A DNA stretch of 64,000 bases from Mycolicibacillus parakoreensis (GTDB taxonomy: Bacteria > Actinomycetota > Actinomycetes > Mycobacteriales > Mycobacteriaceae): NCBI RefSeq assembly GCF_022370835.2, contig NZ_CP092365.1, positions 620,001 to 684,000 of the forward strand, written 5' to 3'. The translations under genes were made by a program, and so were the position numbers. Each line of letters starts with the position of its first letter. Position 1 is the stretch's first letter. Under the pieces are notes generated by a model, which saw only the letters and a list, made by a program, of their open reading frames with translations, was not told the DNA's origin and made no database searches. Below, in pieces: positions 1 through 64,000 of this stretch.

Positions 1-354
1 CACCGCGGTGATCACGTGCACCGCGCGGTGCGGGGTCATGGTGCCGGCCCGGATGGCGGCGTCGGCGTCGGTGCCGTCGACCAGTTGCATCGCGATCCAC
101 AGCTGGCCCTCCGGGGTCTCCCCACGGTCGTAGATCGACACGATGTTCGGGTGATCCAGCCCGGACGCGACGTCGGCCTCCCGGATGAACCGGGCCCGAA
201 ATTTGGTGTCGGCGGAGAGCTCCGCGGAGAGCACCTTCAAGGCGTCCAGGCGTGGCAACTGCGGGTCGTCGACGGCGTAGATGGTGCCCATGCCCCCGGA
301 ACCGACGATGCGGCGCACCCGGTAGCCGGCCACCATCGAACCGATCGGGATCAT
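1..354 (-). CDS. Ser/Thr protein kinase, N-terminal part only (cut by left edge)
   Basis: This is the first 118 residues of a receptor-type Ser/Thr kinase of the PknF/PknI kind. Seen: glycine loop GSGGMG, the VAIK-like segment [10 protein letters not shown] with the ATP-binding lysine, and [12 protein letters not shown] followed by [12 protein letters not shown]. The HRD and DFG motifs lie beyond the window. The ATG at 354 is the only usable start, because an in-frame stop lies at 427-429 with no ATG, GTG or TTG between. It is the last visible gene of a minus-strand operon, 95 bp after the DUF4333-type gene. Its kinase domain closely resembles that of the gene at 2329-4245, which suggests local duplication. 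What follows the kinase domain cannot be told. Confidence 0.9.
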
Positions 355-449
355 CGTGTCGCATCCAAGCTGCGCCGGGGCGCCTTCGGTGTCTCGGTGC
401 CGACGTGGCGCCGGCCCGCGTTCGTATTACCTCCGAGTTCCATGGCCGC

Positions 450-1034
450 TCAGCTGGGGCTGCCGACCCAGTAGGACCCCTCCTCGTCGGCGAAGGTGAC
501 CTCGACGGTGCGTTTGGTTCCCGCGATGGTCGCCTCGCAGGTGAACGTGGCGTCGGCCTTGATCGTCGGGTTCTTCCCGTCGTTGCACCGCACATCGGTC
601 ACGTCGGAGGCACCGTAGCCGGTGGTGGGGTCGGTGAGAACCTGGCGCACCCCGTCCTCGGCGGCGTGCACGTCGAGTTCGGCGGTGCGCAGGAAACCCG
701 GCTTCCAGAAACCGGTCAGCGCCACCGCGAGCACGGCCACACCGAGCACCGACAGCAGCGCCGCGCGCAGCTTCGGACCGCCGAAACGGCCGCGGTTTCC
801 CGGCGGCGTGATCGCGGCGGTCGGTTCCCACCCCGGCGGCGGACCGGGGTGGCCCATCGGTGGGCCGGGCGGCGGATTCGGGGCGCCGTGGGCAGGCGGG
901 GGCGGCGGCTGGCCCTCCGGCGGGGGCCCCGGCTGCCAGGCCCGCGTCTCCGGCGGACGGTTCGGTTGGCCCTGCGGCGGGGGTGTCGGCCGCCAACCCT
1001 GCGTCGGCGGCGGCGAGTGCGGTGGTTCGCTCAT
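450..1034 (-). CDS. Proline-rich membrane-anchored protein with DUF4333-type domain
   Basis: A 194-residue protein in three parts. Residues 1 to about 85 are a cytoplasmic Pro/Gly-rich tail. One transmembrane helix follows at roughly 92-110 (ALLSVLGVAVLAVALTGF). The last 80 residues form an extracytoplasmic domain with two cysteines (DVRCND, FTCEA), the pattern of mycobacterial DUF4333 proteins. The function of that family is unknown to me. The gene starts 19 bp after the lipoprotein gene at 1054-2325 and precedes the truncated kinase, so it probably belongs to the same transcript. Its Pro-rich tail resembles the juxtamembrane linkers of mycobacterial kinases, so it could be a partner or substrate; that is inference. 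Confidence 0.85.
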   Translation of the reverse strand: MSEPPHSPPPTQGWRPTPPPQGQPNRPPETRAWQPGPPPEGQPPPPPAHGAPNPPPGPPMGHPGPPPGWEPTAAITPPGNRGRFGGPKLRAALLSVLGVAVLAVALTGFWKPGFLRTAELDVHAAEDGVRQVLTDPTTGYGASDVTDVRCNDGKNPTIKADATFTCEATIAGTKRTVEVTFADEEGSYWVGSPS

Positions 1035-1053
1035 GATCTCTCCCGTCGGGGAC

Positions 1054-2325
1054 TCACTCGGCTGTGAGCATCAGGTATTGGGCGGCTGCTTGTTGGTACA
1101 CGGCGTCCTTCTGGGACGAGGCGACGTCGATAGCGTAGCGATCGGCGGTCAACAGGCAGCTGTAGTGGCTGCGGGAGTAGTCGCTGCCCGGGGAGGTCAC
1201 CGTTTTGAAGCAGTGCGAATCGGGCAGGCCGGGAACGCCGTCGATGGAATCCCAGTCCTCGCCGCGAATCTCCGTCCACGCCGAGACGATCTGATCGGCC
1301 CCGGCCGCATCACGGGCGCGGTACACATCGGTGCCGGCCAGCGCGATCAGGTCCACCCCGGCGTCGGTGAGCAGCTTCTCGTCGCCGGCCGGGTCATCGG
1401 AGTACGCCAGGAAGCCGTGGACGCCGTAGAGCCCGAAGCGGAACCGGCCCCGCTCGTCGACCGGGGGTTCCACTGTTCGCGCCAGCAGCCCGTCGGGATC
1501 CAGTTGCAGGTCGGCGATCTCATCGACCGGGGTGGGGGTGAACCGGTCGATCAGGGGGATCTGTTTGTCCAGGGCGTCGGCCACCAGGTTGATCGCATCG
1601 TCGGAGCCCGTTTTGGAGTAGGACTCCTGGGCAAGCAGATACGGGCCGTGCGCGGTGTAGGCCGCCACCGTGAACGATTCCGACGGCCCCCAGGTGATCG
1701 CCCGGGTCTCGGCGTGGCGCGGAATGCTGGTCGGAGTGGAGTCGGGGGCGGTGTTGTCGGGATATTTGGTGGGATCGGGACCGCCGTTGGTGCCGAGTTC
1801 GGCCGCGGCCGCGGCCGCGGCCTCCGGTGTCGCGTAGCGCAGCACCGCGTTGTGCAGGTTGGGCGTGGTGTCGCTGGTGTGTTCGCGGCTGGTCATGAAG
1901 CCGGTCACGTAGTCGCGGCCGGCGGCCTCGGGGAAGACGGTGTCGAAGATCACGCCGACCGCGTCGGCGCCCTTGAACGGGCCGTTGAAGGTGCCGATCT
2001 TGCCGAGCCCGCCGGTCAGGTCGGGGTCGACCTCGAAGGGCATCGTCACGAAGTCGCTCATCCGCCGCGCCTCGACATAGGGACCGGCTTTCGGCCCGGC
2101 CTTGCCCCCGGTCGGACGCGGCGCGGTGGGGTAGTTGCCGGGATTCAGGTCCGAGGCGTCCGCGGACGGGGGAGCTTTCGACGCGCCGCCGTGCACGGTG
2201 GTCGAGCATCCGAGTGTCGCCGCGGCGACGAGACCGGCCAGCGACAGTGCGGTCAGCGCGCCGCGGCCGGCGAACACGATCCTGCGGCGGGGTGCACGGG
2301 GAGAAACGGTCACGGTTTCGGTCAT
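1054..2325 (-). CDS. Predicted lipoprotein, paralogue of the gene at 4283-5503
   Basis: A 423-residue exported protein. The signal has a long positively charged start, a hydrophobic stretch and a cysteine at residue 40 (AATLGC), a slightly irregular lipobox. It shares with the 4283-5503 product the blocks VEARRM, YTAHGPY, TPVDE, YG-HG, DRYA and the ending AAQY-MLTA, so the two are diverged paralogues. I believe this is the large mycobacterial DUF7373-type lipoprotein family, with no known biochemical role; that assignment is from memory. The ATG is 3 bp after the stop of the kinase gene at 2329-4245, so translation is probably coupled. A surface partner of the kinase ectodomain is a reasonable inference. 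Confidence 0.88.
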   Translation of the reverse strand: MTETVTVSPRAPRRRIVFAGRGALTALSLAGLVAAATLGCSTTVHGGASKAPPSADASDLNPGNYPTAPRPTGGKAGPKAGPYVEARRMSDFVTMPFEVDPDLTGGLGKIGTFNGPFKGADAVGVIFDTVFPEAAGRDYVTGFMTSREHTSDTTPNLHNAVLRYATPEAAAAAAAELGTNGGPDPTKYPDNTAPDSTPTSIPRHAETRAITWGPSESFTVAAYTAHGPYLLAQESYSKTGSDDAINLVADALDKQIPLIDRFTPTPVDEIADLQLDPDGLLARTVEPPVDERGRFRFGLYGVHGFLAYSDDPAGDEKLLTDAGVDLIALAGTDVYRARDAAGADQIVSAWTEIRGEDWDSIDGVPGLPDSHCFKTVTSPGSDYSRSHYSCLLTADRYAIDVASSQKDAVYQQAAAQYLMLTAE

Positions 2326-2328
2326 GGG

Positions 2329-4245
2329 TCAGCTCAGTTCGTCTGTCACGGTGGGCAGCAGCGTGTCGTTGAGGTACCGGGTGGCGGCGGGCCCGCCACT
2401 GTTCAGCGCCGCGATGGTGTCGGGGTCGTCGACGATGATGACGGTGCCGCTGAAATTCTCCAGCGTGCTGGGCAGACCGAAGAATCCTCCCGATCCCGCG
2501 TCGGCGTCGGTCCGCATCACCAGCGCCAGCGTGCTGCGGTACTGATACATGCCGTCCTGGGGCACCGGTTTTTGTTCCGCGCCGTCGGCCCCGCTCTGCA
2601 TCTTCGGGTTGTAGGTCAGGCCCACGCTGCTCAGATAGCTGGCCGCCGGGGAGTTCGACAGCAGCGCGGTGATCCCGTCGTCGGAGAAGCCGAACACCGA
2701 TATCGAGGGCCCGGTCAGCTTCGGGTTCTCCGCCCGGATCTTGTCCTGGTCGGTTTTGAGCTGTGCGCGCACCTCGTCGGCGGGCCCCTGCTCACCCAGG
2801 ACGCTGGCCAGCCAGGACAGCCGCAGGTCGGCGCCGAGTCCCTTGCCGGCGTTGGTCGGGCGGGTGACGGTCGGCGCCACCTCGGCGAGTTGGTCGTACT
2901 GGGTTTTGTTGAGGTCACCGGTATCGATGATGAGATCCGGTGTCACCTCGTCGAGGGCCTTCGCGTCGGGACCGGCCAGCACCTTCGGGTCGCCGTCGAT
3001 CAGATCGGCGAGCCACTCCGGTGGAGCATCGCCGCCGGGGCTGACCAGCGCGATCGGCTGGACCCCGAGCGACAGCGCGACGTCGGCATCGGCGAGGGTC
3101 AGGGCGGCCACCGCGTGGGGGCGATGGTCGAGTTGGGTGGAGCCGAACGTGTGGTTGAACGACTGGGCCGGATACGGCGGTTTGCCGGTTCCGGAGTTCC
3201 CGGTGACCAAGACGATCGCCAACAGGGCGACCGCGGCCAGGACACCGGCACCGAGCAGCCAGGCGTTGCGCCGGTTGGTGCGGGCCTTCGACAGTTTGGC
3301 GACCGCGCCGCTGAACCTCCCGCTGGGGTAGGTCACCGGTTCACCGCCGGATCCCGACAGCGCCGTCGTCGCCGCATCGGGCACCGGCTGCGCGGGGTAC
3401 TGGTTGTGCCGCAGGGCGGCCTGGGCGGCCTCGAACAGCTGGCGGGCGGTGTCGAACCGGGCCGCCGGATCCTTGGCCAGCGCGATCGCCAGCACGGCGT
3501 CGATCGCCGGGGGCAGCTGCGGCGCGAAACCGGTGACCGGGGGCGCGGGCCGGCTCAGATGCGCCATCATGATCGCCGACATGGTTCCCGCATCCTGGAA
3601 AGGGCTGCGGCCGGCCAGCATTCGGTACAGGGCACAGCCCAGGGAGTACAGGTCGGAGCGGTGATCGACCGGGCGACCCTCGATCGCCTCGGGGGAGGCG
3701 TAGGCGACGGTGGCCATCATCGACCCGGTGGCGGTCAGCCGGGTGGCCTCCTCCACGGCGCGGGCAATGCCGAAGTCGGCCAACAACACCCGTTCGTGCG
3801 GGCCGGGCTCCCCGGTCAGCAGGAAGTTGGCGGGTTTGATGTCGCGGTGCAACAACCGGCGGGAGTGGGCGAAATCCAGCGCCTTGGCGACCTCGCCGAC
3901 GATGTGCAGCGTGCGTTCCACCGGGATCGGACCCTGATCGGCCAACGCGCCCGCATCGGTGCCGTCGATGAACTGCATCGCGATCCACAGCCGGCCGTCC
4001 TCGGCCTCGCCGCGGGTGTAGACCCGCACGATGTTGGGGTGCTCCAGGCTGGCCGCCAGATCCGCTTCGCGGCGGAACCGGGCCCGAAACTCGGGGTCGG
4101 CGGAGAGCTCGGCGGAGAGCACCTTGAGTGCGACACTGCGGGGCAGGGTCGGGTGGCGCGCCAGATACACCGTGCCCATCCCGCCGGCGCCGAGCACCCG
4201 CTCAATGGTGTATCCGGATACCTGGGCTCCGGCGGGCATGGTCAT
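2329..4245 (-). CDS. Receptor Ser/Thr kinase fused to a FecB-like binding-protein ectodomain
   Basis: A 638-residue transmembrane kinase. Residues 12-280 form a complete Hanks-type domain: glycine loop GAGGMG, Lys41 (VALKVL), HRD at 132-134 with DIKPAN, DFG at 156-158, and APE-like ASPEA at 182-186. A linker leads to one transmembrane helix at about 327-347. Residues about 350-638 look like a class III periplasmic binding protein of the FecB/FeuA/TroA type: DVALSLGVQPIALV, LDEVTPDLIIDTGD, and a late FSGTVIIVDD segment. This is not the usual PASTA, beta-propeller or PknH ectodomain. The gene lies between two paralogous lipoproteins, 37 bp after one and 3 bp before the other. The likely role is phosphorylation in response to a small ligand outside the membrane. 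The ligand cannot be read from sequence. A start at 4239 is also possible. Confidence 0.9.
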   Translation of the reverse strand: MTMPAGAQVSGYTIERVLGAGGMGTVYLARHPTLPRSVALKVLSAELSADPEFRARFRREADLAASLEHPNIVRVYTRGEAEDGRLWIAMQFIDGTDAGALADQGPIPVERTLHIVGEVAKALDFAHSRRLLHRDIKPANFLLTGEPGPHERVLLADFGIARAVEEATRLTATGSMMATVAYASPEAIEGRPVDHRSDLYSLGCALYRMLAGRSPFQDAGTMSAIMMAHLSRPAPPVTGFAPQLPPAIDAVLAIALAKDPAARFDTARQLFEAAQAALRHNQYPAQPVPDAATTALSGSGGEPVTYPSGRFSGAVAKLSKARTNRRNAWLLGAGVLAAVALLAIVLVTGNSGTGKPPYPAQSFNHTFGSTQLDHRPHAVAALTLADADVALSLGVQPIALVSPGGDAPPEWLADLIDGDPKVLAGPDAKALDEVTPDLIIDTGDLNKTQYDQLAEVAPTVTRPTNAGKGLGADLRLSWLASVLGEQGPADEVRAQLKTDQDKIRAENPKLTGPSISVFGFSDDGITALLSNSPAASYLSSVGLTYNPKMQSGADGAEQKPVPQDGMYQYRSTLALVMRTDADAGSGGFFGLPSTLENFSGTVIIVDDPDTIAALNSGGPAATRYLNDTLLPTVTDELS

Positions 4246-4282
4246 CGCGGCCTCGCTTGCTCGTCGGTCATCGGGTGGGCTC

Positions 4283-5503
4283 TCATTTCGCGGTCAGCAT
4301 CACGTACTGGGCGGCCAGAGCGCGGCGAGCCTCCAGCGAACTCGGGCCGGCGGCCTCGACCGCGTAGCGGTCCACGTGGACCACACAGCGAAACGCCGGG
4401 TGGAACGACTCGTCGCCGGGTTTCAGGCAGCGCGCCGCCGGCATGCCGCTGACGGGCTCGTCGGGGCTGTAGGTGGGGTACTTCTGCTCGCCGATCTCGG
4501 CCACGATGTCGTCGGCGACCTCGGCGGCGGCCGTCGAATCGCGGGTCTCGTAGACGATGGCGAATCCGCGCGAGAGGTTGGTCAGCCCGGTGTCATCGAA
4601 GAGTTTCTGCGCCCGCAGCGGGTTGATCATGAAATGCAGGGCCCCGTGCGCACCGTAGACCCCCGCCGACGCGGCGTTCGATGCGTCCTTGGGGACCGGC
4701 AGGGTTCGTGCCTGCAGCCCGGTGGGGTCCAGCGGCATGGAGGCCAGTTCGTCGACCGGGGTCGCCTGGAAACCATCGAGGGCCGGGCCCTGCTTGTCGA
4801 CGCTGGCCACCGCCAGCGCCACGGCGCCGTCGAGGTCGTCACCGCTGATCATGTCGGCGATCACGTACGGACCGTGGGCGGTGTAGGTGAGCAGGCCCCG
4901 AAAATCACCGCCCTCTTTCGCGTCGCGGAAGGCCCGGATGTCGGGGTGATCGGCGATGGGGTGGGGGCTTCGGGTGTAGCTGGACCCCGCCGGGACCGTC
5001 TCGCTGTGCTCGGCGAAGTCTTTGGCGGCGTCGGTGGCGTCTTGGGGGCTGGCGAAGCGCATCACGATATGGGTGAACTCCAGAAACGTCAGATCCGTCG
5101 CCTTGCGGCCGGTCAAAAACCCGGCCACGAAATTGTGTTTGCCGGCCACCGCGGGGATCGCAGGATTGTCGTACAAGACCGACGAGAGACTCCCCGGATT
5201 GCCGAACGGGGTGGGCGATTTGCCCGAGTCCAACAGCCGGGCGTCGATCTCGGACGGCACCAGCACCGCGTCGGCCATCCGGCGGGCCTCGACCAGGGCG
5301 CCGGCGTCACGGCTGGTGGCGTTGCCCAGCGGTTCGCTCGGTTTGGTGGCGAAATCACCGGTGTCGAGCAGCCCGGCGTTGACCGCGTCGGGGTCGGCGT
5401 GCGGGTCACGGACCCCCACGCCGGTGTAGACGGTGGTGCACCCGGTGAGCACAACCAGCGATACCGCCACGCTGACCGCGGCGCGCGCTCTCTTCGCCCT
5501 CAC
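4283..5503 (-). CDS. Predicted lipoprotein, first gene of the kinase operon
   Basis: A 406-residue exported lipoprotein with a clear signal: Arg/Lys-rich start, hydrophobic core, and lipobox VVLTGC with cysteine 22. The mature part is the paralogue of the 1054-2325 product (shared VEARRM, YTAHGPY, TPVDE, DRYAVE and terminal AAQYVMLTAK). The start is GTG at 5503, with AGAGGA about 5 bases upstream. It is the promoter-proximal gene of a minus-strand operon that continues into the FecB-kinase 37 bp later. The family function is unknown. Two paralogues on either side of one sensor kinase suggest a co-receptor or ligand-delivery role, which is inference. Confidence 0.88.
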   Translation of the reverse strand: MRAKRARAAVSVAVSLVVLTGCTTVYTGVGVRDPHADPDAVNAGLLDTGDFATKPSEPLGNATSRDAGALVEARRMADAVLVPSEIDARLLDSGKSPTPFGNPGSLSSVLYDNPAIPAVAGKHNFVAGFLTGRKATDLTFLEFTHIVMRFASPQDATDAAKDFAEHSETVPAGSSYTRSPHPIADHPDIRAFRDAKEGGDFRGLLTYTAHGPYVIADMISGDDLDGAVALAVASVDKQGPALDGFQATPVDELASMPLDPTGLQARTLPVPKDASNAASAGVYGAHGALHFMINPLRAQKLFDDTGLTNLSRGFAIVYETRDSTAAAEVADDIVAEIGEQKYPTYSPDEPVSGMPAARCLKPGDESFHPAFRCVVHVDRYAVEAAGPSSLEARRALAAQYVMLTAK

Positions 5504-5545
5504 TGTTTCCTCTCACATCGGGTTTGCTCAGCGTTTCGGTCTGCA

Positions 5546-5551
5546 AATTTA
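5546..5551 (-). promoter_or_regulatory. Candidate -10 box for the lipoprotein/kinase operon
   Basis: On the minus strand the sequence reads TAAATT, fitting the actinobacterial TAnnnT -10 pattern. It lies in a short AT-rich island in otherwise GC-rich DNA, 43 bases before the GTG at 5503. No good -35 box is visible, so this is only a candidate. Confidence 0.3.
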
Positions 5552-5652
5552 CCCGGCGCCGTGGGGGGCATTTCACGGGAATCAGCGAAGAAGGGAAATC
5601 ACGGTGCGGTCGGCATCAGAAATCGGGCGGCGAGAAGGTGGCCTACCGCCGG

Positions 5653-5687
5653 CGGCGCTCCGGCACTCCGGCACTCCGGCACTCCGG
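5653..5687. repeat. Tandem octamer repeat, four copies
   Basis: One CGGCGCTC is followed by three exact CGGCACTC copies and a final CGG. It lies in the divergent intergenic region, about 190 bp before the plus-strand kinase. The unit is 8 bp, so copy changes would alter promoter spacing rather than a protein. Confidence 0.9.
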
Positions 5688-5873
5688 GGGTCGGGCCGTC
5701 GGAGGTGAGGCTGCCGTCGGTGCGGGCGCGGAACCGGGAGAACCTCGCGGCAGGGCGACGGGCCCGCCGTGCAATCGGCTCGGACCCGTCGACGCACGAC
5801 GCGTTTTCGCTGCGTATGACCGGTCCGTCGTGATTGACTGGAGCGACAATTTCCGTCGAGGGGGTGGTGCGCG

Positions 5874-7355
5874 ATGGGCTCGACCACACCGACACGGGCC
5901 GGCACCCGGTTCGGCAAGTATCGGCTCGTCCGGCTGCTGGGACGCGGCGGGATGGGTGAGGTCTACGAGGCGGTCGACACCGAGAAGGGCCGCACGGTCG
6001 CGCTGAAGATCCTGCTGGAGGACTACTCCGCCGACCAGGACTACCGGCGCCGGTTCACCCGCGAGGCCCATGCCGCCGCCCAGCTGGCCGAGCCGCACGT
6101 CATCCCGATCCACGACTGGGGCGAGATCGACACCCGGCTCTACATCGACATGCGGTTGGTCCACGGCGACAATCTGCGTGACGTGCTCGCCGCCGGGCCG
6201 CTGGAACCGGCCCGGGCGGTCGCGGTCTGCACCCAGGTCGCCGAGGCGCTCGACGCCGCCCACGCCGGCGGGGTCATCCACCGCGACGTCAAACCGGAGA
6301 ACATCATCGTCGCCGACGGCGATTTCGCCTACCTGCTCGACTTCGGGATCGCCGAGCAGGCCGGGGAGACGCGGCTGACCAAGGCGGGGATGACGGTCGG
6401 CTCCCTGGCCTACCTGGCGCCGGAACGTCTCGGCGGCGGCGCCGCCACCGCCTCGGTCGACGTCTACGGGTTGGCCTGTGTGTTGTTCGAATGCCTGACC
6501 GGCCGCCAACCGTTCCTCGCCGACACCCTGGCCCAGGTGATGACCGAGCATCTCTACGCGCCGCCGCCGGCGCCGAGCGCGGTCGTCGCGGCGGTCCCGA
6601 CCGCCTTCGACGCGGTGATCGCCCGCGGGATGGCCAAGCAACCCGACGACCGCTACGGCAGTGCCGGGGCGCTGGTGCGCGCCGCCGCCCGCGCCCTGTC
6701 CCCACCGGCGCGGTCGGCGGCGCAGAGCGCCTACCCCACCATGGCCGCCGCCCACGTCCAGGCCGCCACCGAGGTGCGGGGTGCGGTCGCCGCGCCGCCG
6801 CCCGCCGCGCCGCCGGTGCCCGCGGGCCCGCCGGGCTGGCTGCTGCCGACGTTGATCGCCGCGGGTGTGGTGGTGCTGGCCGCCGTCGGCATCACCCTCG
6901 GTGTGCTCATCGGCCAGAGCTCCACCCCGCAGTCCACGGCACCACCGTCGTCGCCACGGCTGAGTCCGTCACCGCCGATGCAGCCGGCACCGACGCTCGA
7001 GACCACCCGCGCCCCGGTCTTGCCGCCGGCAGTCCACGGTCCCGATACGCTCGGTGCGTCCTGCGACACCGGGTTCGTCCACGGGGCCGGTGACGTCTTC
7101 GGCAGCCACGCGTTGCGCGGCTCGGCGGAGACCAGCTGCGTGTTCACCCGCAACGTGTTGGCGGCCTACTGGCGGGCGGGCCCGGCCACCGAAACCTCGC
7201 GGGAGATCGCGGCACCCGGTTCGCGCCCGTGCGGCGAGAGCGGCGACACCGCATGCACCCGTGACGGCGAATTCGTCATGCGCTGTGCGGTGCGCGGCAC
7301 CGACGACTGGATCACCTGCGAAGGCGGCAACAACGCGCGTGTCTACCTCTATTAG
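5874..7355 (+). CDS. PknE-like receptor Ser/Thr kinase with a six-cysteine ectodomain
   Basis: A 493-residue membrane kinase. Kinase domain at about 16-285: GRGGMG loop, Lys45 (VALKIL), HRD at 136-138 with DVKPEN, DFG at 156-158, and LAPE at the end of the activation loop. The wording of this domain (EPHVIPIHDWGE, FAYLLDFGIA) resembles M. tuberculosis PknE. A Pro/Ala-rich linker leads to one transmembrane helix near 324-347. The outer part of about 140 residues is Ser/Pro-rich, then has six cysteines (GASC, TSCVF, RPCGE, TACT, MRCAV, ITCEG). It does not look like PknE's thioredoxin-like ectodomain. GAGGGGGTGG lies just before the ATG. The stop overlaps the next gene by 17 bp. A role in envelope or redox sensing is inferred from the paired cysteines and the neighbours. 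Confidence 0.9.
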   Translation: MGSTTPTRAGTRFGKYRLVRLLGRGGMGEVYEAVDTEKGRTVALKILLEDYSADQDYRRRFTREAHAAAQLAEPHVIPIHDWGEIDTRLYIDMRLVHGDNLRDVLAAGPLEPARAVAVCTQVAEALDAAHAGGVIHRDVKPENIIVADGDFAYLLDFGIAEQAGETRLTKAGMTVGSLAYLAPERLGGGAATASVDVYGLACVLFECLTGRQPFLADTLAQVMTEHLYAPPPAPSAVVAAVPTAFDAVIARGMAKQPDDRYGSAGALVRAAARALSPPARSAAQSAYPTMAAAHVQAATEVRGAVAAPPPAAPPVPAGPPGWLLPTLIAAGVVVLAAVGITLGVLIGQSSTPQSTAPPSSPRLSPSPPMQPAPTLETTRAPVLPPAVHGPDTLGASCDTGFVHGAGDVFGSHALRGSAETSCVFTRNVLAAYWRAGPATETSREIAAPGSRPCGESGDTACTRDGEFVMRCAVRGTDDWITCEGGNNARVYLY

Positions 7356-8223
7356 CTCCAGTAGCGCCCGCCGCGCGCTCGTGCGGATCCTGTTGGTCAC
7401 CGCCGTGTTGATCGGGGCTTGTGGCTGCGGTCGGGTCGCCGAGCGTGCCACGCCACCGTCGTCGTCGGCCGGGCCGCAGAGTACGCCCGCCTCGGTGACG
7501 GCGCCACCGCCTGCCCTCGAAGCCAGCTTCGCCGACCTGCGGGCCGGTCTGCCCGCCGGGGCGATCGGGCTGGCCATCGTCGCCGACGGTGCGGAACGGC
7601 GCTTCGGTGACTGGTCCGGCGGGGCGGCCTGGTCGACGATCAAGGTGGCGATCTCGATTGCCGCGCTGCGGGTGGATGCCGCCACCGCCGCACCGCTGGT
7701 CACCCGGGCCATCACCGTCTCCGACAACGACGCCGCGATGGCGCTGTGGCAGCTGCTCGGCGATCCGGCCGACGCGGGCGCGCAGGTCCATGCGGTGCTC
7801 GCCGAGGGCGCCAGCGCCGACACCGTGGTGCAGACCCGCCAGGTGTACCCGCCGTACAGCCCGTTCGGGCAGACCCAGTGGGCGCAGACCGACGCGGCCC
7901 GGTTCGCCTACACGCTGCCGTGTGTGCCCGACGCCGAGTCGGTGCTCGAGCGGATGCGCCACATCAGCGCCGCCCAACAGTGGGGCCTGGCCGGCCCCGA
8001 CACCCCCACCAAGGGCGGCTGGGGGCCCGACCGCGACGGCGGGTACCTGGTGCGCCAGCTGGCGCTGCTGGACACCGCCGGCGGCACGATCGGGGTGGCG
8101 CTGGCCGCCGACCCCGACGACGGCAGTTTCGCCACCGGGGTGGCCATGCTCGACGCGCTCGGCGACTGGGTGCGTACCCACCGCGACGCCTGGCCGGGCG
8201 GGCACTGCACCGCACCGCGGTGA
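7339..8223 (+). CDS. Class A beta-lactamase-like lipoprotein
   Basis: A 294-residue lipoprotein of the penicillin-recognising serine hydrolase fold. Signal with lipobox LIGAC (Cys28), then a Ser/Pro-rich spacer. All three family motifs are present in order: S99-T-I-K102 (SxxK), S128-D-N130 (SDN), and K225-G-G227 (KTG equivalent). I do not see a clear omega-loop glutamate motif, so a penicillin-binding or peptidase-like activity is as likely as true beta-lactamase. The GTG at 7339 was chosen because GAAGGCGG lies upstream and it leaves a normal charged start; GTG at 7381 is an alternative. The start lies inside the kinase gene, implying coupled expression and a cell-wall role tied to the kinase. 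Confidence 0.82.
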   Translation: MSTSISSSSARRALVRILLVTAVLIGACGCGRVAERATPPSSSAGPQSTPASVTAPPPALEASFADLRAGLPAGAIGLAIVADGAERRFGDWSGGAAWSTIKVAISIAALRVDAATAAPLVTRAITVSDNDAAMALWQLLGDPADAGAQVHAVLAEGASADTVVQTRQVYPPYSPFGQTQWAQTDAARFAYTLPCVPDAESVLERMRHISAAQQWGLAGPDTPTKGGWGPDRDGGYLVRQLALLDTAGGTIGVALAADPDDGSFATGVAMLDALGDWVRTHRDAWPGGHCTAPR

Positions 8224-8279
8224 GCGGCGGAGCAATGATCAGAACCTGTGGATGAGCCTCGGGATGGGGGCGTGAAAGT

Positions 8280-8364
8280 GGGCGCACCTTCCCGAGGATG
8301 ATCTGAAAGTCAGTAGGTCCGATCATGAGCCGGCGTTGGCGCGCTGGTTCGGGAAGGTACGCCC
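8280..8364 (+). promoter_or_regulatory. Inverted repeat covering the transposase ribosome binding site
   Basis: GGGCGCACCTTCCCGA at 8280-8295 pairs with TCGGGAAGGTACGCCC at 8349-8364, with one mismatch in 16 and a 53-base loop. The right arm contains the GGGAAGG that would serve as Shine-Dalgarno and ends directly before the ATG at 8365. RNA started outside the element would fold and hide the start. RNA started inside the loop would lack the left arm. This matches the known IS strategy against read-through activation. Confidence 0.55.
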
Positions 8365-9681
8365 ATGCTCACCGTAGTTCACGACGCCGAGGACGCCAAC
8401 GGCCACGAGGCCTCTGGGCGCTCGTTGTTGGACGAGATCGTCCGCGACGGTGCCCGGCAAATGCTGGCCGCGGCGTTGCAGGCCGAGGTCGCCGCGTATG
8501 TGGCCCAGTACGCCGATCAGCTCGACGACAACGGGCACCGGCTGGTGGTGCGCAACGGCTACCACCAGCCACGTGAGGTGTTGACCGCAGCCGGTGCGGT
8601 GCAGGTGAAAGCTCCACGAGTCAACGACAAACGCGTCGACCCCGACACTGGTGAGCGGAAACGGTTTTCCTCGGCGATCCTGCCGGCGTGGGCGCGCAAG
8701 TCACCGCAGATGAGCGAGGTGCTGCCGCTTTTGTATCTGCACGGGCTGTCGACCAGTGATTTCGGGCCGGCCCTGGAGCAGTTTCTGGGCTCGGGTGCCG
8801 GGTTGTCGGCCACCACGATCACCCGGCTGACCAGTCAGTGGCAAGATGAGGCCCGCGCGTTCGCCGCCCGGGACCTGTCGGGCACCGATTACGTCTACCT
8901 GTGGGTGGACGGCATCCACCTCAAGGTCCGCCTGGACCAGGAAAAGCTGTGCTTGCTGGTGATGCTGGGTGTGCGCGCTGACGGCCGCAAAGAACTGGTG
9001 GCGATCACCGACGGCTACCGCGAATCGACCGAGTCGTGGGCTGATCTGCTGCGCGACTGCAAGCGACGCGGCATGACCGCCCCGGTGCTCGCGGTCGGCG
9101 ATGGCGCACTCGGGTTCTGGAACGCGGTGCGTGAGGTGTTCCCGGCCACCAAAGAGCAGCGGTGCTGGTTTCATAAGCAGGCTAATGTTCTTGCCGCGCT
9201 GCCGAAATCAGCGCACCCGTCGGCGTTGGCGGCGATCAAGGAGATCTACAACGCCGAGGATATCGACAAGGCCCAGCTCGCGGTCAAAGCCTTCGAGGTC
9301 GACTTCGGGGCCAAGTATCCTAAAGCGGTCGCCAAGATCACCGACGATCTGGACACCCTGCTGGAGTTCTACCACTACCCGGCCGAACATTGGATTCACC
9401 TACGCACCACGAATCCGATCGAAAGCACCTTCGCCACAGTGCGTTTGCGCACCAAGGTCACCAAAGGCCCGGGATCACGCGCGGCCGGACTGGCTATGGC
9501 CTACAAGCTCATCGACGCCGCCGCGGCCCGCTGGCGCGCCGTCAACGCCCCACACCTGGTCGCTTTGGTCCGCGCCGGCGCGGTCTTCCACAAGGGAAAG
9601 CTGCTCGAACGCCCCACCGAGATCACCCCAACACAGCCGCCCACCGACGGCGCCGAACAACCCGGAACGGAGGTCGCCTGA
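8365..9681 (+). CDS. IS256-family transposase
   Basis: A 438-residue mutator-type DDE transposase, intact with no frameshift. Catalytic residues visible in context: first Asp in YLWVDGIHLKV, second Asp in LAVGDGALGFW, and Glu in TTNPIESTFATVRLRT, with the CWFHK segment typical of the family between them. It catalyses cut or copy-out transposition of the surrounding element. The N-terminal residues resemble other mycobacterial IS256 members, but I do not assign a named IS. The start overlaps the hairpin described at 8280-8364. The intact frame and preserved ends suggest recent activity. Confidence 0.95.
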   Translation: MLTVVHDAEDANGHEASGRSLLDEIVRDGARQMLAAALQAEVAAYVAQYADQLDDNGHRLVVRNGYHQPREVLTAAGAVQVKAPRVNDKRVDPDTGERKRFSSAILPAWARKSPQMSEVLPLLYLHGLSTSDFGPALEQFLGSGAGLSATTITRLTSQWQDEARAFAARDLSGTDYVYLWVDGIHLKVRLDQEKLCLLVMLGVRADGRKELVAITDGYRESTESWADLLRDCKRRGMTAPVLAVGDGALGFWNAVREVFPATKEQRCWFHKQANVLAALPKSAHPSALAAIKEIYNAEDIDKAQLAVKAFEVDFGAKYPKAVAKITDDLDTLLEFYHYPAEHWIHLRTTNPIESTFATVRLRTKVTKGPGSRAAGLAMAYKLIDAAAARWRAVNAPHLVALVRAGAVFHKGKLLERPTEITPTQPPTDGAEQPGTEVA

Positions 9682-9700
9682 ACAACCCGATCCACAGGTA

Positions 9701-9706
9701 TTGACA
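9701..9706 (+). promoter_or_regulatory. Outward-facing TTGACA at the right end of the IS
   Basis: An exact TTGACA -35 hexamer sits in the right terminal repeat and points toward the dipeptidase gene. No good -10 lies 16-19 bases on; TACGGT at 9731 is 24 bases away. IS256-type elements are known to form hybrid promoters this way, but here the fit is only partial. Confidence 0.3.
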
Positions 9707-9743
9707 ATTTCTCTGAGCGGCGCCATCGCCTACGGTGACACCC

Positions 9744-10436
9744 ATGGCGCGTGCGGTGGCGGTGGCGGTGCTCCTCGGGGTCCTCGCCTGCGGTGTGCCG
9801 GTGAGCCCGGCGGGCGCCGACGTCCCGCCGGTGAGCCCGGCGGCGACCGCCGACGGCCTCACCGACGTGCGCGCCGTGGTGCCCGACGCGGTGATCGACC
9901 TGCGCTACGCCACCCCCGACAATTTCACCGGGGTGCAGCTCTATCCCGCCGACGCCCGCTGCCTGGTGCACCGGTCGATGGCCGACGGGCTGGCCGCCGC
10001 GGCCGCGACGCTGCGCGCCGGCGGCGAACGGCTGGTGTTCTGGGACTGCTACCGGCCGCATGCGGTGCAGGTCCGCATGTTCGAGGTGGTGCCCGACCCG
10101 GCCTGGGTGGCGCGTCCGGGCACGGCGGCGCGCAGCCACGAGGCGGGCCGCTCGGTGGATGTCACCCTGGCCGCCGCGCAGAGCCCGTGCCCGCCGGAGC
10201 GCCGCCTCGGCGACGGCCTGTGCCTGGCCGACATGGGCACCGGGTTCGACGACTTCACCGCCCGCGCGCACGCCGGGGCCACCGACGGCCTCAGCGCCAC
10301 CGCCCGGGACAACCGCGCCCGGCTGACCGCGGCGATGGCCGCCGGCGGGCTCAGCGTCTACTCCGGCGAGTGGTGGCACTTCGACGGGCCCGGCGCCGGG
10401 GTGGACCGCCCGTTTCTCACCGCGCCGGTCAACTGA
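9744..10436 (+). CDS. Secreted D-alanyl-D-alanine dipeptidase (VanX/M15D type)
   Basis: A 230-residue exported zinc peptidase. The N-terminus is a signal peptide (ARAVAVAVLLGVLACG, then ADV). Metal and catalytic motifs of the VanX/DdpX family are present: SHEAGRSVD (zinc His and Asp) and GEWWHFD (catalytic Glu and zinc His), plus the substrate-side YRPHAVQ segment. It should cleave D-Ala-D-Ala outside the membrane, in cell-wall turnover or recycling, rather than confer glycopeptide resistance. The ATG at 9744 is preferred; GTG at 9735 is in frame and possible. It lies just downstream of the IS256 element, which separates it from the kinase and beta-lactamase-like genes. Confidence 0.9.
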   Translation: MARAVAVAVLLGVLACGVPVSPAGADVPPVSPAATADGLTDVRAVVPDAVIDLRYATPDNFTGVQLYPADARCLVHRSMADGLAAAAATLRAGGERLVFWDCYRPHAVQVRMFEVVPDPAWVARPGTAARSHEAGRSVDVTLAAAQSPCPPERRLGDGLCLADMGTGFDDFTARAHAGATDGLSATARDNRARLTAAMAAGGLSVYSGEWWHFDGPGAGVDRPFLTAPVN

Positions 10437-10481
10437 GCAAAACCGTCCCGCGGCTCGCCGCGCCCGCTAAGGTCTGCAGCC

Positions 10482-10922
10482 ATGGCAGTGAAGGATTCCC
10501 GCGACGTCGTCATCGAAGCCTCCCCGGAGGAGATCCTGGCCGTGATCGCCGACGTCGAGGCCACCCCGACGTGGTCGCCGCAGTACCAGAGCGCGGAGAT
10601 ACTCGACACCTACGACGACGGTCGCCCCCGGCAGGTCAAGATGACGATCAAGGCCGCCGGTCTCACCGACGAGCAGGTCGTCGAATACACCTGGGGCGAC
10701 AACGCGGTGAGCTGGACGCTGGTCTCGGCCGGCCAGCTCAAGGCCCAGGACGCCAAATACACCCTGACCCCGCAGGGGCAGAAGACCGCCGTCCGGTTCG
10801 ACATGGAGATCGATCTGGCGGTGCCGCTGCCCGGTTTTTTGCTCAAGCGCACGATGAAGGGCGGCATGGAGACCGCCACCGACGGTCTGCGCAAACAGGT
10901 GCTCAAGGTCAAAAAAGGCTGA
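10482..10922 (+). CDS. SRPBCC (START/Bet v 1-like) protein, Rv0856/Rv0857 type
   Basis: A 146-residue single-domain protein of the polyketide cyclase/dehydrase-like SRPBCC superfamily. It opens with RDVVIEASPEEILAVIADVEATP and ends in an amphipathic C-terminal helix, the usual hydrophobic-pocket fold. No catalytic residue can be assigned. The gene at 11017-11481 is a close paralogue, matching the cluster of SRPBCC genes beside dapC and fadA in M. tuberculosis. A lipid-binding or carrier role next to beta-oxidation genes is plausible but unproven. Confidence 0.85.
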   Translation: MAVKDSRDVVIEASPEEILAVIADVEATPTWSPQYQSAEILDTYDDGRPRQVKMTIKAAGLTDEQVVEYTWGDNAVSWTLVSAGQLKAQDAKYTLTPQGQKTAVRFDMEIDLAVPLPGFLLKRTMKGGMETATDGLRKQVLKVKKG

Positions 10923-11016
10923 CCGCACCGGAATTGCCACCGGCGTCGACGCGGTGCCGGTGACCGGTCGCCGGAAACCCGACCGGCGCCCGCGAAGCGG
11001 ACTACCGTGGTAGTTG

Positions 11017-11481
11017 ATGGCTGTACGAGCATCCCGTGAGGTGATCATCGACGCCCCGGTGGACACGATCCTGCGGGCGCTGGCCGACGTCGAGATGTTG
11101 ACGTCGTGGTCGCCGGTGCACAAACGCATCGAGGTGCTCGACACCTACGCCGACGGCCGGCCGCACCACGTGCGGGCGACGGTGAAAGTCCTCGGGCTGG
11201 TCGACAAGGAGATCCTGGAATACCACTGGGGCCCCACCTGGGTGATCTGGGACGCCAAATCCACCTTCCAGCAGCGCGCCCAGCACGTGGAGTACAACCT
11301 GCGCCCCGAGGGCGTGGACCGCACCCGGGTGCGCTTCGACATCACCGTGGAGCCGTCCGGGCCGATCCCGGCGTTCATCGTCAAACGGGCCAGCAAACTC
11401 GTCCTGGAGATCGCCACCGAGCGGCTGCGCGATCAGGTGATGACCGGGTTGGCGGCCAAACACGCCGGCGGGAGCCCTTAA
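11017..11481 (+). CDS. SRPBCC protein, paralogue of the preceding gene
   Basis: A 154-residue SRPBCC-fold protein with the same opening (SREVIIDAPVDTILRALADVE) and the same VLDTYADGRP turn as its upstream neighbour. It carries a slightly longer C-terminal tail. The ATG at 11017 is used; a TTG directly before it is also in frame. Its stop overlaps the stop of the convergent dapC by 4 bp. It probably binds a hydrophobic ligand; no specific activity can be read. Confidence 0.85.
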   Translation: MAVRASREVIIDAPVDTILRALADVEMLTSWSPVHKRIEVLDTYADGRPHHVRATVKVLGLVDKEILEYHWGPTWVIWDAKSTFQQRAQHVEYNLRPEGVDRTRVRFDITVEPSGPIPAFIVKRASKLVLEIATERLRDQVMTGLAAKHAGGSP

Positions 11482-12650
11482 TCGCGCAGCGCCGCCAGTC
11501 GGCGCAGCCCCTCGGCGATCGTGTCGTCGCGTTTGCAGAACGTGAACCGGACCAGGTGGCGCCACCGGTGGAACTGCGGAGCGTCCGGATCGCAGAACGC
11601 CGACATCGGGATCGCCGCCACCCCCACCCGTTCCGGGAGTTCGGCGCAGAACGCGGCGCCGTCGTCGACGCCGAGCGGGCGCGGATCGGCGCACAGGAAA
11701 TAGGTGCCGACGCTGTCGTGCACCGCGAAGCCGATCTGCGCCAGTCCGGCGGCCAACCGGTCGCGGCGGCGTCGGTGCACCCGCCGTTGCTCGGCCACCC
11801 AGTCGTCCTCGGTGTCCAGCGCCAACGCCACCGCCGGTTGGAACGGTGCCCCCGCGGCGTAGCTCAGATACTGTTTGGCGGCGCGCACCCCGGCCAGCAG
11901 CTCCGCCGGGCCGCACGCCCAGCCGATCTTCCAGCCGGTGCAGCTGAACATCTTCGCCGCGCTGGAGATGCTGACGGTGCGCCGCGCCATCCCCGGGAAG
12001 CCGGCCAGCGGCCGGTGCCGGCGGCCGTCGAAGACCAGGTGCTCATAGACCTCGTCGGTGATCACCAGCAGGTCGGTCTCGACGGCCAGCTGCGCCAGCC
12101 CGGCCAGTTCGGTCTCGGTGAACACCGCCCCGGTCGGGTTGTGGGGGGAGTTGACGATCAGCGCCCGCGTCGCCGGGGTGAGCGCGGCGCGCAGCGCGTC
12201 GAGATCGAGGGCGAACCCGGTGCCGTCGGCCACCAGCGGCACCGCCACCCGGCGTGCCCCGGCCATCGCGATCGCCGGGGAGTAGGAGTCGTAGAACGGC
12301 TCGATGACCAGCACGTCGGTGCCGGGTTCGACCAGACCGATCAGCGCGGCCGCGATGGCCTCGGTCGCCCCCACGGTCACCAGGATCTCGGTCTGCGGGT
12401 CGTAGTCGATGCCGTAGTGGCGGCGGCGCTGGGCGGCGACCGCCTCGCGCAACGCGAGGGTGCCCATGCCCGGCGGATACTGGTTGACCCCGGCGGCGAT
12501 CGCGTCGCGGGCCGCGGCCAGCATCGCCGCCGGCCCGTCCTCGTCGGGAAAGCCCTGGCCCAGGTTGACCGCGCCGACGCGGGTCGCCAGCGCCGACACC
12601 TCGGCGAAAATGGTGGTGGCGGTGTAGGGCCGCAGGCGCGAGACCGTCAT
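11478..12650 (-). CDS. dapC: N-succinyldiaminopimelate aminotransferase (DapC)
   Basis: A 390-residue class I/II PLP aminotransferase, equivalent by sequence and position to Rv0858c. Visible signatures are VNLGQGFPDEDGP, NSPHNPTGAVF, ITDEVYEHL and the PLP lysine in SISSAAKMFSCTGWKIGW. It makes N-succinyl-LL-2,6-diaminopimelate in the lysine/peptidoglycan DAP pathway. Some members of this subgroup act on other amino acids, so substrate assignment rests on orthology. The ATG at 12650 gives the expected N-terminus (MTVSRLRPY); upstream in-frame sequence is unlike the family. It is divergent from fadA across 167 bp. Confidence 0.9.
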   Translation of the reverse strand: MTVSRLRPYTATTIFAEVSALATRVGAVNLGQGFPDEDGPAAMLAAARDAIAAGVNQYPPGMGTLALREAVAAQRRRHYGIDYDPQTEILVTVGATEAIAAALIGLVEPGTDVLVIEPFYDSYSPAIAMAGARRVAVPLVADGTGFALDLDALRAALTPATRALIVNSPHNPTGAVFTETELAGLAQLAVETDLLVITDEVYEHLVFDGRRHRPLAGFPGMARRTVSISSAAKMFSCTGWKIGWACGPAELLAGVRAAKQYLSYAAGAPFQPAVALALDTEDDWVAEQRRVHRRRRDRLAAGLAQIGFAVHDSVGTYFLCADPRPLGVDDGAAFCAELPERVGVAAIPMSAFCDPDAPQFHRWRHLVRFTFCKRDDTIAEGLRRLAALRD

Positions 12651-12817
12651 GGGCGTCGAGCGTATCGGGACCGGGGGCTGCGGGGAGGCGCCGCCGGCCG
12701 GACCCACCTCCCAACCAACAGGTTGATAGAGACCCCTGTTAGCCTGGGGAGGCAGGGACTACTCTCCCTCGTACACGGCTCTGCGAAGTTCAACTGCGAT
12801 TGGAAGAAGAGACGGTC

Positions 12818-14029
12818 ATGTCCGACGAAGCCTTCATCTACGAGGCCATCCGAACCCCGCGCGGCAAGCAGCGAAACGGCTCGCTGACCGAGGTGAAACC
12901 GCTCAACCTGGTGGTCGGGCTGGTGCGCGAGCTGCGCAACCGGTTCCCCGACCTCGACGAGACCCTGATCAGCGACGTCATCCTCGGGGTGGTCTCCCCG
13001 GTGGGCGACCAGGGCGGCGACATCGCGCGCACCGCGGTGCTCGCGGCCGATCTGCCCGACACCACCGGCGGGGTGCAGCTCAACCGGTTCTGCGCCTCCG
13101 GGCTCGAGGCGATCAACACCGCCGCGCAGAAGGTCCGCTCCGGCTGGGACGACCTGGTGCTCGCCGGGGGCGTGGAGTCGATGAGCCGGGTGCCGATGGG
13201 CTCCGACGGCGGCGCCTGGGCGCTGGACCCGGAGACCAACTACAGCGTCGGGTTCGTGCCGCAGGGCATCGGCGCGGACCTGATCGCCACCATCGAGGGC
13301 TTCTCCCGCGAGGACGTCGACGCCTACGCGCTGCGCAGCCAGCAGAAGGCGGCCGCGGCGTGGTCGGGCGGGTACTTCGCCAAGTCGGTGGTGCCGGTGC
13401 GTGACCAGAACGGCCTGGTCGTCCTCGACCACGACGAGCACATGCGCCCGGACTCCACGCTCGAGGGACTGGGCAAGCTCAAGACCGCCTTCGACGGCGT
13501 CGGCGAGATGGGTGGTTTCGACGCGGTGGCGCTGCAGAAGTACCACTACGTGGAGAAGATCAACCACGTCCACACCGGCGGGAACAGCTCGGGCATCGTC
13601 GACGGTGCCGCGCTGGTGCTGGTCGGCAGCGAGAAGGCCGGCGCCTCGCAGGGGTTGACCCCGCGGGCGCGGATCGTGGCCACCGCCACCAGCGGCGCGG
13701 ACCCGGTCATCATGCTCACCGGGCCCACGCCGGCCACCCGCAAGGTGCTCGACCGGGCCGGGCTGACCGTCGACGACATCGACCTGTTCGAGCTCAACGA
13801 GGCCTTCGCCTCGGTGGTGCTGAAGTTCCAGCAGGACCTGGGCATCCCCGACGAGAAACTCAACGTCAACGGCGGCGCCATCGCGATGGGCCACCCGCTG
13901 GGCGCCACCGGCGCCATGATCACCGGAACCATGGTCGACGAACTGGAGCGCCGGGGTGCCCGCCGCGCGCTGATCACGTTGTGCGTCGGCGGCGGCATGG
14001 GCGTGGCCACCATCATCGAGCGAGTCTGA
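12818..14029 (+). CDS. fadA: Acetyl-CoA acyltransferase (thiolase) FadA
   Basis: A 403-residue thiolase that cleaves 3-ketoacyl-CoA in the last step of beta-oxidation. The nucleophilic cysteine is in [10 protein letters not shown], the conserved histidine in [11 protein letters not shown], and the second cysteine in [18 protein letters not shown] lies before the ATG at 12818. Followed 17 bp later by fadB, it forms the trifunctional-enzyme pair equivalent to Rv0859-Rv0860, in which FadA is the beta subunit of an alpha2-beta2 complex. Confidence 0.95.
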
Positions 14030-14046
14030 GAGGGTTTCGAACAACA

Positions 14047-16179
14047 ATGGCAGAGAACACCATTCAGTGGGACAAGGATGCCGACGGCATCGTCACCCTG
14101 ACGTTGGACGACCCGACCGGCTCGGCCAACGTCATGAACGAGCACTACACCGAGTCGATGGACAAGGCCGTGGACCGTCTTGTCGCCGAGAAGGATTCGA
14201 TCACCGGTGTGGTGATCACCAGCGCCAAGAAGACCTTCTTCGCCGGTGGTGACCTCAAGGCGATGATCCAGGTCGGCCCGGAGAACGCCCAGCAGTCGTT
14301 CGACCAGGTCGAGCACATCAAGAAGACGCTGCGCACGCTGGAGACCTTCGGCAAGCCGGTGGTCGCGGCGATCAACGGCGCCGCGCTCGGCGGGGGACTG
14401 GAGATCGCGTTGGCCTGTCATCACCGCATCGCCGCCGACGTCAAGGGCAGCCAGCTCGGGCTGCCCGAGGTGACCCTCGGCCTGCTGCCCGGCGGCGGTG
14501 GGGTCACCCGCACCGTGCGCATGTTCGGGATCCAGAAGGCCTTCATGGAGGTGCTCAGCCAGGGCACCCGGTTCAAGCCGGCCAAGGCCGAGGAGATCGG
14601 CCTGGTCGACGAGCTGGTGGGCACCGTCGAGGAGCTGCTGCCCGCCGCCAAGGCGTGGATCAAGGCCAACCCGGAGGCCCACACCCAGCCGTGGGACGCC
14701 AAGGGCTACAAGATGCCCGGCGGCACCCCGAGTTCGCCGGGGCTGGCGCAGATCCTGCCGTCGTTCCCGGCGCTGCTGAAAAAGCAGCTCAAGGGCTCCC
14801 CGATGCCCGCGCCGCGGGCCATCCTCGACGCCGCGGTCGAGGGGGCGGCGGTCGACTTCGATGCCGCCAGCCGCATCGAGAGCCGCTACTTCACCTCGCT
14901 GGTCACCGGCCAGGTCGCCAAGAACATGATCCAGGCGTTCTTCTTGGACCTGCAGACCATCAACAACGGGGGCAGCCGTCCCGACGGCATCGAGCAGACC
15001 CCGATCACCAAGGTCGGGGTGCTCGGCGCCGGCATGATGGGCGCCGGGATCGCCTACGTGTCGGCCAAGGCCGGCTACGAGGTGGTTCTCAAGGACGTGT
15101 CGCTGGAGGCCGCCCAGAAGGGCAAGGGCTATTCGGAGAAGCTGGAGGCCAAGGCGCTCTCGCGCGGCAAGACCACCGAGGAGAAATCCGCGGCGCTGCT
15201 GGACAAGATCACCCCGACCGCCGACGCCGCCGACCTGGCCGGTGTGGACTTCGTGATCGAGGCCGTCTTCGAAAGCCAGGACCTCAAACACCAGGTCTTC
15301 CAAGAGATCGAGGACGTCGTCGAACCCAACGCGGTGCTCGGGTCGAACACCTCCACGCTGCCGATCACCGGTCTGGCGACCGGGGTGAAGCGCCAGGAGG
15401 ACTTCATCGGGATTCACTTCTTCTCCCCGGTCGACAAGATGCCGCTGGTGGAGATCATCAAGGGGGAGAAGACCTCCGATGAGACCCTCGCGCGGGTCTT
15501 CGACTACGTGCTCGCGATCCGCAAGACCCCGATCGTGGTCAACGACTCCCGCGGCTTCTACACCTCCCGGGTGATCGGCACCTTCATCAACGAGGCGCTG
15601 GCGATGCTCGGCGAGGGTGTGGAACCGGCCAGCATCGAGCAGGCGGGCAACCAGGCCGGCTACCCGGCGCCGCCGTTGCAGCTCTCCGACGAGCTCAACC
15701 TGGAGCTGATGCACAAGATCGCGGTGGCGACCCGTGAAGGCGTCGAGGCCGCCGGGGGCACCTACGAGAAGCAGATGAACGAGATCGTCGTGGAGAAGAT
15801 GATCGAGATCGGGCGACCCTCCCGACTCAAGGGCGCCGGCTTCTACGAGTACGCCGACGGCAAGCGGGTCGGCCTGTGGCCCGGCCTGCGGGAGGTGTTC
15901 AACAGCGGGTCCACCGAGATCCCGCTGCAGGACATGATCGACCGGATGCTGTTCGCCGAGGTGCTCGAGACCCAGAAGTGCCTCGACGAGGGGGTGCTGA
16001 CGTCGACCGCCGACGCCAACATCGGCGCGATCATGGGCATCGGGTTCCCACCGTGGACCGGCGGCACCGCCCAGTACATCGTCGGCTACCCCGGGGGCAA
16101 AGCCGGCTTCGTCGCGCGCGCCAAGGAACTGGCGGCCCGCTACGGCGACCAGTTCACCCTGCCGAGCTCGCTGCTGTAA
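14047..16179 (+). CDS. fadB: Trifunctional enzyme alpha subunit FadB
   Basis: A 710-residue fusion of enoyl-CoA hydratase and 3-hydroxyacyl-CoA dehydrogenase. Residues 1-200 are the crotonase domain (FFAGGDLKAM oxyanion region, LGLPEVTLGLLPGGGG with the catalytic glutamate). The Rossmann motif GVLGAGMMGAGIAY is near 322, and the dehydrogenase catalytic segment GIHFFSPVDKMPLVEI near 457. The C-terminal helical domain ends with GFPPWTGG. It performs the second and third beta-oxidation steps and should assemble with FadA. A strong hairpin follows 18 bp after the stop. Confidence 0.96.
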   Translation: MAENTIQWDKDADGIVTLTLDDPTGSANVMNEHYTESMDKAVDRLVAEKDSITGVVITSAKKTFFAGGDLKAMIQVGPENAQQSFDQVEHIKKTLRTLETFGKPVVAAINGAALGGGLEIALACHHRIAADVKGSQLGLPEVTLGLLPGGGGVTRTVRMFGIQKAFMEVLSQGTRFKPAKAEEIGLVDELVGTVEELLPAAKAWIKANPEAHTQPWDAKGYKMPGGTPSSPGLAQILPSFPALLKKQLKGSPMPAPRAILDAAVEGAAVDFDAASRIESRYFTSLVTGQVAKNMIQAFFLDLQTINNGGSRPDGIEQTPITKVGVLGAGMMGAGIAYVSAKAGYEVVLKDVSLEAAQKGKGYSEKLEAKALSRGKTTEEKSAALLDKITPTADAADLAGVDFVIEAVFESQDLKHQVFQEIEDVVEPNAVLGSNTSTLPITGLATGVKRQEDFIGIHFFSPVDKMPLVEIIKGEKTSDETLARVFDYVLAIRKTPIVVNDSRGFYTSRVIGTFINEALAMLGEGVEPASIEQAGNQAGYPAPPLQLSDELNLELMHKIAVATREGVEAAGGTYEKQMNEIVVEKMIEIGRPSRLKGAGFYEYADGKRVGLWPGLREVFNSGSTEIPLQDMIDRMLFAEVLETQKCLDEGVLTSTADANIGAIMGIGFPPWTGGTAQYIVGYPGGKAGFVARAKELAARYGDQFTLPSSLL

Positions 16180-16197
16180 CGACCTGAAGCAGGCCGA

Positions 16198-16231
16198 CCG
16201 GAGCCCCCAGCCCGACGGGTGGGGGCTCCGG
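16198..16231 (+). terminator. Strong GC hairpin after fadB
   Basis: CCGGAGCCCCCA at 16198-16209 pairs perfectly with TGGGGGCTCCGG at 16220-16231 around a 10-base loop. It stands 18 bases after the fadB stop. There is no T-tract, as is common for mycobacterial terminators, so termination strength is uncertain. Confidence 0.65.
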
Positions 16232-16567
16232 CGTCTGCGGGCCGGCGTCTGCGGGCCGGGCGGGCGATCGTGCGCAGCGGCCCGGATGTGGCCGACTCGG
16301 TCGCCGCGCCCGAGTGTGACGCACCGCACAATCTGGCGGCTCCACCGCGGCGCGGCCCGGCCGGTGAACCGGGTTGGCCTGGGGTTATGCTCGGGCGGTG
16401 CGGCATAGCGGTCGCGCCACGGCGTGCGCGGGCTGGGTACCGTCAAGACACTTAAATAAGCTAATCTAAGCCCCGCGTTGGGTCGTCGCGGTGATGGCGC
16501 AACGTGGGTCGGCCTGCGGCGGGTCGGTCCGCCACCTGCAACCAGCAACTCAGAACGGGGCAGTCAA
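16232..16567. other. Intergenic region between fadB and mmpS
   Basis: There is no gene in this 336-bp stretch. It begins with a 14-bp tandem duplication (GTCTGCGGGCCGGC, then GTCTGCGGGCCGGG). Later it holds TATGCT at 16386-16391, a possible -10, and an AT-rich island at 16451-16470 described separately. It should contain the mmpS promoter. Confidence 0.6.
16451..16469 (+). promoter_or_regulatory. Possible degenerate IdeR (iron) box before mmpS
   Basis: CTTAAATAAGCTAATCTAA matches the IdeR consensus TTAGGTTAGGCTAACCTAA at 12 of 19 positions. The right half (GCTAA-CTAA) is nearly perfect and the left half poor. It contains TAATCT, a possible -10. IdeR is known to control mmpS4/mmpL4 in M. tuberculosis, so the position is suggestive, but a half-site alone is weak. 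Confidence 0.35.
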
Positions 16568-16996
16568 TTGAGGGTGCTCAAACGCACTTGGATGCCGCTG
16601 GTCATCGTGGTCGTCGTCGTTGTCACCGGGTTCACCGTGCACCGCATCCGGGGGTTCTTCGGCATCGAGGGCGCCGGCGGCGTCTCCAGCCCGGCGTTTG
16701 AGGACACCGAACCGTTCAACCCGAAGGTCGTCACCTACGAGATCTTCGGTCCGGCCGGTGCCAGAGTCGACATCAACTACCTCGATCTCGACGCCCAACC
16801 CCAGCGTGAGGACGGGGCGGTGCTGCCGTGGTCGCTGACCCTGGAGTCGACCAACCCGGCGGTCAGTCCCAACATCGTGGCCCAAGGCGAGCCCAATACC
16901 CTGGGTTGCCGGATCATCGTCGACGACGAGCTCAAGGATGAGAGAGTCGTCGACGGCGTGCACGCCCAAACCTTCTGCCTGGTGAAATCCGCATGA
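16568..16996 (+). CDS. MmpS-family membrane accessory protein
   Basis: A 142-residue MmpS4/MmpS5-type protein. One N-terminal transmembrane helix ([22 protein letters not shown]) is followed by an outer beta-rich domain with [26 protein letters not shown] and the ending [10 protein letters not shown]. It works as the periplasmic partner of the MmpL transporter encoded next. TTG at 16568 has GGGG seven bases upstream and gives a family-like start; GTG at 16574 is the alternative and is closer to the MmpS4 N-terminus. It overlaps mmpL by 4 bp. Siderophore export is the best guess from its closest relatives. Confidence 0.9.
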
Positions 16997-19887
16997 GCAA
17001 TACGCATTCGGCGGCCGTCGAACGTCAGCCCAGCCCTAAGCGCGACCGCATTCCGTTGTGGATCCGGCGCTTGGCGGCACCGATCCTGTTGGCCTGGGTG
17101 GCCGGCATCGTGGTGCTCAACGTCGTCGTGCCCCAACTGGAAGTCGTCGGCGAGATGCGCACGGTGTCGATGTCGCCGGACAACGCGCCGTCGATGGTCG
17201 CGATGAAACGCATCGGCGCGGTGTTCGAGGAGTTCCAGTCGAACAGCTCGGTGATGATCGTGCTCGAGGGAGACCGCCCGCTCGGCGATCAGGACCACGA
17301 GTTCTACGACCGGATGGTCGCCAATCTGCGCGAGGACACCGACCACGTCGAACACGTCCAGGACTTCTGGGGCGACCCGCTGACCGCGTCCGGGTCGCAG
17401 AGTTCGGACAACCTGGCCGCCTACGTCCAGGTGTACCTGCGCGGCAATCAGGGCGAGAGCCTGGCCAACGAGTCGGTGCGCGCCGCCCAGGACATCGTGG
17501 CCGACACCGGCGACAAGCCGGAGGGACTCGACGTCTACGTCACCGGCCCGGCGGCGCTCTCGGCCGACCAGCACATCGCCGGTGACCGCAGCATGCAGAT
17601 GATCACCGCGGTCACGTTCCTGGTGATCACGATCATGCTGCTGCTGGTGTACCGCTCCCTGGTGACGACGGTGATTGTGCTCGCCACGGTGGCGCTGACC
17701 CTGTCGGCGGCGCGCGGGGTGGTGGCCTTCCTCGGCTATCACGAGATCATCGGCCTCTCGACGTTCGCGACCAACCTGCTGGTCACGTTGGCGATCGCCG
17801 CCTCCACCGACTACGCGATCTTTTTGATCGGCCGATATCAGGAGGCCCGAACCCGGGGCATGGAACGGGTCACGGCCTTCTACGACATGTACCACGGCAG
17901 TGGTCACGTGATCCTGGGCTCCGGGCTGACGATCGCCGGCGCCACCTTCTGCCTGCACTTCACCAACCTGCCCTACTTCCGGTCGCTGGGTATCCCGCTG
18001 GCGATCGGCATGGTCACCGTGGTGGCGGCGGCGTTGACCATGGGCGCCGCGGTGGTGGCGATCGCCAGCCGGTTCCGGCTGCTGGAACCCAAACGCGCGA
18101 TGCGGGTGCGCGGCTGGCGCAAGGTCGGCGCGGCGATCACCCGGTGGCCCGGACCCATCCTGGTCGCCACCATCGGGTTGTCGCTGATCGGGTTGCTCAC
18201 CCTGCCCGGCTACCGGACCAGCTACAACGACCGCCAGTATTTGCCCGACGACCTTCCCGCCAACGTCGGGTACGCCGCCGCCGACCGGCACTTCCCGCAG
18301 GCGCGGATGAACCCCGAGTTGCTCATGATCGAGACCGATCACGACATGCGCAACCCGTCGGACTTCCTGGTCATCAACAAGATCGCCAAGGCCATCTTCC
18401 AGGTGGAGGGCATCGGCCGGGTGCAGGCGATCACCCGGCCGCTGGGCACCCCGATCGAGCACACCTCGATCCCGTTCCAGATCTCGATGAACGGTGTCAC
18501 CCAGCAGATGAACCAGACGTATCAGCAGGACATGATGGCCGACATGCTCAAGCAGGCCGACGACATCCAGACCACCATCGACACGATGGAGGAGATGCAG
18601 TCGATCACCACGAGCATGGCCGACACCACGCACAGCATGGTCACCAAGATGCACTCGATGGTCCACGACATCGAGGGGATGCGGGACGCATTGGCCGACT
18701 TCGACGACTTCTTCCGGCCGATCCGCAACTATTTCTATTGGGAGCCACACTGTTTCGACATCCCGGTGTGCCACGCGCTGCGGTCGATCTTCGACGCGCT
18801 CGACGGGGTCGACCTGATGACCGAGGACTTCACCGACATCCTGCCGGACATGGACCGTCTCGATGAGCTGATGCCGCAGATGGTCGCGTTGATGCCGCGG
18901 ATGATCTCGACGATGAAGAACATGAAGACCTACATGCTGACCATGTACCAGACCCAGAAGGGTCTGCAGGATCAGATGAACGCCATGCAGGAGAATTCGA
19001 CCGCCATGGGCAAGGCGTTCGACGAGTCGAAGAACGACGACTCGTTCTACCTGCCGCCGGAGGCCTTCGACAACCCCGACTTCGAGCGCGGGATGAAGAT
19101 GTTCCTCTCACCGGACGGACACGCGGTGCGCTTCATCATCTCCCACGAGGGAGATCCGATGTCCCCGGAGGGCATCAAGCACATCGAGCCGATCAAGACC
19201 GCCGCCAAGGAGGCGATCAAGGGCACCCCGCTGGAGGGGTCGACGATCTATCTGGCCGGCACCGCGGCCACCTTCAAGGACATGTCCGAGGGCAGCGCGA
19301 TCGACCTGATGATCGCCGGGCTCGCCTCGCTGGCGTTGATCTTCATCATCATGTTGATCATCACCCGAGCGATCGTGGCGGCCGTGGTGATCGTGGGCAC
19401 GGTGGCGGTCTCCCTGGGCGCCTCGTTCGGGTTGTCGGTGCTGTTCTGGCAGCACATCCTCGGCATCGACCTGCACTGGATGGTGCTGGCGATGTCGGTG
19501 ATCATCCTGTTGGCCGTCGGTGCCGACTACAACCTGTTGCTGGTGGCGCGCTTCCGCGAAGAGGTCTACGCCGGGATGAAGACCGGCATCATCCGTGCCA
19601 TGGGGGGGACCGGATCGGTCGTCACCGCGGCCGGGTTGGTGTTCGCGTTCACCATGATGTCGATGGCGGTCTCCGAGCTGATCGTCATCGGCCAGGTGGG
19701 CACCACGATCGGGCTGGGTCTGCTCTTCGACACGCTGGTGGTGCGCTCGTTTATGACCCCGTCGATCGCGGTGCTGTTGGGCCGCTGGTTCTGGTGGCCG
19801 CAGAAGCCGTGGGAGTTCGAGCCGCCCCCGTCGCCGGTTCCGGCCGAGGAGACCGAGACCGAGCAGTTGCCGGCCGGCCGGTCGTAA
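16993..19887 (+). CDS. MmpL-family RND transporter (MmpL4/MmpL5-like)
   Basis: A 964-residue RND exporter with the classic plan: one helix, a porter domain, six helices, a second porter domain and five more helices. The proton-relay Asp-Tyr pairs are present, STDYAIF near 272 and GADYNLLL near 842. A long Met/Gln-rich helical hairpin lies at about residues 495-670, the coiled-coil insertion seen in MmpL4/5-type siderophore exporters. Start overlaps the mmpS stop (ATGA). The C-terminus after the last helix is a short Pro/Glu tail. The substrate is probably mycobactin or a similar lipidic molecule, by family and partner; not proven here. Confidence 0.93.
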
Positions 19888-19905
19888 GCCCGGCCGCCGC
19901 CGGGC

Positions 19906-20175
19906 TCACGGCCTGCCGGTGCGCTCCCGGTGCCGGCACCCCGGCCAGCAGCACGGCCGGCGCTTGCCCTCGGCGAGTTCCTCACCGGTGCGGCGGATGC
20001 GGCGCCGGCGGGTCGTCGCCTGCTTGGCGTCCTCGACCCAGCAGATGAATTCGTTGCGGGCCAGCGGTGTGATGTCGCACCACGCGGCCAGGATCGCCGG
20101 ATCGGCGACCAGCGCGGCGTGCAGGTCGTCGGGCAGCGCGTGCACCACCCCGCCGGGAACCGAGCGGCTGGTCAT
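19906..20175 (-). CDS. YdeI/OmpD-associated family small protein
   Basis: An 89-residue protein with the YdeI-type core LARNEFICWVEDAKQ followed by an Arg-rich stretch and AEGKRRPCCWPGCRHR. The family is widespread and poorly understood; some members are annotated as bacteriocin protection. The two close cysteines and histidines at the end could bind metal. The gene is convergent with mmpL, ending 18 bp from its stop, and appears to stand alone. ATG at 20175. Confidence 0.8.
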   Translation of the reverse strand: MTSRSVPGGVVHALPDDLHAALVADPAILAAWCDITPLARNEFICWVEDAKQATTRRRRIRRTGEELAEGKRRPCCWPGCRHRERTGRP

Positions 20176-20210
20176 GGGGGAAACCTAGCAGCCGACGACG
20201 CGGCGGAGCG

Positions 20211-20552
20211 TCAGTGTTGGGCGGCCGCCTGCTCCACGACGTAGCTCAGATCCGGGCAGTAGGTGGTGATCGAGGTGCCCAGGAATTGCCATTTCTGCGC
20301 CTCGGTGCTGTGCCGATCGAGGTTCTTGCTCAAAAAGCCGATCGACTCCGCGGCGTTGGCATCCAGGTGGGTGCCCAGCCGGTGGCAGGTGATCTTGGCC
20401 AGGTAGGCGTTCTTGTCCTTCGGCGCGTAGATGCCGTAGGTCTGCAACTGCCTGTTGAACTCGGAGTCGACGTCGTCGGCGTGCGCCGGGACAGCCAACG
20501 CCACGGGAAGCGCCGCGAGCGCGGCGAACACCGTTGCGCGCATGCCCCTCAT
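20211..20552 (-). CDS. Small secreted DUF732-type protein
   Basis: A 113-residue exported protein. After a signal peptide ([22 protein letters not shown]) comes a helical domain with two cysteines (ITCHRLGTH and TTYCPDLS) and the spacing of mycobacterial DUF732 proteins, which form small helical bundles of unknown role. The ATG at 20552 overlaps the upstream gene's stop (ATGA), arguing for coupled translation; ATG at 20543 is also possible. Confidence 0.85.
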
Positions 20553-21007
20553 CGGATCCACACCGAGGGGTCGTCGGCGGGGTAGTTCATGCAGTTCTCG
20601 GTCTCCGCGGCGGCCACACCCTTGTTGTTGAAGAAGATCTTGGCGTGGTTGGGCCAGTCGAACACCAACGGGTCGTGGTAGATGTTGGTCGCCATCTCCT
20701 CGGAGTAGGCGCGCCGCTCAGCCGGGCTGATCGAGAAGAACCAGTGGAACTTGTCGCGGGTGCGCTGCTGCACGTCGGGGGACTTGTTGTTGTAGTCGGC
20801 CATGTAGCGGTCGTAGTAGATCGGTTTGAAGTCGCGTGCCGCTGCCAGGATCTGCTCGGCGGTGCAGTCGGTGGCGATGATGCGCCGCGGGATCGGGTAG
20901 TCGTCGGTGGAGTCGGCGGCGGCCGGCCCGGCGAACACCGGCGCGGCCAGCCCCACCGCCAGTGCGGTGCCGGCGGCACGCAGCGCGAGAGCGGTCCTGG
21001 TGATCAT
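20549..21007 (-). CDS. Small secreted mycobacterial protein (DUF5078-like)
   Basis: A 152-residue exported protein with an N-terminal signal ([27 protein letters not shown]). The mature part has [41 protein letters not shown] and [19 protein letters not shown], and two cysteines likely to pair. This pattern recurs in many mycobacteria under DUF5078 as I recall it; no function is known. It forms a two-gene unit with the DUF732-type gene, joined by a 4-bp overlap. Confidence 0.8.
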
Positions 21008-21071
21008 GGTGAAATGTTAGCCGATCTCACCTTCTGCTGTCTCCCCCGGGTGACCCAGGAAACACCGCGGA

Positions 21072-22721
21072 TCACACGGCCGGGCCGAGCAGGTCGTCGG
21101 CGTCCTGGATGAGATAGCCGTAGCCCTGCTCGGCGAGGAACCGCTGCCGATGCGCGGCGTAATCGGCGTCGAGGCTATCGCGGGAGACGACCGAGTAGAA
21201 CACCGCGCCGCCGCCGTCGGCCTTGGGGCGCAGCAGCCGGCCCAACCGCTGGGCCTCCTCCTGGCGGGACCCGAACGTCCCCGACACCTGCACCGCCACC
21301 GCGGCCTCGGGCAGGTCGATGGAGAAGTTGGCGACCTTGGAGACCACCAGGGTGGTGATCTCGCCGCGACGGAACGCGTCGAACAGCGCCTCGCGGGCGG
21401 CCGTCTTGGTCGACCCCTGGATGATCGGGGCGTCGAGCCGGTCGCCGAGTTCCTCCAACTGGTCGAGGTAGGCGCCGATCACCAGCGTCTGCTCCCCGGG
21501 GTGCTTGGCCAGGATCGAGCGCACCACCGCGATCTTGGAGTGCGCGGTCGAGCACAGCCGGTAGCGTTCGTCGGGTTCGGCGGTGGCGTAGAGCATCCGC
21601 TCGTTGTCGGTCATCGTCACCCGCACCTCGATGCACTCGGCGGGGGCGATCCAGCCCTGGGCCTCGATGTCCTTCCACGGGGCGTCGTAGCGTTTCGGTC
21701 CGATCAACGAGAACACGTCGCCTTCGCGGCCGTCCTCGCGGATCAGGGTGGCGGTCAGCCCGAGCCGCCGTCGCGACTGCAGATCGGCGGTCATCCGGAA
21801 CACCGGGGCGGGCAGCAGATGCACCTCGTCGTAGATGATCAGCCCCCAGTCGCGGCTGTCGAAGAGCTCCAGGTGGCGGTACTCGCCCTTGGTGCGCCGG
21901 GTGATCACCTGGTAGGTGGCGATCGTGACCGGCCGGATCTCCTTGCGCTCCCCGGAGTACTCGCCGATCTCGTCCTCGGTCAGCGTGGTGCGCGCCAGCA
22001 GTTCGCGTTTCCATTGGCGTCCGGCCACGGTGTTGGTGACCAGGATCAGCGTCGTGGCCCGCGCGGTGGCCATGGCCGCGGCGCCGACCAGCGTTTTGCC
22101 CGCGCCGCACGGCAGCACCACCACGCCGGAGCCGCCCGCCCAGAACGCGTCGGTCGCCATCTGTTGATAGTCGCGCAGCTGCCAGCCGTCCTGGGTCAAC
22201 CCGATCGGGTGGGCCTCGCCGTCGACGTAGCCGGCCAGGTCCTCGGCGGGCCAGCCGATCTTGAGCAGCAGCTGTTTGATGCGGCCGCGCTCGCTGGGAT
22301 GCACCGCCACGGTGTCGTCGTCGATGCGCTCGCCGAGCATCGGGGCGATCTTCTTGTTGCGCAGCACCTCTTCGAGCACCGCCCGGTCGAGGCTGACCAG
22401 GATCAGCCCGTGGACCGGGCTCTTGACCAGCTGCAGGCGGCCGTAGCGGGCCATGGTGTCGACGATGTCGACCAGCAGCGGCTGCGGCACCGCGTAGCGG
22501 GAGTAGCTGACCAGCCCGTCGACGACCTGTTCGGCGTCGTGTCCGGCGGCGCGGGCGTTCCACAACGCCAGCGGGGTGATCCGGTAGGTGTGGATGTGTT
22601 CGGGGGCGCGTTCCAGTTCGGCGAACGGCGCGATCGCCGCCCGCGCGTCCCCGGCCCGCTCGTGGTCGACCTCGAGCAGCACCGTCTTGTCGGACTGCAC
22701 GATGAGCGGTCCATCGGTCAT
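21072..22721 (-). CDS. ercc3: XPB-type DNA helicase (Ercc3-like)
   Basis: A 549-residue superfamily 2 helicase equivalent to Rv0861c. An N-terminal damage-recognition-like region is followed by two RecA folds. Seen: Walker A PCGAGKTLVGAAA near 207, DEVH box in IIYDEVHLLPAP near 300, the XPB RED element (LIREDGREGD), and motif VI QEEAQRLGRLLRPK. It unwinds DNA 3' to 5' with ATP, likely in repair. The gene at 22777-25041 lies upstream by 55 bp in the same direction and probably forms a unit with it. Confidence 0.94.
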   Translation of the reverse strand: MTDGPLIVQSDKTVLLEVDHERAGDARAAIAPFAELERAPEHIHTYRITPLALWNARAAGHDAEQVVDGLVSYSRYAVPQPLLVDIVDTMARYGRLQLVKSPVHGLILVSLDRAVLEEVLRNKKIAPMLGERIDDDTVAVHPSERGRIKQLLLKIGWPAEDLAGYVDGEAHPIGLTQDGWQLRDYQQMATDAFWAGGSGVVVLPCGAGKTLVGAAAMATARATTLILVTNTVAGRQWKRELLARTTLTEDEIGEYSGERKEIRPVTIATYQVITRRTKGEYRHLELFDSRDWGLIIYDEVHLLPAPVFRMTADLQSRRRLGLTATLIREDGREGDVFSLIGPKRYDAPWKDIEAQGWIAPAECIEVRVTMTDNERMLYATAEPDERYRLCSTAHSKIAVVRSILAKHPGEQTLVIGAYLDQLEELGDRLDAPIIQGSTKTAAREALFDAFRRGEITTLVVSKVANFSIDLPEAAVAVQVSGTFGSRQEEAQRLGRLLRPKADGGGAVFYSVVSRDSLDADYAAHRQRFLAEQGYGYLIQDADDLLGPAV

Positions 22722-22776
22722 CGGCGCCGCTCCTTCGCATCGTCGCGGTTGATCGTGTCGGCGGTCATGGGGCCCA

Positions 22777-25041
22777 TTATCCCGATGCGGTCACCACCGC
22801 CGAGGTGATGCGGTGGATGGCGAATTCGCGCATCCGTTCCGAGGTGGAGTCCCATGCCTGCAACTGGCTGCCGCGCACCGCCACCGGGGAGATCACCCGC
22901 TGGCTGGCCATCCCGGCCGGGTCGATGTAGCCGATGAGCACGGTGGCATGGTCAGCCGCCGCCCGTCTCAACAGGTCCACGGTGTCGGCCGGATCCAGCC
23001 GCGCCGGGCCGTTCGCGCCGCCCTCGGTGCGGCGCAGCACCGCGACGACGGCGCCGAGGGTGTCGCGGGTGGGCCCGGCCGGGGGCACCGGCCGGGAGAA
23101 CCGGCGCTGCGGCGCCGAGGGCACCCGCGCCCCGCGCGGCGAGAGGTCGACGACGGTTCCGCTGGCGTCCTCGGCGGCCGGGGCGAATCCGGCCGCACGC
23201 AGCGCGGTGAGCACCTCGGCGATCGGCGCCTGGGCGACGGCCACCGTGGGCGCCAGCAGCCGCAGGCCCGCCTGCTCGGCGGCCGGCCCGGCGACCGCCT
23301 GGGCCAGCAGCGCGGTGTCCTCGCAGCGCACGAACGCCGCGGCGATCCCCACCCGCAGTTGACCGTGGCGGCGCGCGACGTCGTCGATGAGATAGGTCAA
23401 TCCCTGCGGCACCGGGGTGCGGGAGCGTCGTTCGAAGAACGCCTGCACCCCGCTGCCGGTGCGGCCGACATCCAGCGCGCGGCGGATCGAGGACTCGCTG
23501 ACCCGGTACACCATCGCCGCGCCCGCCGACTCGACATCGGCGACGACCGCGAGTTCCTCGGCGAGGTCACGCTCCAGCGGCCCGGGCACCACCACGGTCA
23601 GGTCCGCCTGCACCAGGAAGTGGTCGAGCGGGGCGGGCAGCGCCCGCTCCATCGCGTCGAGCAGCGTGGGCTCCGCGGTGGCCTCGTCGAGCAGCAACCG
23701 CCCCGGCGTGCTCAGCGCGCCCCGCCCGGCCAACCCGACCCGGTGGGCCTCCTCCAGCAGGTCGGCCACCGGGTCGGGTTGCAGCCGGCGCGCCCAGCGG
23801 GGCCGGCGCCACACCAGCACCGCCGACGCCGAGGCGGCATCGACCCCGGCGCCCGGCGGCAACTCGGCCAACAGCCGCAGCAGCAGCCGCCGATCCAGCG
23901 GTGCCGCGGTGGAGTACAGCTCCGCCGACAGCGCGCCGTAGGCCTTCCCGTCCGGGCTGCGGCGCCCGATCAGCGACGGTCGCGACGGCAGGTCCAGCCA
24001 GGTGCGGGCCAGCACGTGCCAGCGGCCGGCGGTGCTCAGGTCACCGAACCGGTCGGCGCCGACCGTCGGTGCCCAGAACGGCCCGTCACCGTCGTCGGGT
24101 TCGGGGTCGGGCAGACCGCTGGCGATGAGCCCGGCGCCCGCGGCGAGCTGCAGGATCAGGCTGAGCTGGGTCTCGGCGATCCCGGTGGATTTCGCCAGCC
24201 GCCGGGCCTCACGCACCCCGATCCCGCCGTTGCGCAGCTCGGGGACCGGGGCGCGCGCCAGGTGGTCGAGCACGACGTCGAGTTCGCGCAGCAGATCCAG
24301 GATGCCGCCGGCCGCGGTGGCGTCGACCTCGGCGTCGGTGGTGGTCGAGGCCACCGGGTCGGGGGCGGTCAGCGTGTGCGGTCCGGGCTGTTCGCCGCGC
24401 AGCACCTGCCCGACCGCGCGTGGCAGGATGACCGTCTCATGGTCGAGTTGGCGTAGCAGGCCGGCGGCGAGCAAGCGCGGCACCGGACGCTCCGGCGGGG
24501 TGTCGGGCCCGGCGTCGCGGGTCCGGCCCAGCGGCGACTCCGCGACGAGCCGATCGAGCACCGTTCGTTGCGGTTCGTCGAGCCCGTCGAGGGCGGCCGA
24601 GATCTCGGCGAACGAGCGCGTCTCGTGTTCGACGGTGACCTGGCCCGGGTGCCACGGCAGACCCGCGCCCGCCTCGGGGGCGACCCGCAGGGTGTCCTCA
24701 CCCCACACCAGCGCCCGTGCGGTGAGGTCGGTGACCGTCTCGCGCAGCGCCGGCTCCGGTGCGCGCTCGCCGATGAGGCTCACCAGCTTCGCCATCGGCA
24801 CCGGTGTGTGGTCGGCGTGCAACACCAGCAGGGCATCGAGCACGGCCAGCCGCAGATAGTCCAGCTCATCGCAGGCGGCGTTGATCGATTGGCGCGCCTG
24901 GGCCCGGGCGGCGAGCGCGGCGATGCTGCCCGGCGGGGGCTGCGCGAGATCGGGCCGCAGTGTCAACATGGTGACCAACTGGTCATCGGACCGGTCGGTG
25001 AGCCAGGACCCCAACGGCAGATCCGGGGTGTTGTCGGTCAT
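22777..25041 (-). CDS. Helicase-associated protein, Rv0862c-like (helicase C-terminal domain type)
   Basis: A 754-residue protein found next to XPB helicases in actinobacteria. It lacks a Walker A box, so it is not itself a helicase. The N-terminal part (LGSWLTDRSDDQLVTMLTLRPDL) is typical of helicase-associated factors. The last 90 residues (TVLIGYIDPAGMASQRVISPVAVRGSQLQAWDS) resemble a WYL-like domain. The ATG at 25041 gives the family N-terminus; in-frame sequence upstream to 25782 covers the moaC region and is not coding. A role as partner of the downstream helicase in DNA repair is inferred from the pairing. Confidence 0.88.
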   Translation of the reverse strand: MTDNTPDLPLGSWLTDRSDDQLVTMLTLRPDLAQPPPGSIAALAARAQARQSINAACDELDYLRLAVLDALLVLHADHTPVPMAKLVSLIGERAPEPALRETVTDLTARALVWGEDTLRVAPEAGAGLPWHPGQVTVEHETRSFAEISAALDGLDEPQRTVLDRLVAESPLGRTRDAGPDTPPERPVPRLLAAGLLRQLDHETVILPRAVGQVLRGEQPGPHTLTAPDPVASTTTDAEVDATAAGGILDLLRELDVVLDHLARAPVPELRNGGIGVREARRLAKSTGIAETQLSLILQLAAGAGLIASGLPDPEPDDGDGPFWAPTVGADRFGDLSTAGRWHVLARTWLDLPSRPSLIGRRSPDGKAYGALSAELYSTAAPLDRRLLLRLLAELPPGAGVDAASASAVLVWRRPRWARRLQPDPVADLLEEAHRVGLAGRGALSTPGRLLLDEATAEPTLLDAMERALPAPLDHFLVQADLTVVVPGPLERDLAEELAVVADVESAGAAMVYRVSESSIRRALDVGRTGSGVQAFFERRSRTPVPQGLTYLIDDVARRHGQLRVGIAAAFVRCEDTALLAQAVAGPAAEQAGLRLLAPTVAVAQAPIAEVLTALRAAGFAPAAEDASGTVVDLSPRGARVPSAPQRRFSRPVPPAGPTRDTLGAVVAVLRRTEGGANGPARLDPADTVDLLRRAAADHATVLIGYIDPAGMASQRVISPVAVRGSQLQAWDSTSERMREFAIHRITSAVVTASG

Positions 25042-25105
25042 CGGTGACCAGCGTAAAACAGACGCCTGCCGACATCGCCGGGGCTGACCTGTCAGAATGG
25101 GTGCC

Positions 25106-25294
25106 GTGGCTGACATGGTGGACAAACGCAGGTACGTGGATAAGGGCTGGCCGGAGGTCGGCCCCGACGAGCACGCGGTGAGCGAGCTGGCGACCGACCG
25201 GGCGGGGGCGCTCTCGCCGTTCGGTGAGCTGGAGTTCCCGCTGCCGTCGGATGACCTGCCGTACCTGCATCCGGTCACCGTCGTCAACCGGTAG
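25106..25294 (+). CDS. Small conserved protein, Rv0863-like
   Basis: A 62-residue soluble protein with [24 protein letters not shown] near the start and [30 protein letters not shown] end, both typical of the short conserved protein between the helicase pair and moaC2 in mycobacteria. Function unknown. Start uncertain: GTG 25106, ATG 25097 and ATG 25115 are in frame and none has a clear ribosome binding site. The stop lies 2 bp before moaC2, so it may share that transcript. Confidence 0.7.
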
Positions 25295-25296
25295 CC

Positions 25297-25800
25297 GTGA
25301 GCGGGGTGGCTGGAGCACCGGCGCCGGACCCGGCGGGTGGGCTCTCCCACCTCGATGAGCACGGGGCGGCGCACATGGTCGACGTCACCGACAAGTCGAC
25401 CACCCGGCGCACCGCGGTCGCGGCCGGAGTGTTTCGGACCTCGGCGGCGGTGATCGAGCTGATCTCGGCGGGCGGATTGCCCAAGGGCGACGCGCTGGCC
25501 ACCGCGCGACTGGCCGGGGTCATGGCCGCCAAGCGCACCAGCGATCTCATCCCGCTCTGCCATCAACTGGCGCTGACCGGGGTGGACGTCGACTTCACCA
25601 TCGGGGAGCGTGACGTGGCGATCACCGCCGCGGTGCGCAGCACCGACCGCACCGGGGTGGAGATGGAGGCGCTGACCGCGGTCAGCGTGGCGGGGCTGAC
25701 CCTCTATGACATGGTGAAGGCCGTGGACCGGGAAGCCCGCATCGACGACGTCCGGGTGCTGCGCAAAGAGGGCGGCCGGCACGGAACATGGGAGCGCTGA
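25297..25800 (+). CDS. moaC2: Cyclic pyranopterin monophosphate synthase MoaC
   Basis: A 167-residue MoaC, the second enzyme of molybdenum-cofactor synthesis, converting the MoaA product into cyclic pyranopterin monophosphate. Seen: [16 protein letters not shown], the invariant [33 protein letters not shown] core and catalytic lysine in DMVKAVD. It has a short extra N-terminal segment. GTG start at 25297. It overlaps mog by one base (TGATG) and opens the moaC2-mog-moaE2 operon. Confidence 0.95.
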
Positions 25801-26276
25801 TGGCTGAGCGGACCGCGCACGTGATCGTCGCCTCGACCCGCGCCGCGGCGGGCAGCTACCAGGACCGGTCGGGCCCGCTCATCGCCGACTGGCTGGCCGA
25901 ACGCGGCTTCGGTGCGGTCCAGCCCCAGGTGGTCGCCGACGGCGACCCGGTGGGGCGCGCGCTACGCGACGCGGTCGGGGTGGACCTGATCGTCACCACC
26001 GGCGGCACCGGCATCTCCCCGACCGACGACACCCCGGCTCAGACGGTCGCGATGCTCGACTACGAGATCCCCGGACTGGCCGATGCGATCCGCCGCGCCG
26101 GGTTGCCCAAGGTGCCGACCGCGGTGCTCTCCCGCGGAGTCGTCGGGGTGGCCGGTCGGACCCTGGTGGTGAACCTGCCCGGCTCCACCGGAGGGGTCAA
26201 AGACGGCCTCGGTGTGCTCGCCGATGTTCTCGACCACGCCCTGGACCAGCTCGCCGGCGGGGACCACACCCGGTGA
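25800..26276 (+). CDS. mog: Molybdopterin adenylyltransferase-type protein (Mog/MoaB)
   Basis: A 158-residue MoCF-binding protein that activates molybdopterin, probably by adenylylation before molybdate insertion. Visible motifs: IVTTGGTGISPTDDTPAQTV (the substrate-binding GGTG) and VVNLPGSTGGVKDGL (NLPGS-type turn). Length is normal. It sits between moaC2 and moaE2, as in M. tuberculosis Rv0865. The ATG uses the last base of the moaC2 stop. Confidence 0.93.
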   Translation: MAERTAHVIVASTRAAAGSYQDRSGPLIADWLAERGFGAVQPQVVADGDPVGRALRDAVGVDLIVTTGGTGISPTDDTPAQTVAMLDYEIPGLADAIRRAGLPKVPTAVLSRGVVGVAGRTLVVNLPGSTGGVKDGLGVLADVLDHALDQLAGGDHTR

Positions 26277-26293
26277 CGGGGGGTTTTGAGTAG

Positions 26294-26719
26294 ATGGCCG
26301 AAGTGTTGCGTGCGGCGCTGACCGCCGAGCCGATCGTGCTCGCCGACCACGAGGACCTGGTGGGGCACCGCGCGGCCGGGGCGGTGGTCGGTTTCGTCGG
26401 GGCGGTCCGCGACCACGACCACGGTCAATCGGTGCTCCGCCTGGAGTACTCGGCGCACCCGTCGGCGCAGGAGGCGCTCGCCGCCGCGGTCGCCGAGGTC
26501 GCCGCAGCGGCCGAAGGCGTGCGCGCCGTGGCGGCCAGCCATCGCATCGGAACCCTGTACATCGGTGATGCCGCGCTGGTGGCCGCGGTGGCGGCCGACC
26601 ATCGGCGGGAGGCGTTCGCGACCTGCGCGCTGCTGGTCGACACCGTCAAGGCGCGGCTGCCGGTCTGGAAACACCAATTCTTCGCCGACGGCACCGACGA
26701 GTGGGTCAACTCCGCCTGA
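26294..26719 (+). CDS. moaE2: Molybdopterin synthase catalytic subunit MoaE
   Basis: A 141-residue MoaE, the large subunit of molybdopterin synthase, which takes sulfur from the MoaD C-terminus. Seen: [40 protein letters not shown] and the active-site [11 protein letters not shown] with the catalytic lysines. It starts 17 bp after mog. Its partner moaD2 lies about 2 kb away on the other strand. The stop region is followed by a set of CCTGAG repeats. Confidence 0.95.
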
Positions 26720-26750
26720 GGCCTGAGAAGGCCTGAGGCCTCAGGCCTCA
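26717..26750. terminator. Bidirectional hairpin between moaE2 and rpfA
   Basis: TGAGGCCTGAG at 26717-26727 pairs perfectly with CTCAGGCCTCA at 26740-26750. A second, exact 20-bp palindrome occupies 26729-26748, so two alternative folds are possible. The hairpin starts in the moaE2 stop codon and lies between convergent genes. It has no T-tract. Confidence 0.5.
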
Positions 26751-26798
26751 AGGCCCGGCCGGGGACGGCCCCGCTACTCGTCGGGGCGATGTCGGCGT

Positions 26799-26833
26799 GC
26801 TCAGATGCGCCTCAGATGGGCGCCTCAGATGGG
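26799..26833. repeat. Short direct repeats spanning the rpfA stop codon
   Basis: GCCTCAGATGGG occurs twice (26809-26820 and 26822-26833), with a third partial copy GCTCAGATGC just before. Read on the rpfA strand, each copy repeats the ATC-TGA end of the gene. Confidence 0.8.
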
Positions 26834-28003
26834 CTGAGCCTCGGGGTCGGCCAGCGCGGCCATCGCCTCGGGGTCGGTGATCCCCTGATCCTGCATGGCC
26901 TGCCAGAGCTCCTGGACGTAGCCGGCGTCCGGGTGCCCGGCGAGGTCGAGCGGAATGTCGTTGCCGCGCGGCATCTCCTGGGGCAGGTCCAGTCCCTCCG
27001 GGCTCTCCCCGGTCATCAGCTGGTTGGCGACGTCGAACACCGGTTGCGGCACCGCCTGCAGGTCGGGCAGCGCACCCGGGTCGGCGGGCGGCAGATCCGA
27101 CGGCGGCACCGCGGTGAACGCCTCCATGGCCGGCGGCCCGTCGGCCGGGGGCGGCGGCAGGTCGGCCGGCGGAGGCGGCAGGTCAGCCGGCGGGGGCGGG
27201 ACGTCGTCCGCGGGCGGGGGCGGCAGTTCCCCTGGGGGCAGATCCGCCGGTGGGGGCGGGGGCAGGTCGGCCGGCGGCGGCGGAACGTCCTCGGCGACCG
27301 GCGGCGCGTCCGCGGGCGGGGGCGGCAGTTCCCCCGGGGGCAGGTCCGCCGGTGGGGGCGGGACGTCGTCGGCCGGTGGGGGCGGAAGGTCTTCGGGTGC
27401 CGGCGGCGGCCCGTCGGCCGGGGGCGGCGGCAGGTCGGCCGGTGGGGGCGGGACGTCGTCCGCGGGCGGCGGCGGCAGTTCCCACGGGGGCAGATCGGCC
27501 GGCGGGGGCGGAACCTCCTCGGCCGGCGGGGGCAGGTCCGCGGGCGGGGGCGGCAGTTCCCACGGGGGCAGATCCGCCGGTGGGGGCGGAACCTCCTCGG
27601 CGGGCGGGGGCAGGTCCTCGGGCGGCAGGGTGCGCTCGGTCGCGGCCGACAGGCCGGTGCCGCAGACCGGCCAGGCGCCGCGGCCCTGCGTGGCCAGCAC
27701 GCGCTCGGCCACCAGGATCTGCTCGTTCTTGCTGGCGAGGTGCGCGCTCGGCGCGAACTCACCGCCACCGTGGGCGCTCCAGGTGCTCGGTGCGAACTGC
27801 AGCCCGCCCTGGTAGCCGTTGCCGGTGTTGATGTCCCAGTTGCCACTGGACTCGCAGTCGGCGACCCGGTCCCACTCGCCGTCGGTGGCCGCGGCGGCGT
27901 GCCCGGCGAGGGCGAAACCGCCACCACCGAGCACGGCCCCGGTGACCGCGATCTTGGCGACGCTGTAGTTCGACTGGCTGGGCTTGCGATGCCGTCCACT
28001 CAT
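26825..28003 (-). CDS. rpfA: Resuscitation-promoting factor RpfA
   Basis: A 392-residue secreted muralytic enzyme. Signal region 1-39, then the Rpf catalytic domain at about 40-117: [27 protein letters not shown] with catalytic Glu51 and disulfide cysteines (Cys50 and the one in PVCGTG). Residues about 120-315 are a Pro/Ala-rich repeat region (PPPPADLPP units). The last 70 residues are a small conserved tail. It cleaves peptidoglycan to allow regrowth from dormancy. Start ATG 28003 has GAGAGGA upstream and a long leader with a c-di-AMP riboswitch and a Crp-type site. The moa genes on both sides are functionally unrelated. Confidence 0.96.
27118..27625 (-). repeat. Proline-rich coding repeat array in rpfA
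   Basis: About 500 bp of imperfect 15- to 45-bp repeats coding for [30 protein letters not shown] and PPAEEVPP units. On the plus strand it appears as GGCGGGGGCGG runs. The array keeps the rpfA frame. Its length should vary among strains by slippage and recombination. Confidence 0.9.
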
Positions 28004-28029
28004 AGAGTCGGTCTGTCCTCTCGTGTGTG

Positions 28030-28230
28030 CGCCTGCGAAGTCAGCTGTCGGGTTCGGGCCGGAGAGGTAGCCCGGCTGCGCCCGTGACGGGCACAGCTTC
28101 ACCCCAAGGAGCCGTCGGCTCCAGATCCAGGGTTGGTGGACCGGTGGGTCCCCCGCCTCCATCCGCGGTTCCGTTCGGGCCCCCGCCGAGTCGGATGGAG
28201 CTCAGCGCCACCGGCGGAGGCGGAGCGTCG
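28030..28230 (-). ncRNA. c-di-AMP riboswitch (ydaO-yuaA) in the rpfA leader
   Basis: On the minus strand the conserved ydaO elements occur in order: GGGGGACCCACC (28154-28143), a GGAGCC-GGCTCC hairpin, TTGGGGTGAAGC (about 28107-28096), and CCCGAACCCGACAGCTGAC followed by TTCGCAGGCG (28058-28030). The outer CTCCGCC near 28220 marks the approximate 5' side. The class binds cyclic di-AMP and usually switches expression off. It is known upstream of rpfA in other mycobacteria. It ends 26 bases before the ATG, so control could act on translation or on an overlapping structure. Confidence 0.85.
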
Positions 28231-28363
28231 TGACGTAACGGATACGACGCGCCGGGACAGACGGTAGCGGGTCTTTCGCCGCACGTCACCCCGAACGGCG
28301 CCCGGCGATTCGGGTCCATCCTGGGGGTTCGCGCCCCCGTACCCCGCCGTTTACCCAGCTCAC

Positions 28364-28379
28364 CGTGACCGTGATCACT
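28364..28379 (-). promoter_or_regulatory. Crp (cAMP receptor protein)-type site upstream of rpfA
   Basis: AGTGATCACGGTCACG on the minus strand fits the mycobacterial Crp pattern GTGA-N6-TCAC exactly in both half-sites. M. tuberculosis Crp (Rv3676) is known to control rpfA. A TAAACG at 28353-28348 may be the -10, which would put the Crp site over the -35 region. The site also lies 45 bp after the moaD2 stop. Confidence 0.65.
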
Positions 28380-28423
28380 TTGAGGCCGTCGTGTTATCTG
28401 GTCGTTATGTGAGCGAAATCACG

Positions 28424-28684
28424 TCATCCGCCGGCGAACGGCGGCAGGACGTCGATCACCGTGCCCGCCCGCAGCCGGGTGGCCGGGTCGCGGACCGCCA
28501 CCCCGTCGGAGAGGTAGGAACAGCGCGGCAACACCCGCGCCAGCTGCTCGTTGCGGGCGCTGAGCTCGTCGACCAACTGTGCGACGGTGGCGTCGGTGGG
28601 GACCGCCACCTGCTCGCAGTCGGTGGCCGCCGCCGCCCGGGCCGCCGCGAAGTAGCGCACGGTGATCTCGACCGGTGTGCTCAC
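28424..28684 (-). CDS. moaD2: Molybdopterin synthase sulfur-carrier subunit MoaD
   Basis: An 86-residue ubiquitin-like protein of the MoaD/ThiS family. It begins with EITVRYFAAARAAA and ends DVLPPFAGG, the terminal Gly-Gly that is activated to a thiocarboxylate. It supplies sulfur to MoaE. GTG start at 28684, one base after the moaA2 stop, so the two are coupled. With moaA2 here and moaC2-mog-moaE2 opposite, this gives the core set of moa activities. Confidence 0.94.
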   Translation of the reverse strand: MSTPVEITVRYFAAARAAAATDCEQVAVPTDATVAQLVDELSARNEQLARVLPRCSYLSDGVAVRDPATRLRAGTVIDVLPPFAGG

Positions 28685-28685
28685 C

Positions 28686-29762
28686 TCACCCGCCGATCGC
28701 GCTCATCGGCCGGTGGGGTTGGATGAAGTCGGGGTCGTTGATGCCGTGGCCGGCCGGTTTGCCCCACATCGCCACCCGCCAGGCGGCCTCGATGGCGTCG
28801 TCGTCGGCGCCGGACCGCAGCAGGCCGCGCAGATCGCTCTCCTCGCGGGCGAACAGGCAACTGCGGATCTGCCCGTCGGGGGTGAGCCGAGTGCGGTCAC
28901 AACTGCCGCAGAACGGGTGCGACACCGAGGCGATCAGACCGACCAGCCCGGTCTGCCCGGTGGCCTCCTCGGTGACCCGCCACAACTCGGCGGGCGCCGA
29001 CCCGCGCGGCGCGGAATCCGGCTCGACGGTGAACTGCTCCCGTAGCGCGCCCAGCACCTCGTCGGCGGTCAGGATGGAGCTGCGCGTCCAGCGGTGCCCG
29101 GCGTCCAGCGGCATCTGCTCGATCATCCGCAGCTGCAACTCGTTGCCGAGGCAGTAGCGCACCAACTCGACGGCGTCGTGCAACCCGGTCTCGGGGTCGA
29201 GCACCGCGTTGACCTTCACCGGCTCAAGATGTGCCGTTTTGGCGGCCGCCAGCCCGGCCAGCACGTCGTCGAGACGGTCACGGCGGGTGATCGAGGCGTA
29301 ATGCTTGCGGTCCACGCTGTCGAGGGAGACGTTGACGCGATCCAGCCCGGCCGCCTTGAGCGTGTGGGCACGAGCGGCCAAGCCGACCGCGTTGGTGGTC
29401 ATGGCGATCTCGGGGCGGGGCTGCAACGCGGCCGTGGCGGTGATCACCTCCTCGAGGTGACGCGCCACCAACGGCTCACCCCCGGTGAACCGCACATTGG
29501 TGATGCCCAGCCGGGTCACGCCGATCCGGATCAACCGGATCGTCTCGTGGGGCTCCAACAACTGTTTGGCGGGCAGCCACGGCACCCCTTCGGCGGGCAT
29601 GCAATAGGTACAGCGCAGATTGCAGCGGTCGGTCAGCGAGACCCGCAGGTCGGTGGCGACCCGACCGTAGGTGTCGATCAGCGGACCGTGGGTCGGCGCC
29701 GCCGCCGGGTGGGCGCGCTGGCGCGGCACCGTGGGGACGCCCAAGGGGCTCGTCAAGGTCAT
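28686..29762 (-). CDS. moaA2: GTP 3',8-cyclase MoaA (radical SAM)
   Basis: A 358-residue radical SAM enzyme for the first step of molybdenum-cofactor synthesis. N-terminal cluster motif CNLRCTYC, NVRFTGGEPL (SAM-binding GGE), and the C-terminal second cluster FCGSCDRTRLTPDGQIRSC. The last residues are IGG, the conserved Gly-Gly tail needed for activity. GAAAGGG precedes the ATG at 29762. It opens the moaA2-moaD2 operon and is divergent from cspB across 177 bp. Confidence 0.95.
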   Translation of the reverse strand: MTLTSPLGVPTVPRQRAHPAAAPTHGPLIDTYGRVATDLRVSLTDRCNLRCTYCMPAEGVPWLPAKQLLEPHETIRLIRIGVTRLGITNVRFTGGEPLVARHLEEVITATAALQPRPEIAMTTNAVGLAARAHTLKAAGLDRVNVSLDSVDRKHYASITRRDRLDDVLAGLAAAKTAHLEPVKVNAVLDPETGLHDAVELVRYCLGNELQLRMIEQMPLDAGHRWTRSSILTADEVLGALREQFTVEPDSAPRGSAPAELWRVTEEATGQTGLVGLIASVSHPFCGSCDRTRLTPDGQIRSCLFAREESDLRGLLRSGADDDAIEAAWRVAMWGKPAGHGINDPDFIQPHRPMSAIGG

Positions 29763-29865
29763 ACCTGCACCCTTTCGTAACAGAGGCCGGGGGCGGGGTA
29801 ACACCAGCTTACCGACGAATACCGCGCTGTTTTTCGTACCCGCGTCCGAGTACCATCGCCGTTAC

Positions 29866-29887
29866 GCGTCCCGCAACGGCGGGACGC
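29866..29887 (+). promoter_or_regulatory. Perfect hairpin in the cspB leader
   Basis: GCGTCCCGC-AACG-GCGGGACGC: a perfect 9-bp stem with a four-base loop, ending 52 bases before the cspB start. TACCAT at 29851-29856 is a possible -10 just upstream, which would place the hairpin very near the RNA 5' end. It could stabilise the mRNA or respond to temperature. Confidence 0.5.
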
Positions 29888-29939
29888 TTCGTCATGTCGC
29901 CCCGTTCGAGTGACCCGTCAGACAAGCAGGTGAGTTTCA

Positions 29940-30347
29940 GTGCCTACCGGCAAGGTGAAGTGGTACGACGCCGAGAAGGGTTTCGGCTTCCTGTCCCAGG
30001 AGGACGGCGAAGACGTCTATGTGCGGGCCACCGCACTGCCCGCCGGCGTGGAGACCCTCAAGACCGGTCAGCGGGTCGAGTTCGGGATGGCCGCCGGCCG
30101 TCGTGGGCCGCAGGCGCTGAGCCTGACCTTGATCGACCCGCCGCCGAGCGTGTCCAAGCCGCGCCGCGACGCCCCGGTTGGGCACAAACACAGCCCCGAC
30201 GAGTTGCACGGCATGGTCGAGGACATGATCACCCTGCTCGAAGGGGCGGTGCAGCCCGAGCTGCGCAAGGGGCGCTACCCCGACCGCAAGACGGCGCGGC
30301 GGGTCTCCGAGGTGGTCAAGGCGGTCGCGCGCGAACTCGACGCCTGA
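29940..30347 (+). CDS. cspB: Cold-shock-domain protein CspB
   Basis: A 135-residue protein: a cold-shock OB fold at 1-66 with RNP1 KGFGFLS (13-19) and RNP2-like DVYVRA, then an extension of about 65 residues ending in a helical, basic region ([28 protein letters not shown]). Ordinary Csp proteins stop near 67 residues; the longer form is the Rv0871-type of mycobacteria. It binds single-stranded RNA or DNA as a chaperone. GTG start at 29940. A hairpin lies in the leader and another just after the stop. Confidence 0.92.
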
Positions 30348-30354
30348 TCGGATC

Positions 30355-30371
30355 GGCGCGGTCACCGCGCC
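30355..30371 (+). terminator. Compact GC hairpin after cspB
   Basis: GGCGCGG-TCA-CCGCGCC: a perfect 7-bp stem with a three-base loop, starting 7 bases after the cspB stop. There is no T-tract. It likely ends or protects the cspB transcript. Confidence 0.5.
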
Positions 30372-30482
30372 GGGTCTGCCGCGCTCGGCGTTTGCCGCGC
30401 TGAGGTATCGGGAAGTCTTCGCACAGAGCACACGTCCATCACTCGAGACTCATCCGAGTGCGCTCAGCGAGGAGGGTGCCCG

Positions 30483-32423
30483 ATGGCACAACACGTGCAG
30501 GTCAGTGAGGAACAGGCTCGGGCCGTCGCCGAAGAATCCCGCGAAAGCGGCTGGGACAAGCCGTCGTTCGCCAAAGAGCTCTTTTTGGGTCGCATGCCGA
30601 TGGAGCTCATCGATCCGTTTCCGCAGCCGTCACCGGAGGACACCCGGCGCACCGACGATTTCCTGGCGGTGCTGCGCGAGTTCCTCGACACCGTCGACGG
30701 CGCCGTCATCGAACGCGACGACCGGGTGCCCGACCACTACGTCAACGGGCTTGCCGCACTGGGCTGTTTCGGGATGAAGATCCCGGCCGAATACGGCGGG
30801 TTGGCGATGTCGCAGGTCGCCTACAACCGGGCGCTGATGCTGGTCTCCAGCGTGCATCCCACCCTCGGTGCGCTGCTCAGCGCCCACCAGTCGATCGGTG
30901 TACCGGAGCCGCTGAAGCTCGCCGGCAGCGAGGAACAAAAACGTCGGTTCCTGCCGCGGTGCGCCGCCGGGGCGATCTCGGCGTTTTTGCTCACCGAGCC
31001 CGATGTCGGCTCCGACCCGGCGCGGCTGGCCGCCACAGCCACCCCGGTGGACGGCGGAGACGGCTACGAACTCGAGGGCGTCAAACTGTGGACCACCAAC
31101 GGGGTCATCGCCGACCTGCTGGTGGTGATGGCCCGGGTGCCGCACGGCGATGGGCACCGCGGCGGGGTGAGCGCGTTTGTCCTCGAGGCGGATTCGCCCG
31201 GCATCACCGTGGAACGCCGCAACGCGTTCATGGGTCTGCGCGGCATCGAAAACGGTGTCACCCGGCTGCATCGGGTGCGCGTGCCGGCGCAGAACCTGAT
31301 CGGGCGGGAGGGCGATGGCCTCAAGATCGCGTTGACCACCCTCAACGCCGGGCGGCTGGCGATCCCGGCGATGGCCACCGGCGCGGCCAAATGGTCGTTG
31401 AAGATCGCGCGCGAATGGTCCGGTGCACGTGTGCAGTGGGGCAAGCCGGTCGGTGAACACGGCGCGGTCGCCAGCAAGATCGCCTACATCGCCGCGACCT
31501 GCTACGCGCTGGAATCGGTGCTGGAGCTGTCCGGGCAGATGGCCGACGAGGGGCGCAACGACATCCGCATCGAGGCCGCGCTGGCCAAGCTGTGGTCCAG
31601 CGAGATGGGGTGCACCATCGGCGATGAACTGCTGCAGATCCGCGGCGGGCGCGGGTATGAGACCGCCGAATCGTTGGCGGCGCGCGGTGAGCGCGCGGTC
31701 GGAGTGGAACAGTCGGTGCGTGATCTGCGGATCAACCGGATCTTCGAGGGCTCCAGCGAGATCATGCGCCTGCTGATCGCGCGGGAAGCCGTCGACACCC
31801 ACCTCAGCGTGGCCGGGGAGTTGGCCGATCCCCGCGCCGGTCTGCGGGCCAAGGCGCGCGCCGCCGCCGGCGCCAGCGGGTTTTACAGCCGCTGGCTGCC
31901 CCGGCTGGCCGCCGGCGCGGGCCTGTGGCCGGGCTCCTACCGGGAGTTCGGATCACTGGCCCCGCAGTTGCGCTACATCGAGCGGTCGTCCCGCAAACTG
32001 GCGCGCCACACGTTCTACGGCATGGCCCGCTGGCAGGGCGGCCTGGAGCAAAAGCAAGGGTTTCTGGGTCGCGTCGTCGATATCGGCGCCGAACTTTTCG
32101 CGATGGCGGCGACCTGTGTGCGCGCGCGGGCACAGCGCGACGCCGGCACCGAGGCCGGCGAAGCGTTCGCGTTGGCAGGGTTGTTCTGCCGCCAAGCCGC
32201 CCTGCGCGTCGAGGCGTTGTTCGACGCGCTGTGGACCAACACCGACAGCGCCGACGCGCGCCTGGCCCGCGACGTGCTCGACGGTCGCTTCACCTGGCTG
32301 GAGGCGGGAATCCTCGATCCCAGCGAAGGCACCGGGCCGTGGGTGGCGCACTGGGAGCCGGGCCCATCGGAGCAGTCCAGCGTGGCACGCAAGATCTCCA
32401 CACCCGGCCCGGTGGCAAGCTGA
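30483..32423 (+). CDS. fadE10: Acyl-CoA dehydrogenase FadE10-like
   Basis: A 646-residue acyl-CoA dehydrogenase. The core covers about residues 60-420 (FGMKIPAEYGGLAMS, FLLTEPDVGSDPA, RIFEGSSEIMRLLIARE), followed by an extra helical domain of about 200 residues as in very-long-chain ACAD9/VLCAD-type enzymes. It oxidises acyl-CoA to enoyl-CoA with FAD. Equivalent to Rv0873. GGAGGG sits before the ATG. The stop is 4 bp before the GST-like gene, so the two are probably co-transcribed. Confidence 0.93.
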   Translation: MAQHVQVSEEQARAVAEESRESGWDKPSFAKELFLGRMPMELIDPFPQPSPEDTRRTDDFLAVLREFLDTVDGAVIERDDRVPDHYVNGLAALGCFGMKIPAEYGGLAMSQVAYNRALMLVSSVHPTLGALLSAHQSIGVPEPLKLAGSEEQKRRFLPRCAAGAISAFLLTEPDVGSDPARLAATATPVDGGDGYELEGVKLWTTNGVIADLLVVMARVPHGDGHRGGVSAFVLEADSPGITVERRNAFMGLRGIENGVTRLHRVRVPAQNLIGREGDGLKIALTTLNAGRLAIPAMATGAAKWSLKIAREWSGARVQWGKPVGEHGAVASKIAYIAATCYALESVLELSGQMADEGRNDIRIEAALAKLWSSEMGCTIGDELLQIRGGRGYETAESLAARGERAVGVEQSVRDLRINRIFEGSSEIMRLLIAREAVDTHLSVAGELADPRAGLRAKARAAAGASGFYSRWLPRLAAGAGLWPGSYREFGSLAPQLRYIERSSRKLARHTFYGMARWQGGLEQKQGFLGRVVDIGAELFAMAATCVRARAQRDAGTEAGEAFALAGLFCRQAALRVEALFDALWTNTDSADARLARDVLDGRFTWLEAGILDPSEGTGPWVAHWEPGPSEQSSVARKISTPGPVAS

Positions 32424-32427
32424 TCCG

Positions 32428-33432
32428 ATGGCCTCCTACGTCTCCGGCGGGGAATTCACCCGCGACACCAACTACATCGACACCCGCATCACCGCCGACG
32501 GGCGGGACGGCTACCCGGTGGAACCCGGCCGGTACCGGCTGATCGTGGCGCGCGCCTGCCCGTGGGCCAACCGCGCGATCATCGTGCGGCGGCTGCTGGG
32601 CCTCGAGGACGCCCTCTCGATCGGGTTCTGCGGACCCGTCCACGACCAGCGCAGCTGGACCTTCGACCTCGACCCCGGCGGCGTCGACCCGGTGTTGAAG
32701 ATCCCCCGGTTGCAGGACGCCTACTTCGCGCGGATCCCCGACTACCCCAAGGGCATCACGGTGCCGGCGATCGTCGACGTGCCCACCGGGGCGGTCGTCA
32801 CCAACGATTTCGCCGCGATGACCCTGGACCTGTCGACCGAGTGGGGCGCCTACCACCGTCCCGGCGCCCCCGAGCTGTATCCCGAGGCCCGGCGCGACGA
32901 GATCGACGAGGTGGCCCACCGGATCTACACCGAGATCAACAACGGTGTCTACCGTGCCGGTTTCGCCGGCACCCAGCAGGCCTACGAGGCCGCCTACGAC
33001 CGGTTGTTCAGCGCGCTGGATTGGGTGAGCGAACGGTTGACCACCCAGCGCTACCTGGTGGGAGACACCCTCACCGAGGCCGATGTGCGGCTGTTCACCA
33101 CCCTGGCCCGATTCGACCCCGTCTATCACGGGCATTTCAAATGCAACCGGCAGAAGCTCACCGAGTTCCCGGTGCTGTGGGCCTACGCGCGCGACCTGTT
33201 CCAGACCCCCGGGTTCGGCGACACCGTCGACTTCGCGCAGATCAAACAGCACTACTACGTCGTACACGCCGACCTCAACCCGACCCGGATCGTGCCGAAG
33301 GGCCCGGAACTGGCGAGCTGGCTGACCCCGCACGGCCGGGAGACGTTGGGCGGGCGCCCCTTCGGGGACGGCACCGCGCCCGGGCCGCCGCGGTCCGACG
33401 AGACGGTCCCGGCCGGACACGGCGCGGGGTAG
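32428..33432 (+). CDS. Xi-class glutathione S-transferase family protein (glutathionyl-hydroquinone reductase type)
   Basis: A 334-residue protein with the ECM4/YqjG plan: thioredoxin-like N-terminal domain with active-site Cys44 in ACPWANR (the CPWA motif of xi-class enzymes), GITVPAIVD cis-proline, then an all-helical domain with YLVGDTLTEADVRLFTTLARFD. These enzymes reduce glutathionylated hydroquinones. Mycobacteria make mycothiol rather than glutathione, so the real thiol partner is open. It begins 4 bp after fadE10. Confidence 0.9.
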   Translation: MASYVSGGEFTRDTNYIDTRITADGRDGYPVEPGRYRLIVARACPWANRAIIVRRLLGLEDALSIGFCGPVHDQRSWTFDLDPGGVDPVLKIPRLQDAYFARIPDYPKGITVPAIVDVPTGAVVTNDFAAMTLDLSTEWGAYHRPGAPELYPEARRDEIDEVAHRIYTEINNGVYRAGFAGTQQAYEAAYDRLFSALDWVSERLTTQRYLVGDTLTEADVRLFTTLARFDPVYHGHFKCNRQKLTEFPVLWAYARDLFQTPGFGDTVDFAQIKQHYYVVHADLNPTRIVPKGPELASWLTPHGRETLGGRPFGDGTAPGPPRSDETVPAGHGAG

Positions 33433-33445
33433 AGAGCGCGACCGG

Positions 33446-33946
33446 TCAGGGCGTGACCGCGTCCGGCCAGACCATCGCCACCGACCACTCGGCGTGCGCG
33501 GCGCTGGCCAACTGCCCGTCGGGCAGGGCGATAACGGTGAGCAACTGCACCGCGATGCCGTTGAGCCGGCCCAGATGCGGATCGACCGTCGGGATCGTCA
33601 CCGCCAGGCGGCTTCCGGAGCGAAACGTCCGCGCGGTCTCGCCGTCCTGGTAGACCTCCAGCAGCCGCCAGGGGGCGGCGCCGATCGCCTCGGGCACCCC
33701 CAACTGCACCACCCCGCGCTCGGTGACCGGCAATTCGCCCTGGTCCTTGGGGGTCTGGCAATCGGTGAGGTCGAGTACTTCGCAGGTGAAATAGGGCCCC
33801 ACCCGCACCAGGTGCCGGTTGGAGTAGACGCTGATCTGCGGGGCCTGCGCGCCGTGGTCGCGCAGCGCCAGCCACGCCCCGACCCCGGCGCCGGCCGAGG
33901 CCAGCACCGTGAGGACCACGACCAGCACGGCCAGGTTGCGCTTCAC
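33446..33946 (-). CDS. Membrane-anchored DUF2771 protein (Rv0875c-like)
   Basis: A 166-residue protein with one N-terminal hydrophobic helix (LAVLVVVLTVLASAGAGVGAWLAL) and an outer domain with two cysteines (FTCEVLDLTDCQTP). It matches the actinobacterial DUF2771 family, usually annotated as an exported protein of unknown role. Its start overlaps the stop of the transporter gene by 4 bp, so the two are coupled. Confidence 0.87.
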   Translation of the reverse strand: MKRNLAVLVVVLTVLASAGAGVGAWLALRDHGAQAPQISVYSNRHLVRVGPYFTCEVLDLTDCQTPKDQGELPVTERGVVQLGVPEAIGAAPWRLLEVYQDGETARTFRSGSRLAVTIPTVDPHLGRLNGIAVQLLTVIALPDGQLASAAHAEWSVAMVWPDAVTP

Positions 33947-35643
33947 CGGGGGATCACCATCGTGGTGTCGTGGTAGCGGCCCTGCCCCTGTTCGACCAGG
34001 ACCGGGCGGTTACCGCCCAGCCCGGGGATCAGGGTGTCGCCGTTGAAGCTGATCACGGTCTGGGCCAGCCCCACGATCAGCACCGCCGCGATCACCGCGA
34101 ACCCGATCCACAGCTCGGTGTAGACCAGCACCCCGATCGCACCGCCGAGCACCCACGACAGCTGCAGCGTCGACTCGGAGCGGCCGAACGCCGACGCACG
34201 TGACTCCTCGGGCAGATCGTCTTGCAGCGCCGCGTCCAAGGCGGCCTTCCCGATCGCGCTGGCCCCCGAGGTCACCAGCGCCGCCAGCGTGACCATCATC
34301 AGCGTGCCGGCCACCGCCGAGGCCAGGGCCGCGGCGGTCACCGTCATCGCGCAGCGCACCACCAGCACCGACGGGCGGCCCAACTTCAATCGGGCGCTGG
34401 TGAAGTTGCCGGCGAAGTTCCCGATCGCGGCGGCGCCGCCGACCAGGCCCAGCATCGCCAACTGTTCCCAACCACCGGCGTCGTGGGATTTGACCACGAA
34501 CGCCGGGTAGAGGAACAAAAACCCCACCATCACCTTGATCGTGCAGTTGCCCCACAGGGAGGTCATGATGTTGCGCCCCAACGGCTGGGTCAGCGCCCCG
34601 CCGGCCTGACGGGCGTGCTCGCGCCAGCTGCGCCGCCGCGGCCCGTCGTCGTGGTAGCTCAACGTGGTCGGCACCTCCCCGGTGGTGACCTCCACCCAGC
34701 TGGGGATGCGCATCGACAGCATCGCCCCGGCCACCGCCGCCGCGATGACCACGAACAGCGCACCCGGCAGGTGCAGCAGCCGGGTCGTCGCGTACTCCAC
34801 GGCGGCGGCCACCCCGCCGCCGGCCAGGGTCCCGCCGAGCAACCCGAACGTGGTGAGCCGGGAGTTGACCCGCACCAGATCGATGCTCGGCGGCATCACC
34901 CTCGGGGTCACCGCGCTGCGCAGCACCGAAAACGACTTCGACAGCACCATCATCGCCAGTGCGCACGGATACAGCACCCACGACGGGTAGCTGCCCGACA
35001 TCCCGTCGTAGTTGAGGATCAGCGCCGTCACCAGGGCGATCCGCAGGCCGAACGAGGCGGCCAGCGCCACCCGGCGGCCGTGCTGCAGCCGGTCGAGGGC
35101 GGGGCCGATCAGCGGGGCCACCACCGCGAACGGCGCGATCGTGATCAGCAGATACAGCGCGACCCGGCCCTTGCTCTCCCCGGTGGCCGCCGCGAAGAAC
35201 AAGGTGTTGGCCAGCGCCACCGCCATCGCGGCGTCCACCGCGAAATTGGCCACCACCGGCCAGGTCAGCGCGGTCAGCCCGGACTTGTCGGCGCCGTCGG
35301 CGGTGGCGGCCCGCTGGACCAGGTCATACATCCGCGACCCCATTTCGCGGCTGCGCTGGGCGGCGGCGCGGGTGACGGTGACCCGGTCACCGGAGGGGCC
35401 GGAGTGCGGGTGCGGGTCGGGCGCGTCGGGCCGGTCGTGCTCCGGCAGCGGCGGCAGGTAGCGATTCGCGCTCGGTGGTCCGGTGGGGGCCCGCCGCGGC
35501 GCCCCGGGCCGCGGGTCACTGGGATAGTTGGCCATCCCGGGGTGTTGACGTGCCGTTTCGGGTCGCCGTCGACGGTTCGGTGGCACCGGACCCCCCGGTG
35601 GGGGCGGTGGTCTCCGTCCAGGCATGGGTCGATTCTCTCTCAT
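33943..35643 (-). CDS. MFS-type membrane transporter (Rv0876c-like)
   Basis: A 566-residue protein: about 110 residues of Pro/Arg-rich cytoplasmic tail, then 11-12 predicted transmembrane helices (for example WPVVANFAVDAAMAVALANTLFF and VALYLLITIAPFAVVAPLIGPALD). The second half carries MTVTAAALASAVAGTLMMVTL and LSWVLGGAIGVLVY. The layout is major-facilitator-like; the substrate is unknown. Start ATG 35643, or 35625. It is divergent from the DUF3027 gene across only 68 bp. Confidence 0.87.
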   Translation of the reverse strand: MRENRPMPGRRPPPPPGGPVPPNRRRRPETARQHPGMANYPSDPRPGAPRRAPTGPPSANRYLPPLPEHDRPDAPDPHPHSGPSGDRVTVTRAAAQRSREMGSRMYDLVQRAATADGADKSGLTALTWPVVANFAVDAAMAVALANTLFFAAATGESKGRVALYLLITIAPFAVVAPLIGPALDRLQHGRRVALAASFGLRIALVTALILNYDGMSGSYPSWVLYPCALAMMVLSKSFSVLRSAVTPRVMPPSIDLVRVNSRLTTFGLLGGTLAGGGVAAAVEYATTRLLHLPGALFVVIAAAVAGAMLSMRIPSWVEVTTGEVPTTLSYHDDGPRRRSWREHARQAGGALTQPLGRNIMTSLWGNCTIKVMVGFLFLYPAFVVKSHDAGGWEQLAMLGLVGGAAAIGNFAGNFTSARLKLGRPSVLVVRCAMTVTAAALASAVAGTLMMVTLAALVTSGASAIGKAALDAALQDDLPEESRASAFGRSESTLQLSWVLGGAIGVLVYTELWIGFAVIAAVLIVGLAQTVISFNGDTLIPGLGGNRPVLVEQGQGRYHDTTMVIPR

Positions 35644-35711
35644 CGCCGCGGTCGGGTGCGGCAGCAGACGGGTGTGGCTGGCCGATCGGCTTTACGGCAG
35701 TATGAGGGGCG

Positions 35712-36578
35712 ATGGACAGCACTCTGGGACCCACCGGGCACGCGACTGCGGCGGCCGATGCCGACGCGGCGCTGTCGGCGCTGCTCACCGGGGCCGTCGA
35801 GACGGCCCGCTCCGCGGTCGCCGAACACAGCGGCGCAGCGGCGGTCGGGGAGTACCTCGGTGCGGCCGCGGAGGACGCGGTGTCGGTCACCCATCGCTTT
35901 TTGGCGCAGCTGCCCGGTTACCGCGGGTGGCAGTGGGCGGTGGTCGTCGCCGGATACCCCGGCGCCGAGCATGTCACCGTCAGCGAGGTGGTGTTGGTGC
36001 CGGGCCCGACGGCGCTGCTGGCGCCGGAGTGGCTGCCGTGGGAGCAGCGCGTGCGCCCCGGGGACCTCGGTCCCGGCGATCTGCTGGCGGCGCCGTCGGA
36101 CGACCCGCGGCTGGTGCCCGGGTACTGCGCCAGCGGTGACCCGGAGCTCGACGAGGTGGCCGGCGAGATCGGGCTGGGGCGGCGCCAGGTGTTGAGCCGG
36201 TGGGGCCGGGAGCTGGCCGCGCAACGCTGGCACGACGGCGAGTTCGGTCCGGACTCGGCGATGGCGCGCTCAACCAAACGGGTCTGCCGCACCTGCGGGT
36301 TCTTTCTGCCGCTGGCCGGTTCGCTGGGCCGGATGTTCGGGGTCTGCGCCAACGAGATGTCCGCCGACGGCCGGGTGGTGGATTTCGGCTACGGGTGCGG
36401 TGCCCACTCCGACACCCCGGTGCCGGCCGGCACCGGCTCGCCGCGCTACGAGCCCTACGACGACGGGGTGCTCGACGTGGCCGGCAATCCCGCCGAGCCC
36501 GGGCCCGGCGCGGCGGTCGAGGCGCCGCGGGACCCGTCGCCCGGCGACGCGCCGGCCGCAGACGAGCCCGCCGACTAA
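35712..36578 (+). CDS. DUF3027 protein (Rv0877-like)
   Basis: A 288-residue soluble protein. The central block VWVAG-like WQWAVVVAGYPGAEHVTVSEVVLVPG and WLPWEQRVRPGDLGPGD are the DUF3027 signature. A later CRTCGFF...GVCANEMS...YGCGAHS set of cysteines and histidine looks like a small zinc-binding site. The tail is Pro/Ala-rich. Conserved in actinobacteria with no known role. Its stop overlaps the convergent SRPBCC gene by 4 bp. Confidence 0.87.
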   Translation: MDSTLGPTGHATAAADADAALSALLTGAVETARSAVAEHSGAAAVGEYLGAAAEDAVSVTHRFLAQLPGYRGWQWAVVVAGYPGAEHVTVSEVVLVPGPTALLAPEWLPWEQRVRPGDLGPGDLLAAPSDDPRLVPGYCASGDPELDEVAGEIGLGRRQVLSRWGRELAAQRWHDGEFGPDSAMARSTKRVCRTCGFFLPLAGSLGRMFGVCANEMSADGRVVDFGYGCGAHSDTPVPAGTGSPRYEPYDDGVLDVAGNPAEPGPGAAVEAPRDPSPGDAPAADEPAD

Positions 36579-37030
36579 CCGGATTCCGCGGCGGCCTTGA
36601 TCGCGGCCAGGGATGCGTCCATGCCGTCGAGCAGTTCGCGCTCGAAGTTCTCCGGTCCGCCCATGAAGGTCTTCACCGTCATCTCCGAGATCGGCTTGAC
36701 CCCGTTCTCGGCGTGCCGGCTCTCGGTCAGCCGGGTGCCTTCGGGGGTCGCCTCCAGCTCGTAGCTCCACACCGTGCCGTTGGTGTTGACCCGAAACGCC
36801 AGCTTCTTCTCCGGGATGACCTCGGTGATGGTGCAGGTGGTCGGCCAGACCAGGAGGTTGCGGCGGTTGAGGTTCACGGTGCGCGCGCCGGCGCGCAGCG
36901 GCCCCAGCACCTTCATCTTGCGGGTCTGCGGGCTCCACTGCGGCATCCGGCTCAAATCGGAGACCAGGGCCCACACCGTGGCGACCGGTGCGTGGATGTC
37001 GATGTGGGTTTGCAGAAGCGGTGCTGCCAT
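36575..37030 (-). CDS. SRPBCC family protein
   Basis: A 151-residue single-domain SRPBCC protein. It starts with QTHIDIHAPVATVWALVSDLSRMPQWSP and shows the usual beta sheet plus long C-terminal helix. It differs clearly from the 10482-11481 pair. GAGGAGA lies 4 bases before the ATG at 37030; in-frame sequence farther upstream is not family-like. Ligand unknown. Confidence 0.85.
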   Translation of the reverse strand: MAAPLLQTHIDIHAPVATVWALVSDLSRMPQWSPQTRKMKVLGPLRAGARTVNLNRRNLLVWPTTCTITEVIPEKKLAFRVNTNGTVWSYELEATPEGTRLTESRHAENGVKPISEMTVKTFMGGPENFERELLDGMDASLAAIKAAAESG

Positions 37031-37064
37031 GGCTCTCCTCGGGGTCACGGACCGCGGTGGGCGG

Positions 37065-37325
37065 TCACGGGGTGTCGGTCGGTTGATGTCGCAGTCCGGT
37101 CTGGGCGCCGCGGGCACCGCGGCGCATCGCGGTGCGCTGCCACAGGAAAATCCCGGTGCCCAGCAGCCCCACCGCCAGCCCCGCCAGTGTCAGCGGACGC
37201 CACGGTTGCAGCGTCGGGATCAGGAACGCCGCCGCCGTGGCGATCAGCCAGCCGACCGCGCCGACGGCGATCACCGGTCCCGGCTCGGTGAGCGCGGCGG
37301 GCAGCGGTGGAGGTGAGTCGGACAT
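37065..37325 (-). CDS. Small two-helix membrane protein, DUF2530 (Rv0879c-like)
   Basis: An 86-residue protein with two transmembrane helices (PVIAVGAVGWLIATAAAFLI and LTLAGLAVGLLGTGIFLWQRTAM) and a short polar C-terminus. This is the DUF2530 pattern. Function unknown. It reads toward the SRPBCC gene, 34 bp away, and is divergent from the RNA methyltransferase gene. Confidence 0.85.
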   Translation of the reverse strand: MSDSPPPLPAALTEPGPVIAVGAVGWLIATAAAFLIPTLQPWRPLTLAGLAVGLLGTGIFLWQRTAMRRGARGAQTGLRHQPTDTP

Positions 37326-37384
37326 CACTCTCAACATAGCGGAGGTGCCGCCGGCCGCACCGGGCGGTGAAGTAGGGTCGCGCC

Positions 37385-38206
37385 GTGGGTGAGATCGCCG
37401 TCGTCGATATCACCGATCCGGCCGATCCCCGCGTCGACGATTTCCGCGACCTCAACAGCATCGACCGGCGTCCGGATCTGCCCACCGGCAAGGGGCTGGT
37501 GATCGCCGAAGGAGTGCTGGTGGTGCAGCGCATGCTGGCGTCGCGGTTCACGCCGCTGGCGCTGCTGGGCACCGACCGTCGTCTCGTTGAGTTGCGCGCC
37601 GACCTGTGCGGCTGCGCCGCGCCCTACTACCGGGTCTCCGCCGACGTGATGGCTCAGGTGGTGGGTTTTCATCTCAACCGCGGGGTGCTGGCCGCCGCCC
37701 GGCGGGTGGAGCCGGCCGAGGTCGCCGCGACGCTCGGCGCGGCGAGGACCATCGCCGTGCTCGAAGGGGTCAACGACCACGAGAACCTCGGCGCGATCTT
37801 CCGCAACGCCGCCGGACTCGGCGTCGACGCGGTGGTGTTCGGCGCCGGCTGCGCCGATCCGCTGTATCGCCGGGCGGTGCGGGTCTCGATGGGGCATGCG
37901 CTGCTGGTGCCCTACGCCCGGGCCGCCACCTGGCCGGCGGAGTTGGCCACCCTGCGTGACCACGGCTTCCGGGTGCTGGCCATGACCCCCGGCGATACCG
38001 CGATGGCGTTGCCCGAGGCGATGGCCGCGGTGCGCGCCGAGAAGGTGGCGGTGCTGGTCGGCGCCGAGGGCCCCGGCCTGACCGGCGGTGTGCTGCGCGC
38101 CGCCGACCTGCGGGTGCGCATCCCGATGTCGCGCGGCACCGACTCGCTCAACGTCGCCACGGCCGCCGCGCTGGCGTTCTACGAGCGGGCGCGGTGCGCG
38201 CCGTGA
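37385..38206 (+). CDS. SpoU/TrmH-family RNA 2'-O-methyltransferase (Rv0881-like)
   Basis: A 273-residue SPOUT enzyme that methylates a ribose 2'-OH in tRNA or rRNA using SAM. The three SpoU motifs are present: EGVNDHENLGAIFRNAAGLG (motif 1), VAVLVGAEGPGL (motif 2), and IPMSRGTDSLNVATAAALAFYE (motif 3), forming the trefoil knot. The N-terminal substrate-binding domain starts with GKGLVIAEGVLVVQRML. GTG start at 37385. Its stop overlaps the next start (GTGA). Which RNA it modifies cannot be told. Confidence 0.92.
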   Translation: MGEIAVVDITDPADPRVDDFRDLNSIDRRPDLPTGKGLVIAEGVLVVQRMLASRFTPLALLGTDRRLVELRADLCGCAAPYYRVSADVMAQVVGFHLNRGVLAAARRVEPAEVAATLGAARTIAVLEGVNDHENLGAIFRNAAGLGVDAVVFGAGCADPLYRRAVRVSMGHALLVPYARAATWPAELATLRDHGFRVLAMTPGDTAMALPEAMAAVRAEKVAVLVGAEGPGLTGGVLRAADLRVRIPMSRGTDSLNVATAAALAFYERARCAP

Positions 38207-38487
38207 CCGGCCACCGCGAGCCCACCCCGTGGGCGCTGGGCTTGACCGTCGCCGGGTTCACCGCCGCGGTCGCCGCCACCACGATCGTCGTGCTCAGCCT
38301 CGGGTTGGCCCGGGTGCAGCCGCTGCTGGCGGTCGGGTTGAACCTGGTGGCGGTCGGCGGCCTGGCTCCCACGCTGTGGGGGTGGCGGCACACCCCGGTG
38401 CGTCGCTGGCTGGTGCTCGGGCTGGGCGTCGGTGTGCCGGCCGCCTGGCTGGGGCTGGCGGTCGCGGCGGGGGCCGGACCCGGTTAG
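38203..38487 (+). CDS. Small membrane protein, DUF2537 (Rv0882-like)
   Basis: A 94-residue protein with three hydrophobic helices (WALGLTVAGFTAAVAATTIVVLSLG, PLLAVGLNLVAVGGLAPTLWGW, WLVLGLGVGVPAAWLGLAVAAG). It matches DUF2537. The GTG at 38203 overlaps the methyltransferase stop and is preferred over GTG 38194. It meets the sepH stop with a 4-bp overlap. Confidence 0.83.
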   Translation: MTGHREPTPWALGLTVAGFTAAVAATTIVVLSLGLARVQPLLAVGLNLVAVGGLAPTLWGWRHTPVRRWLVLGLGVGVPAAWLGLAVAAGAGPG

Positions 38488-39308
38488 CGGCTGCCGCTGG
38501 AGCGCACCCCGAGCAGCACATCCTCCCAGGCCGGCACCTGCGGCTTGCCGCGGCGCGCCCGCGGGGATGTTTCCGGCTCGGCCGGCGCCGGGGGCGACTC
38601 GGGGTCCGGCGACGCGGCGGGGGCCTCCGGTGCGGCCGGGGCCTCGGCGTGCGGCCGCACCGACGGGTCGGGTTCGTCGAAGTTGAGCTGGGCGACCGGC
38701 GCCAGCGGCCGCAGCGGCCGCTCGAAATCCGGGTCGACCAACTCGGTCGCGGCGTCGTCGAGGGCGCAGACGGTGCCGCCGTGGGCACCGGGGACGAACC
38801 GGAAATGCGCCACGTTGTCGGTGCGGCCGGCCTTCCAGGCCAGCCGCACGGTCCAGCGGCCGTCCTCGTTGCGCCAGGCGTCCCAGGCGATGCCGTCGGT
38901 GCTCAGGCCCCGGTTGACGAACGCGGTGGTGACCGTCTCCAACAGGGTCAACACCGCGGGGCCGTCGGCGAGCAACGGGTGGGCGGCGGTGGCCAGCTCG
39001 GCCGCGCGGGAGCGCTCCAACAACACCGGGTGGGCGAACCGTTCGATCCGGGCGGGGTCGCCGCCGGTGGCGGCGGCGACCTGCTCCACCGACGCGCCGG
39101 CCCGGATGCGGGCCTGGATGTCCTTGGGGCGCAAGCCGTGCGAAACCTCGATCTCGATCTGGGTCTGGCCCACCGGTTCGTCGTCGCCGCGCAGCGCGGC
39201 GCGGAGCCGCTCATCGATGCGCACCTTGAACTTTTCGGCGGGATCGTCGTGCTCGCAGATGATGTGTCTGCCGTCGACGTCGAGTCCTAGAACCTTGAGT
39301 TCGCGCAT
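38484..39308 (-). CDS. sepH: Cell-division regulator SepH
   Basis: A 274-residue protein of the DUF3071/SepH family, known to bind FtsZ and promote its assembly in actinobacteria. The N-terminal half (MRELKVLGLDVDGRHIICE; GLRPKDIQARIRAGASVEQVAAATG helix-turn-helix-like part; RIERFAHPVLLERSRAAELA) is conserved. The middle is Pro/Glu-rich, and the C-terminal motif KPQVPAWEDVLLGVRSSG is the SepH hallmark. ATG 39308 matches the family start. It reads downstream from serC after 177 bp. Confidence 0.92.
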   Translation of the reverse strand: MRELKVLGLDVDGRHIICEHDDPAEKFKVRIDERLRAALRGDDEPVGQTQIEIEVSHGLRPKDIQARIRAGASVEQVAAATGGDPARIERFAHPVLLERSRAAELATAAHPLLADGPAVLTLLETVTTAFVNRGLSTDGIAWDAWRNEDGRWTVRLAWKAGRTDNVAHFRFVPGAHGGTVCALDDAATELVDPDFERPLRPLAPVAQLNFDEPDPSVRPHAEAPAAPEAPAASPDPESPPAPAEPETSPRARRGKPQVPAWEDVLLGVRSSGSR

Positions 39309-39420
39309 CACATCTCCTCGCGCGGCTGCTGGTAGACCACGGCCTGTTTACCGAACTGTAATGCAGAAACGCACCCGACAGTGGGTGACACGCGGGGGCC
39401 CCGCGCCCGGGCGGTCGTTG

Positions 39421-41857
<2,437 letters not shown>

Positions 41858-41904
41858 CGCCGGCGCCTCCGCGTCCCCGACCGCGATAACGGAAGAACCG
41901 ATAC

Positions 41905-43602
41905 ATGCCCCATGTCATCGGACAGTCGTGCTGCAACGACACGTCCTGTGTGTTCGCCTGCCCGGTCTACTGCATTCACCCCTCGCCGGACGAACCGGAC
42001 TTCGCCACCGCCGAGATGCTCTACATCGACCCGGAGGCCTGTGTCGACTGCGGCGCCTGCGTGCGGGCCTGTCCGGTCGACGCGATCTCCCCGGATTCCC
42101 TGCTGCCGGACAGTCAGCTGCCGTTCCTCGCGGTCAACGCCTCCTACTATCCCGAGCGTGAACCCGGCACCAAACTGCCGCCCACCTCGAAACTGGCGCC
42201 GATCATGCCGGCGCCGGAGCTGCGCCGGGGCCCGTTGAGCGTGGCGATCGTCGGGTCGGGCCCGGCGGCGATGTACGCGGCCGACGAGCTGCTCACCCAG
42301 CCCCGGGTGCGGGTGTCGATGTTCGAGAAGCTGCCCACCCCCTACGGGCTGGTGCGCGCCGGGGTGGCGCCGGATCATCAGAGCACCAAACGCATCACCC
42401 GGTTGTTCGACCAGATCACCCGCCGGGACGGCTTCTCGTTCTACCTCAACGTCGAGGTCGGCAACCACATCGGCCATCACGAGCTGCTGGCCCATCATCA
42501 CGCGGTCATCTACGCCTCCGGGGCGCCCAACGACCGCCGCCTCGACGTCGAGGGCATGGGCCTGGCGGGCACCGGCACCGCCACCGAAGTGGTGGCCTGG
42601 ATCAACGGCCATCCCGACTTCGTCGACCTGCCGGTCGATCTCAGCCACGAACGCGCGGTGCTCATCGGCAACGGCAACGTCGCCCTCGACGTCGCCCGGG
42701 TGCTCACCCGCGACCCGGCGACGTTGGCGCGCACCGACATCTCCGACGCGGCGTTGGCGGCGCTGTCGGCGTCGAACATCAGCGAGGTGGTGATCGCCGC
42801 CCGGCGCGGCCCCGCCCAGTCGGCGTTCACCCTGCCGGAGCTGATCGGGCTGACCGGCGTCGCCGACGTGGTACTCGACGCCGACGACCACGCGCTGGTG
42901 CGCCGCGACCTGGCCGAGGTCACCGACCGGATGACACGCAACAAGCTGGAGATCCTCACCAACCTGCCGGATGCCGCCGAGGTGCCGCTGGCGCAGACCC
43001 GCCGGCCCCGGATCCGGTTCGCCTACCAGCGCACCCCGCGCCGGGTGATCGGTGAGCGGCGGGCCACCGGCATCGAATTCCAGGTCACCGGCACCGACGA
43101 GGTGGTGAGCCTCGACGCCGGGCTGGTGTTGACCTCGATCGGCTACCGGGGCAAACCGATCCGCGACCTGCCCTTCGATGAGGCCAGCGCCACCGTGCCC
43201 AACGATCACGGCCGGGTACTGCACGCGGTCACCGGCGCGCGGATCCCCGGCGCCTACGTCGCCGGCTGGATCAAGCGCGGGCCGACCGGGTTCATCGGGA
43301 CCAACAAGTCCTGTTCGATGCAGACGGTGCAACAACTGGTGGACGATTTCAACGCCGAGCTGTTGCCGGACCCGATCGGCAAGACCGGTGCCCTGCAGCG
43401 GCTGCTGCAGATCCGTCAACCCGACCTGATCGATGCGGCCGGATGGCAGGCGATCGACGCCGCCGAGATCGCCCGCGGTGCGGCCGCCGACCGGCCCCGC
43501 AACAAGTTCACCTCGGTGCCCGATATGGTGGCGGTGGCCGCTGCCGCGCCGAAACCGACCCTGCGGCAACGGATCAGCGACAAGATCCATCAGCTGGTGT
43601 AG
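41905..43602 (+). CDS. fprB: Ferredoxin/ferredoxin-NADP reductase FprB
   Basis: A 565-residue fusion. Residues 1-60 are a seven-iron ferredoxin with cysteines at 9, 15, 19, 46, 49, 52 and 56 (CVDCGACVRACP). The rest is an adrenodoxin-reductase-like flavoprotein: FAD motif AIVGSGPAAMYAADELL, NADP motif VLIGNGNVALDVAR, and the C-terminal AGWIKRGPTGFIGTNK. It passes electrons between NADPH and iron-sulfur or heme partners. Equivalent to Rv0886. It probably supports the diiron oxygenase encoded just upstream. Confidence 0.94.
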   Translation: MPHVIGQSCCNDTSCVFACPVYCIHPSPDEPDFATAEMLYIDPEACVDCGACVRACPVDAISPDSLLPDSQLPFLAVNASYYPEREPGTKLPPTSKLAPIMPAPELRRGPLSVAIVGSGPAAMYAADELLTQPRVRVSMFEKLPTPYGLVRAGVAPDHQSTKRITRLFDQITRRDGFSFYLNVEVGNHIGHHELLAHHHAVIYASGAPNDRRLDVEGMGLAGTGTATEVVAWINGHPDFVDLPVDLSHERAVLIGNGNVALDVARVLTRDPATLARTDISDAALAALSASNISEVVIAARRGPAQSAFTLPELIGLTGVADVVLDADDHALVRRDLAEVTDRMTRNKLEILTNLPDAAEVPLAQTRRPRIRFAYQRTPRRVIGERRATGIEFQVTGTDEVVSLDAGLVLTSIGYRGKPIRDLPFDEASATVPNDHGRVLHAVTGARIPGAYVAGWIKRGPTGFIGTNKSCSMQTVQQLVDDFNAELLPDPIGKTGALQRLLQIRQPDLIDAAGWQAIDAAEIARGAAADRPRNKFTSVPDMVAVAAAAPKPTLRQRISDKIHQLV

Positions 43603-43649
43603 CGACCGTCCTCGACGTCGCCCGGCGGCAGCGGTCCCGAGGTGAGGTG

Positions 43650-44864
43650 ATGATTCCCGCGCTGGACCTGCTCCTGGGCACCCAGGCGCGCCCCCTGGTG
43701 GCCGCCGCCGTGCAGGAACTCGGCGGGCGCCTGGACGCGCTGCGGGTGCGCGCCGCGCATGCCCATCCCGACGGCGCCGCGATCGTGCAGTACGCGGCCA
43801 CCGTGTCCACCGCCGAGCACGGCGCCACCGCCGAGGTCCTGGTGGCCGTCACCGGCAGCGCGATCCCGCCCGGCGCCGCGGTCGTGGAGGGCCGCCACCG
43901 CGGCCGCACCGTCGCGGTCGGACTGTGGCGCTGGCCGCACGACCCGGGCCTGCCGGGGTTGGCCGCCGCGACCGATCCGATCCGGTTGGAGGCCGTGCTC
44001 ACCGATGCCGGCCTGGACCCCGTCGGTGTGCTGCGGTCCCGGGTGCGCGGGTACCGGCCGCTGCGCCGTGCGGTCCTGGAGGTCACCGACGGCACCCACA
44101 CCTGGTTCGTCAAGGTGGTGCCGCCCGCGGCGGTGAGCGCACTGCAGCGCCGCCACGCGTTGGCGCACCCGGTCGTGCCGGCGCCCGCGGTGCTCGCCGC
44201 CACCGGCGACGGGGTGGTGGTGCTGGCCGCGGTCGCCGGGCGGCCGATGCGCGAGCTGTTCGGCCCGGACCGGCACGCGGCGGGACCGCCGCCGCCCGCC
44301 GACCTCGAAGCGCTGCTCGATGCGCTGCCGGAGGACCTGCTGGACCTGCCGCGGCAGTATTCCCACCCGGACCGGTTTGCCGACTACGCGGCCGTGCTCG
44401 CCGCCACCGCCGGTGAGCACGAACCGATCGCCGCGCGACTCGCCTCGCTCACCGAGGCGTTGCACGCCGGGCCCGCGCCGGGCGACGCCGAACCCCTGGT
44501 GGCGGTGCACGGCGACTTCTACGAGGCTCAGATCTTCGTCGACGGCGGGCGCATCACCGGGCTGATCGACCTGGACACCACCGGGCCCGGCCATCGCGTC
44601 GACGACTGGGCGACGCTGCTGGCGCACCTGTCGGGGCTGACCCTTTTGGCCCCGTACCGGTCGGCGGCGCGCCGCTACCTGGCGTCGGTGTGGACCCGCG
44701 CACAGCGCCGGCATCGGGCCTGCACGCTGCGCCGACACACCGCGGCGGCGTTGGTGGGGTTCGCCACCGGGCCGTTTCGCTCCCAGCAGCGGGGCTGGCC
44801 GCAGGCCACCGTCGACCGCCTCGACCTCGCGGTGAGCTGGCTGACCGACGGGGACCCGCAGTGA
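43650..44864 (+). CDS. Aminoglycoside phosphotransferase-like kinase
   Basis: A 404-residue protein with the APH/choline-kinase fold in its C-terminal half: VHGDFYEAQIF catalytic loop (Brenner-type HGD, with Gln where most members have Asn) and GLIDLDTTGPGH as the metal-binding DFG equivalent. The N-terminal part (PALDLLLGTQARPLV) is family-specific. A real aminoglycoside substrate is unlikely; such genes often act on small metabolites. ATG 43650 with GAGGTGAG upstream. It follows fprB by 47 bp. Confidence 0.82.
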   Translation: MIPALDLLLGTQARPLVAAAVQELGGRLDALRVRAAHAHPDGAAIVQYAATVSTAEHGATAEVLVAVTGSAIPPGAAVVEGRHRGRTVAVGLWRWPHDPGLPGLAAATDPIRLEAVLTDAGLDPVGVLRSRVRGYRPLRRAVLEVTDGTHTWFVKVVPPAAVSALQRRHALAHPVVPAPAVLAATGDGVVVLAAVAGRPMRELFGPDRHAAGPPPPADLEALLDALPEDLLDLPRQYSHPDRFADYAAVLAATAGEHEPIAARLASLTEALHAGPAPGDAEPLVAVHGDFYEAQIFVDGGRITGLIDLDTTGPGHRVDDWATLLAHLSGLTLLAPYRSAARRYLASVWTRAQRRHRACTLRRHTAAALVGFATGPFRSQQRGWPQATVDRLDLAVSWLTDGDPQ

Positions 44865-44918
44865 GCAGGATCGCAGGGGCGCCGGGGCGGCTCCGAGGTG
44901 ATCATTACGTAACATCGC

Positions 44919-44937
44919 CGTTAATGCGGTGTTAACG
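44919..44937. promoter_or_regulatory. Dyad CGTTAA-N7-TTAACG before the Ser-Trp peptide gene
   Basis: A perfect inverted repeat with 6-bp arms and a 7-base spacer, 21 bases before the ATG at 44959. TAACAT at 44910-44915 is a possible -10 directly upstream, so the dyad would lie at the transcription start. It could be an operator or a short mRNA hairpin. Confidence 0.4.
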
Positions 44938-44958
44938 CAGCAAGTGAGAGGAGTTCGA

Positions 44959-45174
44959 ATGCCCCGGCCTGCCCCTTGGAGAGTCGTCACCGTCGGGACC
45001 GCCCTGACCGGCCTCGGGATCCTCGGCGCCGCCGGCGCGGCCGCCGCTCCCGAGGCCACCGCGGACCCCGGGATCGTCGCCTCCGAGGGCCTGCACCAGG
45101 ACACCACCCTCCACGCCAGCTGGGGCAGCTGGGGCAGTTGGGACAGCTGGGCGAGTTGGAGTAGCTGGTACTGA
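44959..45174 (+). CDS. Small secreted peptide with a Ser-Trp repeat tail
   Basis: A 71-residue protein with a signal peptide (PWRVVTVGTALTGLGILGAAGAAAAPEATA). The mature part of about 40 residues ends with SWGSWGSWDSWASWSSWY: seven tryptophans at every third residue. I know no function for this pattern; a surface-active, aggregating or wall-binding peptide is conceivable. GAGAGGAG lies 6 bases before the ATG, a strong ribosome binding site, and there is an AT-rich promoter region with a dyad. The start at 44929 is unlikely. Confidence 0.78.
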   Translation: MPRPAPWRVVTVGTALTGLGILGAAGAAAAPEATADPGIVASEGLHQDTTLHASWGSWGSWDSWASWSSWY

Positions 45175-45199
45175 CCGGGGTGGTGTCGCCCCGGCGTTG

Positions 45200-46318
45200 T
45201 CAACTCGCGACGACCTGCGCCCACCCGGGCACCGACTCCGGGCCGCGCGGCCCGGCGCCCACGTACACCGCCGACGGGCGCACCAGTTTGCCCAGGCGTT
45301 TCTGCTCGAGGATGTGCGCACACCAGCCGGCGGTGCGCCCGCATGTGAACATCGCCGGCATCATCGCGGCCGGCACCTCGGCGAAGTCGAGGATCACCGC
45401 CGCCCAGAACTCGACGTTGGTCTCGATCGGCCGGTCCGGGCGGCGCTCGCGCAGCTCGGCGAGCGCGGCCTGCTCGAGCGCGGCGGCCACCTCGAAGCGC
45501 GGCGCACCGAGGCGCTGCGCGGTCGCGCGCAACACCCGCGCGCGGGGATCCTCGGCGCGGTACACGCGGTGGCCGAATCCCATCAGCTTCTCGCCGCGGT
45601 CGAGGATCGAGGCGACCACGCGCCGGGCGTCGCCGCTGCGTTCCACCTCGGCGATCATCGGCAGCACCCGCGCGGGCGCGCCGCCGTGCAGCGGCCCGCT
45701 CATCGCCCCGACCGCCCCCGACAGCGCCGCGGCCACGTCGGCGCCGGTGGAGGCGATCACCCGGGCGGTGAAGGTGGAGGCGTTCATGCCGTGTTCGGCC
45801 GCCGACACCCAGTAGGCGTCGATCGCCGCGACGTGCCGGGGGTCGGGCTCGCCCTTCCACCGGGTCATGAATCGGGAGGTGATCGTCGGGCACCCGTCGA
45901 GGACGCGCTGCGGCACCGGCGGACGGTGGATGCCGCGGGCGGACTGGGCCACGTAGGACAACGCCATCACCGCGGCCCGGGCCAGCTGGTCGCGGGCGGT
46001 GTCGTCGTCGATGTCCAGCAGCGGGGCGTAGCCCCAGATCGGGGCGAGCATCGCCAGCCCGGCCTGCACGTCGACGCGGATGTCGCCGCTGTGGATCGGC
46101 AGCGGGAACGACTCGGCCGGCGGCAGGCCGCGGCCGAACTCCCCGTCGACCAGCAGGGCCCACACGTCACCGAAGGTGACGCGCCGGCCCACCAGGTCCT
46201 CGATGTCCACACCGCGGTAGCGCAGCGCACCGCCGTCCTTGTCCGGTTCGGCGATTTCGGTGGTGAACGCCACCACCCCCTCGAGACCGGTGACGAAGTT
46301 CTCCGGGACCACAGTCAT
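45200..46318 (-). CDS. citA: Citrate synthase 2 (CitA)
   Basis: A 372-residue citrate synthase of the short type, equivalent to Rv0889c. Catalytic contexts: [13 protein letters not shown] (His), [15 protein letters not shown] (His) and a late [14 protein letters not shown] with the active aspartate. It condenses oxaloacetate and acetyl-CoA. ATG 46318 gives the family N-terminus MTVVPENFV. It is convergent with the Ser-Trp peptide gene and divergent from pdxH over 76 bp. Confidence 0.93.
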
Positions 46319-46394
46319 GGGTCCGATTCTCGCATCATCGACCGGCCCGCGAACCACCGGCCGCACGCGGTTACCGCAGAGTAGCCTGGGCGCG

Positions 46395-47006
46395 ATGAGC
46401 ACCGAGCGTGACGCCAGCGCCGACCTGGACGCCGACTGGCTCGCCGGCGGCTGGGTGACGTTGCTGCGCGACTGGTTGGCCGAGGCGCACGCCGCCGGGC
46501 TGGCCGAGCCCGACGCGATGGTGTTGGCCACCGTGGCCGCCGGCCGACCCGTCACCCGCTCGGTGCTGTGCCGCGGCATCGACGAGGCCGGTATCACCTT
46601 CTTCACCCACTACGACTCGGCCAAGGGGGCCCAGCTGGCCGCCGTCCCGCACGCGTCGGTGACCTTCCCGTGGTACGCGCTGGGCCGGCAGGTTCATGTG
46701 CGCGGCGCGGTGCACGTGGTGGACCGGGAGGCCAGCGAGGCCTACTGGGCCAAGCGGCCCCGGGGATCGCAGCTGGGCGCCTGGGCATCGCGCCAGTCGC
46801 AGCCGATCGCCGACCGCGCGGCCCTGCTGGCCCAATTCGACGCCGTCGCCGCCCGGTTCGCCGACACCGACCGCATCCCGCTGCCGCCGGGCTGGGGCGG
46901 ATACCAGGTCAGCGCCGACGAGGTGGAGTTCTGGCAGGGAAGGGAGAACCGCGTGCACAACCGCATCCGGATGATCGGCGACCGGGTGGAGCGGCTGCAG
47001 CCGTGA
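46395..47006 (+). CDS. pdxH: Pyridoxamine 5'-phosphate oxidase PdxH
   Basis: A 203-residue FMN enzyme that oxidises pyridoxine or pyridoxamine 5'-phosphate to PLP. Signatures: [58 protein letters not shown] and the C-terminal [14 protein letters not shown]. Length is normal. It sits between two citrate synthase genes, each transcribed away from the other. PLP feeds SerC and DapC, also encoded in this window. Confidence 0.93.
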
Positions 47007-47092
47007 ACCCGGGGACCCGGGGCGGCGGAAGGTAACGAAAGCGACTACCGTTCTGGAGGGCAGTCCCAGTCTCACAGCGCGAAGGGGTTCTT

Positions 47093-48388
<1,296 letters not shown>

Positions 48389-48428
48389 GGGTGCCGCGCC
48401 GAGCCGGGTGTGCATTAGCGTAATCCCG

Positions 48429-48800
48429 ATGAGCGCACAGTCAGACAAACCCGAGGTCGATTTCCCGGCCGGACCGGCGCCCGCGGAGTTGGTCGTCACC
48501 GACCTGGTGGTCGGCGACGGCGCCGAGGCCGCCCCCGGCGGCACCGTCGAGGTGCACTACGTCGGCGTCGAATACGACACCGGCGAGGAGTTCGACAGCT
48601 CCTGGAACCGCGGGCAGACCATCGAATTCCCGCTCAACGGGCTGATCCGGGGCTGGCAGGACGGGATCCCGGGCATGAGGGTCGGGGGTCGGCGCCAACT
48701 GGTGGTCCCGCCGGAGCAGGCCTACGGACCGGCCGGGGCCGGGCACCGGTTGTCGGGCAAGACGCTGATCTTCGTCATCGATCTTCTCGGCGCGCGCTAA
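48429..48800 (+). CDS. FKBP-type peptidyl-prolyl isomerase
   Basis: A 123-residue FKBP domain that speeds proline cis-trans change. Typical blocks: [57 protein letters not shown] and [11 protein letters not shown]. There is no signal peptide or membrane helix, so it is cytosolic. Start ATG 48429. It follows gltA2 and is convergent with prrB, whose stop is 8 bp away. Confidence 0.92.
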
Positions 48801-48808
48801 CCGGCGCC

Positions 48809-50203
48809 TCAGTGCGGCGGCGGCAGCCGCAGCGCCAGGCGCACCCCGCCCAGCGGGCTGTCCTCCAGCGTCGCGCTGCCACCGTGCAACTGCGCCTGCT
48901 GGGCCACCAGCGCCAACCCCAGCCCCGACCCGGAGTGCGAGGCGGTCGACCCGCGGGAGAACCGCTCGAAGACCACCCGGCGTTCCTCGTCGGGGATGCC
49001 GGCGCCGTTGTCGTCGACGGTGATCTCCACCCCCGCACGCGAACTCACCGCCGACAGCTGCGCCCGGGTGGCCCCGCCGTGTTTGACGGCGTTGGCGATC
49101 GCGTTGTCGACCGCCAGGCGCAGCCCGGCCGGCAACCCGATGATGATGCACGTCGGCGACGGCACCAACGACACCTCCAGGCCGGGAAAGATGCGGGTGG
49201 CATCGTGGGCGGCGCGGTCGAGCAGCTCGGTGATGTCGACCGGGACATGGTCGTCGGCGGTGGACAGCTCGCCTTGGGCCAGCCGTTCCAGCGCCGACAA
49301 CGTCGCCTCGATGCGCGACTGGGTCCGGATGACGTCGCCGAGCACCTCGCCGCGCTGCTCGTCGGGCAGATCCAGCGTCGAGAGCACCTCCAGGTTGGTG
49401 CGCATCGCGGTCAGCGGGGTGCGCAACTCGTGGGAGGAGACCGCCGCGAAGTCCCGCGCCGAGGCCAGCGCCTCACGGGTGCGGTCCTGTTCCTTCCAGA
49501 TCCGGCCCAGCATCCCCTTGACCGCCTCGGCGATCTCGACGGCCTCGGTGGCCCCGCGCACCTCGACCACCGGGTCGCGGTCGCCGCCGTCGATCAGCCG
49601 GGTCTGCTCGGCCAACCGGCGCAGCGGCCGCACCGCGAAGGTCGCCAGCACCCATCCGAGCACACTGGCCGCCCCGATCGCGAACCCACAGATCAAGATG
49701 ACCCGCCGGTGCAGGTCGGCAGTGTCGGCCAGGGTGGCGTCGTAGGTCGCGCCCACCGCCATCGTCATCGGCCCGGTCAGCGGCTCCGACGCGGGCACGT
49801 CGACGGTGCGCACCCGGTAGCGCACCCCGTCGACCACGGTGTCGGCGTAGCCGATCGGCAGCTCCGGCAGCGTGACCGCCGACTGGGAGGCCACCACGTG
49901 GTCGCGGCGCACCGTGATCACCACGTCCTCGTCCTTGGGGGAGCGCGGAATCTGGCCCAGCCCGCGCGGCAGGAACGGCATCGCGAACCCGGCCGCCTCG
50001 TCGAGGCGGCGGTCCAGCCGCTCCTTGCGGTCGTTGGTGATCCCGACCCACACGATGGCCCCGACGATCACCACCACGATCGCCGCCCCGAGTGCGGTGG
50101 CGAACGCCACCCGGGTGCGCATCGAGGGCGTCCGGGCGAAGATCCGCGACGCCAGGCGGCGGGCGGACCGGGGGCTGGACCGAGGGTGCCGGGGGGTGGA
50201 CAT
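48809..50203 (-). CDS. prrB: Sensor histidine kinase PrrB
   Basis: A 464-residue HK of the PrrB type. Two membrane helices (about 35-58 and 165-190) bracket a short outer domain. A HAMP region follows, then the phospho-accepting histidine in AAVSSHELRTPLTAMRTNLEVLSTLD (near 257), N box AVDNAIANAVKHGG, and G boxes DDNGAGIPDEER and SHSGSGLGLALVAQQ. The N-terminus is about 18 residues longer than the M. tuberculosis protein if the ATG at 50203 is right. It lies 10 bp after prrA in the same operon. PrrAB is essential in mycobacteria and linked to respiration and nitrogen or envelope control. Confidence 0.95.
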   Translation of the reverse strand: MSTPRHPRSSPRSARRLASRIFARTPSMRTRVAFATALGAAIVVVIVGAIVWVGITNDRKERLDRRLDEAAGFAMPFLPRGLGQIPRSPKDEDVVITVRRDHVVASQSAVTLPELPIGYADTVVDGVRYRVRTVDVPASEPLTGPMTMAVGATYDATLADTADLHRRVILICGFAIGAASVLGWVLATFAVRPLRRLAEQTRLIDGGDRDPVVEVRGATEAVEIAEAVKGMLGRIWKEQDRTREALASARDFAAVSSHELRTPLTAMRTNLEVLSTLDLPDEQRGEVLGDVIRTQSRIEATLSALERLAQGELSTADDHVPVDITELLDRAAHDATRIFPGLEVSLVPSPTCIIIGLPAGLRLAVDNAIANAVKHGGATRAQLSAVSSRAGVEITVDDNGAGIPDEERRVVFERFSRGSTASHSGSGLGLALVAQQAQLHGGSATLEDSPLGGVRLALRLPPPH

Positions 50204-50213
50204 GGTCAGCGTG

Positions 50214-50924
50214 TCACTGCATCCGCAGCACGAACCCCACCCCGCGCACCGTGTGCAGCAGCCGAGGCGCACCGCCGGCCTCCAGCTTGCGCCGCAGGTA
50301 GCCGATGAACACGTCGACGACGTTGGTGTCGGCGGCGAAGTCGTAGCCCCAGACCAATTCCAGCAGCTGCGCGCGGGAGAGCACCGCGGTCTTGTGTTCG
50401 GCCAGCACCGCCAGCAGGTCGAATTCGCGTTTGGTCAGATCCACATCCACCCCGTTGACCCGGGCGCGCCGGCCGGGGATGTCGACCTCCAGCGGGCCGA
50501 CGGTGATGGTCTCCGAGGAGGAACTGGCCGCCGAGCCGCGCCGGCGCAGCAACGCCTTGACCCGGGCCACCAGTTCCTTCAGCTCGAAGGGCTTGACCAG
50601 GTAGTCGTCGGCGCCGGCCTCCAGCCCGGCGATGCGGTCATCGACCGAGCTGCGCGCCGAGAGCACACAGACCGGCACGTCGTTGTCCATCGCCCGCAGC
50701 GCGGTGACCACGCTGACCCCGTCGAGCACGGGCATGTTGATGTCGAGCACGATCGCGTCGGGACGGGTTTCGGTGGCGCTGCGCAGCGCCTCGGCGCCGT
50801 CTTTGGCCGTGGACACCTCGAACTGGAACAGCCGCAGGCCGCGCTCCAACGACGCCAACACGTCGTCGTCGTCGTCGACAACCAGCACACGGGGGGTGTT
50901 CCCAGCAGCATCCATAGCGCCCAT
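50214..50924 (-). CDS. prrA: Response regulator PrrA
   Basis: A 236-residue OmpR-family regulator, exactly the length of Rv0903c. Receiver domain with acidic cluster VVDDDDD, phospho-acceptor Asp61 in VLDINMP, and YLVKPF lysine. The C-terminal winged helix has [15 protein letters not shown] and [13 protein letters not shown]. It binds promoter DNA after phosphorylation by PrrB. ATG 50924 gives MGAMDAAG, close to the known start; ATG 50915 is also possible. Confidence 0.96.
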
Positions 50925-50979
50925 CTTGCCCGATTGACGACCGTTACCGCCGAGTGCAACGCGGCGTGGTGGCAGGATC

Positions 50980-52932
50980 GTGGACCAGAACACCATGGTG
51001 GATGAGGTGAGGGGAACGCAGCCGGCGATCGCTGCCGCGCCGGCGCAGCAGCGCCCCATGTCGGATCTGTTGCGGCTGCTTCCCTACCTGATGCCCTACC
51101 GGGCGCGGTGGCTGACCACCGTGGCGGTCGCGGTCGTCAGCCTCGCCGCCACCGTCGCCATCCCGCTTTTGACCAAGGCCGTCATCGACGGGCCGATCAG
51201 CCACCGGGATCAGCGCGGCCTGTGGATCGTCGGCGCGGGCGCCACCGCGGTCGGCGTCGTCGAGGCGGTGCTGTGGTTCTTCCGCCGCTGGCTGGTCGCG
51301 CGGGCCACGATGGGCGTCGAGGCCGATATCCGCAAGGACCTCTACGCCCGGCTGCAGATCCTGCCGATGGCGTTCCACGGCCGCTGGCAATCCGGTCAGC
51401 TGCTGTCGCGCATCATGAACGATCTGGGCACGATCCGGCGGTTTTTGTCGTTCGGGCTGATCTTCCTGCTGCTCAATTCCCTGCAGATCGTGGTGGTGAC
51501 CACGATCCTGCTGGTGCTGTACTGGCCACTGGGACTGCTGGTGGCGGTGTCGGTGGCGCCGGTGGCGCTCACCGTGCGCCACTTCCAGAAGATCTACACC
51601 CGGTTGTCGCGGCGCGCCCAGGATCAGGCCGGGCAGGTCGCCACCCACGTCGAGGAGGCCGCGCTCGGGGTGCGGGTGGTGCGCTCGTTCGGGCGCGAAG
51701 ACTACGTCTTCGACCGGTTCGACACCCAGGCGCGCGCGCTCTACGACGCCGAGGTCCGCAAGGTCGTCGCGAAGGCCAAATTCTGGACGCTGCTGGAGGT
51801 CATCCCCAACCTGACCCTGATCGTGGTGCTCGGGATGGGCGCCTACGCCGCCGGCCAGGACCGCGTGACGATCGGCACCCTGGTCGCGTTCATCACGTTG
51901 ATGCTCTCGCTGGTGTGGCCCATCTCCTCGCTGGGGTTCCTGCTGTCGATGACCCAGGAATCGATGACTGCCGCCAACCGGGTGGCCGAGATCTTCGACG
52001 CCCCCCTCGAGATCACCGACGGCTCGGTCACCCGGGAGCCGGGATCGGGACGCCTGGAGCTCATCGACGTCGGCTTCGCCTTCCCCGGTGCCGACACCTG
52101 GGTGCTGCGCCACGTCAACCTCACCGTCGAACCCGGCGAGACGTTGGCGCTGGTCGGGGCGACCGGCTCGGGCAAATCGGTGCTGGTGGGGTTGTTGTCG
52201 CGGCTCTACGACGTCACCGAGGGGCAGATCCGCATCGACGGCACCGACCTGCGCCGGCTGCCGGTCGCGGCGGTGCGCCAGGCGGTGGCCACGGCGTTCG
52301 AGGACCCCACCCTGTTCTCGATGTCGGTGGCCGAGAACCTGCGGTTGGGCCGCCCCGCCGACGACACCGAGGTGGCCGCGGCGATCCGGGTCGCCGCCGC
52401 CGACTTCGTCTACGACCTGCCGTTCGGGCTGGACACCCGCATCGGTGAGCAGGGCATGAGCCTCTCCGGCGGGCAGCGGCAACGCCTTGCGCTGGCCCGC
52501 GCGCTGCTGGCCGCCCCGCGGATCCTCGTGCTCGACGACACCCTGTCGGCCCTCGACGTGCACACCGAGGCGCGGGTCACCGCCGCGCTGCGCACGGTGC
52601 TCGGCGGTGAGCCCGCGGTGACCGCGGTGGTGATCGCCCGGCGGGCCTCCACGGTGCTGCTCGCCGACAAGGTGGCGCTGCTGCACGCCGACGGCGAGGA
52701 TCCGGCGACGATCACCGCAGTCGGCAGCCACGCCGAGCTGTTGGCGACCGTCCCGGACTACCGCTACCTGCTGGTCGCCGACGATGAACTCGACGACGGC
52801 TGTGAACGGGAACCGGCCTGGCGCGACGCCGAGGAGCGGGCCCGCCTCGAGCGCGCCCAATCCGAGCGGGACGCCACCGACGCGGCCTGCGCCGAGGACG
52901 AGCTGACCGCCGCCGAGGGACGCGCGCGATGA
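50980..52932 (+). CDS. ABC exporter half with degenerate ATP site
   Basis: A 650-residue MsbA-type half transporter: six-helix membrane domain, then a nucleotide-binding domain. Walker A GATGSGKS near 392 and LSGGQRQRL signature are normal. Walker B reads [11 protein letters not shown] near 516, so the catalytic glutamate is aspartate. The H-loop reads VIARRAS, so the switch histidine is arginine. This half can bind but probably not hydrolyse ATP well, and needs the partner encoded next. A charged tail of about 45 residues follows. GTG 50980 used; ATG 50995 possible. Substrate unknown. Confidence 0.9.
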
Positions 52933-54749
52933 CCGACCGGTGGCGGGGCCGGCTCGCCGAGCCCGACGACGCCGATCTGCCCATCGACGAGAGCGTGCCC
53001 CGCCGGCGGGAGGCGCGGGCGCTGCTCGGCTCGCTGCTGTGGCCCCACCGCTGGCTGGTCGCCGCCCTGGCGGTGGTGGTGATCGTCGAGAACGCGGCCC
53101 GGCTGTCGGTGCCGGTGCTGGTGCGGCGCGGCATCGACCACGGCATTCCGCCGCTGGTCGACGGCGGCCCGGCCACCGCGTTGCTCACGGTCGTCGCGGC
53201 GCTGGCGGCGGCGGTGGCGGTGCAGGCCGGCGCGCGGATGCTGTTTCTCAACGGCTCCGGCCGGATGGGCCAGCGGGTGCTGTTGGAGGTGCGCCGCCGC
53301 GGCTTCGGCCACTTCCAACGCCTCGACATCCCCTTCCACGACCGCTACACCTCCGGGCGGGTGGTCAGCCGGCTGACCAACGACGTCGATGCCATCCAGG
53401 ACCTGCTGGAGTCCGGGTTCGACAGCCTGATCACCGCGATGCTGACCCTGGTCGGCACCGCGGTGCTGCTGGTGACCCTGGACTGGCAACTGGGGTCGGT
53501 CTGCCTGATCGCCTTCCCGGTGCTGGTGGTGCTCATCGGGTGGTTCCGGTCGGAGTCGGCGAGCACCTACCGGGCGGTGCGGGAGGCGGCCGCGCTGGTG
53601 ATCGTGCAGTTCGTCGAGACCATGACCGGCATCAAGGCGGTCCAGGCGTATCGGCGCGAGCCCCGCAACCAGCAGCTCTTCGACGACATCGCCGACCGCT
53701 ACCGGGAGGTCAACGAACGCACCTTCCGGCTGCTGGCGATCTTCATGCCCGGGGTGAAACTGGTCGGCAACCTCACCACCGGGGTGGTGCTGCTCTACGG
53801 CGGCTGGCGGGTGCTCGACGGGCAGATGACGATCGGCACGCTCACCGCGTTCCTGTTGTACCTGCGGATGTTCTTCGAGCCGATGCAGGAGATCAGCCAG
53901 TTCTTCAACCTGTTCCAGTCGGCCGCCTCGGCGCTGGAGAAACTCGCCGGGGTGTTGGCCCAGCGCCCCCGGGTGAGCGATCCGGCGACCCCGATCCCCC
54001 TGGGGCGGGCCCGGGGGGCGGTCGAGTTCGAGGCGGTGCGGTTCGCCTATCGCCCCGACCGTCCGGTGCTGCCCGAGCTCGACCTGACGGTGCCCGCGGG
54101 GCAGACCGTGGCGCTGGTGGGGGCCACCGGCGCCGGCAAGACCACCCTGGCCCGGCTGATCGCCCGGTTCTACGACCCGAGTGCCGGCGTGGTGCGTCTC
54201 GACGGTGTCGATCTGCGCGCGCTCACCCAGGCCGACCTGCGCCGCAACGTGGTGATGGTCACCCAGGAGAACTTCATGTTCGCCGGCACCGTCGCCGACA
54301 ACATCCGCTTCGGTCGCCCCGACGCCACCGACGCCGAGGTGCGGGCGGCGGCGCAGCAGGTCGGTGCCGCGGAGTTCATCGCCGCGCTGCCCGACGGCTA
54401 CGACACCGACGTGGCCAAACGCGGCGGGCGGCTGTCGGCCGGTCAACGCCAGTTGGTGGCCTTCGCCCGGGCGTTTTTGGCGAACCCGGCGGTGCTCATC
54501 CTCGACGAGGCCACCTCGTCGCTGGATATCCCCAGCGAGCGCCTGGTGCAGCGGGCGTTGCGCACGGTGTTGGCCGACCGCACCGCGCTGGTGATCGCCC
54601 ACCGGCTGTCCACCGTCGAGATCGCCGACCGGGTGCTGGTGCTCGAGGACGGCCGCGTCGTCGAGGACGGTGCCCCGGCCGCGCTGATCGACCGGCCCGG
54701 CAGTCGCTACGCCGCCCTGCACCGGGTGTGGGCGCAGTCGCTGGACTAG
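52929..54749 (+). CDS. ABC exporter half, catalytic partner
   Basis: A 606-residue half transporter with six helices and a nucleotide-binding domain. Walker A GATGAGKT near 397, Walker [13 protein letters not shown] with normal glutamate, and H-loop VIAHRLS are intact. The signature is LSAGQRQL instead of LSGGQ. Since ATP sites form between the Walker A/B of one half and the signature of the other, the pair has one consensus and one degenerate site, as in heterodimeric exporters such as TM287/288. It overlaps the previous gene by 4 bp (ATGA). A large hairpin follows the stop. Confidence 0.92.
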
Positions 54750-54763
54750 CGAGGCCGTCACCG

Positions 54764-54826
54764 CGCCCAGACTCACGTTTGGGTGCGCTGAGCCGCCGAA
54801 AACGCACGCAAACGTGAGTCTGGGCG
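54764..54826. terminator. Large inverted repeat between the ABC genes and accD3
   Basis: CGCCCAGACTCACGTTTG at 54764-54781 and its exact complement CAAACGTGAGTCTGGGCG at 54809-54826 give an 18-bp perfect stem. Inner GTGCG and CGCAC can add five more pairs. It lies between convergent genes, 14 bp after the ABC stop. It resembles intergenic inverted repeats seen elsewhere in mycobacterial genomes, so it may be both a terminator and a dispersed repeat. Confidence 0.6.
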
Positions 54827-54879
54827 GTCATTCGGGTCGCATTTGGGCGGTCAACTGGGCGGCCGGGCGGTCATTCGGG
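54822..54879. repeat. Direct repeat duplicating the accD3 stop region
   Basis: GGGCGGTCATTCGGG occurs at 54822-54836 and 54865-54879, with a partial GGGCGGTCA between. On the accD3 strand this repeats the final Pro-Glu-stop codons and what follows. Confidence 0.8.
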
Positions 54880-56343
54880 CAGGCCGATACGCCGATAGCG
54901 CTGCAGGCGCGTGTCGACCCGCTCGTTGTCGGCGATGGCGCGCACGGTGCGCAGCTCGGTGGCGATCACCCGGGACAGCCGTTTGATGAACTCGATCGGT
55001 TCGTCGGCGGCGTCGGGGCGCTCCGGCACGATCGCGTCGACGATCCCGGCCGCCGCCAACTCGACCGACCGGATCCCCTGCTCCTCGGCCAACCGGTCGG
55101 CGTGGTCGAGGTCGCGGTAGACGATGGCGCTGGCGCCCTCCGGCGGCAGCGGCGCCAACCAGCCGTGCAGCGCGGCCACCACCCGGTCGGCGGGCACCAT
55201 CGCCAGGGCGGGCCCGCCGTTGCCCTGCCCGAGCAGCACCGACACCGTCGGTACCGGCAGGGTCACCAGGTCGGCCAGGCAGCGGGCGATCTCCCCGGCC
55301 AGCCCGTCCTGTTCAGCCTCCGGGGAGAGCGCCGGGCCGGGGGTGTCGATCAGCAACAGCAGCGGCAGGCGCAGCCCGGCCGCCAGCGCCATCCCGCGGC
55401 GGGCCTCACGCAGTGCCGCCGGGCCGGTCATGCCGCCCACCCGCCGCTGGCCCAACACCACGGCCGGCTGCCCGCCGAAGCGGGCCAGCGCCAGCAGCAT
55501 GGCCGCTGCCTCCGAGGTGCCGGTCGCCGACAACAGCACCCGCTCGGTGGCGCCGTGGCGCAGCAGCATCCCCGCGCCCGGACGATCGGGCCGACGCGAG
55601 GCGAGCACCGACTCCCAGGCCGGCACGGCGGGCAGCGGTGTCGCCGCCGGGGGTGTCGGCGCGGGCGCCGGCGGATCGACGAGCACCTTCAACGCCCGCT
55701 GCAGGGTGCGGCGCAGCCACCGCAGCGGCACCACCCCGTCGATCACGCCGTGGCGTTGCAGGTTCTCCGCGGTCTGCACCCCGGCGGGAAACGGCTCGCC
55801 GTAGAGATGCTCGTAGACCCGCGGGCCCAAAAACCCGATCAGCGCGCCCGGCTGGGCGATCGTCACATGGCCCAGCGATCCCCACGACGCGAACACCCCG
55901 CCGGTCGTGGGGTGGCGCAGATACACCAGATAGGGCAGGTGTGCGCGTTTGTGCAGCTCGACGGCGGCGGTGATCTTGACCATCTGCAGAAACGCCACCG
56001 TGCCCTCCTGCATGCGTGTGCCTCCCGAACTGGGCGACGCCAGCAGCGGCAGGCGCTGGGCGGTGGCCCGCTGCACCGCGGTGGTGATGCGCTCCGCGGC
56101 GGCCACGCCGATCGACCCGGCCAGAAACGCGAACTCACAGACGATGACCGCCACTCGCCGGCCGTGCACCCGGCCCTCCCCGGTGATCACCGCCTCGTCG
56201 AGGCCGGTGGCCGCGCGGGCCCCGGCCAGCTCGGCGCGGTAGTCGTCATCCTCGCCCACCGACAGCGGCGGGGTGTCCCAACTGCGGAACGAACCCGCGT
56301 CGAGCACGGTGTCGACCAAGTCCAGGGCACCGATCCGATCCAT
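54871..56343 (-). CDS. accD3: Acyl-CoA carboxylase carboxyltransferase AccD3
   Basis: A 490-residue carboxyltransferase with the beta-like half ([50 protein letters not shown]) joined to an alpha-like half ([47 protein letters not shown]). Equivalent to Rv0904c. It would transfer carboxyl groups from carboxybiotin to acyl-CoA; the precise substrate is less certain than for AccD4-AccD6. It is divergent from echA6 over 57 bp. Confidence 0.92.
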
Positions 56344-56400
56344 AACCCGACCCTAATAAGCTTGGGCAATTACCGTCGGGACGAGGAGGAGCGGCGCTTG

Positions 56401-57132
56401 ATGATTGGTGTGACCCGCGATGGCCATGTCACCACGCTGGAGTTGCAGCGCCCGGAACGCCGCAACGCGCTGAACTCCGAACTCGTCGACGGGCTGCGTG
56501 AGGCCGTGACCACCGCCGCCGCCGAGGACGTCCGCGCGATCGTGCTCACCGGGCAAGGCACCGTGTTCTGCGCCGGGGCGGACCTGTCCGGCGACGCGTT
56601 CGCCGCCGACTACCCGGACAAACTGATCGCGTTGCACCAGTCCATCGACGCTGTCCCGATGCCGGTCATCGGCGCGATCAACGGCGCGGCCATCGGGGCC
56701 GGCTTGCAACTGGCCATGGTCTGCGACCTGCGGGTGGTGGCGCCGGAGGCCTTTTTCCAGTTCCCGGTCGCCAAATACGGTTTGGCCCTGGACAACTGGA
56801 GTATCCGCCGATTGGTGTCGCTGGCCGGCCACGGGCGCGCCCGGGCCATGATGTTGACCGCCGAACGGCTCGGCGCCGACGAGGCGCTGCAGACCGGGAT
56901 GGCCAACCGGCTCGGCGGTCTGGCCGATGCGCAGGCGTGGGCCCGCGAGATCGCCGCACTGGCGCCGCTGGCCCTGCAGCACGCCAAGCGGGTGCTCAAC
57001 GACGACGGCGCCTACGAGGACCAGTGGCCGGTCCACAAGGAACTGTTCGACCGGGCCTGGGGCAGCCAGGACGTGGTCGAGGCGCAGGTCGCCCGCGTGG
57101 AGAAGCGACCCCCGAAATTCCAGGGCGCCTGA
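56401..57132 (+). CDS. echA6: Enoyl-CoA hydratase-like protein EchA6
   Basis: A 243-residue crotonase-fold protein, the same length as Rv0905 and very similar ([48 protein letters not shown]). In M. tuberculosis EchA6 lacks hydratase activity, binds long acyl-CoA and feeds it to FAS-II for mycolic acids. GAGGAGGAG lies before the ATG at 56401. It overlaps no gene but is followed 5 bp later by the MBL-fold gene. Confidence 0.95.
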
Positions 57133-57137
57133 TCGCC

Positions 57138-58244
57138 ATGTTGCGTGCCGCACTGCGCCTGACCGCCGGGACCGCCACGCTGGCGGCCGGCGGCTGGATG
57201 ATGCGGGCGTTGCACGGCGCCCCCGAGGCGCTCGGTGCGGGGCCGGCCGAGATCCGACGGGTCGCCGAGGGATCGCCGAATTTCGTGGACGGGGCGTTCA
57301 CCAACCTCGACGCCGCCGCCGGTTTCGACATGGGGCTGCAGCAGCAGTGGATGGTGCTGCGCGAACTGGTCGGCGGACGCGGTGTGGGACGTCCCGCCGC
57401 GCCGATCCCGCTGGCCGAGCCGTCGGTCGAGGCCGGCGAGGGCCCGGCGGGCACCTGGTTCGGGCACTCGTCGGTGCTGATCGAGATCGACGGCTACCGG
57501 GTGCTCACCGACCCGGTGTGGAGCCGGCGCTGCTCCCCGTCGGACAGCGTCGGCCCCGAGCGGCTGCACCCGCCGCCCGCCGCCCTGGACACCTTGCCGG
57601 CGATCGATGCGATCGTGATCAGCCACGACCACTACGACCATCTCGACATCGACGCGGTCATCGCGTTGGGGCGCACCCAGCGCGCGCCGTTCGTGGTGCC
57701 GCTGGGGGTCGGGGCGCACCTGCGCCGCTGGGGCATCCCCGAGCATCGGGTGGTGGAACTGGACTGGGGCCAGCACCACCGGATCGCCGATCTCACCGTG
57801 GTGTGCACCCCGGCCCGGCACTTCTCCGGGCGGTTCGTCAGCCGCAACACCACCTTGTGGTCCTCCTGGGTGCTGATCGGCGAGCGGCACCGGGTGTTCT
57901 TCGGCGGTGACAGCGGCTACACCCGTTCGTTCGCCGACATCGGCGCCGAACACGGCCCCTTCGACCTGACGCTGCTGCCGATCGGTGCCTACCATCGGGC
58001 CTGGCCCGACATCCACATGTCCCCGGAGGAGGCGGTGCGGGCGCACCGCGACCTCACCGATACCGGGTTGTTGGTGCCGATCCACTGGTGCACGTTCCGG
58101 CTGGCCCCGCATCCGTGGGCCGAACCGGTGGAGCGGCTGCTGGCCGCCGCCGACCCCGACGGGGTGCGCGTCGCGGTGCCCCGGCCGGGCGGACGAGCCC
58201 GCCCCGCCGCCGGCGACGTCGTCGATCCGTGGTGGCGGTTGTAG
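57138..58244 (+). CDS. Metallo-beta-lactamase-fold hydrolase (NAPE-PLD-like, Rv0906-like)
   Basis: A 368-residue protein with a weakly hydrophobic N-terminus and an MBL domain. Metal ligands are seen in ISHDHYDHLDID (HxHxDH), TPARHFSGR, FFGGDSGYT and IHWCTFRLAPHPW. These fit the UlaG/NAPE-PLD branch, phosphodiesterases acting on phospholipid-like substrates. It starts 5 bp after echA6 and ends 4 bp before the next gene, so echA6 through ctpE is probably one operon. Confidence 0.9.
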   Translation: MLRAALRLTAGTATLAAGGWMMRALHGAPEALGAGPAEIRRVAEGSPNFVDGAFTNLDAAAGFDMGLQQQWMVLRELVGGRGVGRPAAPIPLAEPSVEAGEGPAGTWFGHSSVLIEIDGYRVLTDPVWSRRCSPSDSVGPERLHPPPAALDTLPAIDAIVISHDHYDHLDIDAVIALGRTQRAPFVVPLGVGAHLRRWGIPEHRVVELDWGQHHRIADLTVVCTPARHFSGRFVSRNTTLWSSWVLIGERHRVFFGGDSGYTRSFADIGAEHGPFDLTLLPIGAYHRAWPDIHMSPEEAVRAHRDLTDTGLLVPIHWCTFRLAPHPWAEPVERLLAAADPDGVRVAVPRPGGRARPAAGDVVDPWWRL

Positions 58245-58248
58245 CGCG

Positions 58249-59829
58249 ATGCTCAAAGCGGCGGCGCTGGCCGCGTTCCTCACGGTTGCCCTCGTCCTCG
58301 GCGGCTGCTCGTCGCCGCCGACCCCGTTGTCGGACACCCCGCCGGACCGGTTCTCCGGCATGGGCCTGCCCGAGGGGGGCGTCGATGACGCGGTCGCGCG
58401 CCTCGATGACCTGGCCGCCGACCTGATGGACCGATCCGGTATTCCCGGTATGGCGGTCGCGGTGGTGCACGGCGGGAACACCGTGTACGCCAACGGGTTC
58501 GGGGTGCGCAACACGGGCAGGGACGCCGACGACGACGACAACCGGGTCGATGCGGACACGGTGTTTCAGGTCGCGTCCTTGTCGACGCCGATCGGGGCCA
58601 CGGTGGTGGCTCACCAGATCGGCGCGGAGTCGATCAACTGGGACACCCCGGTGGGCTCCTACCTGCCGTGGTTCGCGTTCTCCGACCCTTACGTCAGTGA
58701 GCACGCCACGATCGCCGACCTCTACGCGCAGCGCACCGGTCTGCCGCAGAACGCCGGGGACCTTCTGGCCGAACTCGGCTACGACCGACGCCAGGTGCTG
58801 TTGCGGCTCAAAGAGTTGCCGTTGGGGGCGTTTCGGCTGAGCCACCGTGACACCGAATTCGGGGTGACCGTCGCGGCCGAGTCGGTGGCGGTCGCGGCCG
58901 GCAAACGCTGGGACGAACTCAGCGACGACGTGCTCTACCGCCCGTTGGGGATGGAGTCGACCAGTTCGCGCTACGCCGATTTCACCCGTCGACGCGACCG
59001 GGCGTTGGGGCACACCCGAACCGACGACGGCTACCGTCCCAGCTACCACGGTGACACCGATCCGAAATCGGCGGCGGTGGGCGTCAGCTCCACCGTCAAC
59101 GACCTGGGCCGATGGCTGGCCATGCTGCTCGCCGACGGTGACCACGACGGCACGACGCTCATCCCGACCGACGCGCTCACCCCGGCACTGACCGCCCAGA
59201 CGGTCAACCACGGACCCCAGGGCTCCGAGTCCCCCGAGGCGCGGGCCGACCTGTACGGATACGGATTCCACGTCGCAACGACCTCGACGGCGCGCACCAC
59301 CTACGGCTACGAGGGCGGGTTGGCATCCGGGTCGGCGGCGGCGTTCGCCGCGCTGCCGTCCGCCGACGTCGCCATCGTCGTGCTGACTAACGCGGCGCCG
59401 AACGGCGTCCCCGAAACCCTCACCGCCCAGTTCCTGGACCTGGTGCAATACGGTGAACTGCGCCACGACTGGCCGCGGCTGTACCGCGAGCGTCACGCCG
59501 AGAAGGCCGAGGACACCCCCGGCGTGCAGAAGGCGAGAAAGCCGCCGCGCAAGGCCAAACCCCCGGCGGCGCTGCGCAGCTACACCGGCACCTACTTCAA
59601 CGACTACTGGGGCAGCGCGACGGTGACCGAGACCCGCCGCGGGCTGGAACTGACGCTGGGCCCGCGCCGCGACACCGTGGTGCTGCACCATTGGGACGGC
59701 GACACGTTCACGTTCACCCCGAAGTCCGACACCGTGCCCGACGGGGCGGTATCGAAGGCGACGTTCACCCCCGACGCGTTGACCCTGCAGTACTACGACC
59801 GGGACAGGCTGGGAATATTCTTCCGATGA
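58249..59829 (+). CDS. Serine-hydrolase-like lipoprotein with eroded catalytic motifs (Rv0907 position)
   Basis: A 526-residue lipoprotein with lipobox VLGGC (about Cys20) and a class C beta-lactamase/esterase fold. The first motif reads VASLSTPIG: the SxxK lysine is threonine (ACG, one base from AAG). The YxN motif place reads [13 protein letters not shown], so Tyr and Asn are Asp and Glu. The third motif reads YGYEGG instead of a histidine- or lysine-led Gly motif. The fold is whole and the frame open, so it looks like a pseudoenzyme with a binding or structural role. The last 80 residues form a beta-rich tail. Its stop overlaps ctpE (ATGA). Confidence 0.88.
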
Positions 59830-62318
59830 CCACGCTGCTGGCCGGTGGGCTCACCGACGACGAGGTCGCCCGGCGCGTCGCCGAGGGCAAAACCAACGAC
59901 GTCCCGGCCCGTGCCGCGCGGTCGGTGCTCGACATCGTCCGCGCCAACGTGTTCACCCGGATCAACGCCATCCTCGGTGTGCTGTTCGCGATCGTGCTGA
60001 CCACCGGCTCGCTGATCAACGGCATGTTCGGGCTGTTGATCATCGCCAACAGCGTCATCGGGATGGTCCAGGAGCTCCGGGCCAAACAGACCCTGGACCG
60101 ACTGGCCATCGTCGGTCAGACCAAACCGGTGGTGCGACGCCAATCGGGTGCGGTGGCGCTGGCCCCCAACGAGGTGGTGCTCGACGACGTCATCGAGTTG
60201 GGCCCCGGTGACCAGATCGTGGTCGACGGCCGGGTCGTCGAGCACGCCAACCTTGAGGTCGACGAGTCGCTGTTGACCGGCGAGGCCGACGCGATCGCCA
60301 AACACGCCGACGACGAGGTGATGTCGGGCAGTTTCGTGGTGTCCGGCACCGGCGCCTACCGGGCGACCCGGGTGGGCCGGGAGGCCTACGCGGCGAAACT
60401 GGCCGAGGAGGCCAGCAAGTTCACCCTGGTCAAATCGGAGCTGCGCAGCGGGATCAACACCATCCTGCGGTTCGTCACCTATCTGCTGGTGCCGGCGGGG
60501 CTGCTGATCATCTACAGCCAGCTGTTCGTCAACAACCCGACCTTCGGGACGGCGCTGATGGAATCGGTGCGCGACCTGCTCACCTTGCAGCCCGGGTGGG
60601 GGGATTCGGCCCGGCAGCTCAAGGACCTGCTGATCAGCACCGACTTCCGCGAGTCGGTGCTGCGGATGGTGGGCGCGCTGGTGCCGATGGTGCCCGAGGG
60701 GCTGGTGCTTTTGACCTCGATCGCGTTCGCGGTCGGGGTGGTCCGCCTCGGCCAGCGCCAGTGCCTGGTGCAGGAGTTGCCCGCCATCGAGGGCCTGGCG
60801 CGTGTCGACGTGGTCTGCGCGGACAAGACCGGCACCTTGACCGAGAACGGCATGCGGCTGACCGACGTCACGCCGCTGGACGCCGGTGACGACGGTGACG
60901 CGGTGGGCGAGGTCCTGGCCGCCCTCGCCGCGGTCGATCCGCGGCCCAACGCCAGCATCCAGGCCATCGCCGAGGCCTACCCCAACGACCCGCACTGGCC
61001 GGTCCAGGCGAGCGCACCGTTCAAATCGGCCACCAAGTGGAGCGGTGCATCGTTCGCCGGGCACGGCCACTGGGTGATCGGGGCCCCCGACGTGCTGGCC
61101 GACCCGTCCTCGCCCGCGGCGGGCCGCGCCGAGCAGATCGGGGCGCGGGGGCTGCGGGTGCTGCTGCTGGGCCGCAGCGACCGGTCGGTGGACGCCGCCG
61201 ACGCACCCGGGCAGATCACCCCGGCGGCGCTGGTGGTCCTCGAGCAGCGCATCCGTCCCGACGCCCGGGCGACCCTGGACTACTTCGGCACCCAGCAGGT
61301 GGCGGTGAAGGTGATCTCCGGGGACAACGCGGTCTCGGTGGGCGCGGTCGCCGACACGCTGGGTCTGCGCGGCGAGACCGTCGATGCACGCCGGTTGCCC
61401 ACCGAACCCGAGGCGCTGGCCGCGGCGGTCGGAAAAACCACCACCTTCGGCCGGGTGCGCCCGGACCAGAAACGCGCCATGGTGCACGCGCTGCAGTCAC
61501 GCGGTCACACCGTCGCGATGACCGGTGACGGGGTCAACGACGTGTTGGCGCTCAAGGACGCCGACATCGGGGTCGCGATGGGGGCGGGCAGTTCGGCGGC
61601 CCGTGCGGTCGCCCAGATCGTGCTGTTGGACAACAAGTTCGCCACCCTGCCGTACGTGGTGGGCGAGGGCCGGCGGGTGATCGGCAACATCGAACGGGTC
61701 GCCAACCTGTTTTTGACCAAGACCGTGTACTCGGTGTTGCTGGCGCTGCTGGTGGGGCTGGCCGGGCTGGGGGCGAAACTGTTCGGCTCCGATCCGCTGC
61801 TGTACCCGTTCCAGCCGATCCACGTCACCATCGCCGCCTGGTTCACCATCGGGATTCCGTCGTTCATCCTCTCGCTGGCTCCCAACAATGAGCGTGCCCG
61901 ACCCCGCTTCGTGCGCCGGGTGATGACCGCCGCGCTGCCCTCGGGGCTGGTGGTGGGCAGCGCGACGTTCGCGTCCTACCTGCTGGCCTACCGGGGGGCC
62001 GGCGCCACCGCCGCCCAGCAGATGCAGGCGTCGACCGGCGCGCTGATCACCCTGCTGGTGGCCGGGGTGTGGGTGCTGGCGGTGGTGGCCCGGCCCTACC
62101 AGTGGTGGCGGGTGGCGCTGGTGGTGGTCTCGGCGCTGGCCTACCTGGTGATCTTCGCGATCCCGCTGGCCCGTGATCTGTTCCTGCTCGACGTGTCGAA
62201 CCCGGCGGTGACGGCCGGTGCGCTGGGGATCGGTGTGCTCGGTGCGGCCGGGGTGGAGGCCGCCTGGTGGATACAGGGAGCGGTTCTCGGTGAGACCCGC
62301 CAGGTGTGGCGCAGGTAG
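59826..62318 (+). CDS. ctpE: P-type ATPase CtpE (calcium transporter type)
   Basis: An 830-residue P-type ATPase. Seen: [14 protein letters not shown] actuator motif near 150, [11 protein letters not shown] in the fourth helix, phosphorylation site [13 protein letters not shown] near 333, [10 protein letters not shown], and hinge [22 protein letters not shown] near 564. There is no N-terminal metal-binding domain. CtpE of mycobacteria takes up Ca2+ and affects the cell surface. The four-base overlap with the preceding gene implies coupled translation. Confidence 0.94.
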
Positions 62319-62365
62319 GCTCTGCTGCGCAGAGATCATGAGTCGACCCCGAAAGGACGATTGCG

Positions 62366-62545
62366 ATGGGTTTTCTTGACAAGGCCAAAGGCCTGCTCTC
62401 CAAGAACGCCGACAAGGTCGATCAGGCGATCGACAAGGCGGGCGACCTCGTCGACGACAAGACCGAGGGCAAGTACGCCGACACCGTCGACAAGGTGCAG
62501 GAGGCGGCCAAGAAGGCGATCGACAAAACCGACCCGGAGAGCTAG
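62366..62545 (+). CDS. Small antitoxin (Rv0909-like)
   Basis: A 59-residue, very charged, Lys/Asp-rich helical protein ([40 protein letters not shown]). It has the exact length of Rv0909, annotated as the antitoxin of a type II pair. GAAAGGA lies 6 bases before the ATG. The next gene starts 3 bp after the stop. Its composition also resembles CsbD/Rv0909-type stress proteins, so the toxin-antitoxin role is from orthology only. Confidence 0.85.
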
Positions 62546-62548
62546 CCG

Positions 62549-62986
62549 GTGGCCAAGCTCTCCGGGGCCATCGACGTCCCGTTGCCACCGGAGCAGGCCT
62601 GGGGGCACGCCGCGGACCTCGCCCGGTACCGGGACTGGCTGACCATTCACCGGCTGTGGCGTTCGCCGCTGCCCGACACCCTCGAGAAGGGCACCGTGGT
62701 CGAATCGATCGTCGAGGTCAAGGGCATGCCCAACCGGATCAAGTGGACGATCGTGCACTTCAAGCCGCCGCAGGCGATGACGCTCAACGGCGACGGCAAG
62801 GGTGGGGTCAAGATCAAGCTGATGGCCAAGGTCAAACCCCAAGGCGATGCGTCGGTGGTCAGTTTCGACGTGCACCTGGGCGGGCCGGCGCTGTTCGGGC
62901 CGATCGGGATGGTCGTGGCCGGCGCCTTGCGCGGCGACATCAACGAGTCGTTGAACCGGTTTGTGACGGTGTTCGCGCCGCAGTAG
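62549..62986 (+). CDS. SRPBCC-fold toxin partner (Rv0910-like)
   Basis: A 145-residue SRPBCC protein: LSGAIDVPLPPEQAWGHAADLARYRDW start and a C-terminal helix after GMVVAGALRGDINESL. It matches Rv0910, described as the toxin paired with Rv0909. GTG start at 62549. The fold is the same as the three other SRPBCC genes in this window, but the pairing with a small charged protein is specific. Confidence 0.88.
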   Translation: MAKLSGAIDVPLPPEQAWGHAADLARYRDWLTIHRLWRSPLPDTLEKGTVVESIVEVKGMPNRIKWTIVHFKPPQAMTLNGDGKGGVKIKLMAKVKPQGDASVVSFDVHLGGPALFGPIGMVVAGALRGDINESLNRFVTVFAPQ

Positions 62987-63032
62987 CGCGGCGTCGTCCC
63001 TCCTGCGCGGCGCACCCGATAGTCTCGACGCC

Positions 63033-63443
63033 ATGCCCCGCCCCCAACCCGGTTGGTCGGTCGCCGTCTGCGCGGTGCTCGTGTTCGCCAGCAGTTGGCT
63101 TCCGTGGCTGCACTCGCCGGACGGCCGGGCCAACGCCGTCGGCGGGGTGGTCGGCGCGCTGCCACGCACCGACGGGTTCGGCGCCGGTCAGCTGATCCTG
63201 TGGCTGGCCGCGGTGCTGCTGGTGACCGGCGCGATGATCGGTCGAGGCATCTCCCCGTTGGCGTCTTCGGTTGGAGCGCTGACGGTTTCGCTACTGTTGG
63301 TGGCGACGGTGACCTGGTATTACCGCGATAACGTCACCGCGTCGATCGCCGCCGGGTATGGACTGTTCACCGGGGCGGCCGGTGTGGCCGCGGCCACCGC
63401 GTGCTCGGTCTGGGCGCTGCTGGCCGCCCTGCGTGAGCGCTAA
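63033..63443 (+). CDS. Small integral membrane protein, unknown
   Basis: A 136-residue protein with four predicted helices ([77 protein letters not shown]). I do not recognise a family. ATG 63033. It stands 46 bp after the toxin-like gene and overlaps the stop of the convergent mmpL by 4 bp. Confidence 0.75.
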
Positions 63444-64000
63444 CCGCCTTCCGAGTTCGTCGACGTCGTCGACGTCGTCGACGTCTCGGCCACCGCGGTG
63501 GTGTCGTCGCTGTCGGTGCCCCTCACCGGGCGTGCTCGGGCCGGCTTGGTCGGCAGGTTCATCGGCCACCAGAACCAGCGCCCGAGGAGGGCGGCGATCG
63601 ACGGGGTCATGAAGGCACGCACGACCAGGGTGTCGAACATCAGACCCAGCCCGATGGTGGTGCCCACCTGGCCGATGATGCGCAGGTCGCTGACGACCAT
63701 CGCGCCCATCGTGAACGCGAACACCAGGCCCGCGGCGGTCACCACCTTGCCGCTGCCGCCCATCGCCCGGATGATGCCGGTGTTGAACCCGGCATGGACC
63801 TCCTCCTTGAAGCGCGACACCAGCAGCAGGTTGTAATCCGATCCCACCGCCAGCAACACGATCACCGACATGGCCAACACCATCCAGTGCAACTCCATGC
63901 CGATGATGTACTGCCAGATCAGCACCGAGAGACCGAACGACGCCCCCAGCGACAGTGCCACCGTGCCCACGATCACCATCGCGGCGACCAGGCTGCGGGT
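63440..64000 (-). CDS. MmpL-family transporter, C-terminal part only (cut by right edge)
   Basis: The last 186 residues of an MmpL protein; the frame stays open to the window edge. It contains the second proton-relay pair [15 protein letters not shown] and the final helices through [17 protein letters not shown]. It is closely similar to the same part of the mmpL at 16993-19887 (for example [23 protein letters not shown]). The C-terminal tail is a Thr/Ser repeat ([14 protein letters not shown]) encoded by GTCGACGTC-type DNA repeats at about 63458-63485. Confidence 0.92.

Follow-up and report, generated by a model that had tools for sequence, protein, structure and literature searches.

A probable Ser/Thr receptor kinase family of mycobacteria and Tsukamurella with a predicted class III substrate-binding-protein ectodomain

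The window, a stretch of 64,000 nucleotides from Mycolicibacillus parakoreensis, encodes a protein in which a Ser/Thr kinase, one predicted membrane helix and an outer domain with a predicted class III substrate-binding-protein fold are joined in a single chain. This protein is probably a receptor that turns the binding of a ligand or partner outside the cell into phosphorylation inside it. The combination of a kinase with a class III sensor is not a one-off but a widespread family, and, since relatives with the same layout exist across many species, the gene is a product of neither chance nor misassembly. The open frame at 2329..4245, which the original prediction had also marked without naming a strand, lies on the minus strand, starts with ATG and remains open throughout its length of 638 amino acids. 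The gene and its parts are as follows:

2329..4245, minus strand: Ser/Thr receptor kinase with a predicted class III binding-protein ectodomain (open frame, Pfam)
3439..4212, minus strand: kinase domain, residues 12-269, with K41, HRD 133-135 and DFG 157-159 (Pfam Pkinase, E 8.6e-44; motif positions)
3202..3261, minus strand: single predicted membrane helix, about residues 329-348 (hydropathy maximum 2.7 over 19 residues)
2332..3192, minus strand: ectodomain, residues 352-638, predicted class III substrate-binding-protein fold (AlphaFold2, Foldseek, VIA-align, Peripla_BP_2)

The catalytic Lys, HRD and DFG motifs of bacterial transmembrane Ser/Thr receptor kinases are all present; as in such kinases, one helix predicted from hydropathy separates the kinase from the ectodomain. 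The original prediction had correctly placed the lysine at residue 41 and recognized one membrane helix, which corresponds to the one strong hydrophobic stretch at about residues 327-350; it had also recognized the HRD and DFG motifs, but its numbering (132-134 and 156-158) runs one residue early. Against the PASTA-kinase model NF033483 the window protein scores 294.3 bits (cut-off 450), and no PASTA repeat was matched in it at E 0.01.

The earlier proposal that about 290 outer residues resemble a class III binding protein is borne out by both domain searches and modeling. Pfam recovers Peripla_BP_2 (PF01497) at residues 430-559 with E 1.5e-7 and 31.6 bits, above the cut-off of 27.5, a model matched at E 0.001 by 20 of the 21 members of alignment A1, and by sequence alone the ectodomain matches SirA (5e-11) and PiaA (3e-8). 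Structure prediction had been suggested as a check of this region: modeled alone with AlphaFold2, residues 352-638 (pLDDT 92.5, pTM 0.89) take the form of a periplasmic binding protein and not another fold, with two alpha/beta lobes and a connecting long helix as in class III substrate-binding proteins. Judging by title, the structural relatives among the matches listed by Foldseek and VIA-align are class III binding proteins for siderophores, heme or ferric citrate.

A search for further kinases with the same fusion, likewise suggested earlier, turned them up in many species of two genera. Searching 5.8 billion proteins, with 7992 candidates scored, returned 20 relatives beyond the window's own protein at E 2.4e-44 or better, among others from Mycolicibacillus trivialis, M. 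koreensis and Mycobacterium sp. 1274756.6. Precomputed Pfam annotation gives a kinase in 19 of these 20 and PF01497 in 16, the one entry lacking a kinase being a partial M. marinum protein that starts inside that domain. With one genome per species, the ectodomain was matched at E 1e-20 or better in 85 of 396 genomes of the window's genus and had no match at that threshold in 311. Once loci with frame breaks (G015, G072) or at a contig end (G182), pieces under 240 amino acids and near-copies had been left out, the kinase was found in the same frame as the ectodomain at 39 distinct loci of this genus, the window included. In Tsukamurella, named from identical or near-identical proteins and, for all 16 genomes, from the genus label, every genome matches both query parts, viz., the later kinase part and the ectodomain (16/16); the two parts lie in different frames in G762, and 15 of the 16 loci were used in the counts.

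A profile of the fused ectodomains gives a clean separation. In the family search (401 genomes) it gave 29 matches of at least 291 bits, 13 from the window's genus and 16 from Tsukamurella, the best of the rest scoring 152; in 396 phylum genomes just two matches exceeded 142 bits, both from the window's genus. No kinase fusion was recognized outside the two genera in the overlapping samples of 397 order, 401 family and 396 phylum genomes, absences that are soft because the first look scored at most six candidates per genome. Eight long frames from outside the window's genus were fetched from the order search, and a kinase was present in two only, both from Tsukamurella; the fetched phylum loci yielded none (0/18). 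The other order, family and phylum matches, including long frames such as G807, G1047 and G1189, were judged by score and frame length alone.

The ectodomain differs from its free relatives at the positions by which such proteins serve import. In PiaA, Glu119 and Glu262 are the proposed permease-docking residues, and the ferrichrome contacts include Trp63, Tyr225 and Arg231 (PMC3741162, accessible part). Two codons of the window gene correspond to the docking positions:

2959..2961, minus strand: codon of Lys429, at the position of the permease-docking Glu119 of PiaA (HMMER alignment to PiaA; counts)
2554..2556, minus strand: codon of Asp564, aligned with the second docking Glu by MAFFT only (counts)

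Residues were counted in 54 fused domains, 28 free domains and a further free set from across the phylum (n=18), and these counts are not independent events because the sequences are related; the offset to PiaA numbering, calculated manually, is consistent with Trp63, Asn83 and Tyr84. Glutamate occupies the Glu119 column in 0/54 fused domains, as against 25/28 and 17/18 free ones, and the second docking column, which falls in a gapped region of the alignment, in 2/54 (L077 and L081), 23/28 and 18/18, respectively. In the HMMER alignment Trp63, Tyr225 and Arg231 of PiaA face Leu384, Leu528 and Ala534 of the window protein. None of the three is kept in any of the 54 fused domains: Arg231 is retained in 24/28 and 16/18 free domains, Tyr225 in 20/28 and 13/18, and Trp63 in 18/28 and only 3/18, so that the last is not general among free proteins either. 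Two of the three free binding proteins of the window's own genome entered the comparison, the FecCD-linked one being left out because it has no match to the ectodomain; the first docking Glu is missing, too, from a FecB-like protein of this genome that has no adjacent FecCD gene.

These losses bear directly on the idea of a membrane-anchored binding protein, still supplying an ABC permease, whose attached kinase would serve to regulate uptake. Its fold is that of transport proteins, but both docking glutamates are lost, glutamate-arginine docking is called indispensable in FecB, FhuD2 and FeuA in the accessible part of PMC3741162, and no FecCD permease adjoins the gene, the sole FecCD match of the genome lying at 2.95 Mb and the kinase at 0.62 Mb; hence, we regard this explanation as highly improbable. 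An ectodomain without the usual import contacts is therefore likely to belong to a signal receptor, and the loss of the docking residues offers an example of a transport protein turned sensor.

In the window, the kinase gene stands in a row of minus-strand genes, of which the others are:

4283..5503, minus strand: DUF7373 protein, lipobox-like by eye at its start, 37 bases upstream of the kinase gene (Pfam PF24088/PF24092)
1054..2325, minus strand: another DUF7373 protein, lipobox-like by eye at its start, 3 bases downstream of the kinase stop codon (Pfam)
450..1034, minus strand: DUF4333 protein, 19 bases further downstream (Pfam PF14230)
1..354, minus strand: start of a PknH-like kinase with a PknH_C ectodomain, extending beyond the window (Pfam PF14032, on the whole gene)

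The order is thus DUF7373, fused kinase, DUF7373, DUF4333 and PknH-like kinase, with gaps of 37, 3, 19 and 95 bases; it is the same in L021, L022, L023 and L034 and partly so in L035. In all 11 longer loci of the mycobacterial relatives (5 to 20 kb, including the frame-broken G015) a DUF7373 gene lies no more than 500 bases from the kinase, on one side or both, and counting downstream only, a same-strand DUF7373 gene lies within 1.5 kb at 13 of 39 loci. Several copies of DUF7373 often stand beside kinases in the window's genus; we found no PDB relative of DUF7373 by sequence at E 1 and no paper under that name. Beyond the row, one flank carries complex-I/hydrogenase-like genes beside the PknH-like kinase (L033:76-6616, corresponding to genome C1:612076-618616), and the other a transposase, an M15 peptidase, two cyclase-like genes and an aminotransferase. 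The transposase, of the Mutator family (PF00872, E 1.3e-63), lies beside the kinase cluster at 8365-9681 on the plus strand, and a second Ser/Thr kinase, with no ectodomain recognized by Pfam, is encoded at 5874-7355 on the plus strand, divergent from the row. Near another fused kinase, L036:12922-16365 encodes a protein that combines two FHA stretches with an ABC transporter and, at its C-terminus, a PknH_C domain; this protein, which resembles Rv1747 plus PknH_C, is a possible kinase target, and the same locus holds four more PknH_C-like stretches.

In Tsukamurella the setting is different. Here the kinase follows eccD, mycP and eccE of an ESX locus in six of the seven longer loci (L121-L124, L126, L127), the ESX genes having been recognized by Pfam on L121, L123 and L126 and by tblastn on the others; at L125 the kinase has no ESX neighbor, so that the linkage is not universal. 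DUF7373, DUF4333 and PknH_C are absent at E 1e-5 from all seven. That the gene setting differs between the genera points, if weakly, away from a dedicated iron system and toward an envelope signal of a general kind.

An iron-siderophore or similar ligand had been suggested by the original prediction, and a receptor kinase for iron-siderophores, heme or citrate would be in keeping with the close structural relatives listed, which by title bind such compounds, and with weak, below-cut-off NCBIfam matches to ferric-citrate and enterobactin binding proteins. The ferrichrome-contact positions, however, differ from those of PiaA throughout the fused domains, and no iron-transport or siderophore gene was found among the neighbors scanned, which are of the kinds named above for the two flanks; the remoteness of the FecCD match also speaks against it. 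The window has no IdeR-type box at up to 3 mismatches from the consensus; among the ESX loci of the same genome, one has a site that departs from this pattern by 2 mismatches (L145:4180). Regulation of the kinase locus by iron was rejected, the best IdeR-box-like sites in kinase loci having 5 to 8 mismatches, no better than the 4 to 8 seen in 10 shuffles. An iron reading by way of ESX-3 was likewise dropped, because T. paurometabola is assigned ESX-4EVOL and not the iron-linked ESX-3 in the accessible part of PMC4791881; moreover, no single ESX locus of the window's genome stands out as the nearest to the ESX genes of Tsukamurella. The proposed ligand thus lacks support: it is possible but favored by neither residues nor neighbors, and we deem an iron-type receptor kinase unlikely.

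The fused domains also share a motif of their own, which begins at:

2506..2514, minus strand: Arg578-Thr-Asp580, start of the fused-only motif (Arg and Asp in 54/54 fused domains)

R578, D580, G586, G590 and P592 are each invariant in the 54 fused domains of the two genera, a pattern suggestive of a conserved site. In the two free sets, whose columns around R578-P592 move between the two alignments, R578 does not occur (0/28 and 0/18), D580 is found in 2/28 and 1/18, G586 in 0/28 and 1/18, and G590 in 2/28 and 2/18; P592 is common there too. R578 ends a predicted strand in the AlphaFold2 model, and it may face the cleft.

This site has to be weighed against the view that the ectodomain is a protein-binding scaffold, likely for the DUF7373 neighbors or another envelope protein, with the kinase reporting the contact. 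The ferrichrome contacts known from PiaA are gone, and a domain with no small-molecule ligand at all would likewise be compatible with the combined loss of transport contacts and of known ligand contacts. The close DUF7373 genes of the 11 longer loci agree with such a partner, and a class III protein within a protein complex has a precedent in PDB 9p3f, by its title Rv3035 of M. thermoresistible with FecB of M. tuberculosis. The invariant residues of the fused domains argue instead for a conserved site, and a DUF7373-type partner would not be general because DUF7373 is unmatched in the seven Tsukamurella loci. We consider the scaffold explanation plausible, though short of probable.

Phylogenetic trees address the origin of the fusion. 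In the sensor-domain tree one branch sets the domains of both genera apart from 28 free proteins (SH-aLRT 94, just short of the tool's mark of 95), and the kinase domains of the two genera are not grouped in the best tree, a single clade being not rejected (AU p 0.284); both trees carry a long-branch warning. The mycobacterial fused kinases are placed with PknH-like and further kinases of mycobacteria, apart from those of Tsukamurella. Since the kinase domains are ungrouped in the best tree, the sensor may have moved between kinases; such a transfer and an old fusion would each fit. On a more tentative note, we propose that these proteins may constitute a distinct family in which a class III sensor has come out of transport, lost its permease docking and siderophore contacts and acquired an R-T-D...GGxxGLP site for a new class of envelope ligand, being wired to an ESX (type VII) secretion locus in Tsukamurella and to the DUF7373-PknH signaling row in mycobacteria; this broader synthesis is somewhat doubtful.

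Returning to the receptor that we prefer, its predicted topology would have the kinase face the cytoplasm and the binding-protein domain the outside, where the cleft may hold a small ligand or dock a partner, such as the flanking DUF7373 proteins. Binding would alter the pairing of two receptor molecules rather than close a flytrap, and the paired kinases would phosphorylate each other's activation loop and their targets. The suggestion of pairing builds on the receptor-kinase behavior of PknB. A change of pairing or the docking of a partner is likelier than flytrap closure because class III proteins hardly move on binding, the movement of PiaA being 0.31 A (PMC3741162, accessible part).

As the original prediction had supposed, the fusion does not appear to be described already: we found no paper on a kinase joined to a class III binding protein in the open-access literature. 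A close parallel is StpK7/MSMEG_1200 (NF052427), likewise a mycobacterial Ser/Thr kinase with a solute-binding domain in one chain, reported together with a further 260 InterPro entries, which may include class III cases (PMC6069109, accessible part). However, its scanned member L148 has SBP_bac_3 without significant similarity to the window ectodomain, whereas the window protein reaches 220.7 bits against the NF052427 cut-off of 900 and has no SBP_bac_3 at E 0.01; the window's own genome has no StpK7/MSMEG_1200-type match at E 1e-150. A Streptomyces coelicolor kinase with a Glu/Gln-type solute-binding domain and a Nostoc kinase with an ANF-receptor domain also unite a kinase with a periplasmic binding domain, but of other binding-protein classes (PMC1262709, accessible part). 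In the PknG-GlnH-GlnX system of mycobacteria, where the three functions are in three proteins, the Ser/Thr kinase is proposed to be under the control of a solute-binding protein, which is specific for aspartate and related amino acids (PMC6069109, accessible part). PiaA is a separate protein, the binding component of an ABC importer (PMC3741162, accessible part); the free relatives mostly keep the docking glutamates, and the window protein is without the ferrichrome contacts of PiaA. PknH-type kinases of mycobacteria, one of them encoded in the same gene row, are among the nearest relatives of the kinase domain but have PknH_C, not a binding protein, as ectodomain. A class III binding domain is also used in regulation by the Btr-type AraC regulators, which are transcription regulators and not kinases. 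A table of PMC13293324, in its accessible part, gives HTH_18 as the main domain found with Peripla_BP_2 and lists Pkinase with SBP_bac_3, not with Peripla_BP_2. The stimuli that activate bacterial Ser/Thr kinases are an outstanding question (PMC6069109, accessible part), which this family makes testable, since its sensor is a binding-protein ectodomain and direct binding screens can be used to look for the ligand. Thus, while the idea of coupling a kinase to a solute-binding sensor is known from other classes (PMC6069109, PMC1262709, accessible parts), what is newly found here is its widespread class III variant.
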